From: Veillonella atypica KON
Lineage (GTDB): Bacteria > Bacillota > Negativicutes > Veillonellales > Veillonellaceae
Length of the DNA: 64,000 nt
Assembly (NCBI RefSeq): GCF_002959915.1
Contig: NZ_PPDE01000009.1
Coordinates: 62,001 to 126,000, forward strand
Reading direction: 5' to 3'
A program made the position numbers and the translations under genes. How positions within the stretch are numbered: the stretch's first letter is position 1; the number at the start of each line of letters is the position of its first letter. Shown here in pieces: positions 1 to 64,000 of this stretch. The notes below the pieces were generated by a model that searched no databases, was not told the DNA's origin, and worked only from the letters and a program-made list of their open reading frames with translations.

Positions 1-263
1 TAATTCATTTCATCAGGCTGCATACGCTCTAAAATATATTGATACAGCGCATGATACTCTCGTAAATGCTCATATTCTAGTTCTTCAAAATTAATGGATA
101 TTATCTGTTCAGGTTTAACGCCTTCTGATAACAGCTCATCCTTAAATAGCCTAAATAACGTAGATTTCCCACAACGACGTATACCAGAGACAACCTTAAC
201 AATAGGCCGATTCCGATTACGTCGTAAAAAATCTAGATATCCTTGGCGCTGAATTAATTTCAT
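1..263 (-). CDS. DUF4143-type AAA ATPase, N-terminal part (runs off window)
   Basis: The start codon is at 263, preceded by GGAGG; the frame stays open to the window edge, so only about 87 N-terminal residues are visible. It begins MKLIQRQGYLDFLRRN and carries a Walker A motif GIRRCGKST near residue 27. The visible part is closely similar to the ATPase at 19748-20959, which has the same YLDFLRR opening and P-loop. Family members are predicted P-loop ATPases with a C-terminal DUF4143 domain; their cellular job is not established. Three copies of a repeat at a 40-bp period lie 85-180 bp upstream. Confidence 0.9.
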   Translation of the reverse strand, partial: MKLIQRQGYLDFLRRNRNRPIVKVVSGIRRCGKSTLFRLFKDELLSEGVKPEQIISINFEELEYEHLREYHALYQYILERMQPDEMN

Positions 264-347
264 AAGGGCCTCCTCATCTATGTACGTTCTCATAGATGGA
301 ACCCTCTTATTAGTATTGTCAAATATCATATCGACCACCTAATAACT

Positions 348-443
348 TTGGATTCCATTCCAACTTTATATTAATTTTATCATAAAATTGGATTTCATTC
401 CAAAGATTTACTATTTAGTGTTCAAATATGGATTCTATTCCAA
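348..443. repeat. Three 16-bp repeats at an exact 40-bp period upstream of the ATPase
   Basis: Copies start at 348 (TTGGATTCCATTCCAA), 388 (TTGGATTTCATTCCAA) and 428 (ATGGATTCTATTCCAA). Each has TTGGA/TCCAA arms around six bases. The period is exactly 40 bp twice, close to four helical turns, so the copies lie on nearly one face of the DNA. Inference: protein-binding operators, perhaps for the ATPase they precede. The rest of the gap from 264 to 616 is AT-rich, with no further gene that I can support. Confidence 0.75.
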
Positions 444-616
444 TGTTTTATACAAAGAATATTCTATACTATCAGTATCATTCTTTTACCTAAAAATAGG
501 GTCTCCTTATGTTGAATAACCACCACATAAAACAGTACAATACTAGTAATAGAAATACTGTATTACTTCGAAAATACTGTTTACCTCACTAGTTTATATG
601 TAATATGGGAGGACTC

Positions 617-1294
617 ATGGCCAACACAGACACAACAATCAATGCACTTATCAATCCTCAAATCAACGATGCCCCCATTGATATAGAGAAAACCATCAAA
701 GCCTTAGAACGCAACAACTTCGTGGTCCATTATTTTGAAACAGGCGCTGATGCGGTGGCCTATTTACAGTCTCGCATTCAACATAAACGAGTAGCTATCG
801 GTGATTCACGCACCTTATTGGAACTCAAGGTTCATGATGCTTTGTCCGAGGTCAACGATGACATAACAGATATTCAGCGACCTCTTCCTGGTGAAAGCTT
901 TCGCGATACTGCGTTACGCACAATGGGACGCGATGTATTTCTCACCTCGGTAAACGCCCTTTCACAAACAGGAGAGATGGTGAATATCGACGGCACTGGC
1001 AACCGTGTAGCGGCCTCTCTATTCGGATCACAAGAGGTATTCTTTGTGCTAGGTCGCAATAAAATTACACCGGACTTGGCCTCTGCCATCTATCGGGCGC
1101 GCAATGTGGCGGCACCACTGAACAGCAAAAAAAATAAAAAAAGTTCCCTCAATCCTTGTGCCAAGCTAGAAGAAAAATGCTACGACTGTGGATCACCAGA
1201 CAGAATTTGCAATGCCTTAACCATTTACTATAAAAAGATGCGCAACATGCAAACCATGGAGGTTATTATTATCAACGAGGATTTAGGATTTTAA
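617..1294 (+). CDS. LUD-domain lactate utilization protein (LutC/YkgG-like)
   Basis: This 225-residue protein matches the LUD (DUF162) family whose members include LutC, part of lactate oxidation complexes. Visible family features are AIGDSRTL near residue 60 and NALSQTGEMVNIDGTGNRVA near 110-130. A C-terminal four-cysteine cluster (C..KC.DC....C, about 183-200) could bind metal. The start at 617 is chosen because GGGAGGA sits 4-5 bases upstream; an in-frame ATG at 605 contains that SD and is unlikely. No lutA or lutB lies next to it. Its stop overlaps the stop of the convergent XRE gene by 4 bp. Whether it acts on lactate here is inferred from the family and the host's lactate metabolism. 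Confidence 0.8.
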   Translation: MANTDTTINALINPQINDAPIDIEKTIKALERNNFVVHYFETGADAVAYLQSRIQHKRVAIGDSRTLLELKVHDALSEVNDDITDIQRPLPGESFRDTALRTMGRDVFLTSVNALSQTGEMVNIDGTGNRVAASLFGSQEVFFVLGRNKITPDLASAIYRARNVAAPLNSKKNKKSSLNPCAKLEEKCYDCGSPDRICNALTIYYKKMRNMQTMEVIIINEDLGF

Positions 1295-1593
1295 TGAAAT
1301 TCTATATGTCGATGTTCTATGCCGTGAAAGTCGATAAAGCCCAAGTCAGGGCCTCCAAAAAATGTATCTAAGGGCATATTATCAAAGCCATTGACTATCC
1401 TACACAGCGTAGATATACGAGGGTCTATATTCCCCTTTTCCAGTCCGCTAATATAGGACTGTAACAATCCCGTTCGCTTAGCTAACTCTTGTTGAGTTAT
1501 ATGATAGTGGCGGCGCCATAAGAGAATGAGAACGCCTAAGTGTTGGATAGCCTTTTCTGACTGTGTTTCACTACATACGATATCATACGTCAT
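1291..1593 (-). CDS. XRE-family helix-turn-helix regulator
   Basis: A 100-residue DNA-binding protein with a Cro/CI-type HTH, visible as ITQQELAKRTGLLQSYISGLEKG (about residues 33-55), followed by the usual DPRISTLCRI helix. It is typical of small single-domain XRE regulators. I use ATG 1593 (MTYDIV) because AGTGAGG precedes it by 5 bases; the longer frame would need a TTG at 1656 with no SD. The target is unknown. It is convergent with the lutC-like gene, and a strong terminator follows at 1701-1740 on its upstream side. Confidence 0.85.
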   Translation of the reverse strand: MTYDIVCSETQSEKAIQHLGVLILLWRRHYHITQQELAKRTGLLQSYISGLEKGNIDPRISTLCRIVNGFDNMPLDTFFGGPDLGFIDFHGIEHRHIEFH

Positions 1594-1700
1594 AGAAACC
1601 TCACTTTCTATACTATCCTTAATAACAACTCTTTGCCTCCACAATACGGCAACCAATTAAGAGGGACCATAGCAACTTGAATTGTGATGACATATAATAG

Positions 1701-1740
1701 AAAATCCCTTGCGATACATTCATATCGCAAGGGATTTTTA
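1701..1740 (-). terminator. Intrinsic terminator of gltA-like gene
   Basis: A perfect stem (AAATCCCTTGCGATA with its complement around a 6-base loop) has T-rich flanks on both sides. It sits 65 bp after the stop of the minus-strand gltA-like gene and can work in both directions. Confidence 0.85.
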
Positions 1741-1804
1741 TTCATATTATGTTATAAAATTATGCTTAAACATACATACATGTATATTCTTGTACATAAA
1801 AGTC

Positions 1805-3163
1805 TTATTTATTCTCTTCTGCAGTAGCCATAGCACGTTTGATTTCCATGTATTTAACCATGCCATCAACGGCTTTTTTAGCTTCGCGCATCGCAAGTAC
1901 TACAGTAGCTGGTTTATGCACTACGTCACCACCGGCGAATACACCTTCACGGCTTGTCATGCCGTATGGTTCTTCGGATGTGATGATATAGCCTTTTTCG
2001 TCTACGCGAAGGTTGTTACCTTCCCCAACGAGGCGTGCATTAGGTTTATGACCAGCAGCGATGATGATCTTATCGACAGGCATCACTTGGTATTTACCTG
2101 TGCCGTGGATACCCGCACCATCGTCATTAAGGGCCATTACTTCGTATTTAAAGCCTTCTACCTTGTCTTTACCTTCTACACCAACTGGAGATGCGAACCA
2201 TTGGAATTGAACACCTTCGGCACGGGCTTCTTCGTATTCAGATAACAAGGCTGGCATTTGTTCTTGGCTACGACGGTATGCAACAGTGACAGATTCACAG
2301 CCTAGACGTACGCATGTACGAGCCGCATCCATCGCTACGTTACCACCGCCGATGATAACAACGCGGTCCCCTTTCTTCACAGGAATCGCTTTTTCTTCAA
2401 GCTCACCATTTTCTACCAATTGTACATTTGTTAACAAGTACATTGCTTGGAATACGCCTGTAATTTGATCGTTTTCCATACGTACTTCTTGAGGAATATG
2501 TGTACCCGTACCGATGAAGATGGTATCAAAGCCTTCTGCAAATAGATCATCCAAGGATTTATCTTGGCCGATGAATGTATTACATACGAATTTAACGCCT
2601 AAGCCTTCAAGACGGGCGATTTCACGACGTACAACGGACTTGGACAAACGGAACTCAGGAATACCGAATAAGAGTACGCCGCCTGGTTCGGATTGACCTT
2701 CAAATACAGTGACATCATAGCCGAGTTTTGCTACGTCGCCTGCAACGGACAAGCCTGCAGGGCCGGAACCGACAACGGCTACTTTACCGAGATCTTGTTT
2801 AATTTTCTTAGGTTTGCGCAATCCATTGATGCTTTCAAAATCGGCAGCAAAACGTTCCAATTTACCGATGTTGATAGGCGGTTTCTTAGCCTTATTCATG
2901 ATGCAGTTGCCTTCGCATTGATTTTCGCGTGGGCACACGCGACCACAGATAGCTGGCAAGTTTGTACGTTCCGCCAAGATATCGTTGGCTAAGCCAAAGT
3001 TACCGCGCGCGATGGCTTGGATAAAACGAGGAATCTCGTTTTCAATCGGACAGCCCATGCGGCACAAAGGTTTTGGACAATTTAGACAACGTTTCGCCTC
3101 AGCGAGCGCCTCCTCCATCGTATAATCCGCATCAAAATGAAGTGGTTTTAATTCGTTACTCAT
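1805..3163 (-). CDS. gltA: NADPH-dependent glutamate synthase small subunit / NfnB-like flavoprotein
   Basis: A 452-residue cytoplasmic FAD/NAD(P)-dependent Fe-S oxidoreductase. The N-terminus has cysteine clusters CLNCPKPLCRMGC (about 27-39) and CGRVC....C...C (about 73-87) for [4Fe-4S] centres. An FAD dinucleotide fold (VVGSGPAGLSVAGD, about 130) and an NADPH fold (VVIIGGGNVAMDAART, about 268) follow, and GVFAGGD near 413 is the C-terminal FAD contact. This matches stand-alone GltA / NfnB-type proteins. No glutamate synthase large subunit and no NfnA are adjacent, so the partner is uncertain. GGAGG precedes the start. The 285-bp gap to the divergent patB-like gene contains a potentially structured leader. 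Confidence 0.88.
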   Translation of the reverse strand: MSNELKPLHFDADYTMEEALAEAKRCLNCPKPLCRMGCPIENEIPRFIQAIARGNFGLANDILAERTNLPAICGRVCPRENQCEGNCIMNKAKKPPINIGKLERFAADFESINGLRKPKKIKQDLGKVAVVGSGPAGLSVAGDVAKLGYDVTVFEGQSEPGGVLLFGIPEFRLSKSVVRREIARLEGLGVKFVCNTFIGQDKSLDDLFAEGFDTIFIGTGTHIPQEVRMENDQITGVFQAMYLLTNVQLVENGELEEKAIPVKKGDRVVIIGGGNVAMDAARTCVRLGCESVTVAYRRSQEQMPALLSEYEEARAEGVQFQWFASPVGVEGKDKVEGFKYEVMALNDDGAGIHGTGKYQVMPVDKIIIAAGHKPNARLVGEGNNLRVDEKGYIITSEEPYGMTSREGVFAGGDVVHKPATVVLAMREAKKAVDGMVKYMEIKRAMATAEENK

Positions 3164-3448
3164 GGCACATGCCTCCTAACAAGGATCCAGTACTATACTT
3201 ATATAGCGTTGCATGCACCTAAGCTGTCCGATGAGCCCTCTCACATAGGGACGCCGCCACATGCTGCTAACATTTATCTTTTGTAACCATTCGATAGACG
3301 TGTGGTCACTGGTGAGACACACACTATTCTATAGTACATTTTAAATTGTGAAAGCGAGCTCCGTCAAGAAGCTGAGCTACAATATGCTTATTTTATATAC
3401 ATTTATTGCTATAATACATACATAAGGCAACATAAATGAGGTATTCCT
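3164..3448. other. Divergent intergenic region with a possible structured leader
   Basis: On the minus strand, upstream of gltA, GCATG/GCATGC arms enclose a GTCC...GGAC helix with an inner CCCT...AGGG hairpin (roughly 3205-3272). This is more structured than ordinary spacer, but I do not recognise it as a known riboswitch or T-box. A GTGAAAGC word lies at 3348-3355. The plus-strand gene has GAGG just before its start at 3449. Confidence 0.35.
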
Positions 3449-4642
3449 ATGAACACTACAGAATTTACTGAAACATACTACATAGACCGCCGCGGTTCTC
3501 ATTCCCGCAAATGGGACGGCGAATATTTAAAATTTAGTCGCACCGACCTACTACCACTCTGGGTGGCAGATATGGACTTTATAACACCACCATGCATACA
3601 AGAGGCCATTTGTAACTATGTAACAACCAATCCTCTAGGTTATACCATGACAAATCCAAATTATATAGAAGCTGTCATACATTGGCACAAACGCCGTCAC
3701 AACTGCACTATTGAACAAGACTGGATCACTAGCGCCCCCAATGTTATTACCGGTATCATGTGGTGTATTGGGGCTTTCACCAAACCAAACGATGCCATTA
3801 CAGTCCTTACGCCCGTGTACGGAGCCTTCGATGCCCGTGCCAATGATGCAAACAGACACATCGTTGCAGTGCCATTACATCGCACGACGACCAATGGATA
3901 TACTGTTGATTACGATGCATTCGAGTCCGCCATTAGTCAAAACGATGTGAAGGTTTTCATCCACTGCAATCCCCATAATCCTGTGGGACACGTGTGGACC
4001 GAAGAAGAAATGGACCGATTATTTAGCATTTGTCAGCGTCACAATGTGCTCATCATAAGCGACGAAATCCATCAAGACCTTATTACCGGTTCCACACCAT
4101 TTACGCCCGCACTATCCGTATCTAACGGTCATTATGCAGACCATATGATAACCATGTCATCTGTGTCAAAATCGTTTAACATGGCCAGCTTACATCAGGC
4201 GGAAGTGATGATTCCCAACGAGACATTACGCACTCAATATAACGCCTATAAGGCGCAAGTGTACCACACGGATGCAGATGTCATCGCAGAAACGGCTATC
4301 ACTGCGGCCTATACCCATCCAGAGGCAGAGGCGTGGCTAGACGATGTATGCGCTGTCATCCGCGAAAACTACGAATATCTATGCGATGAACTACTCTCAG
4401 CCCTACCAAAGCTTCGCATCAGCCCTATGGACGGCACCTATTTGGCATGGATAGATTTCGGTGCCTATGTAAAACCTGAAGATATGCACGACCTATTCGA
4501 ACATCAATGCCGTATCGCGCCAAGCTTTGGCGAATGGTTTGGCGGTAAAAACTACGCCACCTTTGTACGAGTTAACTTAGCCACGAGCCTAGCTAATATC
4601 AAAACAGCTACGCACAGCATCATCGACCATATCCGTTCTTAG
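3449..4642 (+). CDS. patB: PatB/MalY-type PLP-dependent C-S lyase / aminotransferase
   Basis: A 397-residue fold-type I PLP enzyme. It shows the MalY/PatB opening LPLWVADMDF (about 35-44), the substrate/PLP region HCNPHNPVGHVW (about 172), SDEIHQDL with Asp205 for the pyridine nitrogen, and the Schiff-base lysine in SVSKSFNMASL (Lys241). Enzymes of this family cleave cystathionine or cysteine to pyruvate, ammonia and a thiol; H2S release from cysteine is plausible in an oral anaerobe but not shown. A GAGG ribosome site precedes the ATG and a terminator follows. It is a monocistronic gene divergent from gltA. Confidence 0.85.
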   Translation: MNTTEFTETYYIDRRGSHSRKWDGEYLKFSRTDLLPLWVADMDFITPPCIQEAICNYVTTNPLGYTMTNPNYIEAVIHWHKRRHNCTIEQDWITSAPNVITGIMWCIGAFTKPNDAITVLTPVYGAFDARANDANRHIVAVPLHRTTTNGYTVDYDAFESAISQNDVKVFIHCNPHNPVGHVWTEEEMDRLFSICQRHNVLIISDEIHQDLITGSTPFTPALSVSNGHYADHMITMSSVSKSFNMASLHQAEVMIPNETLRTQYNAYKAQVYHTDADVIAETAITAAYTHPEAEAWLDDVCAVIRENYEYLCDELLSALPKLRISPMDGTYLAWIDFGAYVKPEDMHDLFEHQCRIAPSFGEWFGGKNYATFVRVNLATSLANIKTATHSIIDHIRS

Positions 4643-4654
4643 TCCTACGTATAA

Positions 4655-4694
4655 AGAGGCTGCTCTAGCATCAGTTCTAGAGCAGCCTTTTGTC
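4655..4694 (+). terminator. Intrinsic terminator of patB-like gene
   Basis: GGCTGCTCTAG pairs with CTAGAGCAGCC across an 8-base loop and is followed by TTTTG, 15 bp after the stop codon. Confidence 0.85.
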
Positions 4695-4716
4695 ATATTT
4701 TCGTATATAGGATTTC

Positions 4717-6273
4717 TTATTTAGATCTTGCGAAATGGTCCTTTGCAAATTGCATATCTTGTACGAGTTCCAATGTGCCAAGGTATTTCTTATTTTTGTC
4801 GCGAACCGCCATGTAGTTTACATAGAATGGACGGCCTTGTTTTTCAAGCCATACGGCCACATTATCGCGGTCCCCTTTACGGAAGGAATCGATGATACCG
4901 CGCACGATAGGTTCTACCTTAGGTGGATGACAGGAGAATACATCGCGACCGATTGCCGTAGTAGGGCGTTTAAAGACCTTTTCGCCGTCGTTAAAATAAC
5001 GGTTAATGTCTTCATGGTCAACGAAAGTTACTTCCATAGGCATTGTGTTAAGCATAGCATCGAGTTGATCTACAGTTAACGTACCACCAATTAAACCGAT
5101 GGTATTGTCATCACCACTTGATTTTCTAGTTTGTGTAGCTAATGCCGCATCAGCCTCTGGCCAAGCAATGCGTTTTACACCAAAGATTTCCTCATATTGT
5201 GCAGTATCCTTATAGATTTGGTACCAATCTTGAGTTGTAAAGTTTTCCGCACAGATAGGGAACAAGATATTTTGTTCTTTGTAGATCATTTCTTGAGCAC
5301 GTGTAAGAAGCTCATCAAAACGTCTATACCAATCATCTACACTTTGACTAGATTTTGCCAAATCACCCAATTGGTCTCGAATATCGCCATCAACAGTCCA
5401 CATAACCATGGATGGGCCACCGATAGCATAATCCACCTTTAATTTTGGATATAACAAATCGCCTTTTTTAGCATAGTGAACGGATAATTGACGCACTCTA
5501 TTTACATCATCAACGGTTGCCGTTTTATCGGCCACTTTAGGACGAAGCTCTTCAATCAAATCATTAAGCGCCTTATTTTCTTCCGTCATTTGGTTGAGCG
5601 GATGGCCTATCGTTTCTACAAGCGTTGTTACCGTTTGTTTCTTATCTTGAGCTTCTAAAGCAGCCTCAACCTTCGCATGCTCTTCTTCCATTTGTTCATG
5701 AATGGTAGAACCGTGGAACAAAGCGGAATGAAGGTCGCATAATTGTTGTACCTCTTCTAGAGGTGTACCTTCGCGCATAAGGCCTTGTTCAGCTTTCATG
5801 ATTTCACTGGCTTCTACATGTTTAAATTGGCTGGCAAAATCTTTGCGCACATCGCCAAGGGCTTCCCCTGTACCTAAGCGTTTTAAGAAGCCTTTTAATT
5901 GCTCTACCCGTTCGCTATCGGGTACAGTATCCTCTGCGTTAGCTTCTGTATTTTCACTAGCCTTAGGTTCCTCATCTTGAGTGGCTGGTGCCTCAACAGG
6001 AACATCCTTAGCAGATGCTACATCATCACCGTGTAGGTTGGGCATATCACCTTCTAATGTAAAACCAGCTTTCATAAAGGCCCCTACAATATCCATCATA
6101 GAGATGCCCTTCATCTTAGCCCCTTTAGGGATAGTCATAATTTTGCCAACGGAATGGAGCATCACCTTATTGGTAATTTCTGTGAAGCCCAATCCTTTCA
6201 TAATATCTATAACCTCTGGATATTCTTGTACCAAATCATATACGGATTTTGATAAATCTAATTTCTTTTCCAT
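4717..6273 (-). CDS. DUF438 / hemerythrin-like / PAS domain protein
   Basis: A 518-residue cytoplasmic protein with several parts. An N-terminal DUF1858-like helical domain (1-65, SVYDLVQEYPEVIDIMKGLG) is followed by an acidic, Ala/Glu-rich linker (about 85-115), a DUF438 region (about 118-185), a hemerythrin-like helical region with His and Glu residues (about 195-350) and a C-terminal PAS domain (about 395-510, ending GTLELVQDMQ). Such proteins are thought to sense redox state, O2 or NO, but the ligand is not known. The His/Glu metal set was not verified residue by residue. GAGGGG lies 5 bp before the ATG. It lies next to sodA, which fits an oxidative-stress role, but that link is inferred from position only. 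Confidence 0.85.
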   Translation of the reverse strand: MEKKLDLSKSVYDLVQEYPEVIDIMKGLGFTEITNKVMLHSVGKIMTIPKGAKMKGISMMDIVGAFMKAGFTLEGDMPNLHGDDVASAKDVPVEAPATQDEEPKASENTEANAEDTVPDSERVEQLKGFLKRLGTGEALGDVRKDFASQFKHVEASEIMKAEQGLMREGTPLEEVQQLCDLHSALFHGSTIHEQMEEEHAKVEAALEAQDKKQTVTTLVETIGHPLNQMTEENKALNDLIEELRPKVADKTATVDDVNRVRQLSVHYAKKGDLLYPKLKVDYAIGGPSMVMWTVDGDIRDQLGDLAKSSQSVDDWYRRFDELLTRAQEMIYKEQNILFPICAENFTTQDWYQIYKDTAQYEEIFGVKRIAWPEADAALATQTRKSSGDDNTIGLIGGTLTVDQLDAMLNTMPMEVTFVDHEDINRYFNDGEKVFKRPTTAIGRDVFSCHPPKVEPIVRGIIDSFRKGDRDNVAVWLEKQGRPFYVNYMAVRDKNKKYLGTLELVQDMQFAKDHFARSK

Positions 6274-6454
6274 TTTGATCCCCTCGTGTCAAAAATATTG
6301 TTTATTGCTTATGTTAGTAGCCTCTATACGTTTTCGTATATAAGGTAATTTACATTCCGAAAGGTCATCTTTAATAACCTATAATTCTATGATAAACGAT
6401 ATCGATTAGAAAATCTGTATCCATGGCTATACTTTTGAAAGTTATTCAAAAAAA

Positions 6455-6513
6455 TAACGAATAGATGACAAATCAATCCATAAATTGGACATAGATGTAT
6501 CATCTATTCGTTA
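6455..6513 (-). terminator. sodA terminator
   Basis: TAACGAATAGATGA pairs with TCATCTATTCGTTA across a 31-base loop; on the minus strand seven T residues follow. It begins 10 bp after the sodA stop. A second inner stem (TCCAT/ATTGGA-like) may form in the loop. Confidence 0.8.
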
Positions 6514-6522
6514 ACAATCATC

Positions 6523-7152
6523 TTATTGATGATGAGGTTGCAATGCTTTTTCGTAGTTTTCAGCGACTGCATCCCAGTTGATAACACGGAAGAATTCCTT
6601 AATATAATCTGGGCGACGATTTTGGTAATGCAAGTAATATGCATGTTCCCATACATCTAAACAAAGAATGGCAGTTTTACCTTCCAAAAGAGGATTATCT
6701 TGATTAGCCGTAGAGGTTACTTCTAGTTTGCCATCCTTGTTGACCACTAGCCAAGCCCAGCCAGAGCCAAATCGTGTTGCCGCCGCTTGGGAGAAGCTTT
6801 CAACAAAAGCATCATATCCGCCTAAATCAGCATCGATAGCATCCTTCAAAGGGCCTTGCAATTTAGATGTATCAGGTTTTGTCATGATATCCCAAAACAT
6901 GGTGTGGTTTTTATGACCCCCACCATTGTTGATAACCGCTTGACGGATATCCTCTGGCACATTGGCAATATCGCCGAGAATACAATCTACGCAACCATAG
7001 GCAAGATCCGGGTATTTAGCGATGGCTGCATTCAAATTATTAACATACGCTTGGTGATGCTTATCATGATGCAGTTTCATCGTCTCTGCATCGATAACAG
7101 GTTCTAGATAATCATAAGCATATGGTAATGGTGCGAGTTCGAAAGGTTTCAT
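6523..7152 (-). CDS. sodA: Superoxide dismutase (Mn/Fe family)
   Basis: A 209-residue enzyme that dismutates superoxide in the cytoplasm. The four metal ligands are visible: His28 in LHHDKHHQAYV, His83 in GGGHKNHTMFW, and Asp166 and His170 in DVWEHAYY. GGGHKNH and TANQDNPLL resemble Mn-type or cambialistic enzymes more than strict Fe-SOD, but metal use cannot be settled from sequence. It is slightly longer than usual because of an insert with two cysteines (GCVDCILGD, about 53-61). The upstream region has a Fur-like box and a leader hairpin, suggesting metal or peroxide control. Confidence 0.95.
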   Translation of the reverse strand: MKPFELAPLPYAYDYLEPVIDAETMKLHHDKHHQAYVNNLNAAIAKYPDLAYGCVDCILGDIANVPEDIRQAVINNGGGHKNHTMFWDIMTKPDTSKLQGPLKDAIDADLGGYDAFVESFSQAAATRFGSGWAWLVVNKDGKLEVTSTANQDNPLLEGKTAILCLDVWEHAYYLHYQNRRPDYIKEFFRVINWDAVAENYEKALQPHHQ

Positions 7153-7178
7153 AATAGTCCTCCTTTTAATTAGGGCAC

Positions 7179-7204
7179 GAACGATATCTTAACTAGTATC
7201 GTTC
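7179..7204 (-). promoter_or_regulatory. Leader hairpin upstream of sodA
   Basis: GAACGATA (7179-7186) pairs with TATCGTTC (7197-7204) across a 10-base loop, about 27 bp upstream of the sodA start. It has no T-run on the minus strand, so it is more likely a leader stem or operator than a terminator. A GTGAAAGC word follows at 7207. Confidence 0.4.
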
Positions 7205-7243
7205 TTGTGAAAGCGATTCGATGCACCTGCATCGGTATTTCAT

Positions 7244-7258
7244 TGATATGAATTATCA
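7244..7258. promoter_or_regulatory. Fur-like box upstream of sodA
   Basis: TGATATGAATTATCA matches 12 of 14 fixed positions of the 7-1-7 Fur box TGATAATNATTATCA, in the promoter region about 95 bp upstream of sodA. It could serve Fur, or a related Zur/PerR-type regulator. Confidence 0.5.
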
Positions 7259-7314
7259 TTCTTTGCATATTGTACTATCTATATAGATAAACGTCAATAT
7301 ATGACCAACATTTA

Positions 7315-8619
7315 TTACAGAATATCAATATATTCGCTATTCAAAGCCTTATTCATGCTACGAACAGCACAGAATTTACCACACATACTACAAGTTTCAC
7401 TATGCCCCTCCTCTGGAGCTCGGCTTTCACGAATATTGCGAGCACGTTGAGGATCAAGTGCACACGCATATTGCGCCTCCCAATCTAGTACGCGTCTAGC
7501 ATCAGCCATCGCATCATCCTTATCACGGGCACCTGGTATGCCACGTGCTATATCCGCTGCATGGGCTGCTATTTTGAAAGCCATAATACCTTCTTTCACA
7601 TCGTCTGCATTAGGCAATGCCAAATGCTCTGCCGGCGTTACATAACAAAGAAAGGACGCCCCATGCATGCCCGCCACAGCACCACCAATGGCAGCTGTTA
7701 TATGATCATAGCCAGGTGCAATATCTGTCACCAATGGGCCTAACACATAAAACGGAGCTCCGCCACATAGCGTTTCCTCAATTTCCATATTCGCTTGAAT
7801 TTGGTTAAGTGGCACATGACCTGGGCCTTCAATAATCACTTGCACACCTTTAGCTCGAGCGCGTTTAGTCAATTCACCAAGTCGTACCAGTTCTTCAATT
7901 TGACATACATCCGTAGCATCTGCTAAACAGCCTGGTCGACAAGCATCACCCAAAGAAATAGTTACATCATACTCACGGCAAATATCTAAAATATCATCAA
8001 AATGTTCATAGAATGGGTTTTCCTTACCCGTCATGCTCATCCATGCAAAGATAAGACTACCACCACGGCTAACGATGTTGAGTCTACGTTTATGCTTTTT
8101 AATTTGCTCAATAGTTTGACGCGTAATACCACAATGTAAGGTTACAAAGTCCACCCCATCCTCTGCATGGAGACGGATAGTATCTAAGAAATCCTCAGCA
8201 GTAAGTTCTGCCAAATCCCGTTGATGATGTATAACGCTGTCATATACTGGTACAGTACCAATCATGGCTTTACATTCGCTAGTTAATTTTCGTCTAAAAA
8301 TACGTGTATCACCATGAGTAGATAAATCCATAATCGATTCAGCACCAAGTTGAATCGCCCAATTTACCTTTTCTATTTCACTATCATAATCGGTAACGTC
8401 TCTGGATGTGCCAAGATTCACATTTATTTTCGTGCGCAATGCTTTACCGATGCCCTCTGGATCGATACAAGTATGATTCTTATTACAGGGAATAACAACT
8501 TGTCCTAAAGCAACTAGCGCTCGCAATTGCTCTACATCCATGCGTTCCTTTTCTGCTACAATTTTCATCGCATCCGTAACAAAGCCTTTTTGTGCGGCTT
8601 CCAATTGAGTGTAAAACAT
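7315..8619 (-). CDS. thiC: Phosphomethylpyrimidine synthase ThiC
   Basis: A 434-residue radical-SAM enzyme that rearranges 5-aminoimidazole ribotide to HMP phosphate, the thiamine pyrimidine. It is the shorter anaerobe-type ThiC. Visible motifs include NVNLGTSRD near residue 78, EIEKVNWAIQLGA near 97, IEGPGHVPLNQI near 257, FYVLGPLVTDIAPGYDHITAAIGG near 282-305 and the C-terminal cluster CSMCGKFC for the [4Fe-4S] centre. ATG 8619 is chosen because GGAGG is 7 bp upstream; a longer frame to 8661 runs into the terminator. It is under a TPP riboswitch and no other thi gene is adjacent. Confidence 0.96.
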   Translation of the reverse strand: MFYTQLEAAQKGFVTDAMKIVAEKERMDVEQLRALVALGQVVIPCNKNHTCIDPEGIGKALRTKINVNLGTSRDVTDYDSEIEKVNWAIQLGAESIMDLSTHGDTRIFRRKLTSECKAMIGTVPVYDSVIHHQRDLAELTAEDFLDTIRLHAEDGVDFVTLHCGITRQTIEQIKKHKRRLNIVSRGGSLIFAWMSMTGKENPFYEHFDDILDICREYDVTISLGDACRPGCLADATDVCQIEELVRLGELTKRARAKGVQVIIEGPGHVPLNQIQANMEIEETLCGGAPFYVLGPLVTDIAPGYDHITAAIGGAVAGMHGASFLCYVTPAEHLALPNADDVKEGIMAFKIAAHAADIARGIPGARDKDDAMADARRVLDWEAQYACALDPQRARNIRESRAPEEGHSETCSMCGKFCAVRSMNKALNSEYIDIL

Positions 8620-8663
8620 AATATGTCCTCCTATTGAATAAAACCTTTTAGCTTTGTACACAA

Positions 8664-8700
8664 GAAAAAGGGTATCGATATAATATGATCGATACCCTTG
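8664..8700 (-). terminator. Riboswitch-controlled terminator before thiC
   Basis: AAGGGTATCGAT and ATCGATACCCTT form a 12-bp stem followed on the minus strand by a T-run. It lies between the TPP aptamer and the thiC start, so it is the likely expression platform. Confidence 0.85.
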
Positions 8701-8705
8701 AATGG

Positions 8706-8805
8706 TTTTGCGTGCTTCCTACGCGGGCATGATCCCGATCAGGTCAAAGGTCAGGTGCTAACAGCCCTTTCTCAGCCTATCTCATAGGCTCCCTTGCATA
8801 CTCTG
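8706..8805 (-). ncRNA. TPP riboswitch (thi box)
   Basis: On the minus strand the leader reads GGGAGCC, then GGCTGAGAAAGGG, GACCTTTGACCTGATC and GGATCATGCC near a CGCG helix. These are the conserved elements of the TPP aptamer: CUGAGA, ACCUGAUC and the 3' P1/P4 parts. A terminator lies directly downstream, so TPP binding is expected to stop transcription of thiC. Confidence 0.95.
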
Positions 8806-8862
8806 CTATGTAATTGTGTATAGCATATCACTATTTAACTAATATTTCAATCTATACCTCTA

Positions 8863-9408
8863 TTACAAATCATTAGCTACTTCAATCTGACATTGACGCA
8901 TAGTTAATAATGCTGCTTCATGGCTTTCCTCAGTAACCCCTGCACAGCAATTAGGATCTACATGAATAGGAACCTCTGGCAAGCCAGCTTTCAACAATAT
9001 GGCATTCGACACAACGCACACATCTGTACAAACACCGACCAAAGTTATACTTTCAATAGGCTCAGCTGTATTCATACCTTGCAAACGCGTAACCAATTCA
9101 GAGGATCCAAAATTAGGTTTATCAATGATAAAGTACGGATGGATGGTATTGCGTTTTTCTGCGGCCGTAATGAGGCTCTCCATAATTTGCCAACCAATCG
9201 TATCTTTCACACAATGCACAACTGGCAAATGCTGACCTTCTTGGCTTTCAAGATAATTAGTATCGTGAGTATCTCGTGTAAAAATAACTGGTCCATCAAA
9301 GGATGCAATTTTTTGACGTACAGTATCCACGATGGCCTGAGCCTCTGGAGAACCAAGAGAGCCATCCACAAAATCATGTTGCATATCAATTACGACTAAA
9401 ACGTTCAT
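8863..9408 (-). CDS. Isochorismatase-like cysteine hydrolase (nicotinamidase-type)
   Basis: A 181-residue cysteine hydrolase. The triad is visible as Asp8 (VVIDMQHDF), Lys97 (IDKPNFGSS) and Cys131 (GVCTDVCVVSNA), with a DTHDTNY metal-site segment near residue 46. This pattern fits nicotinamidase, which deamidates nicotinamide in NAD salvage, but related hydrolases act on other amides, so the substrate is uncertain. The SD (GGAGGG) lies in the last codons of the upstream pgpA-like gene, three bases from its stop, so the two are translationally close and surely co-transcribed. Confidence 0.85.
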   Translation of the reverse strand: MNVLVVIDMQHDFVDGSLGSPEAQAIVDTVRQKIASFDGPVIFTRDTHDTNYLESQEGQHLPVVHCVKDTIGWQIMESLITAAEKRNTIHPYFIIDKPNFGSSELVTRLQGMNTAEPIESITLVGVCTDVCVVSNAILLKAGLPEVPIHVDPNCCAGVTEESHEAALLTMRQCQIEVANDL

Positions 9409-9411
9409 GTT

Positions 9412-9924
9412 CTATCCCTCCACAACGACATGGTGCACCCGATTCGGCGTATTATGGGCAATGCGACCTGCTGCAGCGGCCGCCACGGCACCAACTAAAT
9501 CATCAAGAAACGTATTGCAGTGACTATCAACTTGACTATCTAGATTTTTAACAATGCCCGGTTTTACCTTATCAATATAACCATAGTTCGTAAATCCAAT
9601 AGATCCGTATAAATTCACAATGGATAAAGCGAGGATTTCATCAATACCAAACAACGCTTCATCACGAGTCATGATACTTTGTAGTGGCTCAGATAATTTC
9701 TTCTGCTCCGCCAATCTATCCAATTCTATGCCCGTAATAATGGCATTTTGTGTTTCTCGTTTTTCAAGTACGGCCTGTACACTCTCTACGCACTCGTCCA
9801 TCGTCAAATCAGGAATATATGGTTGTTGAATCATCATCACAATATCTGCAATGTCCTGAACGGTAACGCCTCGTTCCTTTAATAAATTATACGTACACGC
9901 CTTTAATTCCTCCTGAGATATCAT
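9412..9924 (-). CDS. Phosphatidylglycerophosphatase A-like protein (YutG family)
   Basis: A 170-residue protein whose LLKERGVTVQDIADIV, DEILALSIVNLYGSIGFTN and NTFLDDLVGAVAAAAAGRIAH segments match the PgpA/YutG family. Members remove the phosphate from phosphatidylglycerophosphate or have related unknown roles. The conserved DD pair in FLDDLVG is present. It lacks the membrane helices of E. coli PgpA, as is common for YutG-type proteins. It is first gene of a two-gene unit with the hydrolase at 8863. Confidence 0.8.
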   Translation of the reverse strand: MISQEELKACTYNLLKERGVTVQDIADIVMMIQQPYIPDLTMDECVESVQAVLEKRETQNAIITGIELDRLAEQKKLSEPLQSIMTRDEALFGIDEILALSIVNLYGSIGFTNYGYIDKVKPGIVKNLDSQVDSHCNTFLDDLVGAVAAAAAGRIAHNTPNRVHHVVVEG

Positions 9925-9982
9925 AATTGCTCCTCAAAATTATACAAATTTACGTAACACATTATACCTTGATTATACCACG

Positions 9983-10017
9983 AAAAAATCCCTACCGATG
10001 TTCTATCGGTAGGGATT
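9983..10017 (-). terminator. Terminator of the YjdM gene
   Basis: AATCCCTACCGAT pairs with ATCGGTAGGGATT across a 4-base loop and is followed by a T-run on the minus strand, six bases after the stop codon at 10024. Confidence 0.9.
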
Positions 10018-10023
10018 CCATGA

Positions 10024-10368
10024 TTAGATTTTCTTAACCATTTCAGATTTCAATGCCATCGCACCAAAACCATCGATTTTGCAATCGATATCGTGTCCGT
10101 CGCTCGCATCAGAAATAAGGCGAATGTTTTTAACACGCGTACCTTGTTTCAATACGCCAGCGCCTTTTACTTTGAGGTCTTTTACAACAACAACGGTATC
10201 GCCATCAGCTAGCTCGTTGCCGTTAGCATCGCGAATGATACCTGCTTCAGCTGCAGCTTGTGCGTCAGCCGCTGTCCATTCATTGCCACACATAGGGCAG
10301 ATAAACATATGACCGTCTTCGTATGTGTACTCATCGCCGCACTTAGGGCAGTTAGGTAAATTTGCCAT
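10024..10368 (-). CDS. yjdM: Zinc-ribbon protein YjdM (PhnA family)
   Basis: A 114-residue protein with an N-terminal zinc ribbon (Cys7-x2-Cys10 and Cys24-x2-Cys27) and a C-terminal SH3-like PhnA domain ([37 protein letters not shown]). The old name alkylphosphonate utilization protein is misleading, since it is not phosphonoacetate hydrolase and its function is unknown. It stands alone with its own terminator. Confidence 0.92.
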
Positions 10369-10480
10369 TTAGATCTCCTTTTTCACTACATAATGAAAGT
10401 ATTATACATTTATCCCTTCTTTGAAACGCTCGTAAATTTATATTTAATTAATCTAAGCACATCATCTATAAATATTTATA

Positions 10481-10879
10481 CTATATTAGTTCTAGTTCTT
10501 GCTTTAAAGCTCGTTGTAAAATTTGTGAAAAATTAAGTTGTTTCTCTTCTGCTTTATGATTTAACCAGCTTGGGATTGTGAGAGTCTTTTTTATAGCCTT
10601 GTTATCTGTTCTTTTTAAATACTCTTCTTCGTCCCATTTTACTAAATCTATAAACTCCCCTTCATTACATTTAATATCGATTGGATTACTTGCTTTTGGA
10701 AATTCCTCGCCATCCTCACTCAATGAATATAAATAAATACCTAGTGCATCTTCAGCCATCTCTACCGCTTCACATAAAGTATCACCTTCAGTTACGCAGC
10801 CTAATAAATCTGGAAAACTTACCGTATATCCATTTTCACCGTCTGTACTAAATACAGCTGGGTACATTTCCTTTCTCAT
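10481..10879 (-). CDS. hicB: HicB-type antitoxin
   Basis: A 132-residue antitoxin. The N-terminal partial RNase H-like HicB fold is visible (YTVSFPDLLGCVTEGDTL, ALGIYLY, about 17-55). The C-terminus carries a ribbon-helix-helix/Arc-like DNA-binding part (KKTLTIPSWLNHKAEEKQ, FSQILQRALK, about 97-130). It neutralises HicA and represses the operon. hicA lies 67 bp upstream on the same strand. A HicB C-terminal remnant of the same type lies at 46582-46764. Confidence 0.92.
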   Translation of the reverse strand: MRKEMYPAVFSTDGENGYTVSFPDLLGCVTEGDTLCEAVEMAEDALGIYLYSLSEDGEEFPKASNPIDIKCNEGEFIDLVKWDEEEYLKRTDNKAIKKTLTIPSWLNHKAEEKQLNFSQILQRALKQELELI

Positions 10880-10946
10880 TATTTCCTCCTATCTAGACAT
10901 TCAGCTTGTGATTATCTTAACTCCACCATTTTATCTTGATAGGGGG

Positions 10947-11132
10947 CTATTTAAGCCCCGCTTGCTTCAAGATTGTTTGTAATGTTTTAGGTTTTAAATC
11001 TTCTTTATGTAGTGCTATAGTCACTCGCCCATTTTTTGTTGGATGTTTTAATATATGATGTGAACCTCTAACTCTATCAATATACCAACCATCCTTTGTT
11101 AAAACCTTCATTAACTCTTTTGGTGTGGTCAA
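10947..11132 (-). CDS. hicA: HicA-type mRNA interferase toxin
   Basis: A 61-residue toxin with the double-stranded RNA-binding-like HicA fold: KELMKVLTKDGW, then the active-site histidine region RGSHHILKHP and ending LQTILKQAGLK. It has the usual full length, so the pair looks functional. The start appears to be TTG (11130-11132) with a weak GGACGG SD; weak initiation of the toxin would fit a toxin-first operon. The promoter is at 11172-11200. Confidence 0.9.
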   Translation of the reverse strand: MTTPKELMKVLTKDGWYIDRVRGSHHILKHPTKNGRVTIALHKEDLKPKTLQTILKQAGLK

Positions 11133-11171
11133 ACTTTAATCACCGTCCTTTTATATTTTTGATTTATATAT

Positions 11172-11200
11172 ATATTAATACGTATTTATACGTATGTCAA
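11172..11200 (-). promoter_or_regulatory. hicAB promoter with an operator in the spacer
   Basis: On the minus strand TTGACA (11195-11200) and TAATAT (11172-11177) are 17 bp apart. The spacer holds two direct ATACGTAT copies (11178-11185, 11188-11195) that together form a near-palindrome. An RHH protein such as HicB binding here would block RNA polymerase. Confidence 0.7.
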
Positions 11201-11560
11201 TTATTTGTAATCTTGATTCAAAAGATGTTCATACAACTCTAACTTATCTTCTAGATTATTCTTATAGCCTTCCAATCGTTTAATTTCGGCCTCAATAAAC
11301 CGATAATGCTCTTCTAGTAATGTCATTCTTTCATGGACCGTATGAGATCCGGCATACCGCAAGTCCGCATATCGCTTGATGTTCGCAAGCGGCATTCCCA
11401 TGTCTTTCAAACGTTTAATAAACTGCACAAAACCCACATCCTCCGCATGATAATTGCGAATACCGTTCTGCCGCTCAATGTGAAGGAACCCTTGATCCTC
11501 ATAATATCGCAATGTAGAAATAGACAGTCCCACCAATTTTGAAAATTCACCGATTTTCAT
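11201..11560 (-). CDS. MerR-family transcriptional regulator
   Basis: A 119-residue regulator with the MerR winged HTH (MKIGEFSKLVGLSISTLRYYEDQGFL, then NGIRNY) and a long C-terminal dimerisation helix (about 75-115). No cysteine is present, so it is not a metal- or thiol-sensing MerR of the classic kinds. It is divergent from the CMD gene at 11627 and probably controls it through the 19-bp-spaced promoter between them. Confidence 0.9.
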   Translation of the reverse strand: MKIGEFSKLVGLSISTLRYYEDQGFLHIERQNGIRNYHAEDVGFVQFIKRLKDMGMPLANIKRYADLRYAGSHTVHERMTLLEEHYRFIEAEIKRLEGYKNNLEDKLELYEHLLNQDYK

Positions 11561-11572
11561 ACTTTCACCACC

Positions 11573-11603
11573 TTGACCTCAAGTATACTCGAGCATATAT
11601 CAT
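11573..11603 (+). promoter_or_regulatory. MerR-type promoter between regulator and CMD gene
   Basis: TTGACC (11573-11578) and TATCAT (11598-11603) are 19 bp apart, the over-long spacing typical of MerR-activated promoters. The spacer contains a near-palindrome CTCAAGTATACTCGAG. Confidence 0.6.
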
Positions 11604-11626
11604 ACGTCTAGACGGAGGTAATAATT

Positions 11627-12007
11627 ATGAAAGAAACACGTTTTAACATCGGTATGAACACATTGAAACAAATTGACGAGCTGCACGGCGAGGAGGTGTA
11701 TAACACAATTCAAGAGATTTCACCGGCCATAGCCGATTTATTGGTCGAACTGTTCGGCGACATCTACACGCGCCCCAACCTGGATTTCAAGGAACGGGAA
11801 CTGATTACGCTCGCATCCCTGTTAACGCTGGGCGGTTGCGAGGCACAGCTGAAAATACACACCAATGCGGCACTCAATGTCGGTATTGCGCCCGAGCAAA
11901 TCGTAGAGGTCTGTACCCACTGCATCCCCTATGCGGGATTTCCACGCGTGCTGAACGCACTGTTTACGGTGAAAGCGGTCTTTGAAGAACGAAATGTTCT
12001 GAATTAA
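11627..12007 (+). CDS. Carboxymuconolactone decarboxylase (CMD) family protein
   Basis: A 126-residue all-helical protein of the CMD/AhpD-like family. The core FKERELITLASLLTLGGCEAQLKIHTNAALNVG (about 54-86) holds Cys71 and His78. It has no CXXC pair, so an AhpD-type thiol activity is less likely. It resembles each half of the two-domain CMD protein at 61911. The divergent MerR regulator suggests induction by a small molecule. GGAGG precedes the ATG. Confidence 0.88.
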   Translation: MKETRFNIGMNTLKQIDELHGEEVYNTIQEISPAIADLLVELFGDIYTRPNLDFKERELITLASLLTLGGCEAQLKIHTNAALNVGIAPEQIVEVCTHCIPYAGFPRVLNALFTVKAVFEERNVLN

Positions 12008-12062
12008 GGAATGAGCTGCAATAAAAAGAGAGGGGTTCCGATGGAATCCCTCAATGTACATT

Positions 12063-12106
12063 ATATTATAATGAGATTGACGATATACGCCATTCTCATT
12101 ATAATG
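12063..12106. terminator. Inverted repeat downstream of the CMD gene
   Basis: ATTATAATGAGA and TCTCATTATAAT pair across a loop of about 18 bases. It lies between the CMD stop and the 3' side of the toxin locus and could end transcripts from either side, although the T-run is poor. Confidence 0.5.
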
Positions 12107-12179
12107 TAATAAAGAGATAGTCGACGAGTGGTTCCGTCAGGCTCATCCCAAAACATTATAAAACATGCAGAAATGGCCT

Positions 12180-12216
12180 TTCGTTTTCAGCTACCAGTTG
12201 GTAACGAAGGGCTATT
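12180..12216 (-). terminator. Hairpin after the holin-like toxin
   Basis: GCCCTTCGTT and AACGAAAGGC arms (one mismatch) close a loop with an inner ACCAACTGGT palindrome, overlapping the toxin stop. It may be the toxin terminator or the antisense contact region. Confidence 0.45.
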
Positions 12217-12313
12217 TGTCGTTATTACGACAAATCAGCACTATCAATGCTCCAAAGGAAATAACTACAGTTAAAATCCCAAGGACAATCATAATGATTT
12301 CGTAGGCACTCAT
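12212..12313 (-). CDS. Putative holin-like type I toxin (33 residues)
   Basis: A short minus-strand ORF reads MSAYEIIMIVLGILTVVI followed by SFGALIVLICRNNDK: one hydrophobic helix and a short polar, charged tail. This is the pattern of Firmicute holin-like toxins (Hol_Tox, TxpA/BsrG-like). A very strong SD (AAGGGGGTG) sits 6 bases before the ATG, as in that family. Members insert into the membrane and are silenced by an antisense RNA. A 14-bp inverted repeat brackets the gene (12115-12128 and 12351-12364), and a hairpin follows at 12180-12216. The antisense RNA was not located with certainty. Confidence 0.8.
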   Translation of the reverse strand: MSAYEIIMIVLGILTVVISFGALIVLICRNNDK

Positions 12314-12408
12314 AGGCTTCACCCCCTTCAAAGAAAAAGGGCGACCCAACCTCGTCGACTATCTTATGTACTTATAATATAGTCTGAATTCTAGAGACTG
12401 TCAATTTA

Positions 12409-12906
12409 CTACCCCAGGCGTTTACGCAAGATAGCATAGAGAATCATGCTAATAATAACGCTCATAACGGCTTGGATGGTATTGGTCACAATACTAGCAA
12501 TGGCTACGCCTGGATCGAAGACAAAGTATTCGGCGATGAAATAGCCTGCTACGATAATAATACCACCTACGACAGTTGCTACCAAAGCAGAGGTAGTTGT
12601 CTTATTGTTATAGACAGTACCGACAAGATAGCCTTCAATGCCTTTCACCACGAAGGTAATCGGTACAAAGACTGCGTAGCCAAGGAATAAATCAGCTAAC
12701 GCTGGTCCAATAGCACCAATATAGGCGCCATATTTTCGACCTAATAATAAAGCGGATGTCATGATAACGACATCTCCAACATTGAAATAGCCGCGTATGC
12801 CAGGTACTGGAATTTTCGTATACATTGTAAGCAATGTAGCGAGGGCAATCAATACGGCTGTGAGTACTAACGCGGATGTAGTACTGCGGGTTTGAACGTG
12901 TTGCAT
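12409..12906 (-). CDS. ECF transporter S component
   Basis: A 165-residue membrane protein with about five to six hydrophobic segments. TKIPVPGIRGYFNVGDVVIMTSALLLG and GAIGPALADLFLGYAVFVPITFVVKGIEG are typical of the substrate-binding S subunit of energy-coupling factor vitamin transporters. The substrate cannot be told, since no riboswitch or biosynthetic neighbour is present. The shared EcfA/EcfT module is not in the window. Its start has an SD (AAGGAGGACG). Confidence 0.85.
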   Translation of the reverse strand: MQHVQTRSTTSALVLTAVLIALATLLTMYTKIPVPGIRGYFNVGDVVIMTSALLLGRKYGAYIGAIGPALADLFLGYAVFVPITFVVKGIEGYLVGTVYNNKTTTSALVATVVGGIIIVAGYFIAEYFVFDPGVAIASIVTNTIQAVMSVIISMILYAILRKRLG

Positions 12907-12925
12907 AGCGTCCTCCTTATAAAGA

Positions 12926-12963
12926 AAATAGGCATGTGAATAATTACATCACATGCCTATACT
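12926..12963 (-). terminator. Terminator of the DUF2695 gene
   Basis: ATAGGCATGTGA pairs with TCACATGCCTAT across 8 bases, with a T-rich tail on the minus strand. It lies after the DUF2695 stop (13019) and before the ECF gene; it could also be a leader attenuator for the latter. Confidence 0.7.
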
Positions 12964-13018
12964 ATAAACCTTTATGGTAACACTTGTAAATAAAAGGAAT
13001 TAACTATAGAAAATACTA

Positions 13019-13312
13019 TTAACGGTACTCTTCAAAACGTTCCTCTACATTGTAGAGAACCTCGCAATCACAACCGCCACCTTCGTTGATAATCCAATCT
13101 AGTACGCTTTCAACATCTATCTTTTGTGTTTCTAAAAATTCTCTTGTGAAAGTCAAACTATGGTCGCAACCGTCATTCGCCTCTAATTTCTCGTCTACAT
13201 AGTCAAAGAGATTCCAAAACAACTCTTCGTCCATAGGTAAGCTATCTTGAAAATTCTGTTTTTCTTTAGCTTTATAGTCTTTCAATAATTCCTTTTTACG
13301 TGCTTTGTCCAT
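13019..13312 (-). CDS. DUF2695 protein
   Basis: A 97-residue soluble acidic protein. The C-terminal NEGGGCDCEVLYNVEERFE with the CDC motif, and the GCDHSLTFTREFL segment near residue 49, match DUF2695. Two Cys pairs and a His hint at metal binding, but no function is known. Family members are often found in polymorphic-toxin immunity neighbourhoods, which would fit the array that starts 1 kb downstream. Confidence 0.8.
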   Translation of the reverse strand: MDKARKKELLKDYKAKEKQNFQDSLPMDEELFWNLFDYVDEKLEANDGCDHSLTFTREFLETQKIDVESVLDWIINEGGGCDCEVLYNVEERFEEYR

Positions 13313-13456
13313 TTTTATGTACCATCTTTATACTATCTTCCCAAGAACAAACTAATATCAAAAGACTTAACATTCTGTGCACATAACAAACCACATTTGA
13401 TATAATTATTATAAACATAGAAAAATAATTTATTTTTATCAAATAAGGATCCTATA

Positions 13457-13987
13457 ATGCTTCGACTATTACTAATACCAATCATATTAATACTAATACC
13501 ACTCACTAGTCATGCTGTTTCACTAAATGATATTCATAACAATCCCAACCAATATACTTTAGTATATTCAGATGAAAAAATAGAAGAGTATGTAGATACA
13601 AATAGTATAAAATCAATAAGATATGCGCCACCATATTATGTAATTAATGCAAATACGCTCCTAGTATCATATCAACATAATATTATTATGCAAACAGACG
13701 AAACATTCTTTTATAATTATGATAATAATATAAGAACTTTATTGAAATCAGGTATGAGTAAACAAGAATTAGCTAATAGAATAAATATGGATACTGGACT
13801 AAAATATAAAGTCAACTCCACTTCCGCCTTTAATTTTGATGGTTCTAGTTTTATGCCTACCGAAATTTTACATCAAGAACCTGAAATACCGGGCTTTTTA
13901 TCCCCAGTCTACCATTCAGCAATGTTTGCGTTTTATAAAACCTACAATCTTTACTTTAATCCTAAAGCACCAAAACAACCCTATTAA
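13457..13987 (+). CDS. Small secreted protein (lineage-specific family)
   Basis: A 176-residue protein with a clear signal peptide (MLRLLLIPIILILIPLTSHA, cleavage near 20). The mature part has YVDTNSIKSIRYAPPYYVINANT and FFYNYDN. These match YIDRSSLNVQKYAPPQYIISVNT and FFYNSDL in the protein at 24613, so they are one family, with more distant relatives at 25146 and 62865. It is AT-rich compared with neighbouring housekeeping genes. Function unknown; exported to periplasm or surface. Confidence 0.8.
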   Translation: MLRLLLIPIILILIPLTSHAVSLNDIHNNPNQYTLVYSDEKIEEYVDTNSIKSIRYAPPYYVINANTLLVSYQHNIIMQTDETFFYNYDNNIRTLLKSGMSKQELANRINMDTGLKYKVNSTSAFNFDGSSFMPTEILHQEPEIPGFLSPVYHSAMFAFYKTYNLYFNPKAPKQPY

Positions 13988-14137
13988 ATAAATAACATCG
14001 AGAATAATTATTATACCTTTATAACTATTCTCGATTCCATAATAAAATTTCCAAAATACAATTAGCATAAAACTTTCAAATTACTAATCATTGCCAGTAT
14101 TCATTAATAGCTTTATGGATACTGGTTTGTTATATTC

Positions 14138-14644
14138 TTAGCAAATCGATACAAGCACATGCCCGTTAGCTTCGAGCACTTGTTTATAGAATCGTTTCAT
14201 TTGCTCGAAATCATGAAGAAGTTCATCTTTAATTTCTTCCTCTTCCTCATCATAGTCCCAAATATTTGGATAAAGCTCTGCTTCTTTGCAAGCAGTCATA
14301 TCAAAAGATTCGAGTGCACTTTCAATATCAAATTGATCTAGAGCTGCCATGATATTGGCTAAATGATTGTGTTCTGTATATGCTACATAGTCTGATATAT
14401 CCTCAACAGCCATTACGCCTAGTACCGCTTGGCTAAGAGGATTTTTATCGTCTTTATGGTCAGTGCCTACACCAGTTAGCACAAAATGGAGTACATCCCA
14501 CATCTTGTCGATATCAAGCAATAACTCATCATCGTCATTCCACTCTTCAACACTTTCAAGAATTTCCTCTTCTTCTGAGCCCATGGCTTTAAGCTCTTTT
14601 AAATTTACATCGCTTAAACAGCTATAATTAGCAATTAGTCCCAT
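14138..14644 (-). CDS. YfbM-like DUF1877 protein, immunity-array member
   Basis: A 168-residue soluble, strongly acidic protein. The start at 14644 (MGLIANYSCLSD) is used because GGAGGG precedes it by 8 bases. The opening, LDIDKMWDVLHFVLTG (about 45-60) and later PLSQAVLG match DUF1877/YfbM. Some members are predicted immunity proteins of contact-dependent toxins. It is the last of seven similarly oriented genes. Confidence 0.78.
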   Translation of the reverse strand: MGLIANYSCLSDVNLKELKAMGSEEEEILESVEEWNDDDELLLDIDKMWDVLHFVLTGVGTDHKDDKNPLSQAVLGVMAVEDISDYVAYTEHNHLANIMAALDQFDIESALESFDMTACKEAELYPNIWDYDEEEEEIKDELLHDFEQMKRFYKQVLEANGHVLVSIC

Positions 14645-14666
14645 AGTCAAAACCCTCCATAGATTA

Positions 14667-15260
14667 TTAGTGGTCAATCTCTGTCAGTAGTTCTAGCAAT
14701 TTTCCCTCTTCTTCATTAGCTTCATCCAATAATGGCTTACCAAATAAAAGCACTTGCAGTGAGTAGTAATAGAAGCTAAAGAATAAATCAGCAGGGAATA
14801 CTTCCTCTTCCTCATATCTAAGAACATCTTCATCTTCATCGTATTCTTCAGACCAAAGATACTCTTCGTTGAGCATATCCGCAAAACTCGGTAGTGGATC
14901 TGCATGTTCTAGCATAAGACCATCTCTAATACACTCAGCAATAATTATGAATAATTCAGCTAATTCTTTTACTAAATATCTTGCGACCTCATTATGACCT
15001 TGTTCTTCAACGGCTTTTTTAAAAATACGTAATAGAAAAATCAGCGCAAAGGGCGTAGCATGCCATAAAGTCGATTGATGCTCAATGTTTTGTGCCAACT
15101 CTTCACCTGCCGCATCAATGGCATCAACGTCCTTCATATCCCACAACGCCTCAAAATGAGTAGGAAAATCTGTAGCACGGCCGTAAGTTGTGGTCAAACG
15201 ATGCCAAGGTATGTCACTGACTTTCACAGTTTCTATATATTGTTTCGTCACAGTATCCAT
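14667..15260 (-). CDS. Hypothetical acidic helical protein, immunity-array member
   Basis: 197 residues from the start at 15260 (MDTVTKQY, SD AAAGGTG). Mostly helical with very acidic stretches (EEYDEDEDVLRYEEEEVF, about 145-165). I do not recognise the family. No signal peptide or clear membrane helix. It lies between the DUF1877 gene and an Imm26-like gene with short gaps, suggesting one operon of toxin-neutralising proteins. Confidence 0.7.
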   Translation of the reverse strand: MDTVTKQYIETVKVSDIPWHRLTTTYGRATDFPTHFEALWDMKDVDAIDAAGEELAQNIEHQSTLWHATPFALIFLLRIFKKAVEEQGHNEVARYLVKELAELFIIIAECIRDGLMLEHADPLPSFADMLNEEYLWSEEYDEDEDVLRYEEEEVFPADLFFSFYYYSLQVLLFGKPLLDEANEEEGKLLELLTEIDH

Positions 15261-15298
15261 TAAATTTACACCTTTATAGTAACGCATTCTCCTGAAGA

Positions 15299-16105
15299 TT
15301 ATTTCTGAATAACCTCTTTCACCAGTTCATAGGTGTCTATGAGACGCAGTTTTCCTAGCCTAGGATTATCTGCAATCTCCTCATAGATATCTTCCAACGT
15401 GCCTGCTGGTGCTAGTTTCCACAGCTTGCACGGATATAGCTCAACGGTTCCGATGATTTCTAAATTTTCTAGCAATAGGCCTAGGTCCTTATGATTAAAC
15501 CAACAGTCGGTATCGATAGCGAAATTTGTATTGTCTTTCCGGCAGGCAATTTTACTATTTAAAAACTGCTCCATTGTAGGTTTTTCTTTTTGTAAAAGCC
15601 GCGTACAGGCCAAATGGTACTCGATTTTCCGCGGTGATTGATCCACATCAGATACAAAAATAGCTCCATACTCGTTTTCAAACTTAACAGCTAATACGTC
15701 GCCCACCTTAACATGAGGTTCTCGCTTTGTTTTAGATTTACGAACCTTTAGAGGCTTTGGATTTTCACTTTGTAGTTGTACAGCTAATCTATCTAACACC
15801 TTTTGACGTTGTTTGAGCGCCTTACTATCAATTTCTAGCCAAAACTCATGAGCACCCTTCGCGATTATATCTAATGCTTTCTCTTTGATATCCTGCGATA
15901 AATGACCTATCTTCCACAGCGAATAGGCTACGGCAGTCCAATAAATTTCTGTATAGAATTCGTCAGTGCAAAAATTCTGCTCTTCAGCCAAAATCTCCGA
16001 AACAATTGTATCAATACTAGTGCCATCTCTATAGCGCTCAACAATCAAATTATAAATATCATGGCCATCATCACTATCTATGATTTTTACTCCATCAATA
16101 GCCAT
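15299..16105 (-). CDS. Protein with an Imm26-like domain, immunity-array member
   Basis: A 268-residue protein. The N-terminal half is helical (to about residue 115), then a basic linker (KVRKSKTKREP) and a C-terminal beta-rich part starting KVGDVLAVKFENEYGAIFVSDVD (about 131-153), which resembles immunity protein 26 domains (GD.fa....g.yg...v). The resemblance is by eye. AAAGGAG precedes the ATG. Confidence 0.65.
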   Translation of the reverse strand: MAIDGVKIIDSDDGHDIYNLIVERYRDGTSIDTIVSEILAEEQNFCTDEFYTEIYWTAVAYSLWKIGHLSQDIKEKALDIIAKGAHEFWLEIDSKALKQRQKVLDRLAVQLQSENPKPLKVRKSKTKREPHVKVGDVLAVKFENEYGAIFVSDVDQSPRKIEYHLACTRLLQKEKPTMEQFLNSKIACRKDNTNFAIDTDCWFNHKDLGLLLENLEIIGTVELYPCKLWKLAPAGTLEDIYEEIADNPRLGKLRLIDTYELVKEVIQK

Positions 16106-16130
16106 ATGATTCTCCTTTTAAGCAATACGT

Positions 16131-16673
16131 CTAGAAAAACAGCATTTGTGATTCTGTAACGGTTCCATCATCTTCATGGAAATAGCAGGTATATACAGGT
16201 TCACGATGCGCCGCATCATAGAATTTCTGTAAAACAGGTGAAAGTTTCATGTCTATGGACATATGCAAAGCTTTCACAATGGGTTCCCAAAGTTCCATCG
16301 GCGAATAAGAGATAATGTCCAACTGCTTATTCTGACCATATTCTTCAAGTGTTGCCGCATCAGCATACTTACTTGAGTCACAGTAATCATGCCAACAAAT
16401 ACTAAAAACGATCAAATGAAACAAATCATCCATACTTTCAGCCAAACGGCCCGCAGCACCCTCGCTACTCCAATAACCTATGGATCCGTCCTCCAATAGA
16501 TGATATTCACCGCCAGCACCATCTACAGCAAATGCCATCCCCGGCACAGAGAACGTGCATCGACCCTCAGCGGTATCGCGTTCCTCCAGCGCATCTAGCA
16601 AGCGAAAATCGAATAGCGTATCAAAATCTTCAGCTAGTTTAGCGTCATTTCGTAATGCTTCTAAATAGTCCAT
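16131..16673 (-). CDS. SUKH/SMI1-KNR4-like hypothetical, immunity-array member
   Basis: A 180-residue soluble protein. GMAFAVDGAGGEYHLLEDGSIGYWSSEGAAGRLAESMDDL (about 45-85) resembles the G-G-E-Y and G-x-I-G-Y-x-S-E/D turns of SUKH superfamily immunity proteins, and the C-terminus (YTCYFHEDDGTV) is beta-rich. The assignment is tentative. It is 25 bp from the next gene. Confidence 0.62.
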   Translation of the reverse strand: MDYLEALRNDAKLAEDFDTLFDFRLLDALEERDTAEGRCTFSVPGMAFAVDGAGGEYHLLEDGSIGYWSSEGAAGRLAESMDDLFHLIVFSICWHDYCDSSKYADAATLEEYGQNKQLDIISYSPMELWEPIVKALHMSIDMKLSPVLQKFYDAAHREPVYTCYFHEDDGTVTESQMLFF

Positions 16674-16708
16674 ATTGATAACCTCTTATTCTATCGGCTC
16701 ATTACCAG

Positions 16709-17389
16709 TTATTTCATCGGACCATGAGCGGCAATAAAATCATCCTTACTCTGTTGTAGTTCTTTTTTAGCGACCATGTATTGTTTCAAGTCAATTTGTC
16801 CGTTCTCTTTTTGTTCAGCCAAGGTCTTTTCTTTATTTATAATTCTAATCCAGTCTAATTGTGTACTAAATTGAGTATTAACGCCTTCACTATTTTCTCG
16901 TAACGCAAGCAACGCAAAGACTTCATCCATGCCGAGATTAAACATGTCGCTTTCAAAATCGATAGGTTCAAAATAATAGCGAACCGTATCCGCACCAAAT
17001 TCATCGTTTAATTTCGCCCATTCTGACACTGAAAGCACGGTAAAGCCGAGCGTATCGTTTCCAAGACTTTCAGCAAACCAACGCACCTCATAATCAGGCT
17101 GAACGAAATCGTTGAAATATTTGATGGTCACATCTCGGTCTTGCTCATCACCGTAAGGAATTAGCAGTTCTTTATCGCCTTTTTGTAACACAATATCGTC
17201 ACCATAGGGCTTGCCATTACTAACGGTTTGAATATCGATAGGCTCATCCATCATATCATTAAAATAGCGCACTACATCTTCGTCGTACTCGCGCCAATCA
17301 ATCCAGATGATAGCTTCGGAATCAAATAAATCATTTAAATCCATATTATTACTAAAGAAATCTTTGACTAGATTATACATACCTTCCAT
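16709..17389 (-). CDS. Hypothetical protein, immunity-array member
   Basis: 226 residues from ATG 17389, which has GGAG 7 bases upstream. The region GKPYGDDIVLQKGDKELLIPYG and the following segment about aligning a query to a stored value (YEVRWFAESLGNDTLGFTVLS, about 98-118) look like those in several bacterial immunity-type proteins, but I do not know the family. The C-terminus is a charged helix. No export signal. Confidence 0.65.
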   Translation of the reverse strand: MEGMYNLVKDFFSNNMDLNDLFDSEAIIWIDWREYDEDVVRYFNDMMDEPIDIQTVSNGKPYGDDIVLQKGDKELLIPYGDEQDRDVTIKYFNDFVQPDYEVRWFAESLGNDTLGFTVLSVSEWAKLNDEFGADTVRYYFEPIDFESDMFNLGMDEVFALLALRENSEGVNTQFSTQLDWIRIINKEKTLAEQKENGQIDLKQYMVAKKELQQSKDDFIAAHGPMK

Positions 17390-17460
17390 CGTCACTCTCC
17401 TGTATACCTTTTATGTCTTAAGCTAGGCTACTACACCCATTTCGCCACTTTAACATAACT

Positions 17461-17892
17461 CTAGAATGTTTCGTAAATCACATCTTGTTGAGCCGTAAAG
17501 TTTTCATCAAAAGGAACCAAAACATATAGATGTCCTGCCGGAGATTCACCTATATCATAACCTAGTGCAAATGCGTCGTAATAACCTGATTTATCTAACA
17601 TTATATCCGTTAGTGTTAGCACAACAGACTCTTCTTGCGGTATTTCCTTTTGTATGATTTCCTGTGCTAATTGGTCTAATTTATCTAATTGAACATATAA
17701 TTGTTCCCACATTGGTAGTGAAAGCACCTCAGCCTCAGTATAATCGGTGCAACTAATATTGAAGTTTTGAAAGGCTTGCGCTTCATTCTCTAAGCGATTA
17801 GTGCCCAATCGTCGAGATACAAAGTAAACGCCATGCGGTTCTACAGTCCAGCTCTCAACATTCCACAATGTCATTAATTCCGATTTTCTCAT
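17461..17892 (-). CDS. Hypothetical protein related to the N-terminus of the next gene
   Basis: 143 residues. WTVEPHGVYFVSRRLG (about 15-30) resembles FEPHGVYKLLVKKAKP in the upstream DUF2262 protein, so the two share a module and may be paralogous parts. Otherwise unrecognised. GGAGAG precedes the start. Confidence 0.65.
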   Translation of the reverse strand: MRKSELMTLWNVESWTVEPHGVYFVSRRLGTNRLENEAQAFQNFNISCTDYTEAEVLSLPMWEQLYVQLDKLDQLAQEIIQKEIPQEESVVLTLTDIMLDKSGYYDAFALGYDIGESPAGHLYVLVPFDENFTAQQDVIYETF

Positions 17893-17912
17893 TAGGACTC
17901 TCCATTAATTGA

Positions 17913-18728
17913 TTATCCTGCAATATCCGCATGTACAGGATTCCCCTCCGCATCAATATTGGCTATGATGCAGTGTCCCCAGAAAATATCATCATCGTCA
18001 TAATAAACCTCTATGGTGCCATCATTGCGGAACGCCAATTCGCCCATAGTAATACGCTTGGCAAATATTTCTGCCGTAATCGGATCTTGGTCATCATTGT
18101 CGAGCCAATCGTTAGCGAGGTCTAATAAGGTCTCACTAATATAGGTGCTAATTCGCTGTTCAAATGCTTTGAAATTATCGATTGTATTGAAAGCCGCCAA
18201 CGCTACAGTACAGCTTTCATCAGAACCCTCGTCTACATCAAGGGTGAATGCATAATCATCAATTCTCGCTGTGTAATATTGATACTCTCGATTTAATAGG
18301 AAGTCACCCCTGTCAGTATGAAGGTATTTAGGGGTTTTCAAATACGCTGACAACGCCTCTAACTCGCTATGTTTTGCATGTTCCTCTAACACCTCAAGCA
18401 CATAATAGCGATTATTCCAAGCCGGGCGCATATAGCCTAAATCATCTAAGGGCTTAGCTTTCTTAACTAACAATTTATAGACACCATGAGGCTCAAAAGA
18501 ATAACCCCATCTATCATCAAGGCCCTCAATAATCCACGTCAAAATGCCTTCACTACGGTCAAGCACGCCCGTCCGAGTATCTAGGATAGCATCGGTAGAC
18601 ACCAGCGGTCTATGGTACTTATCTAAATAAGGACTCGCCCCATTCGCATCACTGCGCGGCAATGCATAAATCTCAAATACTTCAGATTCAAACTCGGCTT
18701 CATATTCTGGTAGACGTACAATACTCAT
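17913..18728 (-). CDS. DUF2262 domain protein, immunity-array member
   Basis: 271 residues from ATG 18728 (SD AGGAGTG, 8-base spacing). A module with PHGVYKLLV near residue 83 is followed by a C-terminal part with LANDWLDNDDQDPITAEIFAKRI and TIEVYYDDDDIFWGHCII, matching DUF2262, a family often annotated near toxin-immunity genes. The order of the two parts suggests a fusion. No membrane segment. Confidence 0.72.
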   Translation of the reverse strand: MSIVRLPEYEAEFESEVFEIYALPRSDANGASPYLDKYHRPLVSTDAILDTRTGVLDRSEGILTWIIEGLDDRWGYSFEPHGVYKLLVKKAKPLDDLGYMRPAWNNRYYVLEVLEEHAKHSELEALSAYLKTPKYLHTDRGDFLLNREYQYYTARIDDYAFTLDVDEGSDESCTVALAAFNTIDNFKAFEQRISTYISETLLDLANDWLDNDDQDPITAEIFAKRITMGELAFRNDGTIEVYYDDDDIFWGHCIIANIDAEGNPVHADIAG

Positions 18729-18779
18729 ATGACTCACTCCTACATTATAATCACACTACTCATCATAATTTCTGTTATA

Positions 18780-19610
18780 TCATGAGCGTTCAGCTACATC
18801 GATTCTATGTAATAGTTCTTTTGCTAATTCTTGGGCTGTTTTGAATTCCTCATTTGAAAGTACCATAAGTACAAAGCTATCTGTTCCAATATCCATATCT
18901 ACTAACTTATGCGTCTTCCATGTGGCATTAATATGTGCACACCAGTCCATAATACATTGTTCTTCATCTAATCCTGCTGTATCAATAGTTAGATTTTCGC
19001 TAGTATCTAAAGACTTGTTACGTATTAACTTCTGCACATGATAAAGAAAATCCTCTAATTCAATTTTTAAAGATAGCTCTACAGCGCGACCTTTAGACTG
19101 TAGTTTCTCATAGAGATTCCACCAGCTATCTTCTAAGTCTTCCATAGAGTTTAACTTTGCCTTAGTCATAAAAGAGTTAGCTTGTTTAGCATTGCCTAGC
19201 AATAGCGTTGCCAGCTCTGTAAATGTCGATTTCATCTGCTCTATATCTAGATACGCTACTTCTACACACAAACTACAATCAGGTACTCTGCGTTTTTTCA
19301 CAAAAGCCCGCATCATCTTTACTGCGTCAGGATAACTTACATCAGCCATACGATAGGTCTTGCCATCTATATCTAAGAATAAATCTACTGCATCCTGCTT
19401 TTTACCTACACGTGCTTTCATGGCAGTACATCCATCTATGGCATGAGGTGGGTATAATTCTATATACATAATAAATCCATCATGTATGGCCTGTAAGGTA
19501 TTATCGATACCTACTATATTAAAACCGTTTCGATTATAATCGGGACTCTTCAAACGCCATTCTTCGTAATTGTCGAATAATTTTTCTTGAATCCAATTGG
19601 AAAAACTCAT
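18780..19610 (-). CDS. DUF6630-like protein, first gene of the array
   Basis: A 276-residue soluble protein. The C-terminal MDWCAHINATWKTHKLVDMDIGTDSFVLMVLS resembles DUF6630, again seen in immunity gene clusters; the N-terminal half (FIMYIELYPPHAID...DVSYPDAVKMM) is unrecognised. SD AAAGGTG. It is the most upstream gene of the minus-strand array and probably carries the array promoter in the AT-rich gap 19611-19730. Confidence 0.65.
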   Translation of the reverse strand: MSFSNWIQEKLFDNYEEWRLKSPDYNRNGFNIVGIDNTLQAIHDGFIMYIELYPPHAIDGCTAMKARVGKKQDAVDLFLDIDGKTYRMADVSYPDAVKMMRAFVKKRRVPDCSLCVEVAYLDIEQMKSTFTELATLLLGNAKQANSFMTKAKLNSMEDLEDSWWNLYEKLQSKGRAVELSLKIELEDFLYHVQKLIRNKSLDTSENLTIDTAGLDEEQCIMDWCAHINATWKTHKLVDMDIGTDSFVLMVLSNEEFKTAQELAKELLHRIDVAERS

Positions 19611-19729
19611 AAGGATGCACCTTTACTTAACAACTGTATACAAATATCCTATTTTATCTTATTATATCATTATTTATAAATTAAATAGCATGATTTATAA
19701 GTATCTTACATAACAACATATAGACACAA

Positions 19730-19758
19730 AAATAGGGATGTGAATTATCACATCCCTA
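19730..19758 (-). terminator. Terminator overlapping the ATPase stop codon
   Basis: TAGGGATGTGA pairs with TCACATCCCTA across 4 bases, followed by TTTTTG on the minus strand. The 5' arm contains the last codons and stop of the ATPase gene (19748). Confidence 0.85.
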
Positions 19759-20959
19759 ATAACCAGTCTAATACATTACATTGCTGAATTCCATTATAAT
19801 TATGAGGTTTATAGAGCTCATCCATAGTGAGTAAAAATTTAGGATACTGATCGTTAACCGCTTCTAATGGTGCTAACTCTCTGTCTCTAGTAGTTGGATC
19901 CAATACACTTTCTGATACTTGGTAGTACTCTAATATGCCACCAGGCTTTTGAGCAACGAAATCGATTTCTCCCTTCGTTAATTGTCCAACATATACTGTA
20001 TATCCTCGACGCCGCAACTCAAGGTATACAATATTTTCTAATACATGACCCCTATCACGGTTAATATCAGGTAGTAATAGTTGCTTAAAAGCCATATCCA
20101 CTACATAATACTTAGGACGTAATCTTAATAATTCTTTGCCACGCACATCAAATCGTTCTGTATTATATAACAGTAAACTATCTTCTAAGCCCCTAAGATA
20201 ACGTTCTACAGTTTTGTTATCTACCTTTCGACCTGCGCTTGTTAATGAATTCGCAATCTTTGTGGGGTTAATCAAGCTACCAATATTGGCGAAAATATAT
20301 CTCACAATACTTTCAAGTAATTTAATATCTGCAATTTTTAATCGATCAACAATATCTTTTAAAACAACGGTATTAAATAAACCTTGTAAATAATCCTGCC
20401 GACCTTGCCAATTTTCCGACATATGTAAAAGCCCTGGGAATGAGCCTTCACTTACATATTTTTCATATAAGACCATTCGTGAAAGCCCACTTTCACTATA
20501 GGCATCAACATATTCCTTATAAGACAAGGGAAGCATCTCAATTTGTACATAGCGACCTGTGAGAAGTGTAGCCATATCAGAGGACATAAAATAAGCATTA
20601 GAACCTGTAATATATATATCAACATTATCTTGTACAAAGAAGTTATCTACTACACGCTCAAATGATGGTACATGCTGAATTTCATCGAGAAATAGATACA
20701 TTTTTTTACTTGGAATAATCCGTTCATTAATGTATTCATATAAAGCCCGATAATCTCTTAGTTTATCATACTCCATCAACTCAAAATTAATATCAATAAT
20801 TTGTTCGGCAGTTACATTATCGGCTAATAACTCATCTTGAAACAACTTAAACAACGTAGATTTACCACAACGCCGTATACCAGAAACAACCTTAATAATA
20901 GGTCTATCTTTATGTCTTCGAAGAAAATCTAAATAATATGGTCGCGATACTAATGACAT
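19748..20959 (-). CDS. DUF4143-type AAA ATPase
   Basis: A 403-residue protein. The start ATG 20959 has AGGAGG 7 bases upstream; an in-frame GTG at 20965 is too close to it. Walker A GIRRCGKST (27-35) and Walker B YLFLDEI (88-94) define the AAA_14 P-loop domain. A winged-helix-like region follows (IANSLTSAGRKVDNKTVERYLRGLEDSLLLY, about 230-260). The C-terminal DUF4143 part has ENIVYLELRRRGY...GEIDFVAQ, a pattern like PD-(D/E)xK nuclease folds. The biological role of this widespread family is unknown. It is a close paralog of the gene at 1-263, and three 40-bp-spaced repeats lie just upstream. Confidence 0.9.
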   Translation of the reverse strand: MSLVSRPYYLDFLRRHKDRPIIKVVSGIRRCGKSTLFKLFQDELLADNVTAEQIIDINFELMEYDKLRDYRALYEYINERIIPSKKMYLFLDEIQHVPSFERVVDNFFVQDNVDIYITGSNAYFMSSDMATLLTGRYVQIEMLPLSYKEYVDAYSESGLSRMVLYEKYVSEGSFPGLLHMSENWQGRQDYLQGLFNTVVLKDIVDRLKIADIKLLESIVRYIFANIGSLINPTKIANSLTSAGRKVDNKTVERYLRGLEDSLLLYNTERFDVRGKELLRLRPKYYVVDMAFKQLLLPDINRDRGHVLENIVYLELRRRGYTVYVGQLTKGEIDFVAQKPGGILEYYQVSESVLDPTTRDRELAPLEAVNDQYPKFLLTMDELYKPHNYNGIQQCNVLDWLLGM

Positions 20960-20981
20960 GCACACACCTCCTCGCTAAATG

Positions 20982-21078
20982 GGTTTTAAAACCTAATCCT
21001 ATATCTATTATATCACTTTAAGGTTTCAAAACCTAATTTTTATGTTTTTATACTATAATTTAGGCTTTGAAACCTAAA
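20982..21078. repeat. Three repeats at a 40-bp period upstream of the second ATPase
   Basis: Copies GGTTTTAAAACCTAAT (20982), AGGTTTCAAAACCTAAT (21021) and TAGGCTTTGAAACCTAAAT (21061) share the dyad AGGTTT/AAACCT. Their ACCTAA cores start at 20991, 21031 and 21072, so the periods are 40 and 41 bp. The architecture equals that of the array at 348-443 but the sequence is unrelated. Confidence 0.75.
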
Positions 21079-21114
21079 TTTAATTATATCGCCATAGAAC
21101 CATTTTTATAATAA

Positions 21115-21156
21115 TAAAAATGGGTATAAGGTCTATCAAACCCTTATACCCATTCG
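21115..21156 (-). terminator. Intrinsic terminator next to the tRNA remnant
   Basis: AATGGGTATAAGG pairs with CCTTATACCCATT, with a T-rich tail on the minus strand. It directly follows the tRNA 3' remnant, as a terminator would follow a tRNA gene. Confidence 0.8.
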
Positions 21157-21163
21157 CTTATAC

Positions 21164-21208
21164 TGGTGCGCCTAACCGGAATCGAACCAGTGACACGCAG
21201 TTTAGGAA
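21164..21208 (-). pseudogene. tRNA-Arg-like 3' half remnant
   Basis: The minus strand reads TTCCTAAACTG, then a valid T-arm (ACTGG TTCGATT CCGGT), TAGGCGC and ACCA. It shares the anticodon-loop segment, GGTTCGATTCC and TAGGCGCACCA with the intact tRNA-Arg(CCT) at 25543, but the outer T-stem differs with compensating changes. No 5' half is present. This is the usual trace left by integration at a tRNA 3' end, or a decayed second isoacceptor. Confidence 0.7.
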
Positions 21209-21395
21209 TTTTATCCCTCTAAAATTTTATATTAGCTATCTTATCATTGAGAATTAACAATCCAGTATTTATAAAAATCTTAGAGCACTTACCATTATAA
21301 TTTTATGAATTAATCAAATATATTTTCTCACAAAAACTTACGTATGCAAGAAAAAACGGCTTATAAATTGGCTTATTCATAATACCTCACTATTT

Positions 21396-21509
21396 ACTAG
21401 CCATAAAGTTCTGCGATTTCACTATACTCTTCTTTACAATTACTATTTTCAATAGCTTTTTTCAATCCAATCTCATCAATATCTAATGTACCCAGTTTAT
21501 CAATATATT
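21396..21509 (-). pseudogene. Short ORF remnant downstream of the restriction gene
   Basis: A minus-strand frame reads IDKLGTLDIDEIGLKKAIEN and ends EEYSEIAELYG before a stop near 21397. It has no start and an in-frame stop just upstream. It looks protein-like (charged, helical) but is not a recognised gene; probably the tail of a lost ORF. The surrounding 21209-21534 stretch is otherwise AT-rich spacer. Confidence 0.35.
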
Positions 21510-21534
21510 AACTAAAGATAATATAGTGCTAAAG

Positions 21535-24339
21535 TTATTGATCACTAATAATTTCGCTATAAAATTTTATCAGTTCAGCCACACAATCTTCTTCTTGTAT
21601 ATTGTTGCTAAATCCATATGCATTCATAACAAGTTTATTTAGATTTCTATGGGCTATTAATAAATCTTTTGGCATAATATTATCATCATATAAATCTGCC
21701 AATGTGGCTTCTTTATGATTATTTCTCGCTAGTAAAACTTGATTTGCTGCAGATGAAATCCTTTTCACCTTTTCATCAGTTACATTCGGCCACGGGAAAT
21801 TATTATAGATAATATTTGCCGAATATCTATATCGCATTTCAAGACGTCCTGCAAAAGCTCTCATCCACGCCATATGGACATTACTTTGTAAAATGCCAAA
21901 ATGAAATAAAGTAGCATTAGGCATTATTAAATTTGAATCACCAGCTATTATAGATTGATCAACAATACCTATAGGAATATATCTTCTATTTTCTGATGAG
22001 TGACGTGGGATTAATAAATAAGAACTATCCGGTTGCCTGATTTCTCCAAAAAGCATTGGAGTATCTGCCAATTTTCTTGTAGCACTTCTTCTACTTGTCG
22101 CTCTAGCTTGTTTAACCGCCTTTACTGCATCATATATTGGTTTAACCAATTTAATCTCATTAATAGGTATGTCTACCAACCATGCACACCATCGACTTCT
22201 GTTATTTATAAACTCATCTGCACCTAAAAATTTTTTAAACATTTTCTCAGCAATTGGATATTGACGAACAATATTTGATTTCTCATCATCAGAAAATTTA
22301 CTTAATTTACCCTTATTATCATTTGGCATATTTCCAAGTAAAATTTCTGGAACATCACAAATCGGCTCACTCCGACTGCTAATTAGAAAGTTAGGTAACT
22401 CTAATAAATATGGATTAATATTTGTTACTTCTTTTACGATGCCATTACTAAATAAGTATTTTTTCCCCTTGCAACCTACACTGCTAAAACCAATAATCAC
22501 ACAATGTACTGCAGCTCCATTTGTTGATTCACTACTCCATTTAAATGTACGATATGCAAAATCAATTTTTATATTATGCTGATTCAAACTACTCCATAAT
22601 ATCGGGGGCTGTTCACCTTGCGTAATAGAATTTGTTGATAATAATGCCACTTTAGCACTAGTATTCTCAATAAGCTCTGCAGCTTTTTTATACCATGCTG
22701 TAACATAATCTAAATTACCAAGACCTTTTATTTTCCCAAAAACATATTCCAAATCTGATTTCTGGCTTGATACATCATCAGATTGTACTCTTGATCCTGA
22801 GAATGGAGGATTACCAATAATATATAATGATTCTGTAGGCGAAACAATTGTTCTCCAATCAACTCTTAACGCATTTCCTTCATGTATATTCGCATTATTG
22901 TGTAATGGTAAGAAATCCATTTCTTTATGAATGATAGCTTCAGTCTCTTTAAACATTTGTGCTTCAGCTATCCAAATAGCTGTTTTTGCTACAGATACAG
23001 CAAAATCATTGATTTCTATACCATAAAACTGTTGAATACTAACCTTAATAGGATTAAATTCCTCTTCATCAAAGCCTAATATTCCGGTACCAGCTGAGTC
23101 CGTAATAGTCTCTCTTAAAATATCATTCTCTAGTCGACGCAATGATAAATATGATTCTGTTAAGAAGTTACCAGATCCCGCTGCAGGATCTAGAAAAGTT
23201 TTCGATGCCATTTTATCTTGTAAAGCCTTTAGTAGTTGGATTTTCTTTTTTCCATCTTTTCTAGACATCGCCTCTTTAAAATCATTTCTAAACTCATCTA
23301 AAAACAATGGGTCTATTAACTTATGGATGTTTTCGATACTGGTATAATGCATGCCACCATGACGTCTTGTATCTGGATTCAATGTACTTTCAAAAATAGC
23401 CCCAAAGATAGTTGGAGAAATCTCACTCCAATCGAAATTACATGCATCTTGTAAGATCAAGTTGACCGCATTCTCTGAAAATTGTGGAATTTCAACAGGG
23501 TCACTAAAAAGACTTCCGTTTACATAAGGGAATTCTAATAAAGTCTCACTTTCATATGGATTTCTATTAGCCTCTTCTGTATCTAAAATACGGAATAAAT
23601 CCATCAGTGCATTTCTAACTTGATGTGGTTGAAAATCTTGTAAATAGTCATGAAACAAGCTTTTTTTACCAAATAGTCCCGAATCCTCTGCATATAGGCA
23701 AAATACTAAACGTACACATAACTTGTTAATATTATGTAAAATGGCTTCTTCTGTTAATAAAGGATTGACTTTATATTGCTCTAATAACGAATCATATAGT
23801 CGAGCAACAAGCTCACCTGCGCCTTTAGAAATTTCCATCTCACGTTCTATATGACTACTTTTAACATCAACTAAAAAATTAAGTCTATAAAATTCAGTTC
23901 CTAATTTACGCAATTCTATAATTTCAGCAGAATCATTAGGTCGTTCCATATCTAATACATGAAACTCTTTAAAATTACAACTTACAATCCATCGTGGGCG
24001 TTCACTATATGGTAATGCAGCTGCATAACGTTTAGCTTGTTCTGCTGGCGTCAAAAATGTGCCATCAGATTGTCTAATCGGAGCATTGAGATCTTTTTCT
24101 AAACTTTTCTGCTCAATCATAGTATGCGTAGCTGGAATCATAGCATCAATATAACTAATATGACCTAACTGAACACGTTGTTCAAAACCAATGAAATCAG
24201 CAGGATTATCTACTCCGTATACATTTTGAAGTAATTCCATCCAAAATCGTTGAGTATCTTGCTTCTCATCTCCAATATTCTCCCATTTTTTAGCAAATTC
24301 TTTAGCTGCTTTCTCTTGCTGTTTTACTGTAAGATCCAT
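21535..24339 (-). CDS. MmeI-like type IIL restriction-modification enzyme
   Basis: A 934-residue single-chain enzyme with the architecture of the MmeI family (about 920 residues). The N-terminal nuclease domain shows Asp65 and Glu76-Gln77-Lys78 (D-x10-ExK). A helical linker follows, then the adenine-N6 methyltransferase with SAM motif I FLDPAAGSGNF (about 378) and catalytic motif IV NPPFSGSR (about 504). The C-terminal target-recognition region starts around 600. Such proteins methylate one strand and cut about 20 bases from an asymmetric site; the site here cannot be read from sequence. The gene is AT-rich and lies alone between a tRNA remnant and small secreted genes, consistent with horizontal acquisition. 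Confidence 0.93.
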   Translation of the reverse strand: MDLTVKQQEKAAKEFAKKWENIGDEKQDTQRFWMELLQNVYGVDNPADFIGFEQRVQLGHISYIDAMIPATHTMIEQKSLEKDLNAPIRQSDGTFLTPAEQAKRYAAALPYSERPRWIVSCNFKEFHVLDMERPNDSAEIIELRKLGTEFYRLNFLVDVKSSHIEREMEISKGAGELVARLYDSLLEQYKVNPLLTEEAILHNINKLCVRLVFCLYAEDSGLFGKKSLFHDYLQDFQPHQVRNALMDLFRILDTEEANRNPYESETLLEFPYVNGSLFSDPVEIPQFSENAVNLILQDACNFDWSEISPTIFGAIFESTLNPDTRRHGGMHYTSIENIHKLIDPLFLDEFRNDFKEAMSRKDGKKKIQLLKALQDKMASKTFLDPAAGSGNFLTESYLSLRRLENDILRETITDSAGTGILGFDEEEFNPIKVSIQQFYGIEINDFAVSVAKTAIWIAEAQMFKETEAIIHKEMDFLPLHNNANIHEGNALRVDWRTIVSPTESLYIIGNPPFSGSRVQSDDVSSQKSDLEYVFGKIKGLGNLDYVTAWYKKAAELIENTSAKVALLSTNSITQGEQPPILWSSLNQHNIKIDFAYRTFKWSSESTNGAAVHCVIIGFSSVGCKGKKYLFSNGIVKEVTNINPYLLELPNFLISSRSEPICDVPEILLGNMPNDNKGKLSKFSDDEKSNIVRQYPIAEKMFKKFLGADEFINNRSRWCAWLVDIPINEIKLVKPIYDAVKAVKQARATSRRSATRKLADTPMLFGEIRQPDSSYLLIPRHSSENRRYIPIGIVDQSIIAGDSNLIMPNATLFHFGILQSNVHMAWMRAFAGRLEMRYRYSANIIYNNFPWPNVTDEKVKRISSAANQVLLARNNHKEATLADLYDDNIMPKDLLIAHRNLNKLVMNAYGFSNNIQEEDCVAELIKFYSEIISDQ

Positions 24340-24612
24340 TTTTATTCCCCTAAATTTCCCTTTACATATTTTCTATTAATACTAGAAAATCTAATTTATA
24401 TACTTTTATATTATCACAAAAATTATAGTCTATCTAAAATACATTTATAAGTACACTTATCAATAGTATAAGATTGATAAAATATTCTTTCCAACACTAT
24501 TATTATCACTACCTAAAATCTCGCTACTAAAAATGATTGAGAAAATATAATAAATATATTAATATAAACTTATATACTTCATCTTTTCTTCATCTCAAAA
24601 GGAGGTTATCCT

Positions 24613-25089
24613 ATGCGTTCTCTATTAAAAGTATTATTTTTAACCTTAACACTTATAATCAGTATGTTTACTGTAAGTCATGCCAGTCTATACCCTGACT
24701 ATCTCGGAGGAGATACAAACTTTGTACTTGTAGATGGACACATGGGGCGAGCTTGGTATATTGATAGAAGCTCATTAAATGTTCAGAAATATGCTCCCCC
24801 ACAATATATAATCTCTGTAAACACAGCAGTCGTAGAAAATGCAGACAAAGGAAATATAACAATCTCAAATATTAAAAATCTAAGATTTTTCTATAACTCG
24901 GATTTAGGAAAAATGTATTATGATTCAACAGGAAATGATAGTTGGGTATATATTAAGCCAATTTCTCCATGGGCAAATTATGGTAGTATACGTCCAGCTG
25001 CAGAAATGGCATTTGCAATGGCATATCATATGAAATTTTATAGTTTATATGATGATGACTTTTATATTCGAGGCATCTCTGCTCACTAA
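24613..25089 (+). CDS. Small secreted protein (same family as 13457)
   Basis: A 158-residue protein with a signal peptide (hydrophobic segment about 5-20, cleavage near HASL at 25). The mature part has WYIDRSSLNVQKYAPPQYIISVNTAVVEN and FFYNSDLGKMYYD, clearly paralogous to the protein at 13457. GGAGG precedes the ATG. It is convergent with another small secreted gene across a 28-bp-stem terminator. Unknown function. Confidence 0.8.
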   Translation: MRSLLKVLFLTLTLIISMFTVSHASLYPDYLGGDTNFVLVDGHMGRAWYIDRSSLNVQKYAPPQYIISVNTAVVENADKGNITISNIKNLRFFYNSDLGKMYYDSTGNDSWVYIKPISPWANYGSIRPAAEMAFAMAYHMKFYSLYDDDFYIRGISAH

Positions 25090-25093
25090 AGCT

Positions 25094-25154
25094 AAATTTT
25101 AAAAGAAAAGACTTCAGATAAGTAATTTATCTGAAGTCTTTTCTTTTAAAATTT
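25094..25154. terminator. Bidirectional terminator with a 28-bp perfect stem
   Basis: The arms 25094-25121 and 25127-25154 are perfectly complementary around a 5-base loop. A/T-rich outer arms provide T-runs in both directions. The right arm contains the stop codon of the minus-strand gene at 25146. Confidence 0.92.
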
Positions 25155-25514
25155 ATAATGGCCTTTTTCTCTTACTACATTCAGAACGCTCTCAGCTATT
25201 GGGGAACTACTAGCCTTATTAGCATGACCTTTAGCAGTACCCTCATTTAATGTATAAAACCAAATGTATTGATCATGGAAAAAATGATATGTATCAGTAT
25301 TAATAAGTTTTCCGTTTGCAACGATTTTTACATCAGCACGTATATCTGCAGTTTTAAATCCACTAATAGAATCCCTGTCTACATAATAATCAATATGCCG
25401 ACCATTATCAGTACTAAATACCCATACATCTTCAGCAGATACTTTTTCAATAGAATTCGCAAATAAACTTAAACTTAAAATACTTCCCAATAAAATAATT
25501 TTCCCTAATTTCAT
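25146..25514 (-). CDS. Small secreted protein, distant member of the family
   Basis: A 122-residue protein with a signal peptide (MKLGKIILLGSILSLSLFA, cleavage near VSA-ED at 27). YYVDRDSISGFKTADIRADV and YHFFHDQYIWFYTL resemble the Y(V/I)D..S and FFY blocks of the families at 13457 and 24613. Its start lies 29 bp downstream of the tRNA-Arg 3' end, so it may be read from the tRNA promoter. Confidence 0.75.
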   Translation of the reverse strand: MKLGKIILLGSILSLSLFANSIEKVSAEDVWVFSTDNGRHIDYYVDRDSISGFKTADIRADVKIVANGKLINTDTYHFFHDQYIWFYTLNEGTAKGHANKASSSPIAESVLNVVREKGHYKF

Positions 25515-25542
25515 AACACAAACTCCTCCCCATATAATAAAA

Positions 25543-25620
25543 TGGTGCGCCTAGAGGGAATCGAACCCCCAACCTACAGTTTAGGAAACTGGCGCTCTGT
25601 CCGGTTGAGCTATAGACGCA
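25543..25620 (-). tRNA. tRNA-Arg (anticodon CCT)
   Basis: The minus strand folds into a cloverleaf. Acceptor TGCGTCT pairs with AGGCGCA, with an encoded CCA. The D-arm is GCTC...GAGC, the anticodon stem CAGTT/AACTG encloses loop TTCCTAA with anticodon CCT, and the T-arm GGGGG TTCGATT CCCTC has one G-U pair. It reads AGG codons. Confidence 0.93.
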
Positions 25621-25723
25621 TGTATACTTTATTATATCGTTTTTAAATCTATCTACGCAAGAACTATGCTATAATACAACTGTTGATAGTATTAGAGAGT
25701 TCTTATAAAAAGAGGTATGTATA

Positions 25724-26608
25724 ATGAAACTATGTAAACGATCGATTATTACCAGTTCACTATTAGCTGTCTTAGCTATATCATCCGCGTACGGGGCTAC
25801 ACCTGCGCAGCCAAGTGAAAGCACAGATACTGCTGTGGTTGATATGGATTACGCCAATATTCCAGAGTTAAGAAAATCAATTGAAAGCGCAACACCAGCC
25901 ATAGTACAATCTACGCTTGATGCTTCTGAGGGAAAACCTACTAACGGTAAACCAATTTATTCGACAGTCACTATGTCTGGTAACCGTGTTGTATCCGTAA
26001 AAACTTATAAATCTAAAGAAGAACAAGAAAAGGCTATGTTAAAGGAGCGTGAACGCTTAGACAAGGTCACTGCGGAACGGCGCGCTAAAAGGAAAAACGA
26101 AACACGAGCAGATATGCTAAAAGGTTTAACGCCTATACCGTTCTATCCACCTGTTAGTGAAACACGGACATTACAAAGCGAAATGTTCTCTCGACCATTT
26201 GGTAGGCAACTCGATTTGCGTTTGGTAGAAGCCTATACACAAGATTATGATAAGGCCAAACCTGGCGATATTTATGTCTATGCAGATTATGTAGACTACA
26301 CATCTAAGCAACTATTAGGCGAAAAGGATGGTACTACTGCTATTTCAGCTATGATTTTACGTACAATCATGAGAAAAGATGAAAATAAAGCTTTCAGCAT
26401 CGATGTAAATGCGTACTTCATAAATCCAACAACCCATACCATTTACATAAGCCGTTCTGACGATGTAAAAGGCATCGATATCAAGAAAGACGAAAGAGCT
26501 GAGGCTGTATTTAAACTACCTTCACACCAACTACAAGCCGGCGATCCTCAGTATGAAATTGCTAAGCTCATGTATCAGGACCTAACAAATAAGAAATTTG
26601 ATGAGTAA
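25724..26608 (+). CDS. Secreted hypothetical protein
   Basis: A 294-residue protein with a signal peptide (SLLAVLAISSAYGAT, cleavage near 25). A low-complexity stretch is followed by a charged coiled region (KSKEEQEKAMLKERERLDKVTAERRAKRK, about 95-125) and a C-terminal domain with DIYVYADYVDYTSKQLLG and AYFINPTTHTIYISRSDD. Unrecognised. Probably periplasmic or surface located. Its own terminator follows. Confidence 0.75.
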   Translation: MKLCKRSIITSSLLAVLAISSAYGATPAQPSESTDTAVVDMDYANIPELRKSIESATPAIVQSTLDASEGKPTNGKPIYSTVTMSGNRVVSVKTYKSKEEQEKAMLKERERLDKVTAERRAKRKNETRADMLKGLTPIPFYPPVSETRTLQSEMFSRPFGRQLDLRLVEAYTQDYDKAKPGDIYVYADYVDYTSKQLLGEKDGTTAISAMILRTIMRKDENKAFSIDVNAYFINPTTHTIYISRSDDVKGIDIKKDERAEAVFKLPSHQLQAGDPQYEIAKLMYQDLTNKKFDE

Positions 26609-26643
26609 TATTTAAATACGCACTCCAACTATAGCCACAATAA

Positions 26644-26685
26644 GAAAACCCCTTCATAGCACCACCATGGCTACGAAGGGGTTCT
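26644..26685 (+). terminator. Terminator between convergent genes
   Basis: AACCCCTTCATAGC pairs with GCTACGAAGGGGTT (one mismatch) across 9 bases. It lies between the secreted gene and the stop of the minus-strand gene at 26694. Confidence 0.8.
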
Positions 26686-26693
26686 CATGTTAA

Positions 26694-26978
26694 TTACGCC
26701 GGGCGGCTCCAATCGACTTGTACGTCAATAGCACCCCACATGCGTGTAAGAGCTAATTTAAAGTTTTCCAAGGATTCTAAAGGTTTTACTTGTACCCGTT
26801 CATACGTATCGAGACCTGTTGCATTCTCAATAGTATGTTCTTCGTTTAAGTATGCACGGACCTTATCAATCCATTCTTGTTCAGGTAAATCTATCGTTAC
26901 GATTTTTGTATCCGTATCGTAAGATAAAACCCCGTTACTATTTACACCATAATGGATGGCCACACGAAATATACTCAT
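26694..26978 (-). CDS. Small hypothetical protein
   Basis: 94 residues from ATG 26978 (SD GAGAGG). It begins MSIFRVAIHYGVNSNGVLSYD and ends WGAIDVQVDWSRPA; no signal or membrane segment. The longer frame to 27035 lacks an SD. Unknown family. It is 90 bp downstream of dinB. Confidence 0.65.
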   Translation of the reverse strand: MSIFRVAIHYGVNSNGVLSYDTDTKIVTIDLPEQEWIDKVRAYLNEEHTIENATGLDTYERVQVKPLESLENFKLALTRMWGAIDVQVDWSRPA

Positions 26979-27068
26979 ATTTATACCTCTCTTGCAGATA
27001 GTTTCATGCGTATACACATTTCTATACATGTACATTGTATCATGAATGTTTCTATTCTTGAAAGAATT

Positions 27069-28469
27069 TTATTCTTCATTATCTAAATCCATTTCGGCCT
27101 TTAATTCCGACCGTTTTCGCCGTTCTCCACCATCGCCGTGAGCACGACGCCAAAGGGCTCCACTCATGATGGCCCCTTCACCAAATTTAGATGCCAACGA
27201 GTCTAGCACGGTTGAAAGCTTCTCATCTTTCTCGCCCGTTTCAATGGAGAATAAATCGTCTTGTACAATCCCTTCTGTTGAAAGTCCACTCACCGTCACA
27301 CCTAAGAGCCGAATTGGTTTGAGCGGCATATCGAGAACAGATGTATCAAATTGAGGCAACGGTGCGGCGCCCATCATTTCACGATTCTCCGTAATCGGTC
27401 TATCATTAGCGTTGTCGGTGAAAGTCTTAGTATCATGGCGATTCGATTGGCTAGTATTGCGAGGCTCCCGTTGTCTAGCATTGCTCCGTTCACGCATGAG
27501 CTTATTCCACAACAATACGGATGTATCGTAAATGATACGTTCTTGGTCCGTAGCAGAATCGAGCCGTTTTTGACGAGATACCGTTTTAAAATCATTGTAT
27601 CGCACCTTAATGGACACGGTATGTCCCATCAAACCATATTTACGCAATCGTTTCGCTACGCGATTGGCAAAGTAATGAAGTTCTAAGTCGATAGCAGCAG
27701 GATCCTCTACATCGCTTTCATAGGTCTCCTCATTACCGACAGACTGGATTTGACGATCCGGTTCTACAGGCCGTTCATCGATGCCTCGTGCCAGTTCCCA
27801 AATACGCCGTGCCTGATTGCCCACATAAGGCACTAACGATTTCTCATCCGACAAGGCCTGCACATCCTTTATCAAGGTAAAACCACCATCTTTAAGGCGA
27901 CGTTCCGTGCTAGGGCCTACACCCCATATGCGTTTTATGGGCAAATTTGCAAGGCTTTCACATTCCTTACCATAAGGAATAACCACAAGCCCATCAGGCT
28001 TATCTAGGTCAGATGCCAGTTTAGCAAGGAATTTATTCGGAGCCAGGCCCGCCGAAATGATGAGCCCCGTTTCCTCAAACACGCGGTCCTTAATAGCACG
28101 GCCCAAAGCCTTGGGGCCTGTGAATTTATGGGTAATACCCGTAACATCCAAGAAGGCTTCGTCCAGAGATAAGGGCTCAATGATAGGTGTAAATTCCTCC
28201 ATCACCTTGTGGATGATCTGAGAAATCTCCTTGTAGCGAGCCATATTCGGATACACGTAGATACCGTGCGGACAAAGTTTCTTCGCCCGCGAAATAGGCA
28301 TGGCCGAATGGACACCAAATTTTCGAGCCTCATAGGATGCAGTAGCTACGACGCCACGCGAAGAAAGACCACCCACAATAACGGGGTGGCCTTTATATTC
28401 AGGATGATCCAGTTGTTCTACGGATGCAAAGAAAGCATCCATATCAACATGCATAATCCAGCGTCTCAT
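27069..28469 (-). CDS. dinB: DNA polymerase IV
   Basis: A 466-residue Y-family translesion polymerase. Catalytic acidic residues are in HVDMDAFFAS (about 7-16) and SLDEAFLDVT (about 101-110); GLAPNKFLAKLASDLDKPDG and the HhH-like WGVGPSTERRLKDGG follow. The little-finger domain is interrupted by a polar insert of about 60 residues (about 338-395, rich in R, N, T, E) before LDMPLKPIRLLGVTVSGL, making it much longer than the usual 350-400. It lies 2 bp behind arsR and is probably co-transcribed with it. Confidence 0.95.
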   Translation of the reverse strand: MRRWIMHVDMDAFFASVEQLDHPEYKGHPVIVGGLSSRGVVATASYEARKFGVHSAMPISRAKKLCPHGIYVYPNMARYKEISQIIHKVMEEFTPIIEPLSLDEAFLDVTGITHKFTGPKALGRAIKDRVFEETGLIISAGLAPNKFLAKLASDLDKPDGLVVIPYGKECESLANLPIKRIWGVGPSTERRLKDGGFTLIKDVQALSDEKSLVPYVGNQARRIWELARGIDERPVEPDRQIQSVGNEETYESDVEDPAAIDLELHYFANRVAKRLRKYGLMGHTVSIKVRYNDFKTVSRQKRLDSATDQERIIYDTSVLLWNKLMRERSNARQREPRNTSQSNRHDTKTFTDNANDRPITENREMMGAAPLPQFDTSVLDMPLKPIRLLGVTVSGLSTEGIVQDDLFSIETGEKDEKLSTVLDSLASKFGEGAIMSGALWRRAHGDGGERRKRSELKAEMDLDNEE

Positions 28470-28471
28470 GA

Positions 28472-28816
28472 TTACGCGTCTTTTTCGTGTTCATCAAGAC
28501 GGCAGTATTTGATTTGTGCGCAAATGCATTCGTCTTTAGTTTTGTACAATTGTGGAATAATCTCCAAAATGTCACCAAATGTATCTTCATTGATGGAATA
28601 GCGAGTCCAAAGACCATTACGTTGAGAATTTACAACGCCAGCATCAATTAAGATTTTCATGTGGTAGCTCAATGTGGATTGAGACAAATTAAAACTTGCC
28701 AAAATATCTGCTGCACACAACTCATTACATGACAACATATCTATAATATGTAATCTTGTTTCATCACTGAGCGCTTTAAAAATCGTTGCCAAACGTTCAT
28801 AGGAAACTTCAACCAT
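28472..28816 (-). CDS. ArsR-family regulator
   Basis: A 114-residue winged-helix regulator. LFKALSDETRLHIIDMLSCNELCAADIL matches the ArsR/SmtB signature, with CNELC in the metal- or thiol-sensing alpha3 position, and SQSTLSYHMKILIDAGVV is the recognition helix. Additional cysteines in the C-terminus (ECICAQIKYC) could form a second site. The effector is unknown. It sits directly before dinB, an unusual partnership. AT-rich promoter region at 28817-28960. Confidence 0.88.
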   Translation of the reverse strand: MVEVSYERLATIFKALSDETRLHIIDMLSCNELCAADILASFNLSQSTLSYHMKILIDAGVVNSQRNGLWTRYSINEDTFGDILEIIPQLYKTKDECICAQIKYCRLDEHEKDA

Positions 28817-28969
28817 AAGAAAAACTCCTCAATATACATCAAAAATTATCAATCTACTTTTATACTATTATATACTATTTTTATAACTAAATCTATTTTT
28901 TTCTTTTTATTCTCATTAAAATATTTTAATTAAATAATTAAATTTATTTATGAGATAGAAAATACGCAT

Positions 28970-29011
28970 AAAAGCGGAGATTCTCTAATAAGAATCTCCG
29001 CTTATTATTTT
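28970..29011 (-). terminator. purA terminator
   Basis: AAGCGGAGATTCT pairs with AGAATCTCCGCTT across 6 bases, 23 bp after the purA stop. T-rich flanks. Confidence 0.88.
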
Positions 29012-29034
29012 TTATAATAATTTGCTACAGCAGA

Positions 29035-30342
<1,308 letters not shown>

Positions 30343-30403
30343 TCAAATTAATCCATAGTTATTATACAACATAATAGCAAAGCACGGAATGACTAAATAA
30401 AGA

Positions 30404-30676
30404 TTACACGAACTCAATCTTTAACTTCTTGCCAAAGGCATGAGCAATCTTTCTTAATGTTTTCAACGAGGGGTTCCCATTCCCATTTTCAATTTTACTT
30501 ATATCTGATTGCGTAATGCCTGTAACTTCAGATAATTGAGTTTGCGTCATATGAGCTTCAATACGTGCTTTAACTATATTTTCAATAATCTGATACTCAT
30601 CTTCTAACTCATCCCATTCTTTTTTAAATTTAGGATTTTTTAATTGCTCAGCTAAATATTGATCTAATGTTTCCAT
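30404..30676 (-). CDS. HigA-type XRE antitoxin
   Basis: A 90-residue antitoxin from ATG 30676. HTH visible as MTQTQLSEVTGITQSDISKIENGNGNPSLKTLRKIAHAFG (about 43-82). It normally represses the operon and neutralises a RelE/HigB-like toxin. The partner gene just upstream is internally deleted, so this antitoxin may be orphaned. Confidence 0.88.
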   Translation of the reverse strand: METLDQYLAEQLKNPKFKKEWDELEDEYQIIENIVKARIEAHMTQTQLSEVTGITQSDISKIENGNGNPSLKTLRKIAHAFGKKLKIEFV

Positions 30677-30677
30677 A

Positions 30678-30896
30678 TTATGTGTACCTTTCAATATAAT
30701 CTTGTTTATACTTCAACGCCAATTCAATCGCATTTCTAGGGGTTTTCATAGACTTTTTTACAGTTACACAGCTTTCAAGCAACTTTAAATCCCTAATTGT
30801 TTTAGCTCGTTGTTTTTCTGAAAGTTCGTTTAAAAACAGCTTTGCTGGTTGCTCTCCATTAGGTGTTTCATAAAAAATTACAGAAAATGATTCCAT
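30678..30896 (-). pseudogene. HigB-type toxin with an internal deletion
   Basis: A 72-residue frame. The N-terminal MESFSVIFYETPNGEQPAKLF and the C-terminal KTPRNAIELALKYKQDYIER match the ends of phage-derived Gp49-like HigB toxins (normally about 110-120 residues). The middle, which holds the beta-sheet core and catalytic residues, is missing between LKLLE and KKSMKTPRN. The frame is still open, so a short protein could be made, but ribonuclease activity is unlikely. Confidence 0.8.
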
Positions 30897-31018
30897 TTAA
30901 TTCCTCCTATTTACTAGAAGAAATCTTTATCTTAATTATATGTTAAAACATATATCAGGTAAAGACATAATCAGCTAAACAACATTATATTTTCAACATA
31001 ATCCACTGCAAACCATAA

Positions 31019-31063
31019 GTCAATAGATAGGGGGTGACCATTGGTCACCCCCTATCTATTGAC
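31019..31063. repeat. 45-bp perfect palindrome
   Basis: Twenty-two bases on each side of a single central T at 31041 are perfectly complementary; the inner part reads GGGGGTGACCATTGGTCACCCCC. It lies between the HigBA start and the palindrome array. It lacks a T-run on either side, so terminator function is uncertain. Confidence 0.85.
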
Positions 31064-31115
31064 ATTTCATCCTATTAAATTAATAAATTAAAATAAGCCT
31101 AGCATGTCCTCTAAA

Positions 31116-31300
31116 AATTAGAACACGCCTGTACTAATTCTAAAAACAGGGATATAGGGTCCCCTACAAATTAGAACAGGCCTGTTCTAATTCTAAAAAC
31201 AGAGATATAGGGGCCCACCTACAAATTAGAACAGGCCTGTTCTAATTTTAAAGACGTATATTATGCGTCCCCAAGAATTAGCACAAGCCTGTACTGTATA
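31116..31300. repeat. Array of four phased 20-bp palindromes
   Basis: Copies of TTAGAACAGGCCTGTTCTAA centre at 31127, 31180, 31235 and 31287, the inner two perfect and the outer two degenerate. Periods are 53, 55 and 52 bp, about five helical turns. Spacers are related to each other (CTAAAAACAG, ATATAGGG, CCTAC). The array directly follows the 3' end of the MFS gene. Same family as 51978-52110 and 61050-61073. Confidence 0.9.
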
Positions 31301-31309
31301 ACAATTATT

Positions 31310-32461
31310 TTATTTAGGTTCTTTCAACCAGAAGCTCATTAATAATCCTAACGCACCAACAGGGATCAGTGTCATCAACGCTGTTTGTACATCGTAAATA
31401 TCTGCTAAATGTCCAATATAAGGTGCTACGAGTCCACCTAATGTAATGCCAAGCCCCAATGTAATGCCTGATGCAAAGCCTGCATTTTTAGCAAGGTATT
31501 TTTGGCCTAGAACGGTAATAGGTCCATATTGCGAGAATACGCCAAAGGCCATTGGTATCATGGCGCCAAAAAATCCCCATGCATTCGGTACGAAGATAAA
31601 CACTAATACGGATGGTAAAAATATAATATTACCTAAGCGCACTGTTTTTAGAAAGCCTAGCTTATCTGATAATGCACCACCCATATAGGTGAGGACAGCC
31701 CCCATGGCAAAGTACATAGTAAGTGCCAAGCTCGATGCACCGGCTTCGCCATTGATAACAGTAATGTATAAAATCGGTATAAAAATCGATAATACGGAGA
31801 ACAAAATTGATCGAGAGGCAATGACGAAAAATAGCTTTGTAAAACTCACCCAATCGTTTATGCCTGTATTTGTGCCCTTAATTTGGCTTTCACATTCACG
31901 CGCATCTTCGGCCTCAGTAGTATGACCTGTGAACGCATATAGATATAGCAACACGCCGAGCGCGGCAATAGCCGTAAACACCCAGAGGAATTGGCCGCCA
32001 AAGACATAAACGCCACCAGCAATGAGCGGCCCTAAGGCAAAACCAGCGCTGCCACCAACCGCAAAGCGCCCCATAGCATTGCCAATTTCATGAGATTGCG
32101 TGCGATTCACCAAAAGAGCCGCCTCAGGATGGAATAACGCTGCCCCTACGCCAGCTAAAAGAGACAAAGCAAGAATCATTTCATAGTTCGTAGCCAGCGC
32201 CATAGCGCTAATGGACACAAGAGTCACTGTAAAGCCTACCGGAATAAACCAAGGTACGCGCCATCGATCCGCTACATACCCCAAAATGGGCTGAGCAATA
32301 GACGCTACCACGGTATTACAGAAAATAATGGAAGCCGATTGATAATAATTGAGATTAAAATTAGCAATAAAAAACGGTATCAATGCAGCGAGAGAACCTT
32401 GACCGAAATCGTTAATGCAATGAAAGATAGGCGGTGCGTATTTTCTTATGGTGTTTTTCAT
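31310..32461 (-). CDS. MFS transporter, fosmidomycin-resistance (Fsr)-like
   Basis: A 383-residue inner-membrane protein with about 12 hydrophobic helices. HCINDFGQGSLAALIPFF near the N-terminus, PILGYVADRW (loop 2-3 motif) and GAALFHPEAALLVNRTQ are typical of Fsr-type efflux proteins. The substrate is unknown. A palindrome array follows its 3' end and a structured element lies immediately upstream. Confidence 0.85.
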   Translation of the reverse strand: MKNTIRKYAPPIFHCINDFGQGSLAALIPFFIANFNLNYYQSASIIFCNTVVASIAQPILGYVADRWRVPWFIPVGFTVTLVSISAMALATNYEMILALSLLAGVGAALFHPEAALLVNRTQSHEIGNAMGRFAVGGSAGFALGPLIAGGVYVFGGQFLWVFTAIAALGVLLYLYAFTGHTTEAEDARECESQIKGTNTGINDWVSFTKLFFVIASRSILFSVLSIFIPILYITVINGEAGASSLALTMYFAMGAVLTYMGGALSDKLGFLKTVRLGNIIFLPSVLVFIFVPNAWGFFGAMIPMAFGVFSQYGPITVLGQKYLAKNAGFASGITLGLGITLGGLVAPYIGHLADIYDVQTALMTLIPVGALGLLMSFWLKEPK

Positions 32462-32500
32462 GTATCCTCCTTTTATTGGGATAAATCAACAACTATAGCT

Positions 32501-32597
32501 ATGGATGATGAGGCTCCAAAAACTCCACCGGCCGGGTCTGACTACGCCCTCCGGGCTTCGCAGGGCCAAAGTCGTTTTTTGAACCCTCATCATCCAT
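32501..32597 (-). repeat. Variable-stem structured element, copy A
   Basis: Arms ATGGATGATGAGG (32501-32513) and CCTCATCATCCAT (32585-32597) plus an inner A5/T5 pairing enclose a GC-rich core (32523-32574). On the minus strand the core reads GACTTTGGCCCTGCG..., with an inner GCCC/GGGC hairpin, and ends CCGGCCGGTGGAG. The core is nearly identical to copy B (54334-54421) but the stem sequence is unrelated. Confidence 0.88.
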
Positions 32598-32768
32598 CAT
32601 TCAAAACGTTTTCGCCCTTATCCCCATACCAAGCATGCTAAACAAAAACCCCATAACAAAATACACTCTAGGGCGAAACACAAAGTCGTTTTTTACTTAG
32701 CCTATCCCCTTTCTAACTACTAATAATTATGAAGCACCGTAAGAAAATACGGCACTTACAATAAACCA

Positions 32769-32912
32769 AAAAGGACGGGTACCCTTCTCAAAACGACTTT
32801 GCCCTGTCTGCTCTATGGCTCGTTTTCGGCATAGAAGGTTTAATGCAAAAAGGATGGTCCGTTCAGAAAACGACTCTGTCCTTCTCCTTATGGCTCATTT
32901 CGGCATAGAATC
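32769..32912 (+). repeat. Two half-copies of the structured element with inverted purB 3' ends
   Basis: Half-copies at 32769-32809 and 32847-32880 each contain a stem arm plus CGACTTTGCCCTGTC or CGACTCTGTC. Each is followed by TATGGCTCGTTTTCGGC (32814) or TATGGCTCATTTCGGC (32889), which are inverted copies of the purB 3' end (GCCGAAACGAGCCAT, 33031-33045). The tandem period is about 75-77 bp. Confidence 0.8.
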
Positions 32913-32923
32913 TATAGCGAAAA

Positions 32924-33012
32924 AGGACGGGTACCCTTCTCAAAACGACTTTGCCCTGTCCCCGAAGGGGACAGATTAAGGCGGTGGAGGCTTTGAGGAG
33001 GGTGCCCGTCCT
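32924..33012 (+). repeat. Variable-stem structured element, copy E
   Basis: A 21-base arm (32924-32944, AGGACGGGTACCC...) pairs with 32992-33012 (...GGGTGCCCGTCCT); the two non-Watson-Crick positions are both G-U if transcribed from the plus strand. The core CGACTTTGCCCTGTC holds an 8-bp inner stem CTGTCCCC GAA GGGGACAG and ends GGTGGAG. It lies 13 bp from the purB stop. Confidence 0.88.
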
Positions 33013-33024
33013 GTACCGGTAGAA

Positions 33025-34320
33025 TTATAGGCCGAAACGAGCCATTATTGTATCTACGTGTTTCAATAGTTTATACGGATCGAAGCATGCATCGATTTCT
33101 TCGTCGGTCATGTATTTTTTGATGTTTTCATCGGATTTTAGACCTGTAGCGAAGTCTTTGCCTTCGAGCCAGCGTTTCATAGCGTGTTTTTGCACCCAAC
33201 GGTATGCTTCGTCACGTACGGCACCTTTGTCTACGAGGTGTGTCAAAATTGTTTGGCTGAATACAAGGCCACCTGTAAGGTTAAGGTTTTTAAGCATTGT
33301 TTCAGGGTATACCAACAATTTATCGATGGTACGGATTGTTAGGTGAAGCATGTAGTTCAACGCAATGGTTGCATCTGGTAAGATAACGCGTTCTACAGAG
33401 CTATGGGAGATGTCGCGTTCATGCCACAAAGCTTGGTCTTCGTACGCAGATTGTGCATAACCACGCAATAAACGAGCCATACCACAAATTCTTTCACAAG
33501 TGATAGGATTACGTTTATGAGGCATCGCAGAGGAACCTTTTTGTTTAGGGCTAAAGTATTCTTCAGCTTCGCGCACTTCGGTGCGTTGCAAGTGACGGAT
33601 TTCCAAAGCGATTTTATCCAATGTACCGCCTACAACAGCAATGGTGGACAATAGTTCAGCGTGACGGTCACGTTGTACGACTTGAGTAGCGATTTTAACA
33701 GGTTCAAGGCCTAGTTTTTCACATACGTATTGTTCTACGAATGGGTCAATGTTGGAGTATGTACCAACAGCACCGGACAATTTACCAACAGCAACGCTTT
33801 TACGAGCATGTTCCATGCGTTCGATATCGCGTTCTACCTCTGCCATCCAAAGGCAAAGTTTTAAACCGAATGTAGTAGGTTCGCCGTGAATACCGTGAGT
33901 ACGACCAATCATAGGCGTATGTTTGAATTCTGCAGCACGACGGCGCAATACAGCGTGTAATTGTTTCAAATCTTCAATCAAAATATCGCAAGATTGTTTC
34001 ATCATATAGCCAAGTGCAGTATCCTTAACGTCTGTGGATGTCAAGCCAAGATGAATGTATTTAGCCGCTTCAGGGCCTACATATTCGCCCACAGCAGTTA
34101 CAAAGGAAATGATGTCATGATTTGTTTCACGTTCAATTTCGTGAATTCTTTCAACATCAAAATTACCTTTTTCCCGAATGATTTTAGCTGCTTCCTTCGG
34201 AATCACGCCAAGCTCAGCTTGCGCTTCAGATGCCAATGTTTCAACCAATAACATTGTGTCGAACTCGTTGCGTTCGCTCCAAATATGGCCCATTTCTTCT
34301 CGTGTATAACGTGGTATCAT
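33025..34320 (-). CDS. purB: Adenylosuccinate lyase
   Basis: A 431-residue fumarase/aspartase-superfamily enzyme that splits SAICAR and adenylosuccinate in purine synthesis. GLTSTDVKDTALG (about 89-101), RTHGIHGEPTTFGLK (about 141) and the signature SSAMPHKRNP (about 265) are present. It begins MIPRYTREEMGHIWSE, the usual opening, with an SD (AAGGAGACATC). Its last codons (ARFGL) are copied in inverted orientation in the repeat region downstream. Confidence 0.97.
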   Translation of the reverse strand: MIPRYTREEMGHIWSERNEFDTMLLVETLASEAQAELGVIPKEAAKIIREKGNFDVERIHEIERETNHDIISFVTAVGEYVGPEAAKYIHLGLTSTDVKDTALGYMMKQSCDILIEDLKQLHAVLRRRAAEFKHTPMIGRTHGIHGEPTTFGLKLCLWMAEVERDIERMEHARKSVAVGKLSGAVGTYSNIDPFVEQYVCEKLGLEPVKIATQVVQRDRHAELLSTIAVVGGTLDKIALEIRHLQRTEVREAEEYFSPKQKGSSAMPHKRNPITCERICGMARLLRGYAQSAYEDQALWHERDISHSSVERVILPDATIALNYMLHLTIRTIDKLLVYPETMLKNLNLTGGLVFSQTILTHLVDKGAVRDEAYRWVQKHAMKRWLEGKDFATGLKSDENIKKYMTDEEIDACFDPYKLLKHVDTIMARFGL

Positions 34321-34554
34321 GATGTCTCCTTTGCATGGTGAAAGCTAGATTTTTTATATAATAATTGTACCATATGTAAAAGCTTGGTTCAATAAATCTT
34401 CCGCAATTTTCCGAATAATATATATATTAGATTTTCTTAATGTTCGGTATTTTATTTTGTATAGATTGTTTTGTGATTTATTATTATAATAGTAATGTAT
34501 AAATAAGTGATATATCGTATCAACATACTAATAATACACATATAGGAGTAGATC

Positions 34555-34962
34555 ATGGCAAAGAAACAACATAAAGAACGGATACAACAACCGAAGGAAT
34601 CTCAAACAGCAAGCACGTTGATGAAATTATTTTTTCTCATCAGTTTTATCGTCCTCGGCTTCTTCGTGTTTAACGACATGCCTATCAACTGGATTTTAGG
34701 CATATACGCAGTGGATATTTTAGTATCTCTTATATATGTAGTCATCAATAAAGGTCGCATCGCTACATCCAATGTGGTTCATACGAATGTGCGTCGTATC
34801 CTAGCTTTCTTAATTATGCTCATTACTATGTTCTTCTATGCCTTTGCACTATGGCGTGTGGACCAATACACAACACAAATGCAAGTGACATTATTCATCG
34901 GTGGCATCATCATTTACTATGCGGTGTTCAACAGCACGAAAACGGCGTTAAAACGTAAGTAG
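34555..34962 (+). CDS. Small integral membrane protein
   Basis: A 135-residue protein with a basic N-terminus (MAKKQHKERIQQPK) and four hydrophobic segments (about 22-41, 48-64, 82-102, 110-125). No family recognised. It stands alone between purB (divergent) and the tonB operon (convergent) and has an SD (AGGAGTAG). Confidence 0.75.
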   Translation: MAKKQHKERIQQPKESQTASTLMKLFFLISFIVLGFFVFNDMPINWILGIYAVDILVSLIYVVINKGRIATSNVVHTNVRRILAFLIMLITMFFYAFALWRVDQYTTQMQVTLFIGGIIIYYAVFNSTKTALKRK

Positions 34963-35051
34963 TTGAACAACGGACGCAAACAATAGCACGTAGTTGAGCA
35001 ACAGACTCATAACATAGCATGTAGTCGAACAAGAGATTACTCAACTAGCAA
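34959..35051 (+). repeat. Three 31-bp tandem repeats at the end of the membrane protein gene
   Basis: Units starting GTAGTTGAACAA (34959), GTAGTTGAGCAA (34990) and GTAGTCGAACAA (35021) repeat at exactly 31 bp with moderate divergence. The first includes the stop codon of the gene at 34555. Confidence 0.7.
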
Positions 35052-35063
35052 ATCATAGGCATA

Positions 35064-35118
35064 ACAAAAAGAGGCATATCTTACATACAACCATGTATGT
35101 GAGGTATGCCTCTTTATT
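35064..35118. terminator. Bidirectional terminator
   Basis: AAAGAGGCATA...CATAC pairs with GTATG...TATGCCTCTTT across a short loop, between convergent genes; the right arm overlaps the tonB stop. Confidence 0.88.
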
Positions 35119-35926
35119 GTCCTAGTACGACAGGGATGGCTAAGGACACGACTTGTCCACGTTTGTTAACAATACTACCGCTCGTCTTGATGATACGTAT
35201 CGCTTCGTCTCGTACATCAGGAGGAACAGAGTCCTCTACGATACGCGGGGTATTAACGCCGACGATTACATTGCCGCTAGCGTCAAAGTTAACGCGCACA
35301 ACGGCTTCGCCGCGTACAGATGATGCTTGGCCTTGTTCTTTCACTTGGCGCAAATATTCTGTAGGATTAATATCCGATTGTTCGAGCCACGCCCGTTGAC
35401 CCGGCGTCAGCAAATTGAGTGCATCCGCAAAAAACGATAGGTCTTTATCTGTATTATCGAGACCATTACCTTCTGCATTAGGATCCGTCGATACGTCATT
35501 GCCTACTAATTTCTTTTGTTGTTCCTGTTTTTGATGTGTTACAACACCTGTCTCACCGCCAGTAGCCTCAGATTCTATGGCCTTTGGAACAGCCCATTCA
35601 CGTTTTGTAGCCGATGCTGGTTGTTCTGTATCTATAGTTTTCTGTGGTTCTACGGTATTTACAGGCGGTTTCGTTTCTTGTTTCTGAGCTACCGACGCAG
35701 GTGCATCTGTAGGAGGTTTTGCCTCCTCTGGTGGCGGCGTTACCGTCGGATGATCCTCGGCTTGTTCGCTTTCACCAGCATCGGCTAAATCAAAGCTAAT
35801 CTCAGCTGCCTCTTGGCCTGCACCAGTGCCACTCATGCCCTTTAGTGAAAGCCCCATGCCCGTTATCATGAGAATACTGATGCACAGGGATATCAAAAAC
35901 GGTCGAAAATAATGCGATTCAAACAT
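35114..35926 (-). CDS. TonB-like energy transducer
   Basis: 270 residues from ATG 35926 (SD GGAAGTG). One N-terminal membrane helix (about 8-25) is followed by a long Pro/Glu/Thr-rich periplasmic linker (about 45-130) and a C-terminal TonB-like domain (GEAVVRVNFDASGNVIVGVNTP to VVSLAIPVVLGQ). With ExbB and ExbD it couples proton motive force to outer-membrane receptors. No receptor gene is adjacent. The start overlaps the end of exbD. Confidence 0.85.
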   Translation of the reverse strand: MFESHYFRPFLISLCISILMITGMGLSLKGMSGTGAGQEAAEISFDLADAGESEQAEDHPTVTPPPEEAKPPTDAPASVAQKQETKPPVNTVEPQKTIDTEQPASATKREWAVPKAIESEATGGETGVVTHQKQEQQKKLVGNDVSTDPNAEGNGLDNTDKDLSFFADALNLLTPGQRAWLEQSDINPTEYLRQVKEQGQASSVRGEAVVRVNFDASGNVIVGVNTPRIVEDSVPPDVRDEAIRIIKTSGSIVNKRGQVVSLAIPVVLGQ

Positions 35927-35930
35927 AGAA

Positions 35931-36335
35931 TCACTTCCGATCCGTAGCGACACTAATATACTTAGCGCCGTTTACTTTCAGCATATCGAGAAGGGCGATG
36001 ACCTCGTTATAATACACGTCCTTAGACGCGCGAATAACAAAGGCCTGTCGTGGCGTAGTCCGCACGATATCCTGTACCTCTTGGGACAGATTATCCGCAG
36101 AAATTTCGCGGTTATCGATATAGAGTTTATGCGATGTGGTGAGAGTAATGATAATCGGTTCAATGGATTTAGCCGTCGAAGTCGATGTGGATGGTAAATT
36201 TAACGGGATTTGTTGCTCCGTATTCATGTATAAAGTGCCGACCATGAAGAATACCAATAGAAAAAATACGATATCAATCATAGGGATGATCATGATGGTC
36301 GGTTCTTTTTTCACTCCTAATGTACGACGTCTCAT
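35931..36335 (-). CDS. exbD: Biopolymer transport protein ExbD
   Basis: A 134-residue protein with one N-terminal membrane helix (IIPMIDIVFFLLVFFMVGTL, about 16-35) containing the conserved Asp21 of ExbD/TolR that carries protons, and a periplasmic domain (VIRASKDVYYNEVIALLDMLKVNGAKYISVAT). ATGA overlap with exbB shows translational coupling. Confidence 0.92.
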   Translation of the reverse strand: MRRRTLGVKKEPTIMIIPMIDIVFFLLVFFMVGTLYMNTEQQIPLNLPSTSTSTAKSIEPIIITLTTSHKLYIDNREISADNLSQEVQDIVRTTPRQAFVIRASKDVYYNEVIALLDMLKVNGAKYISVATDRK

Positions 36336-36937
36336 AGGTCATGTTCCTCGTTGTACGCATCGAGAATGCTGCCACATTCATGTTCTAAGGCTACGATAAA
36401 ATCATTCACCTTTGCTGCACAATAGCTGTGAAAGGCAAGAGCAATGATGGCCACCGTAAGGCCTGTAGCAGTAGCTACCAAGGCTTCGGATACACCACCT
36501 GTTATGATGGTTGGAGCCCCAATGTCACCACCTACAACGGCAAAAGCGCGGATCATGCCAAGAACGGTACCGAGCAAGCCAAGCAACGGCGCCATGGTAA
36601 CGATCATGCTAAGCCACCCAAGGCCACGTTTTAAGCGTTCATCGGTATAGCCTACCAAGTCTTGTAAACGGTTTTCTAAACCATTGTAATTTTTTGCACT
36701 GCGCAAAGCCTTTGCAAAGAGAGTGCCTAGATTTTGTGTATCTCGTTCTAATACGGTTGGCAACATAATCCAGCCTGGATGATTATTTAGGACAGCCGTG
36801 AATTGGCGCATGTCCTTACGGAATTTACGGTATAGAAAAAATCGCTCAATACCAATCATTAGGGTAACAACTAGAAAGATAACGAGTGGGTACATAACGA
36901 AACCACCAGCTACAAATAAATGTGCAATGCTACTCAT
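36332..36937 (-). CDS. exbB: MotA/TolQ/ExbB proton channel protein
   Basis: 201 residues from ATG 36937, GGAGG 5 bases upstream. Three membrane helices (about 10-30, 112-135, 150-172) and the hallmark WLSMIVTMAPLLGLLGTVLGMIRAF (about 108-132). First gene of exbB-exbD-tonB, which implies TonB-dependent transport across an outer membrane. Confidence 0.93.
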   Translation of the reverse strand: MSSIAHLFVAGGFVMYPLVIFLVVTLMIGIERFFLYRKFRKDMRQFTAVLNNHPGWIMLPTVLERDTQNLGTLFAKALRSAKNYNGLENRLQDLVGYTDERLKRGLGWLSMIVTMAPLLGLLGTVLGMIRAFAVVGGDIGAPTIITGGVSEALVATATGLTVAIIALAFHSYCAAKVNDFIVALEHECGSILDAYNEEHDL

Positions 36938-37255
36938 ACTAACCTCCAAAACCCACACTCTTTTAGGCTCTTATCTAATAATTATACCACGTTTTTACAC
37001 ATCAAAACATATGAGGCTTACGATAGATGAGTAAAAATATACTAGTTGATGCATACAATCTGACAAAGATCTTAACTAGTATAAGAAAATACAGAAAAAG
37101 GGCTACATCAATAGACATGCTAATTGATGTAGCCCTTATTAGTGCAATTTTATGTACCTTTGTATGAATTTTTTATATGTACTATTTATATTGTGCACGC
37201 TATGAAGCGCAGGCTTTCATAAATGGCACAGAATCGATTCGTACATAGCTAGATA
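36938..37255. other. Intergenic region before exbB
   Basis: Holds the exbB promoter region, an AACTAGT/ACTAGTT inverted repeat (about 37041-37080) and the terminator at 37096-37137. No ORF with a ribosome site was seen. Confidence 0.5.
37096..37137 (-). terminator. Terminator of DUF3829 lipoprotein 1
   Basis: AAGGGCTACATCAAT pairs with ATTGATGTAGCCCTT across about 9 bases. It is 120 bp after the stop at 37256, so the transcript would have a long 3' leader-like tail. Confidence 0.8.
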
Positions 37256-38146
37256 TTATTTATCAAGTTTATTAATATCCAAGCGATTCATGCTGCCAAT
37301 GAAGCGATTGTAAGATTCAATCATATCATTGTAATGATCAGCTGATTGGTCACCTAAGAATGTACGAACTCTACCAATCGTTGTATTTAATTGAGACTTA
37401 GCAGTGTTATATTCTGGACTCGTAACGGTGCCAGCTACATCCATAATGCCTTGTAACTCTTGGTTAGCTGCATTTACATCGATTTGTTTGCCTTCTTCAA
37501 AGCCATCTAATAAAGCCGTTAAGCGTAAATGAACTTCTTGAACAGCCGCAGCATTTTTCTTACCAGAATCTTTAAGTTCTTTCAACTGTTCTTGTTGATT
37601 TTCTGTGTTATGTTTGTGAACTACTGCGTCTAACTGATTATATGCTGCATAGAATTGATCATATAGTTGAACGTATTTAGGTCCTAATTGTTGTTCCTTA
37701 GCATAATTATCTGCTTGATATGAATTAGTTTGGTAGTACGTATCCAATTCACTGGCTACTGGTACAATATCCTTTAATACAGCCAATACGTTGTCTAAAG
37801 GTTCCTTCATATCATCATATGGTACGCCAGCGTCTTTAGCAGCTTGCAACTTTTGTTGTAAGGTATCAAAGTGTGGTGCCATGAAGCTTGTTAAATGTTG
37901 CCCCTCTTTTAGTTTTTGAACGGACGGATTGATAGCATATCCAAAGCGTACGGACCAACTATTAAAATCGCCAATCGCTTCGATATAGTTATTGAACACT
38001 TTAATGTCCTGTTGCGATGCCTTTTGAGCGCCTTGTTGCACCCCATTGGCAATCTTAGAAAAACTACAGCCACTCATGAATAATGGGGAGGTAAGAGCAG
38101 TTACACACAATACTGCTGTTGTCAGTTTTTTTGCTAATGGATTCAA
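37256..38146 (-). CDS. DUF3829 (YiiG-like) lipoprotein 1
   Basis: A 296-residue lipoprotein: signal peptide and lipobox LFMSGC (Cys27). The mature part is helical and includes NNYIEAIGDFN, YDDMKEPLDN, NYAKEQQLGPKYVQLYDQF and KNAAAVQEVHLRLTALLD, matching DUF3829. It is a clear paralog of 45589-46488, sharing these blocks. Function unknown; probably tethered to inner or outer membrane. Confidence 0.85.
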   Translation of the reverse strand: MNPLAKKLTTAVLCVTALTSPLFMSGCSFSKIANGVQQGAQKASQQDIKVFNNYIEAIGDFNSWSVRFGYAINPSVQKLKEGQHLTSFMAPHFDTLQQKLQAAKDAGVPYDDMKEPLDNVLAVLKDIVPVASELDTYYQTNSYQADNYAKEQQLGPKYVQLYDQFYAAYNQLDAVVHKHNTENQQEQLKELKDSGKKNAAAVQEVHLRLTALLDGFEEGKQIDVNAANQELQGIMDVAGTVTSPEYNTAKSQLNTTIGRVRTFLGDQSADHYNDMIESYNRFIGSMNRLDINKLDK

Positions 38147-38253
38147 AATAAATCTCTCCTTTTAAAATAACCCATAAAGTATACATCTATAACTAAATTA
38201 TATACTAAATATGATTTTTACAAAAGTCATACTTATGCATTTCATGAAAAAAA

Positions 38254-38313
38254 GGCATAGTACCTATCATTTCCTATCGATTACAAACCGATAGCAGTAT
38301 AGATACTATGCCT
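38254..38313 (-). terminator. meaB (mut operon) terminator
   Basis: GGCATAGTA pairs with TACTATGCC, with an inner TATCG/CGATA stem; 14 bp after the meaB stop. An A-run on the plus strand gives a T tail on the minus strand. Confidence 0.75.
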
Positions 38314-38326
38314 GTATGTATAGAGA

Positions 38327-39580
38327 TTATGTTAAGGACTTGTCAAAGACGCCTATGAGTTCTTCGACGGCTTGTGATTCACTCATTTCGCCATCTAAAA
38401 CTGCGGCTTCTACTTCGCCCATACGACCTTGAATGACTACATTGTTAAAGAATAGGTTGTGCAAGTGTTCGTCAATCATATCGCGTACCCAACGAAGGGA
38501 TTGTTCTTGACGGCGTTTTAAGAATACGCCATTTTCTTTACCTTGTTCAGCAAATTCTTGGATTACATCCCACAATTCATCGAGACCATCCTTCGTAACG
38601 GCTGAACATGTGTAAGCTTGGGTTTTCCATTTTTCCGTAGCTGGACGGATGTAATGTAGCATCCGATCGTAATCGCTACGAGCAATGAGAGCTCGCTTGA
38701 GGTTATCCCCATCAGCCTTGTTGACCACAATAGCATCAGCCAATTCCATAACGCCTTTTTTGATGCCTTGCAATTCATCGCCTGCACCAGTAAGCACGAT
38801 GAGCATAAAGAAGTCTACCATAGAACGTACGGTAACCTCACTTTGCCCAACCCCAACGGTTTCGACAAGAATAATATCATATCCAGCAGCCTCGCAAAGT
38901 AGCATCGTTTCTCTACTTTTACGAGCTACACCGCCTAGTGTACCACCAGCCGGCGATGGACGAATATAGGCTTCAGGATGCTTCGTCAACGTTTCCATCC
39001 GCGTTTTATCGCCCAAAATACTGCCTTTTGTGACTTGGCTTGTAGGGTCTACAGCAAGTACGGCAACCTTGTAACCAGCTTCAATGAGCATATTACCAAA
39101 GGCTTCAATAAATGTACTTTTACCGGCCCCAGGCACACCAGTAATACCGATGCGCAACGCCTTGCCCGTACGAGGCAATACGGCTTGCAATACTTGTTGA
39201 GCTAGTTTGAAATGGTCCTTATTATTACTTTCTACTAATGTAATAGCCCGTGAAAGTATAACGCGGTCCCCCTGCTCGATACCGCGTACATAATCAGCGA
39301 CAGTTAACTTCTTTCGCCGCTGTACGGGACGTACCGACGGAGCCAGATGAGTGGAGCTAGACAAGAGGCCGTCGTGCATTTCCTTGACGCCTTTCATCAC
39401 GTGACACGCAAAGGTATCATCTTTTTTCGCATCTTCTGGCACCCAGTCGGGACGGTAGGTACTACCCTCGGCGCTTGCGTTTTTTACACCTAATTCTGGC
39501 GCCTTACCTTCACCAGTGGTAAAAGTAGCGTCCTGTGCATTGCGCAATTCATCCGGAGTAGACCGTTTATTATCAGTCAT
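38327..39580 (-). CDS. meaB: Methylmalonyl-CoA mutase-associated GTPase MeaB
   Basis: A 417-residue G3E-family GTPase that protects and reloads methylmalonyl-CoA mutase. P-loop [10 protein letters not shown] (about 148), AVDPTS, and NKADGDN (about 288) are visible, with a C-terminal dimerisation arm. The N-terminus has about 90 extra residues before [15 protein letters not shown], compared with usual MeaB proteins of about 320-340. It overlaps mutB by 8 bp. Confidence 0.95.
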
Positions 39581-41762
39581 TGCCTTCGTCTTGAACGTGG
39601 CTAGTCAATGTTTCTAGTAATTTTTTCGCCGCTACTGGCAAAACTGTACCAGGGCCAAAGATAGCCACTGCGCCATGTTCGCGTAGGAACTCATAGTCCT
39701 GAGCAGGGATTACGCCGCCGATGGCAACTAAAATATCTCCACGACCTCGCTTGTTGAGTTCTTCTACAAGTTGAGGTAACAATGTTTTGTGACCTGCTGC
39801 AAGAGAACTAAATCCGACGATGTGAACGTCATTATCCACCGCATCTTGTGCTGTTTCTTCTGGAGTTTGGAACAAAGGTCCGATATCCACGTCAAAGCCC
39901 ATATCCGCGAAGGATGTAGCAATAACTTTGGCACCGCGGTCATGACCGTCTTGGCCCATCTTAGCAATCATGATACGAGGGCGACGACCTTCGAGTTCTT
40001 CAAAGTCATCTGCCATTTGACGTACTTCTTTGATTACATCATCATCTTCATATTCGCTGGAGTATACACCGGAAATAGAGCGGATAACCGCTTTATGACG
40101 GCCACAAACTTTTTCAACAGCAAAGGAAATTTCGCCCAAAGATGCACGAGCACGAGCTGCTTCAAGTGCAAGGGCAAGCAAGTTGCCTTCACCAGATTCG
40201 GTAGCATTTGTAATCGCTTCGAGGCAGGATTGAACCTTGTCTTCATCACGGTTAGCACGCAATTGTTCGAGACGACGGATTTGCGCTTCCCGTACAGCTG
40301 TATTATCTACATCGAGGATATCCAATGGATCTTCTTTATCTAGACGATATTTATTGATGCCGACGATAGCTTCACGACCAGAGTCGATACGAGCTTGGCG
40401 ACGAGCTGCCGCCTCTTCGATACGCATCTTAGGAAGACCCGTGTCAATCGCTTTCGCCATACCACCAAGGGATTCGATTTCTTGGATATGGCCCCAGGCA
40501 CGACGGATCAATTCGTCAGTCAATGCTTCTACATAGTAGGAACCGCCCCATGGGTCGATAACCTTACATACCTTAGTTTCATCTTGGATGTAAAGTTGTG
40601 TATTACGCGCAATACGTGCAGAGAAGTCTGTAGGTAACGCGATGGCTTCATCAAGCGCATTCGTATGTAGGGATTGCGTATGGCCCAATGCGGCGCCCAT
40701 CGCTTCCATACATGTACGAGCCACGTTGTTGAATGGATCTTGTTCTGTAAGAGACCAACCAGATGTTTGGCTATGTGTACGAAGAGCCATAGATTTAGGA
40801 TTTTCAGAACCGAAGCTCTTAATAATCTTAGCCCACAACATACGAGCCGCACGCATTTTAGCCACTTCCATAAAGTAGTTTTTGCCGATAGCCCAGAAGA
40901 AGGACAAACGAGGTGCGAATTGGTCAACATGAAGACCTGCATTTACACCGGTACGGATGTATTCAAGGCCGTCAGCCAATGTATAACCTAATTCGATATC
41001 CGCCGTTGCACCCGCTTCTTGCATATGGTAGCCAGAAATAGAGATACTGTTGAATTTAGGCATGTTCTGGGATGTATACGCAAAGATATCACCGATGATG
41101 CGCATGGACGTAGCTGGAGGGTAAATATAGGTATTACGTACCATGAACTCTTTCAAGATATCATTTTGGATTGTACCGGCCATAACCTTTTTATCAACAC
41201 CTTGTTCTTCACCAGCTAGGATGTAGAATGCCATAACAGGCAATACGGCGCCGTTCATTGTCATGGATACGGACATTTGGTCAAGAGGGATACCAGAGAA
41301 TAGAATTTCCATATCGAGGATGGAGTCTACCGCAACGCCCGCTTTACCAACGTCGCCCACTACGCGAGGATGGTCGGAGTCATAACCACGGTGAGTAGCA
41401 AGGTCAAAGGCAATAGACAACCCTTTTTGGCCTGCTGCCAAGTTACGACGATAGAACGCATTGGATTCTTCGGCTGTAGAGAAACCAGCGTACTGACGCA
41501 CTGTCCAAGGACGAGTTACGTACATTGTGGAATAAGGTCCACGCAAGAATGGAGGTACACCAGCCATATAGTCAAGGTGTGTCATCCCTTCATAATCCAT
41601 CTCTGTATAGAGAGGTTTTAATTGGATTTGCTCCATTGTCGTGTTATATAAGTCTTCAAAGCTTTTTCCTGTTTCTTTTTTAAGTTCAGCAAGCCATGCA
41701 TCGCGCGATGTGGCAGACTGAGATCCCAAGCCAAGAGAGGAGAAGTCTGGATTTTTAAACAT
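39573..41762 (-). CDS. mutB: Methylmalonyl-CoA mutase large subunit
   Basis: A 729-residue catalytic subunit that interconverts methylmalonyl-CoA and succinyl-CoA, the central step from succinate to propionate. The TIM barrel begins [28 protein letters not shown] (about 74-101). The C-terminal B12 domain has the base-off DxHxxG motif ([12 protein letters not shown], about 602-613), then [12 protein letters not shown]. It overlaps meaB and follows mutA by 4 bp. Confidence 0.97.
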
Positions 41763-41766
41763 GAGC

Positions 41767-43929
41767 TCACATCCCTTTCTTATCTTGTAACGTATTTAAA
41801 ATAGCGTAGCAGTTTGCGCGAACAGAGATGAAATCATCTACACCTGCTTCACGATATACAGGCTCTAGGTCCTTAGAAGGTGCCCCTGCCAAAATAACCG
41901 TTACATTCGGCATAGTTTCTTTCAATTCTTTCGCAAGTGGTGGAACCAATTCAGGATACGTATCATCTGTAGAACAGATAACTACCACATCGGCGCCACT
42001 TTCACGAGCCGCTTTTGCCGCATCAGCCGTTGTTTCATGACCATCATTTTTGATTACTTCGAATGCCGCTACTTCAAAGAAGCCTGTGGAGAAGTCTGCA
42101 CGAGGTTTATGTTGAGGAATAGGGCCCATATTAGCCAAGAATACCTTCACATTATCTTTTGTGCGTTGTTTATAATTTTCCGTACGCATACGAAGGGCTT
42201 CAAATTGTTCCGTCCAGCGATGTGCAGTAATTGGTTCGATAGTTTCAGAGGAAATATCGCCCGCCTCTAAAGCACTGCGAATTTGGCGAATTGTCATTTT
42301 GTGTAATGCACCCAATTCGATAAGGCCAATCAATGCACCTGGTTCTGTTGTGCTTGCTTCTAACGTAGCTTGTGCTTTTACAAGAGCATCTTGATCTGCA
42401 CCAGCCAAGTATTCTTCAAGATGAGCTACCCGTTTTTGACGCAATGTTTCTTGATTTTCAGGTTTTGGATCAAGCAATTCTTCCGTCATATTAGCGTACA
42501 TGTTATTACCAACCGCTACATCCTTACGGAATGCAAGGTTTTTAAAGCGTTCATTAAGAATTGTTTTAACTTGCGCTTGAGGATAACCTTCCTTCAAGGC
42601 AGCGATAATGCCACCTTTAGACTCGATAGTTTGGAATTCATCCCAAATTTTTTCGCATAGTTCCGCTGCCAATGTTTCTACATACCAAGAACCACCTACA
42701 GGGTCAACTGGTTGACGCAATTCGAATTCAGTTTGCAACATGACTTGAATGTTACGGGCAATACGACGAGAGAATTCATCGGATTTGCGAATTGGTTGAT
42801 CAAATGGAGAAACTTCAAGACTATTGAGACCACCTACAACACCAGAGAATGCTTGTGTTGTATTACGCAACAAGTTTACATATGGGTCGTATACGGTTTT
42901 TGTGAAAGCAGATGTTCTACCGTGTACATGAACGGCACGATCGCTTTCATCAGCGCCAAAGGCCTCCATAATACGAGCCCAAAGCACGCGCAACGCACGC
43001 AATTTAGCAATTTCCATGAAGAAGTTTGCACCCAAGGAGAATGTAAACATCATGCTCTTAGCAATGGTATGAATATCGATGTTGCGTTGTGCCAATTGCC
43101 GCACGTAGCAAACAGCTGTTGCCAATGCATAGGCAACCTCTTGCACATCGTTAGCACCGCCATTAGCGTATACATCACCGGATACAAGCACTGTTTTAAG
43201 CTCAGGTGCTTGATCCTTGGCCCATACAACAGTATGTGCCATTTCATCAAAAGCAGTATCTAAAGACATATGCAATGCACCGTCTTTAGCCCACACGCCG
43301 ATAGGATCTGCACCAATGAGACCTTTCAAATCGGATGTTTGCTTTTTAGAAGCTTTCACAGTAGCCGACAACATACCGAGCAAAATCGCTGCAGATGCGC
43401 CAGTTTCAATATATAAAGGATTTTCCTTAAGATTAAATCGTTCAATTAATTGGCTGCAATCGTCCATCGTAGACAAGGATGTACCGCCTACACCAACAGA
43501 TGCGCCTACTTGCACATCTTGATCATGGCGTGTCGCGTCATCAAGACGAATGTTGTGAATAGTGCCGCCTTTCACAATTTCGTATAAACTTGCATGATTG
43601 GCATCCTTCGGTAAGGACTCATCCACATATTGAGATACGCCCCAAGAATCTTTGATATAGCCGCTTGCTTTCGTGCCACGTAGGAACTCGCCAGCGCCAG
43701 GATAAACGCCCTTTGGAATCTTGTCCTGATGCAATGCAGGTGTATAGATAGGTTGTAACGTAATACCTTCATAGGTTTTGGTGAACATTTTTTTATGGAA
43801 ATCGCCACCCTTTAACGCCTTTTCAACCTCAGCCTGCCATCGTTCATACGTAGGTTTCTCAAACTCATCAAAGGATACAGGCGCCAGTAAATCGCGTTCA
43901 GTGTCCTTTGAAGTCTTTTTGTCAGACAT
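41767..43929 (-). CDS. mutA: Methylmalonyl-CoA mutase small subunit
   Basis: A 720-residue non-catalytic partner. It keeps the barrel and B12-like domain architecture, but DxHxxG is absent (the region reads [15 protein letters not shown]), as expected for the small subunit. GGAGG precedes the ATG. It is first in the operon, 170 bp behind the riboswitch terminator. Confidence 0.95.
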
Positions 43930-44100
43930 ATATGTGCCTCCTTTTCAACTTGAAACCATACAGGGGGAACAGCGCACCGTACCAGTGAGTTGCTTCGTAT
44001 ATGAGTTCCATAGGTGCCAAATATATGTCCATCATGATGATGAATCTCCAGTCAAACTATTAAGCCTATGCCATATATGAACGACCCTCTAGCGTGGCAA

Positions 44101-44135
44101 ATAAAAAAACGTGCCACCCGAGAGTGACACGTTAG
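44101..44135 (-). terminator. Terminator between B12 riboswitch and mutA
   Basis: AACGTGTCACTC pairs with GGTGGCACGTT around TCG (one G-U and one mismatch), followed on the minus strand by seven T residues. A likely expression platform for the riboswitch. Confidence 0.85.
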
Positions 44136-44209
44136 GTTACATATTGAATGGTACACTAAAACTATTGTAAAAAGTATACCTCAATCCCCTTCCTATCGCT
44201 CGTAGGTAC

Positions 44210-44380
44210 ATAACGGTGATTATCAAATAGGCAGTTCTCCTGGCTCGGGCTCAACACCTTGCTTTCGCCTTCCCAGATTGCTCCAGTGACATGTATGAAA
44301 GCAGGCTCGTCCTTACAGTGGCGGGACCGCATCGGCTTGTACCGATTTCTCTATTAAGTCTTGCGACACCTATTCTCTAT
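44210..44380 (-). ncRNA. Cobalamin riboswitch upstream of mutA
   Basis: The minus strand shows AGGTGTCGCAAGAC, CGGTACAAGCCGATGCGG, TCCCGCCACTGTAAGG, then GGGAAGGCGAAAGC and the B12 box AGCCAGGAGAACTGCC (44230-44245). These are the conserved elements in the right order. A terminator follows, so cobalamin should alter read-through into mutA. Confidence 0.94.
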
Positions 44381-44590
44381 ATTCGTTGTTCTAAGTCCAA
44401 TATAGTGTAAAAATATGCACAAAGTCAATGAACATAACAGTTAATCATAAGTAGCAAATTTAAAGTTATAACTAACGCATATATAGAATGATAAAAATGC
44501 ATAGGTGCAATTTAGAGAAATCACCTCTATAATTCGCTACTGCTATACTACCACCATGTTATAATAATTCTACTAGTGGGAGGTCGTATT

Positions 44591-45487
44591 ATGAACGAAA
44601 TAAACAAAAAAGGTCTCAGCACCACATTGTTGTGCTGTTTAATTTGGGGTTTGCTGCCCCTCTATTGGGCGCTTTTAAACCAAGTATCATCCTTTTCCGT
44701 ATTATCGCACCGCATCATCTGGTCCGGATTTTGGATGTTCTTCCTCGTCATCGCCACAGGGCGCCAACAACTGCGTATGGACATACAAATTTTACGCACC
44801 CATCTTACACAATTAGGCCTACTATTACTGGCTGCTATACTTATTAGCATCAACTGGTTCACCTACATTTGGGCCGTTACGAACCAACACGTACTCGACA
44901 CGAGCCTTGGCTATTATATCAATCCATTGCTCAACGTATTGCTGGGCATCCTAATCTATAAAGAAAGATTACTATGGCCACAAAAGCTGAGTATTGCCAT
45001 TGCATTCTTAGGTGTGGCCATCATGACTGTTCAACTAGGTACATTGCCCATCGTCTCTATCATCCTAGCCGTAACCTTTAGCCTATACGGGGCCGTAAAA
45101 AAACGTCTCACCATCCATCCATTTTCGAGCATCGCCTTCGAGGCATGGCTCGTCACACCGATAGCATTATGGTATTTAGCGGCTATAGACACCACCTCGT
45201 GGACCTTTATCGAAAACCTAACGCCGACCGGTCTCCTCCTCATCGGTGCGGGCCTTACCACATCGATTCCGCTCATCCTCTTTTCGTACGGTGCCCGCCT
45301 ATTGCCACTAAACATTCTCGGATTTTTACAATACCTATCTCCTACCATGGGCTTCTTCTTGGCCATCTTCTACTTTGGTGAAAGCTTTGGTACAGCACAG
45401 CTAATAGCCTTCGGCTGCATCTGGGTGGCACTCGTATTGTTCACTCTATCCAATCAAATGACGACACGTATTAAGATAAAAAAATAG
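44591..45487 (+). CDS. rarD: RarD-type EamA transporter
   Basis: A 298-residue inner-membrane protein with ten hydrophobic segments in two EamA repeats. LLCCLIWGLLPLYWALL, HRIIWSGFWM, INWFTYIWAVTNQHVLDTSLGYYINPLL and LGFLQYLSPTMGFFLA match RarD. Probably a metabolite exporter or importer; the substrate is unknown. ATG 44591 has GGGAGG 7 bases upstream. Confidence 0.92.
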   Translation: MNEINKKGLSTTLLCCLIWGLLPLYWALLNQVSSFSVLSHRIIWSGFWMFFLVIATGRQQLRMDIQILRTHLTQLGLLLLAAILISINWFTYIWAVTNQHVLDTSLGYYINPLLNVLLGILIYKERLLWPQKLSIAIAFLGVAIMTVQLGTLPIVSIILAVTFSLYGAVKKRLTIHPFSSIAFEAWLVTPIALWYLAAIDTTSWTFIENLTPTGLLLIGAGLTTSIPLILFSYGARLLPLNILGFLQYLSPTMGFFLAIFYFGESFGTAQLIAFGCIWVALVLFTLSNQMTTRIKIKK

Positions 45488-45497
45488 AATACATTAC

Positions 45498-45543
45498 AAA
45501 AAAGCTGTATCAAATGAGATTCTCATTCAATACAGCTTTTTAT
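45498..45543. terminator. Bidirectional terminator after rarD
   Basis: AAAAGCTGTAT..AATGAGA pairs with TCTCATT..ATACAGCTTTT around a two-base centre; T-runs on both sides, between convergent genes. Confidence 0.88.
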
Positions 45544-45588
45544 GTGTTCGCTTTACACGTGTCTAACGTAAATAAACTCAGATCTTTA

Positions 45589-46488
45589 TTAATCTAATTC
45601 ATTCATATTTGTCGTATTCATATTAGAAATATAATGATTATAAGCCTCAATCATACGAGTATAGTCCTTATCTTGTTTCGAACCCATATAAGTCCGGATA
45701 GCACCGATTGTAGAGTTTACAGAGGTCTTAACAGTGTCATAGTTAGAGTTAGTAATGCCATTAGACAAATCGCCGATAGCTTGTAACTCTTGATTCATGG
45801 CATTCACATCCGGTTGTTTTTCACTATCTAACTTTTCAAGAACAGCGGTAAGTCTCAAATGAACCTCTTGTGCTGCGGCTGCATTTTTCTTACCTGCATC
45901 GCGCAATTCTTGTAACCGCTGTTGTAATCGATCAAGGTTGATTTTATGCATTAAATTATCAAAATCTGCATAGATAGGCACAAATTGCTCATACAACTGT
46001 ACATACTTTGGACCTAATTGCTGTTCCTTAGCATAGTTATCTGTGGTGTATCCTTTAGATTTATAGTATGCATCCAGTTCTTCTGCTACCGGTGTAATCT
46101 CATTCAATTTTGAAAGCAGCTTATCTAGGGGCTCCTTCATTTCATCATAAGGAATACCGACTTGCTTAGCTTCTTCTAATTCTTTTTGTAACTGTTTAAA
46201 GTTCGGTGTATTAAATACAGTTAAATGCTTACCTGCTTTTAAATCATTAATCGTCGGTGTATTCGCATAATCAAACATAACAGCCATGCGATTATATCGG
46301 CTTATGGCTTTCACATATTGATTAAATAATTGTACCTGATTCTGTTCCGACCGCTGTGCAATCTCCTTGCGGCTCTGCTCAGTCCCTTGCCATAGTTCTG
46401 ACATACTACAACCGCTCAAAAACAAAGGTGATGTCAGCGTTAGTGCACACAACACAGCCATTGCCATCCTTTTGCCAAGTGGTTTCAT
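45589..46488 (-). CDS. DUF3829 (YiiG-like) lipoprotein 2
   Basis: A 299-residue lipoprotein with lipobox LFLSGC (Cys27), paralogous to 37256-38146: the shared blocks are YDEMKEPLDKLLS, NYAKEQQLGPKYVQLYEQF and GKKNAAAAQEVHLRLTAVL. The two genes flank the mutAB-meaB and rarD block. Function unknown. Confidence 0.85.
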   Translation of the reverse strand: MKPLGKRMAMAVLCALTLTSPLFLSGCSMSELWQGTEQSRKEIAQRSEQNQVQLFNQYVKAISRYNRMAVMFDYANTPTINDLKAGKHLTVFNTPNFKQLQKELEEAKQVGIPYDEMKEPLDKLLSKLNEITPVAEELDAYYKSKGYTTDNYAKEQQLGPKYVQLYEQFVPIYADFDNLMHKINLDRLQQRLQELRDAGKKNAAAAQEVHLRLTAVLEKLDSEKQPDVNAMNQELQAIGDLSNGITNSNYDTVKTSVNSTIGAIRTYMGSKQDKDYTRMIEAYNHYISNMNTTNMNELD

Positions 46489-46581
46489 GATGAATTCTCT
46501 CCTTTCATCAATATACAGCTTAGTTTATATATTCTAATTATATACCTATTATAAATAATAAGAAATAACTCCTAACAATGG

Positions 46582-46764
46582 TTTTATACGTGTACAGATA
46601 CAACCTATCCTACATTAGTGCAAACAGATATTGATTTAGCTAAAAATAGTAAATCCGTAAAGAAAACCTTAACCATTCCTGCGTGGCTTAACGATAGAGC
46701 CCTAGCGAAAGGTATCAATTTCTCCCAGCTTTTACAAGAAGCGTTAGTAGAGAAAACAATGTAA
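46582..46764 (+). pseudogene. HicB antitoxin C-terminal remnant
   Basis: A plus-strand frame without a start reads TLVQTDIDLAKNSKSVKKTL, then TIPAWLNDRALAKGINFSQ and LLQEALVEKTM before a stop. It matches the C-terminus of the intact HicB at 10481 (KKTLTIPSWLN, NFSQILQRAL). The N-terminal half and hicA are gone. Confidence 0.8.
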
Positions 46765-46774
46765 ATTCACATCA

Positions 46775-47188
46775 TTAATTACTCAGCAAAATTAGGAGTA
46801 CTGTCCACGCAATAACTGCTAAGGTGAGTAATATGATACAAAGCATCCACAGAATTATTACGAAATAGAGCAATAATTTTAGTACATATAATACATCAAA
46901 CCATATACTATGACGATCCTCTAATCGCGCCATATATTCGGAGAGATGGCGCACCAAAAATGGAGCTTTCGCATTAGGATTCAGCTTCTTCCAGTACAGC
47001 ATAATATACGGCGTTACAAAACAACCTACAAACACTAAGTATGTAAGGAATAGAGGTGTTTCTATATTATGTTGTGACATAAACCCTGACCAGTCCATGA
47101 CCATTAGACCACCAAGGTATAGAAAAACAAACCAATATATAAATCCTACCACTTTTAAAATAAGGCGAATCATCTGTTTACTATCCAT
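46775..47188 (-). CDS. Small membrane protein
   Basis: A 137-residue protein with four hydrophobic segments (about 12-28, 45-62, 100-118, 119-136) and a polar loop KKLNPNAKAPFLVRHLSEYMARLEDRHS. No family recognised. No clear link with neighbours. Confidence 0.7.
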   Translation of the reverse strand: MDSKQMIRLILKVVGFIYWFVFLYLGGLMVMDWSGFMSQHNIETPLFLTYLVFVGCFVTPYIMLYWKKLNPNAKAPFLVRHLSEYMARLEDRHSIWFDVLYVLKLLLYFVIILWMLCIILLTLAVIAWTVLLILLSN

Positions 47189-47239
47189 TGTGACAATCCC
47201 ATTACTATCAATAATCTAGTCTTTTCGAGTTTTATAAGA

Positions 47240-47866
47240 CTATAATCCTACTAATGTTTTAAATCGCGCATTATTATGAAACCGTTCAAAATGATCTTGT
47301 TCAGCAGCAACCGCCTTTACAGAAGGATCAATTTTAATTGCTTTTTCAAGCCAATCAAGGGCCTTAGTATCATCTCCTTGGTCTGCATAAATGGTAGCAA
47401 TACCATATACAGACCAAGTATTGCTAGGGTCCTTTTCTAATACCTTTTCAAACCATTGTTTAGACTCATTTAATTGGCCTTGTAGCTTATAGACCATGGC
47501 CATATTATAGTAATTAGCCACATTATTAGGATCTAAATCATAAGCCTTTTTAGTATCTGCTATGCCTTTAGTAGTATCTCCATTTAAAGCCGTAGCAAAG
47601 CCACGAACCGAATAAGCGTCTGCATTATTTGGATTATCCTTAATAGAAGCTGTTGCCTCCTCGATGGCTTTATTATAATCACCAGACGATAGGGCTTGCT
47701 TAGCGACAGTTAAGTGGCTATCTAGATTAGTCATTTTGCTACTGTCTTGAGTGGATATACTAGAACTTTTAGCATTGCTTTCTGTATTACTATTATTTGT
47801 ATTCTGATTTACTCCACAACCACTAATAAATATAAGTAATGCAAGTATAGGCAAAATTCTTTTCAT
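47240..47866 (-). CDS. TPR-repeat lipoprotein
   Basis: 208 residues from ATG 47866, with signal peptide and lipobox FISGCG (Cys17). A Ser/Asn-rich linker is followed by three to four TPR units (ALSSGDYNKAIEEATASIKDNPNNADAY; YNMAMVYKLQGQLNESKQWFEKVLEKDPSN; ATIYADQGDDTKALDWLEKAIKIDPS). Probably a periplasmic scaffold. A longer in-frame start at 48070 would cross two terminators and is rejected. Confidence 0.8.
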   Translation of the reverse strand: MKRILPILALLIFISGCGVNQNTNNSNTESNAKSSSISTQDSSKMTNLDSHLTVAKQALSSGDYNKAIEEATASIKDNPNNADAYSVRGFATALNGDTTKGIADTKKAYDLDPNNVANYYNMAMVYKLQGQLNESKQWFEKVLEKDPSNTWSVYGIATIYADQGDDTKALDWLEKAIKIDPSVKAVAAEQDHFERFHNNARFKTLVGL

Positions 47867-47926
47867 ATCATATATTCCATTCTTAAATAATCTCCAAGAT
47901 GCATAGCGTAATAATATAAGAAAAAG

Positions 47927-47955
47927 GACGAGCTGCCACTCGTCCTTTATTTGTT
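47927..47955 (-). terminator. Hairpin in the leader of the TPR lipoprotein gene
   Basis: GGACGAG pairs with CTCGTCC across 6 bases, with a T-run on the minus strand. A promoter-like TATACT lies just upstream near 48000, so this may attenuate the lipoprotein gene. Confidence 0.6.
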
Positions 47956-48052
47956 GTATTGTAGGTAATTTCATACACTCTACTAATAAATATAGTATAC
48001 CATATTTATTAGAAAATAAATATCTAACAATAAATACAAACACGCCAACAAA

Positions 48053-48092
48053 ACAAAGTGCTAACATCATATAAAAATGTTAGCACTTTATT
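48053..48092 (-). terminator. Terminator of the D-lactate dehydrogenase gene
   Basis: AAAGTGCTAACAT pairs with ATGTTAGCACTTT across about 9 bases, 27 bp after the stop at 48119. Confidence 0.85.
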
Positions 48093-48118
48093 TAGTCTAT
48101 TAAATTTTTGAATATTCC

Positions 48119-50941
48119 TTATTTTTTAGCCTTAGAGCAACGATCCAACAAGTATGCAACGCTTACGAATGGGATACCGCCGCTTTCACCAAGACCAATT
48201 TCACATGTAGAACTAGAGCTTACGCCAAGTGTAGCACCGTATTCGGCAACTTCACTAGCAAGGTCTTTTGTAGCACATTTATTAAGTTCTGGTGTGAAGA
48301 AACCTTTTTGACCGGCAAAGCCATCACACGCAAAGGATTTGATATTAAATACATGGTCAGAGCAGAGGCGTGCCAAGTCTTCAATATATTGAGATTTGCC
48401 CAATACTTTGATTTTACATTGTTTATGAACAAGAACGCGTTCATCGCATTTTGTAATATCAAGGCGAGGTACTACGAATTTGCATAAGAATTCAGAAATA
48501 TCATTAATTTCTAAATCTGGCATATGTTTGAAGGCATGGTTAAAGCATGCACTATGGTCAATAACGATTGGATATTTACCATTTTGAGATGCTTTCATCA
48601 ACGCATCGTGTAAATCTTTTACAGCACGTTCATGTACGTCATCGTAGTTTTCAAAGCTCAAGCCGCAGCAGAGGTTTTCGATATGTTCAGGATAGATAAT
48701 ATCGATTTGAGCCTTATTGCAGAGGCTTTCAACAACTTGTTGCAAGCTGCGTTGATCATCATAACCTTGGTTTTGACGGAACGCACGGTTCGCACAAGTA
48801 CTGAAGTATACAACCTTTTCAAAGTTAGTAGGTTTAATGCGGTTTTTCAATTTATAGCGGTTAGCCTTAGGTGTTGTTTTAGGTACATAAGGTGTTACGC
48901 CAGTTACGCCATGTAAACCTTCAGTGATTTTGGAAATTGCTTTTTGTGTGATAATAGCACCAGCAATGCCTTCAAGGCTTACACCGGCACGGCACATTTC
49001 AAGAGTACTGGAGAAGTTGTCGTAAATTTTCTTAGCCAAACCAGGTGCTGGAGGATCGATGCGACGCATGGATAATGCGATTTGTGCAGTATCGATGCTA
49101 AATGGGCAAAGACCTTTACACATGGAGCATGCAGCACAAGTTTCAACACCGAAATATTCATAACCTTTTTTAAGTTCGTTTGCAACAGCGAAATTGCCTT
49201 CATTTTCAAGGCGTTTAGTTTCGCGCAACAATGCGATACGTTGGCGTGGTGTCAATGTCAAATTACGGCTAGGGCAGTTCTTTTCACAGAAACCGCATTC
49301 CATACAGATTGTGAAAGCATCATCGATAACACATTGTGCTTTAAGATTTTTCTTGTACACATCTGGATCGTCAGTAATCATAACATCAGGGTTCAAGATG
49401 CGAGTAGGGTCAAAGATAGCTTTGATACGACGGTTGATTTCGTACGCTTTGCGGCCCCATTCCATTTCGATGAAAGGTGCCACCATGCGGCCTGTACCAT
49501 GTTCGGCTTTCAAAGAACCACCAAAACCAGATACGCGTTCGGACATTTCTTTTACCAAATCACCAAAGTTCTTAGTATCTTTAGGGTCACTGAAATCAGG
49601 AGTAATGTTAAAGTGAACGTTACCAGACAACGCATGACCGAAGATTACACCACCATCAACGAAATCGTATTTGTGGAATAATTCAGTAAGCATTTCGATG
49701 CCCTTAGTGAAGTCTTCGATTTGGAAGCAAACGTCTTCTGTGATAACAGTAGTACCTTTTCTACGTTGACCACCAACGATTGGCAAGATACCTTTACGGA
49801 TTGCCCACCAGGAATCGTATTCTTTAGGATCTTGAGAATAAAGACTTGGAATAGCTGTTGGAATGTCTTTCAATTGTTCTTTAATGAAAGCCAAGTTTTC
49901 ATCAACAATTTCTTTAGAATAGCTTTCAGTTTGGAATAAGATAGCACTTGTACCTTCTGGAACTTCACGAACGAAATCAGGTACATTATCTAGAGTTTGA
50001 ACTGCTTTTAAGGATTGATAGTCCATCATTTCAGCAGCAACAACCTTTTCACGGCCCATATTAGCCAAGGCTACAACGGCAAGAGATGCGTCGTTCAATG
50101 TGCTGAAGAACATGAGACCGCAACCTTTGTGAGGTACATCTTCAACAGTGTTGTACACGATTTCAGATACAAAGCCCAATGTACCTTCGGAACCGATGAA
50201 CAAGTGATTGATAATATCGATGATATCTTCAAAATCTACAAGGGAGTTCAAACCGTAACCTGTAGTATTTTTGATTTTATATTTGTGATGAATCAAATGA
50301 GTCAACTCTTCATCAGCCAAGATTTCTTTGCGCAATTGCAAAATATCTTCAACCATTTGTGGTTTTTCTTTGAGGAATTGATCGATGCTCTTTTTATCGG
50401 ATGTATCCAAAATGGAACCATCTAATAAGACAACGCGAATAGAGCGAATTGTTTTATAAGAGTTTTGTGCAGTACCACAGCACATACCGGAGGAGTTATT
50501 GTTCAAAATACCGCCTACCAATGCTGTTGCAAGCGTTGCAGGGTCTGGACCGATTTTACGATTATATGGTTTTAACAAATCATTCGCATCGGAACCGATA
50601 ACACCACATTCACAACGCAATGCTTTGCCATCGTCGATAACTTCCATTTTTTTGAAGCCATCATTACAAACGATAAGCACGTCTTCACTGGAACATTGAC
50701 CAGACAAAGAAGAGCCCGCCGCACGGAATGTAAATGGTGTGCCACATTGTTGACACAAACGAATAAGACGACGTACTTCGGATTCGTTTTCTGCTTTTAC
50801 CACTACTTTTGGTAAATAACTGTAACAAGATGCATCTACACCATACGCATAACGGCGCAGACGGTCTGTATAAACACGATCCTTACAAATCGCTTGCGCC
50901 TCTTTGGCAAAACGATCATAATCTTTAACTAATATACTCAC
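48119..50941 (-). CDS. FAD/Fe-S D-lactate dehydrogenase-like oxidoreductase
   Basis: A 940-residue fusion. The N-terminal FAD_binding_4 domain is visible as PFTFRAAGSSLSGQC (about 68-82), GPDPATLATALVGGILNNNSSG (about 131-152) and GSEGTLGFVSE; the FAD-oxidase C domain follows (HALSGNVHFNITPDF, AEHGTGRMVAPF). Then come two ferredoxin-like clusters, CMECGFCEKNCP and CAACSMCKGLCP (about 545-625), and a C-terminal CCG domain (ENLCCGLSFEN). This matches GlcD-GlcF type D-lactate dehydrogenases that oxidise lactate to pyruvate, a primary energy step in lactate fermenters. GTG 50941 is used because GGAGG lies 8 bases upstream; the TTG at 50956 contains that SD. Confidence 0.88.
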   Translation of the reverse strand: MSILVKDYDRFAKEAQAICKDRVYTDRLRRYAYGVDASCYSYLPKVVVKAENESEVRRLIRLCQQCGTPFTFRAAGSSLSGQCSSEDVLIVCNDGFKKMEVIDDGKALRCECGVIGSDANDLLKPYNRKIGPDPATLATALVGGILNNNSSGMCCGTAQNSYKTIRSIRVVLLDGSILDTSDKKSIDQFLKEKPQMVEDILQLRKEILADEELTHLIHHKYKIKNTTGYGLNSLVDFEDIIDIINHLFIGSEGTLGFVSEIVYNTVEDVPHKGCGLMFFSTLNDASLAVVALANMGREKVVAAEMMDYQSLKAVQTLDNVPDFVREVPEGTSAILFQTESYSKEIVDENLAFIKEQLKDIPTAIPSLYSQDPKEYDSWWAIRKGILPIVGGQRRKGTTVITEDVCFQIEDFTKGIEMLTELFHKYDFVDGGVIFGHALSGNVHFNITPDFSDPKDTKNFGDLVKEMSERVSGFGGSLKAEHGTGRMVAPFIEMEWGRKAYEINRRIKAIFDPTRILNPDVMITDDPDVYKKNLKAQCVIDDAFTICMECGFCEKNCPSRNLTLTPRQRIALLRETKRLENEGNFAVANELKKGYEYFGVETCAACSMCKGLCPFSIDTAQIALSMRRIDPPAPGLAKKIYDNFSSTLEMCRAGVSLEGIAGAIITQKAISKITEGLHGVTGVTPYVPKTTPKANRYKLKNRIKPTNFEKVVYFSTCANRAFRQNQGYDDQRSLQQVVESLCNKAQIDIIYPEHIENLCCGLSFENYDDVHERAVKDLHDALMKASQNGKYPIVIDHSACFNHAFKHMPDLEINDISEFLCKFVVPRLDITKCDERVLVHKQCKIKVLGKSQYIEDLARLCSDHVFNIKSFACDGFAGQKGFFTPELNKCATKDLASEVAEYGATLGVSSSSTCEIGLGESGGIPFVSVAYLLDRCSKAKK

Positions 50942-51466
50942 TTGAAAAGCCTCCAATCCTATCCTTAGGAAAATTTCTTTTATAACTAGTATACGCCGTT
51001 CTCATTTCGGTCGCTACCATTATGCATAAATTGTATATGAAATATAAATTCTATAGATACATAATATAAAATGTATTTTAGTTGAAAGTTGATTTCATTT
51101 ACCAGAGAAATAAGTGCATTTCCTAGGAACACACATCAATAAAAATATATGATAACCACTTATGAAAGCCCATATGGGTATCCCCTATCAATATGCGTAT
51201 TCATGGGGATTAAGAGGTATGTAGCATGAATACAGATCTACACCAATATATGAATATTTATGTGAATTTTCCTAGTATCCTGTATATTCCACATTAGGAA
51301 TTATCAATATAAATTAGTTATGCGTTTTAGGAATAGATCTACTGTTTGCTCGATTTTTAATAGTAATCTATTATTATCACGCCTCAATATTTGTAAAACA
51401 TATAAATGCTTTTGCTTGATTTTGTTTTACAAATTGATATAATATTTGTAAAAAGAGGTGATAATT
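50942..51466. other. Long AT-rich intergenic region
   Basis: Contains the lactate dehydrogenase promoter region, several short AT-rich inverted repeats, and the dinJ promoter with operator arms near 51389-51453. No ORF with a ribosome site was found. Confidence 0.5.
51389..51453 (+). promoter_or_regulatory. dinJ promoter and operator repeats
   Basis: TTGATT (51416-51421) and TATAAT (51438-51443) are 16 bp apart. ATTTGTAAAAC (51389-51399), its inverse GTTTTACAAAT (51424-51434) and ATTTGTAAAA (51444-51453) surround the promoter, as expected for RelB/DinJ autoregulation. Confidence 0.65.
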
Positions 51467-51748
51467 ATGGCTACAACTAATATCAATATACGAGTTGACG
51501 AATTGTTAAAAAAAGATGCCGAAGCATTGTTTAATGACTTAGGCCTCAGCATGTCATCTGCTATCACTATGTTCTTAAAATCTGCATTAAATCATGATGG
51601 TATCCCATTCGAAGTAAAACGTGCAAAACCAAATACAGAAACAATACAAGCCTTAGCAGAATATGAAACTATGAAAGCTCATCCGGAAAAATACAAACGG
51701 TATAGTAGTTTTGCAGAATTACTTAAGGATGTTGAAAATGAAACTTAA
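51467..51748 (+). CDS. dinJ: RelB/DinJ-type antitoxin
   Basis: A 93-residue antitoxin with an N-terminal ribbon-helix-helix (TNINIRVDELLKKDAEALFNDLGLSMSSAITMFLKSAL, about 4-42) and a C-terminal toxin-binding tail. SD AGAGGTG; ATG 51467 is preferred over the GTG at 51458 inside the SD. The yafQ-like toxin overlaps its 3' end but is broken. Confidence 0.9.
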   Translation: MATTNINIRVDELLKKDAEALFNDLGLSMSSAITMFLKSALNHDGIPFEVKRAKPNTETIQALAEYETMKAHPEKYKRYSSFAELLKDVENET

Positions 51749-51859
51749 GATTGTTGAAAATGCCATATAGAACCAGATTGGCTATTAATTTATCGAAAAG
51801 ATACAGATGTACTTGAATTATTTCTATTCCGAACTGGAACACATGCAGATTTATTTTAA
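51738..51859 (+). pseudogene. YafQ-type toxin remnant
   Basis: A start MKLKIV overlaps dinJ, as in intact dinJ-yafQ pairs. A frame shift follows and the reading frame CHIEPDWLLIYRKDT, ELFLFRTGTHADLF ends at 51859. This is the YafQ C-terminus (EPDWLLIY, RTGSHSDLF) with the middle deleted. No functional toxin is expected. Confidence 0.85.
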
Positions 51860-51891
51860 ACAACATATATGGCTATGAAAAACAGCAAAAA

Positions 51892-51936
51892 GGCTGTAAC
51901 AAAAATGTGGTAAAACTATTTTTGTTACAGCCCTTT
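51892..51936 (+). terminator. dinJ-yafQ terminator
   Basis: GGCTGTAACAAAAAT pairs with ATTTTTGTTACAGCC across 11 bases, followed by CTTTT. Confidence 0.88.
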
Positions 51937-51977
51937 TATATATTTTTCTTATGTTTAGACTATACAGGTACTCTTGT

Positions 51978-52110
51978 AAAATAGAACAGGCGTGTTCTAT
52001 TTGTAAAAGCATCATATTTAAGTGCTCTTATAAATTAGAACAGGCGTGTTCTAATTCTAAAAGCCTCACATATAGGTCTCCATATAAATTAGAACAGGCC
52101 TGTACTAATT
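51978..52110. repeat. Array of three phased 20-bp palindromes
   Basis: Copies related to TTAGAACAGGCSTGTTCTAA centre at 51990, 52044 and 52098, a period of exactly 54 bp. The flanks (TCTAAAAGC, TATAGG, ATAAA) resemble those in the array at 31116-31300. It lies just after the 3' end of the TauE gene. Confidence 0.88.
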
Positions 52111-52143
52111 TTAAAAAGCAATGTATATGAATATCTATCCTAC

Positions 52144-52941
52144 TTAAAACAATATCCCAGAGCTAATAATCAATTTAATCGCCAATGCAAATACGCCGAT
52201 GCTCATAAGTGCCAAGATAGCCTTAGCTCTGAGGCGTTTTGCTATTTGAGCGCCTGCTTGGGCCCCAAATATGGCACCGATACTGGCAGGGATAGCAATG
52301 TTAAATACAATATGATTCTCTATAAGATGTGTAATAACACCAACGGCAGTCGACACAGCCAAAATAGCATGACTTGTAGCGGTTGCTAAATGTGTGGGAA
52401 ATCCCATGATGTAAATCAGAGCAGGCACGTGTACTAGCCCACCGCCGATACCGAAAATACTAGAGATGAAACCAACGATAACACTAATGGCAATACCGAT
52501 TGGTTTATTGTACGTCACCTGATCTTTAGTCAAAGATTCTTCTTTACGCTCTCCTTTTTTACCAAAGTTCTTAAAACCAATCAAGAATGAAGCACATAGC
52601 ATAAAACAGCCAAAGGCAAACATAAATCCATTACCAGTGAACCATCCAGACATACGAGCACCTAAAATAGCACCTGGGAATGTGGAAATACTAAATATAA
52701 GTGCAGCGCTAACATACACCTTTTTCTGCCGTAAATATGCTAATGACCCAGAGATGGCATTACACATAACAGAAAATAGCGATGTTCCCACAATCATAGA
52801 TGGAGACCATTCTGGGAACCAATACATAAATAATGGTACAAATACAAGGCCTCCACCCGCTCCAATTATCGTTCCAAACATAGCGGTAAAAAACCCAACT
52901 ACAATAAAAAATAAGTAAAACAAAACTATATTATCAGACAT
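52144..52941 (-). CDS. TauE/SafE-type permease
   Basis: A 265-residue membrane protein with about eight hydrophobic segments and the two TauE repeats: GTIIGAGGGLVFVPLF (about 24-39) and SSIFGIGGGLVHVPALIYI (about 160-178). Family members are thought to export sulfite, sulfoacetate or other organosulfur anions. No sulfur gene is adjacent, so the substrate is open. Confidence 0.9.
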   Translation of the reverse strand: MSDNIVLFYLFFIVVGFFTAMFGTIIGAGGGLVFVPLFMYWFPEWSPSMIVGTSLFSVMCNAISGSLAYLRQKKVYVSAALIFSISTFPGAILGARMSGWFTGNGFMFAFGCFMLCASFLIGFKNFGKKGERKEESLTKDQVTYNKPIGIAISVIVGFISSIFGIGGGLVHVPALIYIMGFPTHLATATSHAILAVSTAVGVITHLIENHIVFNIAIPASIGAIFGAQAGAQIAKRLRAKAILALMSIGVFALAIKLIISSGILF

Positions 52942-53001
52942 AATCGCACTCCTACACTACCACGTAAAGAACTTGCCATTGTACAAATACAATAGATGTA
53001 A

Positions 53002-54276
53002 CTATTCTACAATCACTGTAGATCCATTAGGGATTATAGTAATCGATGCATCCTCGCCCATAATGCCACGGGCGATGCACAATGCTTCATCTAATGTGGA
53101 CGCAGGCGTCATGTGCATATCGCGAATGACTTGATGATCGCAATCTTGAGTCACAACGATAACCTTATAGTGATTCAAAATACGCGCTAAAATTTGAATT
53201 TTCCATTGGTATGGTTTAGTTTCATTACGCGGTACGCCATGGATATCATCTAGGATTTTTTGAGGGCTTTCCATATTTTTGAAAGCCTCATATAATGCTT
53301 GTCCCCCATGTCCTTCTTTACAGGAAGCAGCGATGATGATAACACCGCCATCCTTACAAGATGCTTCGCCAGCAGTCATGCCCTTTACGGATTGATAGAG
53401 ATTTTGGTCAGATGGATATCCACCATTACTTGTAATAACGATATCTGCAGGTATAGCTTTCACAGAAGACAAGGAACGAATAAACTCATACCCTTCCTTA
53501 TGCGCATCTACACAATCACCCGCTACAGCCTTGATGATTTCCTTTTTGCTATCGATGATAACATTCAGGATGAACTGCAAATTCGCTTTTCGTGCGGCGT
53601 ACAACATATCCTTATGGATTGGATTTTCATCGATTTTACCAGTTCGGGAATGCTCGCTTTCAATAAATTCAGCACAATGATTAGCCAACACCGTCACCTT
53701 GGAGGCAACGCCAGGCAACACGGATTTGCGGCCACCCGAGAAGCCCGCAAAGAAATGAGGATTAATTAGCCCTTCGGAGATGAGCAATTCCGTTTCTACC
53801 GCCAAACGATTGATGACGCACTTGCCACCAGATGGCAACGTGCCGATTTCCACCATATTCTCAGCATCCTCAGAGTCATGATTGATCAGTTTTTCGTTAT
53901 TCACGATATTCTCGCCGAACCGATGCACCATCTCATCGTGCGTCATGGCCCGGTGAAAGCCAGTAGCAATCAGAATCGTAATATCAATTGTCGGATTCAC
54001 CGCGCGAATACGACGGAGTAAAATAGGCAACGTCACCTTACTTGGCATAGGGCGCGTATGATCACTCGTAATGATAACCATATTGCGTTTTCCCTTAACC
54101 AATTCTTCAAGAGACGGACTGTTAATAGGATGATCAAGAGCCTCCTCTACAAGCTCAGCAGGACTCTTCTCAGCTACATACGCCGCCGCATTAGACACAA
54201 GAACCCCCTGCACAAACCGCTCATCAATAGACACATCTACACTTTTATAATCATACGGAAAAGAATACGTCTTCAT
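53002..54276 (-). CDS. larA: LarA-family nickel-dependent racemase
   Basis: A 424-residue protein from ATG 54276 (GGAGG upstream). ITSDHTRPMPS (about 74-84), ATGFHRAMTHDEM (about 110) and INPHFFAGFSGGRKSVLPG (about 181-199) hold the conserved His and Lys residues of lactate racemase, including the lysine that binds the nickel pincer cofactor. Lactate racemase would supply the D-lactate dehydrogenase with substrate, but LarA homologues act on several 2-hydroxy acids. No larB, larC or larE for cofactor synthesis is in the window. Confidence 0.88.
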   Translation of the reverse strand: MKTYSFPYDYKSVDVSIDERFVQGVLVSNAAAYVAEKSPAELVEEALDHPINSPSLEELVKGKRNMVIITSDHTRPMPSKVTLPILLRRIRAVNPTIDITILIATGFHRAMTHDEMVHRFGENIVNNEKLINHDSEDAENMVEIGTLPSGGKCVINRLAVETELLISEGLINPHFFAGFSGGRKSVLPGVASKVTVLANHCAEFIESEHSRTGKIDENPIHKDMLYAARKANLQFILNVIIDSKKEIIKAVAGDCVDAHKEGYEFIRSLSSVKAIPADIVITSNGGYPSDQNLYQSVKGMTAGEASCKDGGVIIIAASCKEGHGGQALYEAFKNMESPQKILDDIHGVPRNETKPYQWKIQILARILNHYKVIVVTQDCDHQVIRDMHMTPASTLDEALCIARGIMGEDASITIIPNGSTVIVE

Positions 54277-54333
54277 ATCGGCACCTCCTATTATATATAG
54301 TAAGTATACCAAAAAAACTAAAGGGGGATAAGA

Positions 54334-54421
54334 GTAAGGGGGTGCTAAAAGCTCCACCGGCCGGGTCTGACTACGCCCTTCGGGCTCCGCAGGGCCAAAG
54401 TCACTTTTAGCACCCACTTAC
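54334..54421 (-). repeat. Variable-stem structured element, copy B
   Basis: An 18-base arm (54334-54351, GTAAGGGGGTGCTAAAAG) pairs with 54404-54421 at 17 of 18 positions. The core, on the minus strand, reads GACTTTGGCCCTGCGG, inner GCCC GAA GGGC, GTAGTCAGACCC, CCGGTGGAG. It is near identical to copy A (32501), although the stems are unrelated. Confidence 0.9.
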
Positions 54422-54444
54422 ACTTCTCCACAATAAAACAGAGA

Positions 54445-54530
54445 AAACATATTTCCAATCTATAATTGAAGAAATAAAAAAGGTGAGCTGCCTCGAAAAA
54501 ACGACTTCGGGTCCCTTCCTCTACCCCCTG
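54445..54530 (+). repeat. Half-copy with an inverted clcA 3' end
   Basis: ATTTCCAATCTA (54451-54462) is an inverted copy of the clcA 3' end (TAGATTGGAAAT, 54702-54713). A decayed arm and CGACTTCGGGTCCC follow at 54480-54515. A second inverted copy occurs exactly 100 bp later (54551-54562), leading into copy C. Confidence 0.75.
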
Positions 54531-54581
54531 TAATAATGCAGCAAAATCATATTTCCAATCTATGTTAGATTTAAGACGAAA

Positions 54582-54679
54582 ACGCGAGGTCCCTCTGAAG
54601 AAATCGACTTTGGCCCTGCGAAGGCCGCAGGCCGAAGTCAGACCCGGCCGGTGGAGATTTCTTTAGAGGGACCTCGCGT
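54582..54679 (+). repeat. Variable-stem structured element, copy C
   Basis: A 24-base arm (54582-54605) pairs with 54656-54679 at 23 positions plus one G-U. The arm begins ACGCGAGGTCCC. Core GACTTTGGCCCTGCG, inner CTGCG/CGCAG, then AGTCAGACCCGGCCGGTGGAG split over 54606-54655. The palindrome extends outward to ATTTCCAATCTA/TAGATTGGAAAT, the latter inside clcA. Confidence 0.92.
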
Positions 54680-54696
54680 CCCAAACGTATTTAAAA

Positions 54697-56241
54697 CTAA
54701 TTAGATTGGAAATAAGATTTAGCTGCTTTTAATCGTCCTCGTTCGCACGATACTTGTAGTTCATCGCCCGGTTGTAGTTTTACATCGTTTAGAGGCACGA
54801 TGTATGTTCCATTCCGGCGAATGCTAACGATTAAAGTCCCCTCTGGCAAGTTGAGGTCTTGCAATTGTGTATCAACATAGGATGCCACTACAGGCACCTT
54901 GGTTTGGAAAAAGGTTTGAACATTTTCTAGGTTGCTTTGACCTGTCATGGCTTGTAATAAGGAATCGTAAATAGGTGGTTCTTTTAAGAGTTCTGCCACC
55001 AAGTAGGCCACGATGGTAACAATACCGATGGCATAGATGTTAGAAAAGCTATTTGTCATTTCAAGAACGAGCAGAATAGCTAAAATTGGTGTCCGCATAG
55101 CGGCTGCTAGCATACCGCCCATGGCACAAATAACGAATTGCGGTACAAAATCAGGAGATATTAACCCTGCCGATGAAAGCAGGCTTTCACAAAAAGCACC
55201 GGCTGATGCACCGATAACAAGCATCGGTAGAAAGATGCCGCCCTGTGCGCCGCTGCCATAACAAAAGGTAGTGAGCAAGATTTTACCCAGCACAATGCCA
55301 CCGAGAAGCAATACACCATGAGATTGAAAGGCTAGCTGGCCTACTAGATCATTGCCACCGCCCAATAAAAGCTGGGAATCAAAGCCGATAACGGCCACAG
55401 TCACAAAAGTAATCACAAGTTTTAAGAAACGAGAGCATTTCATCCACTCGAAGAAACGCTTAAAGGCAAATATCATGCGGCAAAACAATACACCGCAGAG
55501 CCCCATTAAAATACCTACACCGAGCAGAACCGGAAAATAATCAAGCGGCATCCCTGAAGTTACAGAAAATCCGAGGGCCGGCGTAAGGCCAAAGATAGTT
55601 ACTGTAATGTAGTTCGATATGAGCGTAGCCACGAAGGTAGGAATGACGAGGTACGGATAAAAACTTTTGTGCACCTCTTCAAAAACGAACATGGCGCCGG
55701 ATACAGGTGCGCTAAAGGCAGCGGTCAGACCAGCTCCAGCTCCAGCGGAGGTAAGAATCCGCTGTTCACGCAATCCAGAGTTCATCCAATAGGACACGAT
55801 TTTACCGGCAGAGCCGCCAATTTGCACCGCTGGCCCTTCACGGCCCACGGAAAATCCAGCAAAGCCGGTTAGTACGCCACCTATCATCTTGGAAATAAGC
55901 GTACGGTACGGCTTCATGTCAAATAAACCGAGCATTTCCCCTTCAATTTGAGGAATACCTGAACCGCCAGATAATGGTGCCCACGTCAACAATCGATCGA
56001 TAATAAAAGCAAACACTACCATGGCAATGAGCCAGGCTATGGCCCATTCGATAGAAATATCGCCCATCAAATGCCACCTAACATGCTCGGACTCGAGAAT
56101 TAAGTACCGATAAGCAGCTCCGAAAAAGCCTGCAATAATACCTACTAATGCCCCTTTGACGATGAGTTCAGATAGCAAAATACGATTCATCGACATATCT
56201 GCCAAGGTAGAGCTGTGTTTATTTAGTTTCCATAATTTCAT
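54697..56241 (-). CDS. clcA: ClC-family chloride channel/transporter with TrkA-C domain
   Basis: A 514-residue inner-membrane protein. The ClC selectivity motifs are GSGIPQIEG (about 93-101), GREGPAVQIGG (about 134-144) and GAQGGIFLPML (about 338-348). A C-terminal TrkA-C/RCK-C regulatory domain is visible (LNLPEGTLIVSIRRNGTYIVPLNDVKLQPGDELQV). It exchanges chloride for protons or conducts it, often for acid resistance. A GAGGAG SD precedes the ATG. Its last codons are duplicated in the repeat region. Confidence 0.95.
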   Translation of the reverse strand: MKLWKLNKHSSTLADMSMNRILLSELIVKGALVGIIAGFFGAAYRYLILESEHVRWHLMGDISIEWAIAWLIAMVVFAFIIDRLLTWAPLSGGSGIPQIEGEMLGLFDMKPYRTLISKMIGGVLTGFAGFSVGREGPAVQIGGSAGKIVSYWMNSGLREQRILTSAGAGAGLTAAFSAPVSGAMFVFEEVHKSFYPYLVIPTFVATLISNYITVTIFGLTPALGFSVTSGMPLDYFPVLLGVGILMGLCGVLFCRMIFAFKRFFEWMKCSRFLKLVITFVTVAVIGFDSQLLLGGGNDLVGQLAFQSHGVLLLGGIVLGKILLTTFCYGSGAQGGIFLPMLVIGASAGAFCESLLSSAGLISPDFVPQFVICAMGGMLAAAMRTPILAILLVLEMTNSFSNIYAIGIVTIVAYLVAELLKEPPIYDSLLQAMTGQSNLENVQTFFQTKVPVVASYVDTQLQDLNLPEGTLIVSIRRNGTYIVPLNDVKLQPGDELQVSCERGRLKAAKSYFQSN

Positions 56242-56298
56242 GCATTCTCCTCCTCGTGAAAAATATATCGAACATCAGTCTAATCTATGTAGGATTCT

Positions 56299-58041
56299 CT
56301 AAATGGACGGCAATAACGATTTCTCTGTCATCCGTTCTAGGCGAATTTTTTCCGCTACATACGTATCAGTATATTTATAACTAGTATACTTGCCGTTTCC
56401 TACTTTTTCAAGAATCCCCTTATTGAATAGCTTCATAATCAGCCGATACGCCTGCGGTTTAGAAATCCCTAGTGCATTGGCTACGTCCGTACGCGTCACT
56501 TGATCAACAGCATTGAGCAACGAATGGAAGGCTTTAATATATGGATTTCCATAAGTCGGCGTAACATCATATACTTGTGAGGTTCCATGTAATCGATATA
56601 CATAATCAGCAGTATTCAAATAATACAACTGCTTACCATCCATATCGACCGATTGGATAATATTCATCTTTAATAATTGTTTAACATTCATTTCACAAAT
56701 AGCAGGAGATAACTGACAATCACGGATAATATCGTCTATATTAGATTGTTTGAGTTTACGTATACTATACAAAACCATTAACCCTCTTAAGCTAAGCTCC
56801 ATATTGGACTTGACCTGATTTTGTACAATTAGGGTAACAAAATTATCATCTACGGGTGCCTTATCAAAAACAACGCGCACATAAGTACTTGTAGACTCGT
56901 CATATCGAGGTACCGGACGCCCTGCAAATAGCGATGGTTCAATAATTTTATCCACACCACGCCCCGTCTTTTCAGCCAATCCGATTCGTTTGAAAGCATC
57001 GGCTAATGCGGTATTACGACTACGAGGTTCTGCGAACAATACGGAATTGGGTGTAATCCCTTGCATAAAATCGCCAGGACTCGTGATTGATATTTGCTCA
57101 TCGTTAATTTCAACACGAATGCGTCCCATTTCTGTGTAATCCCTATGAGAATAAGCATTTACTAATGCCTCTCTAAAAGAAATAGGGTCTATATCCATCA
57201 ATCGAACAGCAACCGGACCAGGAAATAGCTCCGTCATCATATTGACTAAATCTAACGATTCAATACAGCGCTCAATGGCCTGCAGTGCAGGGATATGCTC
57301 TGATACATTCCTAATTAATTTAGTGCCTTTCATCATGGTGAAAGCAGACTCTGCAGTCGGTATTAAATCCCTGATTCGCTCGCCTTTACCTAGTAGTATC
57401 AATCCAGCCATTGTTGGATGAACGGTATCATCTACGGTTTGTACTAATTGTAAGGCTTGAGCTAATTTTAAATTATCCAGCTCAAGTAGCGACTGATCTC
57501 CTCTATACTTAGAAATCATGGAGCGCATTCTTTCAAACTCAAGCAAGGACAAATCATCAAATGTCGCATCTAACACCGGATAGGCCGACACATCTAGACC
57601 ATAGGCATTTACCATATAATGCCGAATATCACGTAAAAACATCGGGTAATTTTCTGGCGTGCCATCCCCTTTTAACCGTCGTTGTAATGCCCGTCCACTC
57701 GACGTATAAATCAACTCATAACTCTTTGGAACCGCAATACTAATAATAGGTTTTGTAAAACTGTACATAATATCTGTACTAACAGAAACATTAGGTACCG
57801 TACGATTAAAAATCATAGCACTTAACCCCGCTGTAGACTGGTGGTTTTTATGCACGCCCGTAATCGTCCCATCATCCTCTACGCCAATATATAATGTACC
57901 ACCCTCTGTATTTGCCAATGCTACAACGGCCTCAACTATTGTTTCTTCTGAAAGTTTCTTAACATCACTTTTAAATTCCGTTCGCAAATCTTCAATCAAC
58001 CCTATATTTTCTGTATTTTTTGTATGCCCAGTATGCTTCAT
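56299..58041 (-). CDS. AlbA_2-type ATP-binding protein with C-terminal winged helix
   Basis: A 580-residue protein. The N-terminal AlbA_2 (Schlafen-like) domain is visible as EDLRTEFKSDV, VALANTEGGTLYIGVEDDGTI and AIPKSYELIYTSSGRALQR. A GHKL ATPase-like C-terminal half follows (SFREALVNAYSHRDY, ISITSPGDFMQG, RSRNTALADAFKRIGLAEKTGRGVDKI). A winged helix comes near the end (VDQVTRTDVANALGISKPQAYRLIMKLFNKGILEKVGNGKYT, about 515-560). Such proteins are predicted DNA-binding regulators. ATG 58041 has GGAGG 7 bases upstream. Two perfect palindromes in its promoter suggest autoregulation. Confidence 0.85.
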   Translation of the reverse strand: MKHTGHTKNTENIGLIEDLRTEFKSDVKKLSEETIVEAVVALANTEGGTLYIGVEDDGTITGVHKNHQSTAGLSAMIFNRTVPNVSVSTDIMYSFTKPIISIAVPKSYELIYTSSGRALQRRLKGDGTPENYPMFLRDIRHYMVNAYGLDVSAYPVLDATFDDLSLLEFERMRSMISKYRGDQSLLELDNLKLAQALQLVQTVDDTVHPTMAGLILLGKGERIRDLIPTAESAFTMMKGTKLIRNVSEHIPALQAIERCIESLDLVNMMTELFPGPVAVRLMDIDPISFREALVNAYSHRDYTEMGRIRVEINDEQISITSPGDFMQGITPNSVLFAEPRSRNTALADAFKRIGLAEKTGRGVDKIIEPSLFAGRPVPRYDESTSTYVRVVFDKAPVDDNFVTLIVQNQVKSNMELSLRGLMVLYSIRKLKQSNIDDIIRDCQLSPAICEMNVKQLLKMNIIQSVDMDGKQLYYLNTADYVYRLHGTSQVYDVTPTYGNPYIKAFHSLLNAVDQVTRTDVANALGISKPQAYRLIMKLFNKGILEKVGNGKYTSYKYTDTYVAEKIRLERMTEKSLLPSI

Positions 58042-58069
58042 TTTCACACCTCCTGACCGCTTTACTCAC

Positions 58070-58124
58070 AGTATATCCTTATATTTACATAATGTAAATA
58101 TCTTGCTCACGAATTCGTGAGCAA
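58070..58124 (-). promoter_or_regulatory. Promoter with two perfect palindromes
   Basis: On the minus strand TTTACA (58093-58098) and TATACT (58070-58075) are 17 bp apart. A 21-bp palindrome (58081-58101, centre ATTTACATAATGTAAAT) covers the -35. A 22-bp palindrome (58103-58124, containing GCTCACGAATTCGTGAGC) lies directly upstream. Confidence 0.75.
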
Positions 58125-58172
58125 AAAAGAACAGCATCTATATGAGTAATGATTTACCATATAGATGCTGTA
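58122..58172 (-). terminator. Terminator of the alcohol dehydrogenase gene
   Basis: ACAGCATCTATATG pairs with CATATAGATGCTGT across a 13-base loop, followed on the minus strand by TCTTTTTT. Confidence 0.88.
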
Positions 58173-58197
58173 CCATATTGTTATTGATTAAATTGAT

Positions 58198-59349
58198 TTA
58201 GAATATAGATTCATAAATACCAATGATTTCATCAACGGTTACATCTCGTGGATTACCTGGCGTACATGCGTCGTTGAAAGCAGATTCAGCGAGGAATGGA
58301 ATATCTTCGCGTTTTACGCCAGCTTCGCTGAGGGATTTAGGAATGCCTACATCATCGGCTAGTTTTTGGATAACGTCGATTGCAGCCTGACGGTAGGTGC
58401 TTTCATCCATAGCATCCACATTAGGCACGCCCATAACGCGAGCAATTTCACGGTATTTAACACCTGTTTCAGGGGCGTTGAATTTCAATACTGCTGTTAA
58501 TAGCATGGCACAAGCCTTACCATGAGGGATGTCATACACAGCACTCAATGGATGGGCCATAGAGTGAACGATGCCAAGGCCTACGTTAGAGAAGCCCATG
58601 CCCGCAATATATTGGCCTACGGACATCGCTTCGCGACCTGCATATTCGCCAGCCACTGCGCTGCGCAAGGAACGGCCGATGATTTCGATAGCTTTCAAAT
58701 GAAGCATATCTGTTAATTCCCAAGCACCTTTCGTAATATACCCTTCTACGGCATGAACGAGGGCATCCATCCCCGTAGAAGCACATAGGCCGGTTGGCAT
58801 GGACGCGGACATATCAGGATCGATTATAGCGATAATTGGAATGTCATGAGGGTCTACGCAAACAAATTTGCGGTTCTTTTCCACGTCAGTGATAACATAA
58901 TTGATGGTAACCTCTGCTGCCGTACCGGATGTAGTAGACACAGCGATAATCGGCAAGCAAGGATGTTTTGTAGGCGCCAAGCCTTCAAGACTACGCACAT
59001 CGCTAAATTCAGGATTTGTCATAATCGTAGCAATAGCCTTACTCGTGTCGATAGCACTACCACCGCCTACAGCAACGATTACATCAGCACCAGCCGCCTT
59101 ACAAGCAGCCACACCAGATGTTACATTTTCAATGGTTGGATTCGGCTTAATATTGTCATATACATCGTAAGTAATGCCTGCCGCATCAAGCAAATCCGTA
59201 ACCTTCGTAGCAACCTTAAACTCAAATAAATCAGGCGTAGATGTAACGAGAACCTTTTTAAAATGGCGATTCTTAATTTCGTTTACAATCTCCTGAATCG
59301 CACCTTGCCCAAAATACGACGTGCCGTTCAACATAATTCTCCGAGACAT
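58198..59349 (-). CDS. Iron-containing alcohol dehydrogenase
   Basis: A 383-residue group III alcohol dehydrogenase from ATG 59349 (GGAG, 8-base spacing). NAD motif GGGSAIDTSKA (about 95), and metal ligands in MDALVHAVEGY (Asp/His), GIVHSMAHPLSAVYDIPHGKACA (His/His). Resembles lactaldehyde/propanediol or butanol dehydrogenases; substrate unclear. It has its own terminator. Confidence 0.92.
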   Translation of the reverse strand: MSRRIMLNGTSYFGQGAIQEIVNEIKNRHFKKVLVTSTPDLFEFKVATKVTDLLDAAGITYDVYDNIKPNPTIENVTSGVAACKAAGADVIVAVGGGSAIDTSKAIATIMTNPEFSDVRSLEGLAPTKHPCLPIIAVSTTSGTAAEVTINYVITDVEKNRKFVCVDPHDIPIIAIIDPDMSASMPTGLCASTGMDALVHAVEGYITKGAWELTDMLHLKAIEIIGRSLRSAVAGEYAGREAMSVGQYIAGMGFSNVGLGIVHSMAHPLSAVYDIPHGKACAMLLTAVLKFNAPETGVKYREIARVMGVPNVDAMDESTYRQAAIDVIQKLADDVGIPKSLSEAGVKREDIPFLAESAFNDACTPGNPRDVTVDEIIGIYESIF

Positions 59350-59375
59350 ATACTTCACTCCTAACGAATAAAAAA

Positions 59376-59420
59376 TAAACCGATAGAGAATAACTATACT
59401 TAGTAATTCTCTATCGGTAT
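59376..59420 (-). terminator. Terminator of the nagZ-like gene
   Basis: ACCGATAGAGAATT-type arms pair across a 13-base loop (59378-59417), about 70 bp after the nagZ-like stop and before the alcohol dehydrogenase start. Confidence 0.8.
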
Positions 59421-59490
59421 CAAAAAATCCTGTATGAGGGGATAAATACGTTGTTATGAATACACTATATACTATGGATTAACCTAGTAT

Positions 59491-60639
59491 TTATAAACCA
59501 TGATTCATCTTCATGAGCAAAATTCGTTTTACAGACGCATCAAGACGTTCCTTAGAAATAGTGCCATCTTTAACGGCTTTCATAAGCCCATTATAAGCCT
59601 CTTGCATATGTTCATACTCATGGCATACGAGTAAAATGTCACTGCCAGCTTGGATGGATTGAACAGCCATATCGCCGAAGGTATAGTGTTTGGCAAGGGC
59701 GCCCATGTCCATATCATCGGTAACGACGACGCCGTTATAGCCCATATCTTTACGAAGCCAATCAGTGATGATTTTCTTGGATAAGCTAGACGGATGATCA
59801 GGGTCGATTTGTGGATACATCGCATGGGATACCATAATCATATACGTATTCGGTTTCAACTGTTTAATAAGGTCTACAAATACCTTTGTATCCTCAGCGA
59901 GTAACGTATCTTTAGACACAGGCACTACGCTAGTGTCTGCATGTAAATCTACATCGGTTTTACCAATGCCAGGGAAATGCTTGTACGAATACCATAGGCC
60001 AGATTCGTCATAAGCTTTGCCTACCGCACCTGCAAACTTCACGACTTGGTCGGGATTCGTGCTATATGAGCGACCATAGGTTAATCCCAAGTCCGCATCA
60101 GGCGCAAAATTAATATTAAATCCAAGGTCCTTAAGTTCAGTCCCTACTTGTTTAGCTAGATTTGCTGCATGGTCAACAGAACCTTGACCCAGTTCTTCTG
60201 CAGGGGGCACCTTAATCAACTTGTCCTCCATACGCGCCACGGCGCCGCCCTCTTGGTCGATACCGATGAACAATGGCGTAAGTCCCGCACTTTTACCGGC
60301 CTTATTAATATCGGTAATGAGCGTTTTCACCTGTTCCTTACTCTCCATGTTGCGGTCGAACAGGATAATGCCACCCACTCGATATTCATTGAGCATAAAT
60401 TTCGCATCATCATTCAAGGTTGTGCCGTGAATACCAATCATCAATAGCTGGCCTACCTTGTCTGCATCGGACATATTAGCCACAAGCTTATCTACCTTTT
60501 CTTCTGGTGAAAGCTCACTCTGCACCACCGCTTCATAGGTTACAGGCTCTGCCTTCTTGGCAAAGGGATTATGAAATGCGCAACCTGATGTGAGTGCCAA
60601 AGCACCAATCATAGTCGCTGCTACAATACGTCGTAACAT
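59491..60639 (-). CDS. nagZ: GH3 beta-N-acetylhexosaminidase, lipoprotein (NagZ-like)
   Basis: 382 residues from ATG 60639 (GGAGG, 5 bases). Signal peptide and lipobox ALTSGC (about Cys17) make it a lipoprotein, unlike cytoplasmic NagZ. GH3 motifs: GGIILFDRNM, FIGIDQEGGAVARM (about 138-151), NFAPDADLGL, KHFPGIGKTDVDLHADT (about 229) and GVVVTDDMDMGAL with the nucleophile Asp. It would release N-acetylglucosamine from peptidoglycan fragments in the periplasm. Confidence 0.9.
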   Translation of the reverse strand: MLRRIVAATMIGALALTSGCAFHNPFAKKAEPVTYEAVVQSELSPEEKVDKLVANMSDADKVGQLLMIGIHGTTLNDDAKFMLNEYRVGGIILFDRNMESKEQVKTLITDINKAGKSAGLTPLFIGIDQEGGAVARMEDKLIKVPPAEELGQGSVDHAANLAKQVGTELKDLGFNINFAPDADLGLTYGRSYSTNPDQVVKFAGAVGKAYDESGLWYSYKHFPGIGKTDVDLHADTSVVPVSKDTLLAEDTKVFVDLIKQLKPNTYMIMVSHAMYPQIDPDHPSSLSKKIITDWLRKDMGYNGVVVTDDMDMGALAKHYTFGDMAVQSIQAGSDILLVCHEYEHMQEAYNGLMKAVKDGTISKERLDASVKRILLMKMNHGL

Positions 60640-60798
60640 ATTAACCTCCAAGTATAATTTATAATGCTTATAGTATATCATCTTCGACCATGTTATATGT
60701 ACTTAACAAAACAACCTTTTCTATGCTATACTAAACTATATCGTAAAGTTTCGATGTAATTTAGTATATAATGACTCCTGTGAGTCAAAGAGGAATAT

Positions 60799-61032
60799 AT
60801 GGAATTTGAAAATAACCAAGTACCAGAGGCAATTCTGGACAAATTAACAAAGGTGTGTACATGCCGTAGCATTACACGCAAAACGATTAAAGAGGCCATT
60901 TTTAATGGGGCTCATACATTTCCAGCTGTCAAAGAAGCGACTAGAGCAGGCACTGGTGCCTGTGGTGGCAAAGGCTGTGGTCCGCGCATCGTAAAATTAC
61001 TAGCAGAACTAAAAGAACAAGGACGCATTTAA
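60799..61032 (+). CDS. BFD-type [2Fe-2S] protein
   Basis: A 77-residue protein. VCTCRSITRKTIKEAIFNGAHTF...AGTGACGGKGCGPRI carries the CxC-x(~30)-CxxxxC pattern of bacterioferritin-associated ferredoxin-like domains; such domains also occur at the end of nitrite reductase and NifU. A small electron carrier or regulator. No bacterioferritin is adjacent. Confidence 0.88.
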   Translation: MEFENNQVPEAILDKLTKVCTCRSITRKTIKEAIFNGAHTFPAVKEATRAGTGACGGKGCGPRIVKLLAELKEQGRI

Positions 61033-61049
61033 CATTATCCCTTGTTTTA

Positions 61050-61073
61050 AAATAGAACAGGCCTGTTCTATTT
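61050..61073. repeat. Single copy of the 20-bp palindrome family
   Basis: AATAGAACAGGCCTGTTCTATT, perfect palindrome centred at 61061/61062, followed by CTCATATAGGGCCC as in the two arrays. It lies between convergent genes. Confidence 0.88.
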
Positions 61074-61106
61074 TACAGAACCTCATATAGGGCCCTTTCA
61101 CCTAAA

Positions 61107-61155
61107 ACACAAAAGCTATTAGTTGATTATATACAATCAACTAATAGCTTTTTTA
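61107..61155. terminator. Bidirectional terminator
   Basis: AAAAGCTATTAGTTGATT pairs with AATCAACTAATAGCTTTT across 6 bases with A/T-runs on both sides, between convergent genes. Confidence 0.92.
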
Positions 61156-61179
61156 AATTTAAAGGACTGTTTTGTTGGG

Positions 61180-61812
61180 TTATAGCACCAAGTTAACGAT
61201 ACTTTCAAAACCACCGAGAATCGATTTTTGCAAGGGCACAAAGATGTGCGAAGCAATCGGTGAATTTAATATAACGATCAAGATGAGCAAGGAAACCATG
61301 CTAAATCGTGCTACATGAATTTGCCATTTAAGAGGCAAGAAGTTCATCAAAATATGGCTACCATCGAGTGGTGGCACAGGCATCAAATTTAAGATGGCAA
61401 AGTTAATGTTGTACACGACGATGAGAAACAATACGAGGTACAAGGAGTCATTGCCCAATAGGTTCGCTGCTTCCAAGCATCGCATAACAACGTAGCCGAT
61501 AAAGGCCATCACAAGATTCGCCATAGGCCCTGCGATGGATACAATCATATCATCGGTCCGCGGGTCCTTAAAATTGGTGGGATTTACAACAACTGGTTTG
61601 GCCCAGCCAAATCCACCTATAATCAAGGCCAAAGATCCAATGAGATCAAGGTGTACAAAAGGGTTCATCGTAAGGCGCCCCATCATACGCGGTGTAGGGT
61701 CACCCAGTAAATCTGCTGCCTTAGCATGAGCATACTCGTGCCCTGCAGCAGCAATGATTAGCGCCGGAATGGACGCGATAATCATAATTAAACTTAATCC
61801 AGAAAGAATCAT
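61180..61812 (-). CDS. Site-2 protease (M50) family protein
   Basis: A 210-residue membrane protein with about six helices. Zinc site HEYAH (about 25-29) and the second motif NLMPVPPLDGSH (about 137-148) with the third ligand Asp. This is the short YwhC/YydH-like type without a PDZ domain. Substrate unknown. Confidence 0.93.
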   Translation of the reverse strand: MILSGLSLIMIIASIPALIIAAAGHEYAHAKAADLLGDPTPRMMGRLTMNPFVHLDLIGSLALIIGGFGWAKPVVVNPTNFKDPRTDDMIVSIAGPMANLVMAFIGYVVMRCLEAANLLGNDSLYLVLFLIVVYNINFAILNLMPVPPLDGSHILMNFLPLKWQIHVARFSMVSLLILIVILNSPIASHIFVPLQKSILGGFESIVNLVL

Positions 61813-61910
61813 ACTACTCCTTGTTATCTAATAGCACTTGGCTACTACATCATGTATTGATTTATTTCCAATTCATTAATTGGCTTCTCATTTATTGATT
61901 TGTGTTCCAC

Positions 61911-62681
61911 TTATTGATTTGCTTCCCATTCGGCAAAGCCCGCATTAATGCAAGACAATGCATTCAACACACGAGGAAAGCCAATATACGGCACACATTG
62001 GGAGGCAATGCTAATCAGAAATCTCTTATCATTTCCTACGTTCAAATTACCAATGACATGCGCCTTAAGCTGCGCTTCACAACCGCCTTGCGCCATGAGA
62101 AAACAAAAGGTAATGAGCTCGCGTTGTTTAGTGCTAAGCCCCTTACGAGTATAGTAATCACCGAACATGTTCGCTAACCATTTATTGATATGACGCGTAT
62201 CTTCAGGTCCCGATTGGTAAAAGTTACGCATTCCTTCACCCCAGATTTCCACTTGCTTTTCGATGCCCTTTTCAAGGCGATTTTCACTGGTAATCGTGCT
62301 GCGATGAGGATTTTGAATTTCTTCATCTCGGTAATCGAGTATCTTATTAGTAATCTTAAAGAACGGACGCACCTTCCCGATGCCAAGATACGGTACCGCT
62401 TGATAAATAAGTTCCACGATTTCATCGGGAATGACACCAAAATTTAATGCAGCTGGCATCATCAACGAGTATTCATCTGTGGCACCTGCCCCAACCAAGG
62501 TAGCTAAAATGGCCAAGAAACGACTATGCGCTGCTACATTACAGCCATCCTCTATAATGACCTCGTGAAAGGCAAAATTTTCAAATAGATCTTCAAACTC
62601 AGGGTCTATATATCCTGCTGGCGATGCAATATCGGGGAACATGCGTTCCGTATAGGCCTGCGCAAATTCAGATTTTGCCAT
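61911..62681 (-). CDS. Two-domain carboxymuconolactone decarboxylase family protein
   Basis: A 256-residue protein with two CMD halves: the first around EVIIEDGCNVAAHSRFLAILATLVG (about 39-63), the second around TKQRELITFCFLMAQGGCEAQLKAHVIGNLNVG (about 195-227). The second half is very similar to the single-domain protein at 11627 (GGCEAQLK.H). Both carry Cys and His in the CMD helix without a CXXC pair. Role unknown. SD AGGAGG. Confidence 0.88.
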   Translation of the reverse strand: MAKSEFAQAYTERMFPDIASPAGYIDPEFEDLFENFAFHEVIIEDGCNVAAHSRFLAILATLVGAGATDEYSLMMPAALNFGVIPDEIVELIYQAVPYLGIGKVRPFFKITNKILDYRDEEIQNPHRSTITSENRLEKGIEKQVEIWGEGMRNFYQSGPEDTRHINKWLANMFGDYYTRKGLSTKQRELITFCFLMAQGGCEAQLKAHVIGNLNVGNDKRFLISIASQCVPYIGFPRVLNALSCINAGFAEWEANQ

Positions 62682-62705
62682 CCTTACCTCCTAAAATAAT
62701 TATTA

Positions 62706-62755
62706 AGCTTTCACCTAACATACAATTAATAGACTTTCACCTAACATACAATCTA
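62706..62755. repeat. Two direct CTTTCACCTAACATACAAT repeats
   Basis: CTTTCACCTAACATACAAT occurs at 62708 and again at 62734, 26 bp apart, upstream of the CMD gene. The first is preceded by G to give GCTTTCAC, the reverse of GTGAAAGC. Confidence 0.75.
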
Positions 62756-62800
62756 TCAACATCATAATTATATGATATCTATACATTCATATATATACAA

Positions 62801-62836
62801 CAATGGTGAAAGCCCCTTATAAAGAACTTTCACCAT
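62801..62836 (-). terminator. Terminator built from an inverted GTGAAAG pair
   Basis: AATGGTGAAAG and CTTTCACCATT pair across a loop of about 13 bases, after the secreted protein gene (stop 62865). The left arm contains a full GTGAAAGC word. Confidence 0.7.
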
Positions 62837-62864
62837 TATACGTATCATTATAAGTATTTAATTA

Positions 62865-63296
62865 TTATGCATGAACGTTTACAGTTGCAGGAACAGCATT
62901 TACATCAGGGAATGCAAACTCTGTGCCATATACTTCTTTCCAAGCAGCTTTGAACATGTTAAATTCATTTGTGCCAGGATTGATTTGGTACAATTGACCA
63001 TCTGGAGCAAAGCGATATACAGTGTGCAAGCTAGGATGCACAATATATTTGAACAATGTAGCTTCGCCGTATTGGTTGTTATGCATATTTACTACATTAA
63101 TACCGAATACATAGTTGCGGCTACCATCGATCAAATTAAATTGAGATGCTTTGTCAAAGTAGTAAGTTTCTGTACCGTTAGCACTGTTTGGCACTTCTGG
63201 GTAATTTGCCAAACCGTTCCAGTCAGCAGCGCTAGCTACGGAACCAACCAATAATGTTGCTGCAAGAGCAAATGTAGTAACTAATTTCTTATTCAT
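62865..63296 (-). CDS. Small secreted protein
   Basis: 143 residues from ATG 63296 (GGAGG upstream). Signal peptide MNKKLVTTFALAATLLVGSV with cleavage ASA-AD near 23. The mature part YYFDKASQFNLIDGSRNYVFGINVVN, FKYIVHPSLHTVYRF has the same block order (Y.D..S, VN, F.Y) as the family at 13457 and 24613, but is more diverged. Confidence 0.78.
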   Translation of the reverse strand: MNKKLVTTFALAATLLVGSVASAADWNGLANYPEVPNSANGTETYYFDKASQFNLIDGSRNYVFGINVVNMHNNQYGEATLFKYIVHPSLHTVYRFAPDGQLYQINPGTNEFNMFKAAWKEVYGTEFAFPDVNAVPATVNVHA

Positions 63297-63381
63297 AATG
63301 TTCGCCTCCACCCTAAACGGGTAACACTAGGTCTACTCCCAATGACCCAATAATACAATATCTAATTAAATTATATCATAT

Positions 63382-63903
63382 TTATCGTTTAATATCTTCA
63401 GGATTGATAACACCATGCGCTGCATCAATGGTATCTAATAATTTATTAAGCAACTTTCTTAATTCAGCAGCTTCATGAACAGTAAAAACTTCTTGCGTGC
63501 TAGCTACTAGTTTCTTAGGCACATCGATAGCGTCCTTGCGAAGTGTATGGCCTTCTTCTGAAAGAGTAACCATTACCACCCGTTCATCATTACGACTGCG
63601 TTTACGTTTTAAGAACCCTTTTAGTTCTAATTTCTTAAGCAACGGCGTCAATGTACCAGAATCAAGGCGCAACACTTGCCCTAATTCCTTCACGGATAAT
63701 TCACCATATTGCCACAATGCCATCATGACAATGTATTGAGTATATGTCAAATTCAAAGGTTCCAAATGCGGACGATAAGCATTTACGATTTCCTTAGCTA
63801 CTACATACAAAGGAAATCCCAATTGATTTTCCAACATTAAATAATCATCTTCTGGAACCTCTGAAACGCGATTATAACCTGCTAATGTACCTATTTTTGC
63901 CAT
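63382..63903 (-). CDS. OhrR-like MarR-family regulator lacking cysteine
   Basis: A 173-residue winged-helix regulator. LENQLGFPLYVVAKEIV, LTYTQYIVMMALWQYG, LDSGTLTPLLKKLELKGFLKRKRSRNDERVV align along their length with OhrR. In OhrR the peroxide-sensing Cys lies in NQLCF; here it is Gly (NQLGF, about residue 29) and the protein has no cysteine at all. It therefore cannot use OhrR thiol chemistry and must sense something else. No ohr gene is visible in the window, although the upstream side runs off its end. Confidence 0.9.
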   Translation of the reverse strand: MAKIGTLAGYNRVSEVPEDDYLMLENQLGFPLYVVAKEIVNAYRPHLEPLNLTYTQYIVMMALWQYGELSVKELGQVLRLDSGTLTPLLKKLELKGFLKRKRSRNDERVVMVTLSEEGHTLRKDAIDVPKKLVASTQEVFTVHEAAELRKLLNKLLDTIDAAHGVINPEDIKR

Positions 63904-64000
63904 TAACTAGCCCTCCATTACACACACATTAATATTTCTAAATTAATTGTACACAATTTTCCATTAAGCGGTCAATACATCTTTGTAAATTCTTCAGCAA

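Follow-up and report, generated by a model that had tools for sequence, protein, structure and literature searches.

The standard way to prove that an RNA structure is under selection is to show that its paired bases covary. Among hairpins that recur within a genome, DNA-uptake-sequence terminators carry a repeated motif within terminator hairpins, in hundreds of copies or more. They are named in the part of PMC2267715 used here. Hairpin arms may also be copied from one another: in the passages of two papers drawn on here, template switching predicts homogenisation of the arms and inversion of the spacer, and templated copying of arm onto arm can yield covariation without selection (PMC8604942, PMC8794818). 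With dozens of loci and close relatives, the Veillonella hairpin family described below is a natural bacterial case for separating mutational from selective covariation.

The stretch of DNA analysed (the window; 64,000 nt, positions 62,001–126,000 of contig NZ_PPDE01000009.1 of Veillonella atypica KON) contained four hairpins, copies A, E, B and C, which were found where the original prediction had placed them and with the core and stems it had described. Copy A (32501–32597, minus strand) was a full element with a 52-nt core and a locus-specific stem of 20 Watson–Crick pairs and one G.U, 5' of an MFS-type transporter gene (named by eye; gene names, i.e. purB, MFS, mnmE, mnmG, rpmH and dnaA, were read off translations and not taken from a family search). 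The outer arm of A (32643–32664) repeated, in inverted orientation, the first codons of the gene that begins at 32461, with the partner at approximately 32438–32458 (score 34, control 99th percentile 26.9). Copy E (32924–33012, plus strand), with a 44-nt core variant and a 21-pair stem, lay behind a purB-like gene (33025–34320, minus strand) whose stop codon was 12 nt away. Its outer left arm (32890–32910) repeated the final 21 nt of this gene in inverted orientation (score 30, control 99th percentile 28.5), and a further inverted copy, also from the 3' end of the gene, was seen by eye at 32815–32836; the partner of both was formed by the final codons (33025–33045, minus strand). Two partial copies were also present: D (32772–32806, plus strand), with an E-like left arm and the first part of the core, the remainder being missing, and a second left half with a different arm, CGACTCTG (32847–32880, plus strand, by eye).

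Copy B (54582–54679, plus strand) had a 52-nt core and a 23-pair stem (22 Watson–Crick pairs and one G.U), and lay behind the gene at 54697–56241, the stop codon of which was 17 nt away. The last 33 nt of this gene (partner 54697–54729, minus strand, the final codons) recurred inverted as the outer left arm of B (54535–54569, score 45). A partial unit at 54449–54530 (plus strand, by eye) comprised a copy of the same gene end, a left arm and a core fragment, CGACTTCGGG. Judged by eye, partial units bearing the same gene-end copies thus adjoined both E (32772–32880) and B. Copy C (54326–54429, minus strand) had a stem of 23 pairs with three mismatches and no G.U. Deviations in the outer stems of C and E had been described as G-U pairs; this was correct for E, with two G.U in the first 21 stem positions, whereas those of C were plain mismatches. 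The phenomenon proved larger than originally noticed, comprising approximately 40 copies, the two partial copies next to E and palindromes that reach into adjacent genes.

A script search for CGACTT...GGAG (at most one mismatch each) closed by a strong stem yielded 139 hairpins in 13 genomes, a sample that is not unbiased since most loci had been chosen for model or pattern matches there. The finder scored G.T above A.C. In an earlier run over 329 kb, the exact motif pair was found 62 times, four altered-motif controls not at all and two controls keeping CGACTT 25 times and once. Fifty-seven hairpins were nonredundant, the criterion being a difference at more than 6 of 18 left-arm bases. The wider family shared only the tip, C-GA-C-UU...U-G-GA-G, and the stems differed between loci. 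The tip is able to pair as C-G, G.A, A.G, C-G and U.U, with a tandem G.A between C-G pairs, and holds an insert of 5 to approximately 43 nt in flavours that differ between species. In the flavour peculiar to G002 near dnaA, the G.A pairs stayed and the flanking pairs were both changed, to T-A and A-T (by eye). Only a weak TTCAAAA-like bias adjoined the tip. A K-turn was considered and dropped because the 3-nt bulge beside the tandem G.A was absent (by eye). Another hairpin flavour, CGACTTCGGGCTCCGC...GTGTCGG/CAG, has a Watson–Crick tip stem (CGAC/GTCG) in place of tandem G.A; it was seen by eye in L087 and L091 (G013) and in a window fragment at 54501–54520.

The first long helix had 19–24 pairs in 48/57 hairpins and 21 or 22 in 29/57 (range 16–40). 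Beyond a short internal loop, pairing resumed and gave a longer imperfect palindrome. The similarity between the left and right sides of one element exceeded the 95th percentile of cross pairs in 57/57 hairpins at 0–26 nt, and in 24 at 26–46, 43 at 30–60, 39 at 46–76, 20 at 60–90, 24 at 80–110 and 9 at 100–140 nt, where approximately 3/57 are expected per distance bin. A script for pairing extension was too permissive (median extent 102 nt, control 75 nt), and only displayed pairings were used. The CGACTT strand folded better, its RNA minimum free energy being the lower one in 55/57.

In the 2.04-Mb genome of strain KON, the pattern CGACTTTGNCCCTG (at most one mismatch) had 38 matches, of which 32 were exact; the reversed control had two. 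The exact 14-mer CGACTTTGGCCCTG occurred 32 times in this genome, 23 times in V. tobetsuensis (G013) and once or twice each in G005, G008, G010 and G011, and was absent from the other 8 of 14 genus genomes and from 14 other genomes of the family. A longer exact long-type pattern matched 18 stretches among 84,980 species genomes, a collection from which strain KON is possibly missing. All were from Veillonella (V. tobetsuensis 15; V. rogosae, V. infantium and V. sp. T11011-6 one each). The same pattern had no match in viral contigs, and a search of plasmids with one copy as the query had none either. A covariance model built from 18 long copies (R1) found 45 places in strain KON, 36 in V. tobetsuensis and 0–4 in each of 12 others, with at least one match in 11/14 genus genomes. 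A mixed model (R2), based on an alignment (A2) in which some arms are off by one, was run with strict filters against 61 genomes of the order, the best 75 candidates being scored per genome. Among these candidates it matched at least 12/14 genus genomes and at least 1/47 others (G014, weak, E 4.8e-4), where there was no strong hairpin. The two models together gave a match in 13/14 genus genomes, and none for G006 among the candidates scored.

The original prediction had not recognised the family, nor did Rfam: the whole window at gathering score gave only Cobalamin, TPP and tRNA, with nothing on the elements, and four loci searched at E up to 5 gave seven sub-threshold matches, none overlapping an element. 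The riboswitches were at 44213–44388 (Cobalamin) and 8699–8805 (TPP) of the window. In open-licence papers we recognised no description of the hairpin family. The Veillonella hairpins are a real, genus-limited family with unusual anatomy.

The pairing of arms was scored for 48 regex candidates from the window and from 20 KON loci. Own arms scored 45–67 in 31 candidates (one element being counted twice) and 13–29 in 17, compared with a mean of 19, a 99th percentile of 34 and a maximum of 62 for arms of different candidates. The 17 low scorers were chance matches and true copies with decayed arms (e.g. L015 −2610 and −2415, L021, L024 +7225). At approximately 2000–2660 of L015 (minus strand), three tandem units had a common left arm, and the right arm was mostly lost in two. 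When the 18 long copies, selected for equal length with shorter-tip copies excluded, were aligned without gaps, 93.1% of cells were paired, far above the 70.0% of shuffles and the 47–48% obtained on sliding by one column. Cells changed on both sides numbered 172, versus 56 in shuffles, and two-sided changes occurred at all 22 outer stem pairs. The number of pairs changed on both sides was hardly above chance (23, shuffles 20.6, reached by 31/500); the covariation signal is carried by the cell counts and not by the pair count. The inner hairpin covaried as predicted: pair 42–50 was G-C in 12/18 and C-G in 6/18 long copies, and there was a second tip type, CTGTCCC-GNA-GGGACAG. As relatives across Veillonella carry further copies, by covariance-model and pattern searches, and the stems covary beyond chance, the prediction came through both checks that it had itself named as able to overturn it.

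Stems covarying around a fixed core had been taken as the signature of a selected structure. In the conventional form of that explanation, the hairpin is a selected RNA (a 3'-UTR element or small RNA) with compensatory stem mutations, the tip of which would bind a protein or ligand in the way suggested for conserved-loop terminators. We consider it unlikely. The two-sided cell counts, the stem length of 19–24 pairs in 48/57, a strand-specific wobble (below) and the tip of G002, which by eye keeps its G.A pairs despite the changed flanking pairs, speak for it, as do the hairpins at the orthologous place at oriC, where 8 distinct arm pairs show two-sided changes at 13/22 pairs (a count made without a control). 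It leaves unexplained the clustering of two-sided changes, the flipped hairpins, their absence at some syntenic sites and the inverted copies of coding ends, and the gene neighbours appear unrelated by eye. The covariation is genuine, but taken alone it does not prove that an RNA is under selection.

Of 37 listed hairpins of the KON genome, 27 were compared with the syntenic region of V. tobetsuensis (G013), and a script found the element for 22, two of them flipped. Among the five without a scripted match, two were present by eye (L015/L077 in the same orientation; L027/L030 14882 flipped), the sites of copy E and L025 +1996 carried a hairpin with another tip flavour, and copy C was cleanly absent together with its neighbouring sequence. 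Flipped hairpins therefore made up 3/24 (two of the 22 found automatically, the third by eye). Arms at the same locus ranged from identical to wholly changed, yet they were still paired. Fifteen locus pairs had the same orientation and equal register (five with different register were excluded). Of their 300 base pairs, 222 were the same, 55 had changed on both sides, 14 via G.T, 6 via A.C and 3 otherwise, i.e. 55 two-sided versus 23 one-sided changes. Fifty-one of the 55 fell in six loci (10, 7, 6, 13, 4 and 11 per 20), and the remaining nine loci had 0–2 each. Without L027 6361 and L058, the orthology of which is doubtful, the counts were 31 two-sided versus 19 one-sided. Tip flavours differed at the same place in L024/L089, L016/L079, L055/L076 and L058/L073. 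In the inner stem, arms were more similar within than between genomes at 13/20 loci and the opposite was seen at none; the corresponding values were 8/20 at 26–76 nt (1 opposite) and 3/20 at 40–110 nt (1 opposite).

Other Veillonella genomes showed further changes. In the mnmE–mnmG gap, V. rogosae (G010) carried the hairpin of strain KON inverted, and G007 and G012 had none. At the L026 2042 place, G004, G008 and G011 shared the stem part AACACCTTTC (or AACACCCTTC) with strain KON, with a short tip and the other orientation. In other Veillonella species, a different repeat family (GTCCAGGTCGCTCGCTGGGC...CGACCAAAG.GA) was observed in the mnmE–mnmG gap (loci L033, L035, L038 and L039). Plain insertion into existing terminators was dropped as an explanation, because the hairpin was absent at some syntenic sites (G007 and G012 in the mnmE–mnmG gap) and the arms follow the local sequence. 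Clustered two-sided stem changes together with spacer inversion correspond to the footprint of template switching, here in a pairwise comparison of two species only.

The arms also resembled the neighbouring genes. With simple ORF calls, 33 of 56 copies with usable context were followed, 0–73 nt (median 17) beyond the right arm, by the stop codon of an opposite-strand gene, and in the remaining 23 the gene on that side pointed away. The left flank resembled, in inverted form, a section of the neighbour gene's final 60 nt above the control 95th percentile in 23/33 gene-end copies (1.7 expected), a few of which are orthologous loci in two species, and 16 of the 23 were above the 99th percentile. 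The aligned inverted blocks were 15–51 nt long and imperfect. An inner control of coding sequence 60–120 nt inside the gene gave 0/33 above the 95th percentile, and 10/33 gene-end copies had no copy of the gene end above control. Among the gene-start copies, 6/23 resembled the inverted gene start, versus 3/23 for the inner control.

The inverted copy begins close behind the stem and does not reach beyond the gene's final 60 nt, as would be expected of self-primed reverse transcription, in which the 3' hairpin of a terminated mRNA would prime cDNA of the gene end, which would be built back into the chromosome. This route seems highly improbable to us: RVT_1 had no match in the KON genome (3/14 control genomes had one), gene-start copies also showed an inverted copy (6/23), and DNA template switching suffices. 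Given the lack of an RVT_1 match in the KON genome, the hairpins did not fit a retron or other retroelement. Nor did they fit a MITE, as the arms differ between copies and common terminal inverted repeats were not found.

On the strand of the gene, the stem exit carried a T-tract (5 or more T in 8) in 27/33 gene-end copies versus 6/23 other copies (Fisher p 7e-5). On the opposite strand the numbers were 18/33 and 7/23, with a background of 20%. The T-tracts behind genes fit candidate terminators, possibly acting in both directions. Against a terminator account counts that the better-folding CGACTT strand is antisense to the gene of the candidate terminator.

Wobble pairs offered a way to weigh selection against copying. 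On the CGACTT strand, inner stem positions 9–23 had 20 G.T versus 3 A.C (p 5e-4); an earlier count over positions 10–23 gave 30 versus 5. Further out, there were 48 G.T versus 38 A.C at 26–76 nt (p 0.33) and 76 versus 51 at 30–110 nt (p 0.03). We take this to mean that the folded CGACTT strand is constrained, chiefly in its inner stem. The asymmetry could also come from a repair or copying bias, and the scoring of the finder slightly favoured G.T. Since the clear strand-specific wobble is confined to the inner stem, this part is probably selected as well, and the weaker excess of G.T at 30–110 nt suggests that the outer arms are perhaps not wholly free. The conserved tip and the strand-specific wobble of the inner stem argue for a constrained folded strand. 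Much of the covariation nevertheless looks mutational, given the bursts of changes on both arms, the flips, the inverted gene ends and the near-symmetric wobbles of the outer arms; the first three point to templated copying from arm to arm. The original inference from covariation to a selected structure is thus only partly supported.

Many hairpins lay near the replication origin. In five complete genomes, all of the at least 42 listed matches of R1 and R2 were within 0.38 of the half-chromosome from dnaA; many of these are orthologous, and the R2 share comes from the best 75 candidates per genome. The 11 matches of R1 alone, for which the candidate limit hardly applied in these genomes, were all within the same distance. 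Seventeen probes mapped in the KON genome were mostly near the origin, but five sites, of which contig C10 holds four and C1 one, were further away than 0.5 of the half-chromosome; the C3 135-kb probe had no placement. A plus-oriented copy preceded the DnaA-box array of dnaA by 27–202 nt in 11/13 genomes whose upstream region was examined, the exceptions being G002 (hairpins with their own tip) and G006 (none at threshold); G001 was cut by a contig end. The arms of this oriC copy formed 8 distinct pairs between species, with 160/176 cells paired (no control was run for these counts), and the copy in strain KON had folding z-scores of −7.5 as RNA and −6.9 as DNA. Among nine genomes of other genera, only G023 had a 20-bp hairpin at oriC, and the motif was absent. 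That hairpin (L118 1226–1300) was perfect, with a 35-nt loop, approximately 110 nt from a DnaA box. Between the two oriC hairpins of strain KON (L026, approximately 10400–10700), tandem units of approximately 60 bp were seen by eye. No replication-strand bias in orientation was clear by eye in the matches listed for the complete genomes.

These positions could be taken to mean that the hairpins are origin-region sites at which a tip-recognising protein binds and which serve replication start or chromosome organisation. The plus hairpin before the DnaA boxes in 11/13 genomes and the 42/42 listed matches within 0.38 of the half-chromosome favour this explanation, which we nevertheless think improbable. 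Many of the 42 matches are orthologous, with R2 matches drawn from the best 75 candidates per genome. In strain KON, five sites fall further out than 0.5 of the half-chromosome, the hairpins are positioned with respect to gene ends, no hairpin was seen at oriC in G006, and local spread could yield the same bias. Slightly less probable still is a REP/RAYT-like system, in which single-stranded hairpin DNA is mobilised by a Y1 (HuH) transposase. The KON genome does have 12 Y1_Tnp matches (IS200-like genes and fragments), the hairpins are dispersed and non-coding, and a crude loop script found C-GNA-G loops in 19/57. On the other side, the GTAG/CGTC foot is absent and the stems differ between copies (alignments judged by eye), and the number of Y1_Tnp matches does not track the elements: G007 has none with at least six model matches, and G006 has 14, mostly fragments, with no model match among the candidates scored. 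As neither the foot nor co-occurrence with Y1 was found, membership in REP/RAYT was rejected.

Our preferred explanation, to which we give about an even chance, is a family of dispersed hairpins maintained by template switching, with gene-end copies serving as terminators and the inner stem and tip additionally constrained. The arms would be rewritten by templated DNA synthesis, either through template switching or because a strand that has folded at the hairpin snaps back. One arm with its flank would be copied onto the other, and the spacer may invert in the process. The tip would be spread and homogenised between copies by some copying route. Finished hairpins would persist mostly directly behind genes, as long-stem intrinsic terminators, and the inner stem and tip would be further constrained as a folded single strand, probably RNA.

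A related account is possible, although we think it clearly less probable: the tip would be mobile and build its stem from the target, a fold-back copying the gene end into an inverted repeat that is then recopied from arm to arm, with a host terminator as the product and a tie to the origin. No element class known to us derives its inverted repeats from the target like this, and we recognised none in the literature searched. Under template-switch maintenance, the hairpins suggest that base-pairing can be maintained by copying one arm from the other and not by selection alone. They also offer a possible one-step route to the origin of long hairpins and terminators.

Several described systems resemble these hairpins in part. 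Sponge mitochondria reportedly contain repetitive hairpin elements (PMC2800124), intergenic hairpin-forming repeats that are likened to the Veillonella family here by description only. In comparison with DNA-uptake-sequence terminators, the common part in Veillonella is the tip and not the arms, and there are tens of copies. REP elements, as treated in the sections of PMC3733652 used here, are likewise dispersed extragenic palindromes with G.T pairs in their stems and a possible role in termination; they are 20–40 bp long, with stems mostly of 6–9 bp and a GTAG/CGTC foot, unlike the Veillonella hairpins. The HRC-8-4, HMP-PP and guanidine-IV terminators share the strong stem, the U-tract and conserved tip nucleotides, going by the relevant part of PMC8632094. 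HMP-PP and guanidine-IV are gene switches there, whereas the Veillonella hairpins lie behind gene ends in 33/56 cases and number dozens per genome. Template-switch (quasipalindrome) mutation shares with them the homogenisation of arms, the appearance of several compensatory changes at once and the inversion of the spacer or loop. The cases presented in the consulted parts of PMC8794818 and PMC8604942 are rRNA stems and inverted repeats in yeast coding sequence, whereas Veillonella has a dispersed family with one tip, the arms of which reach into the neighbouring genes.
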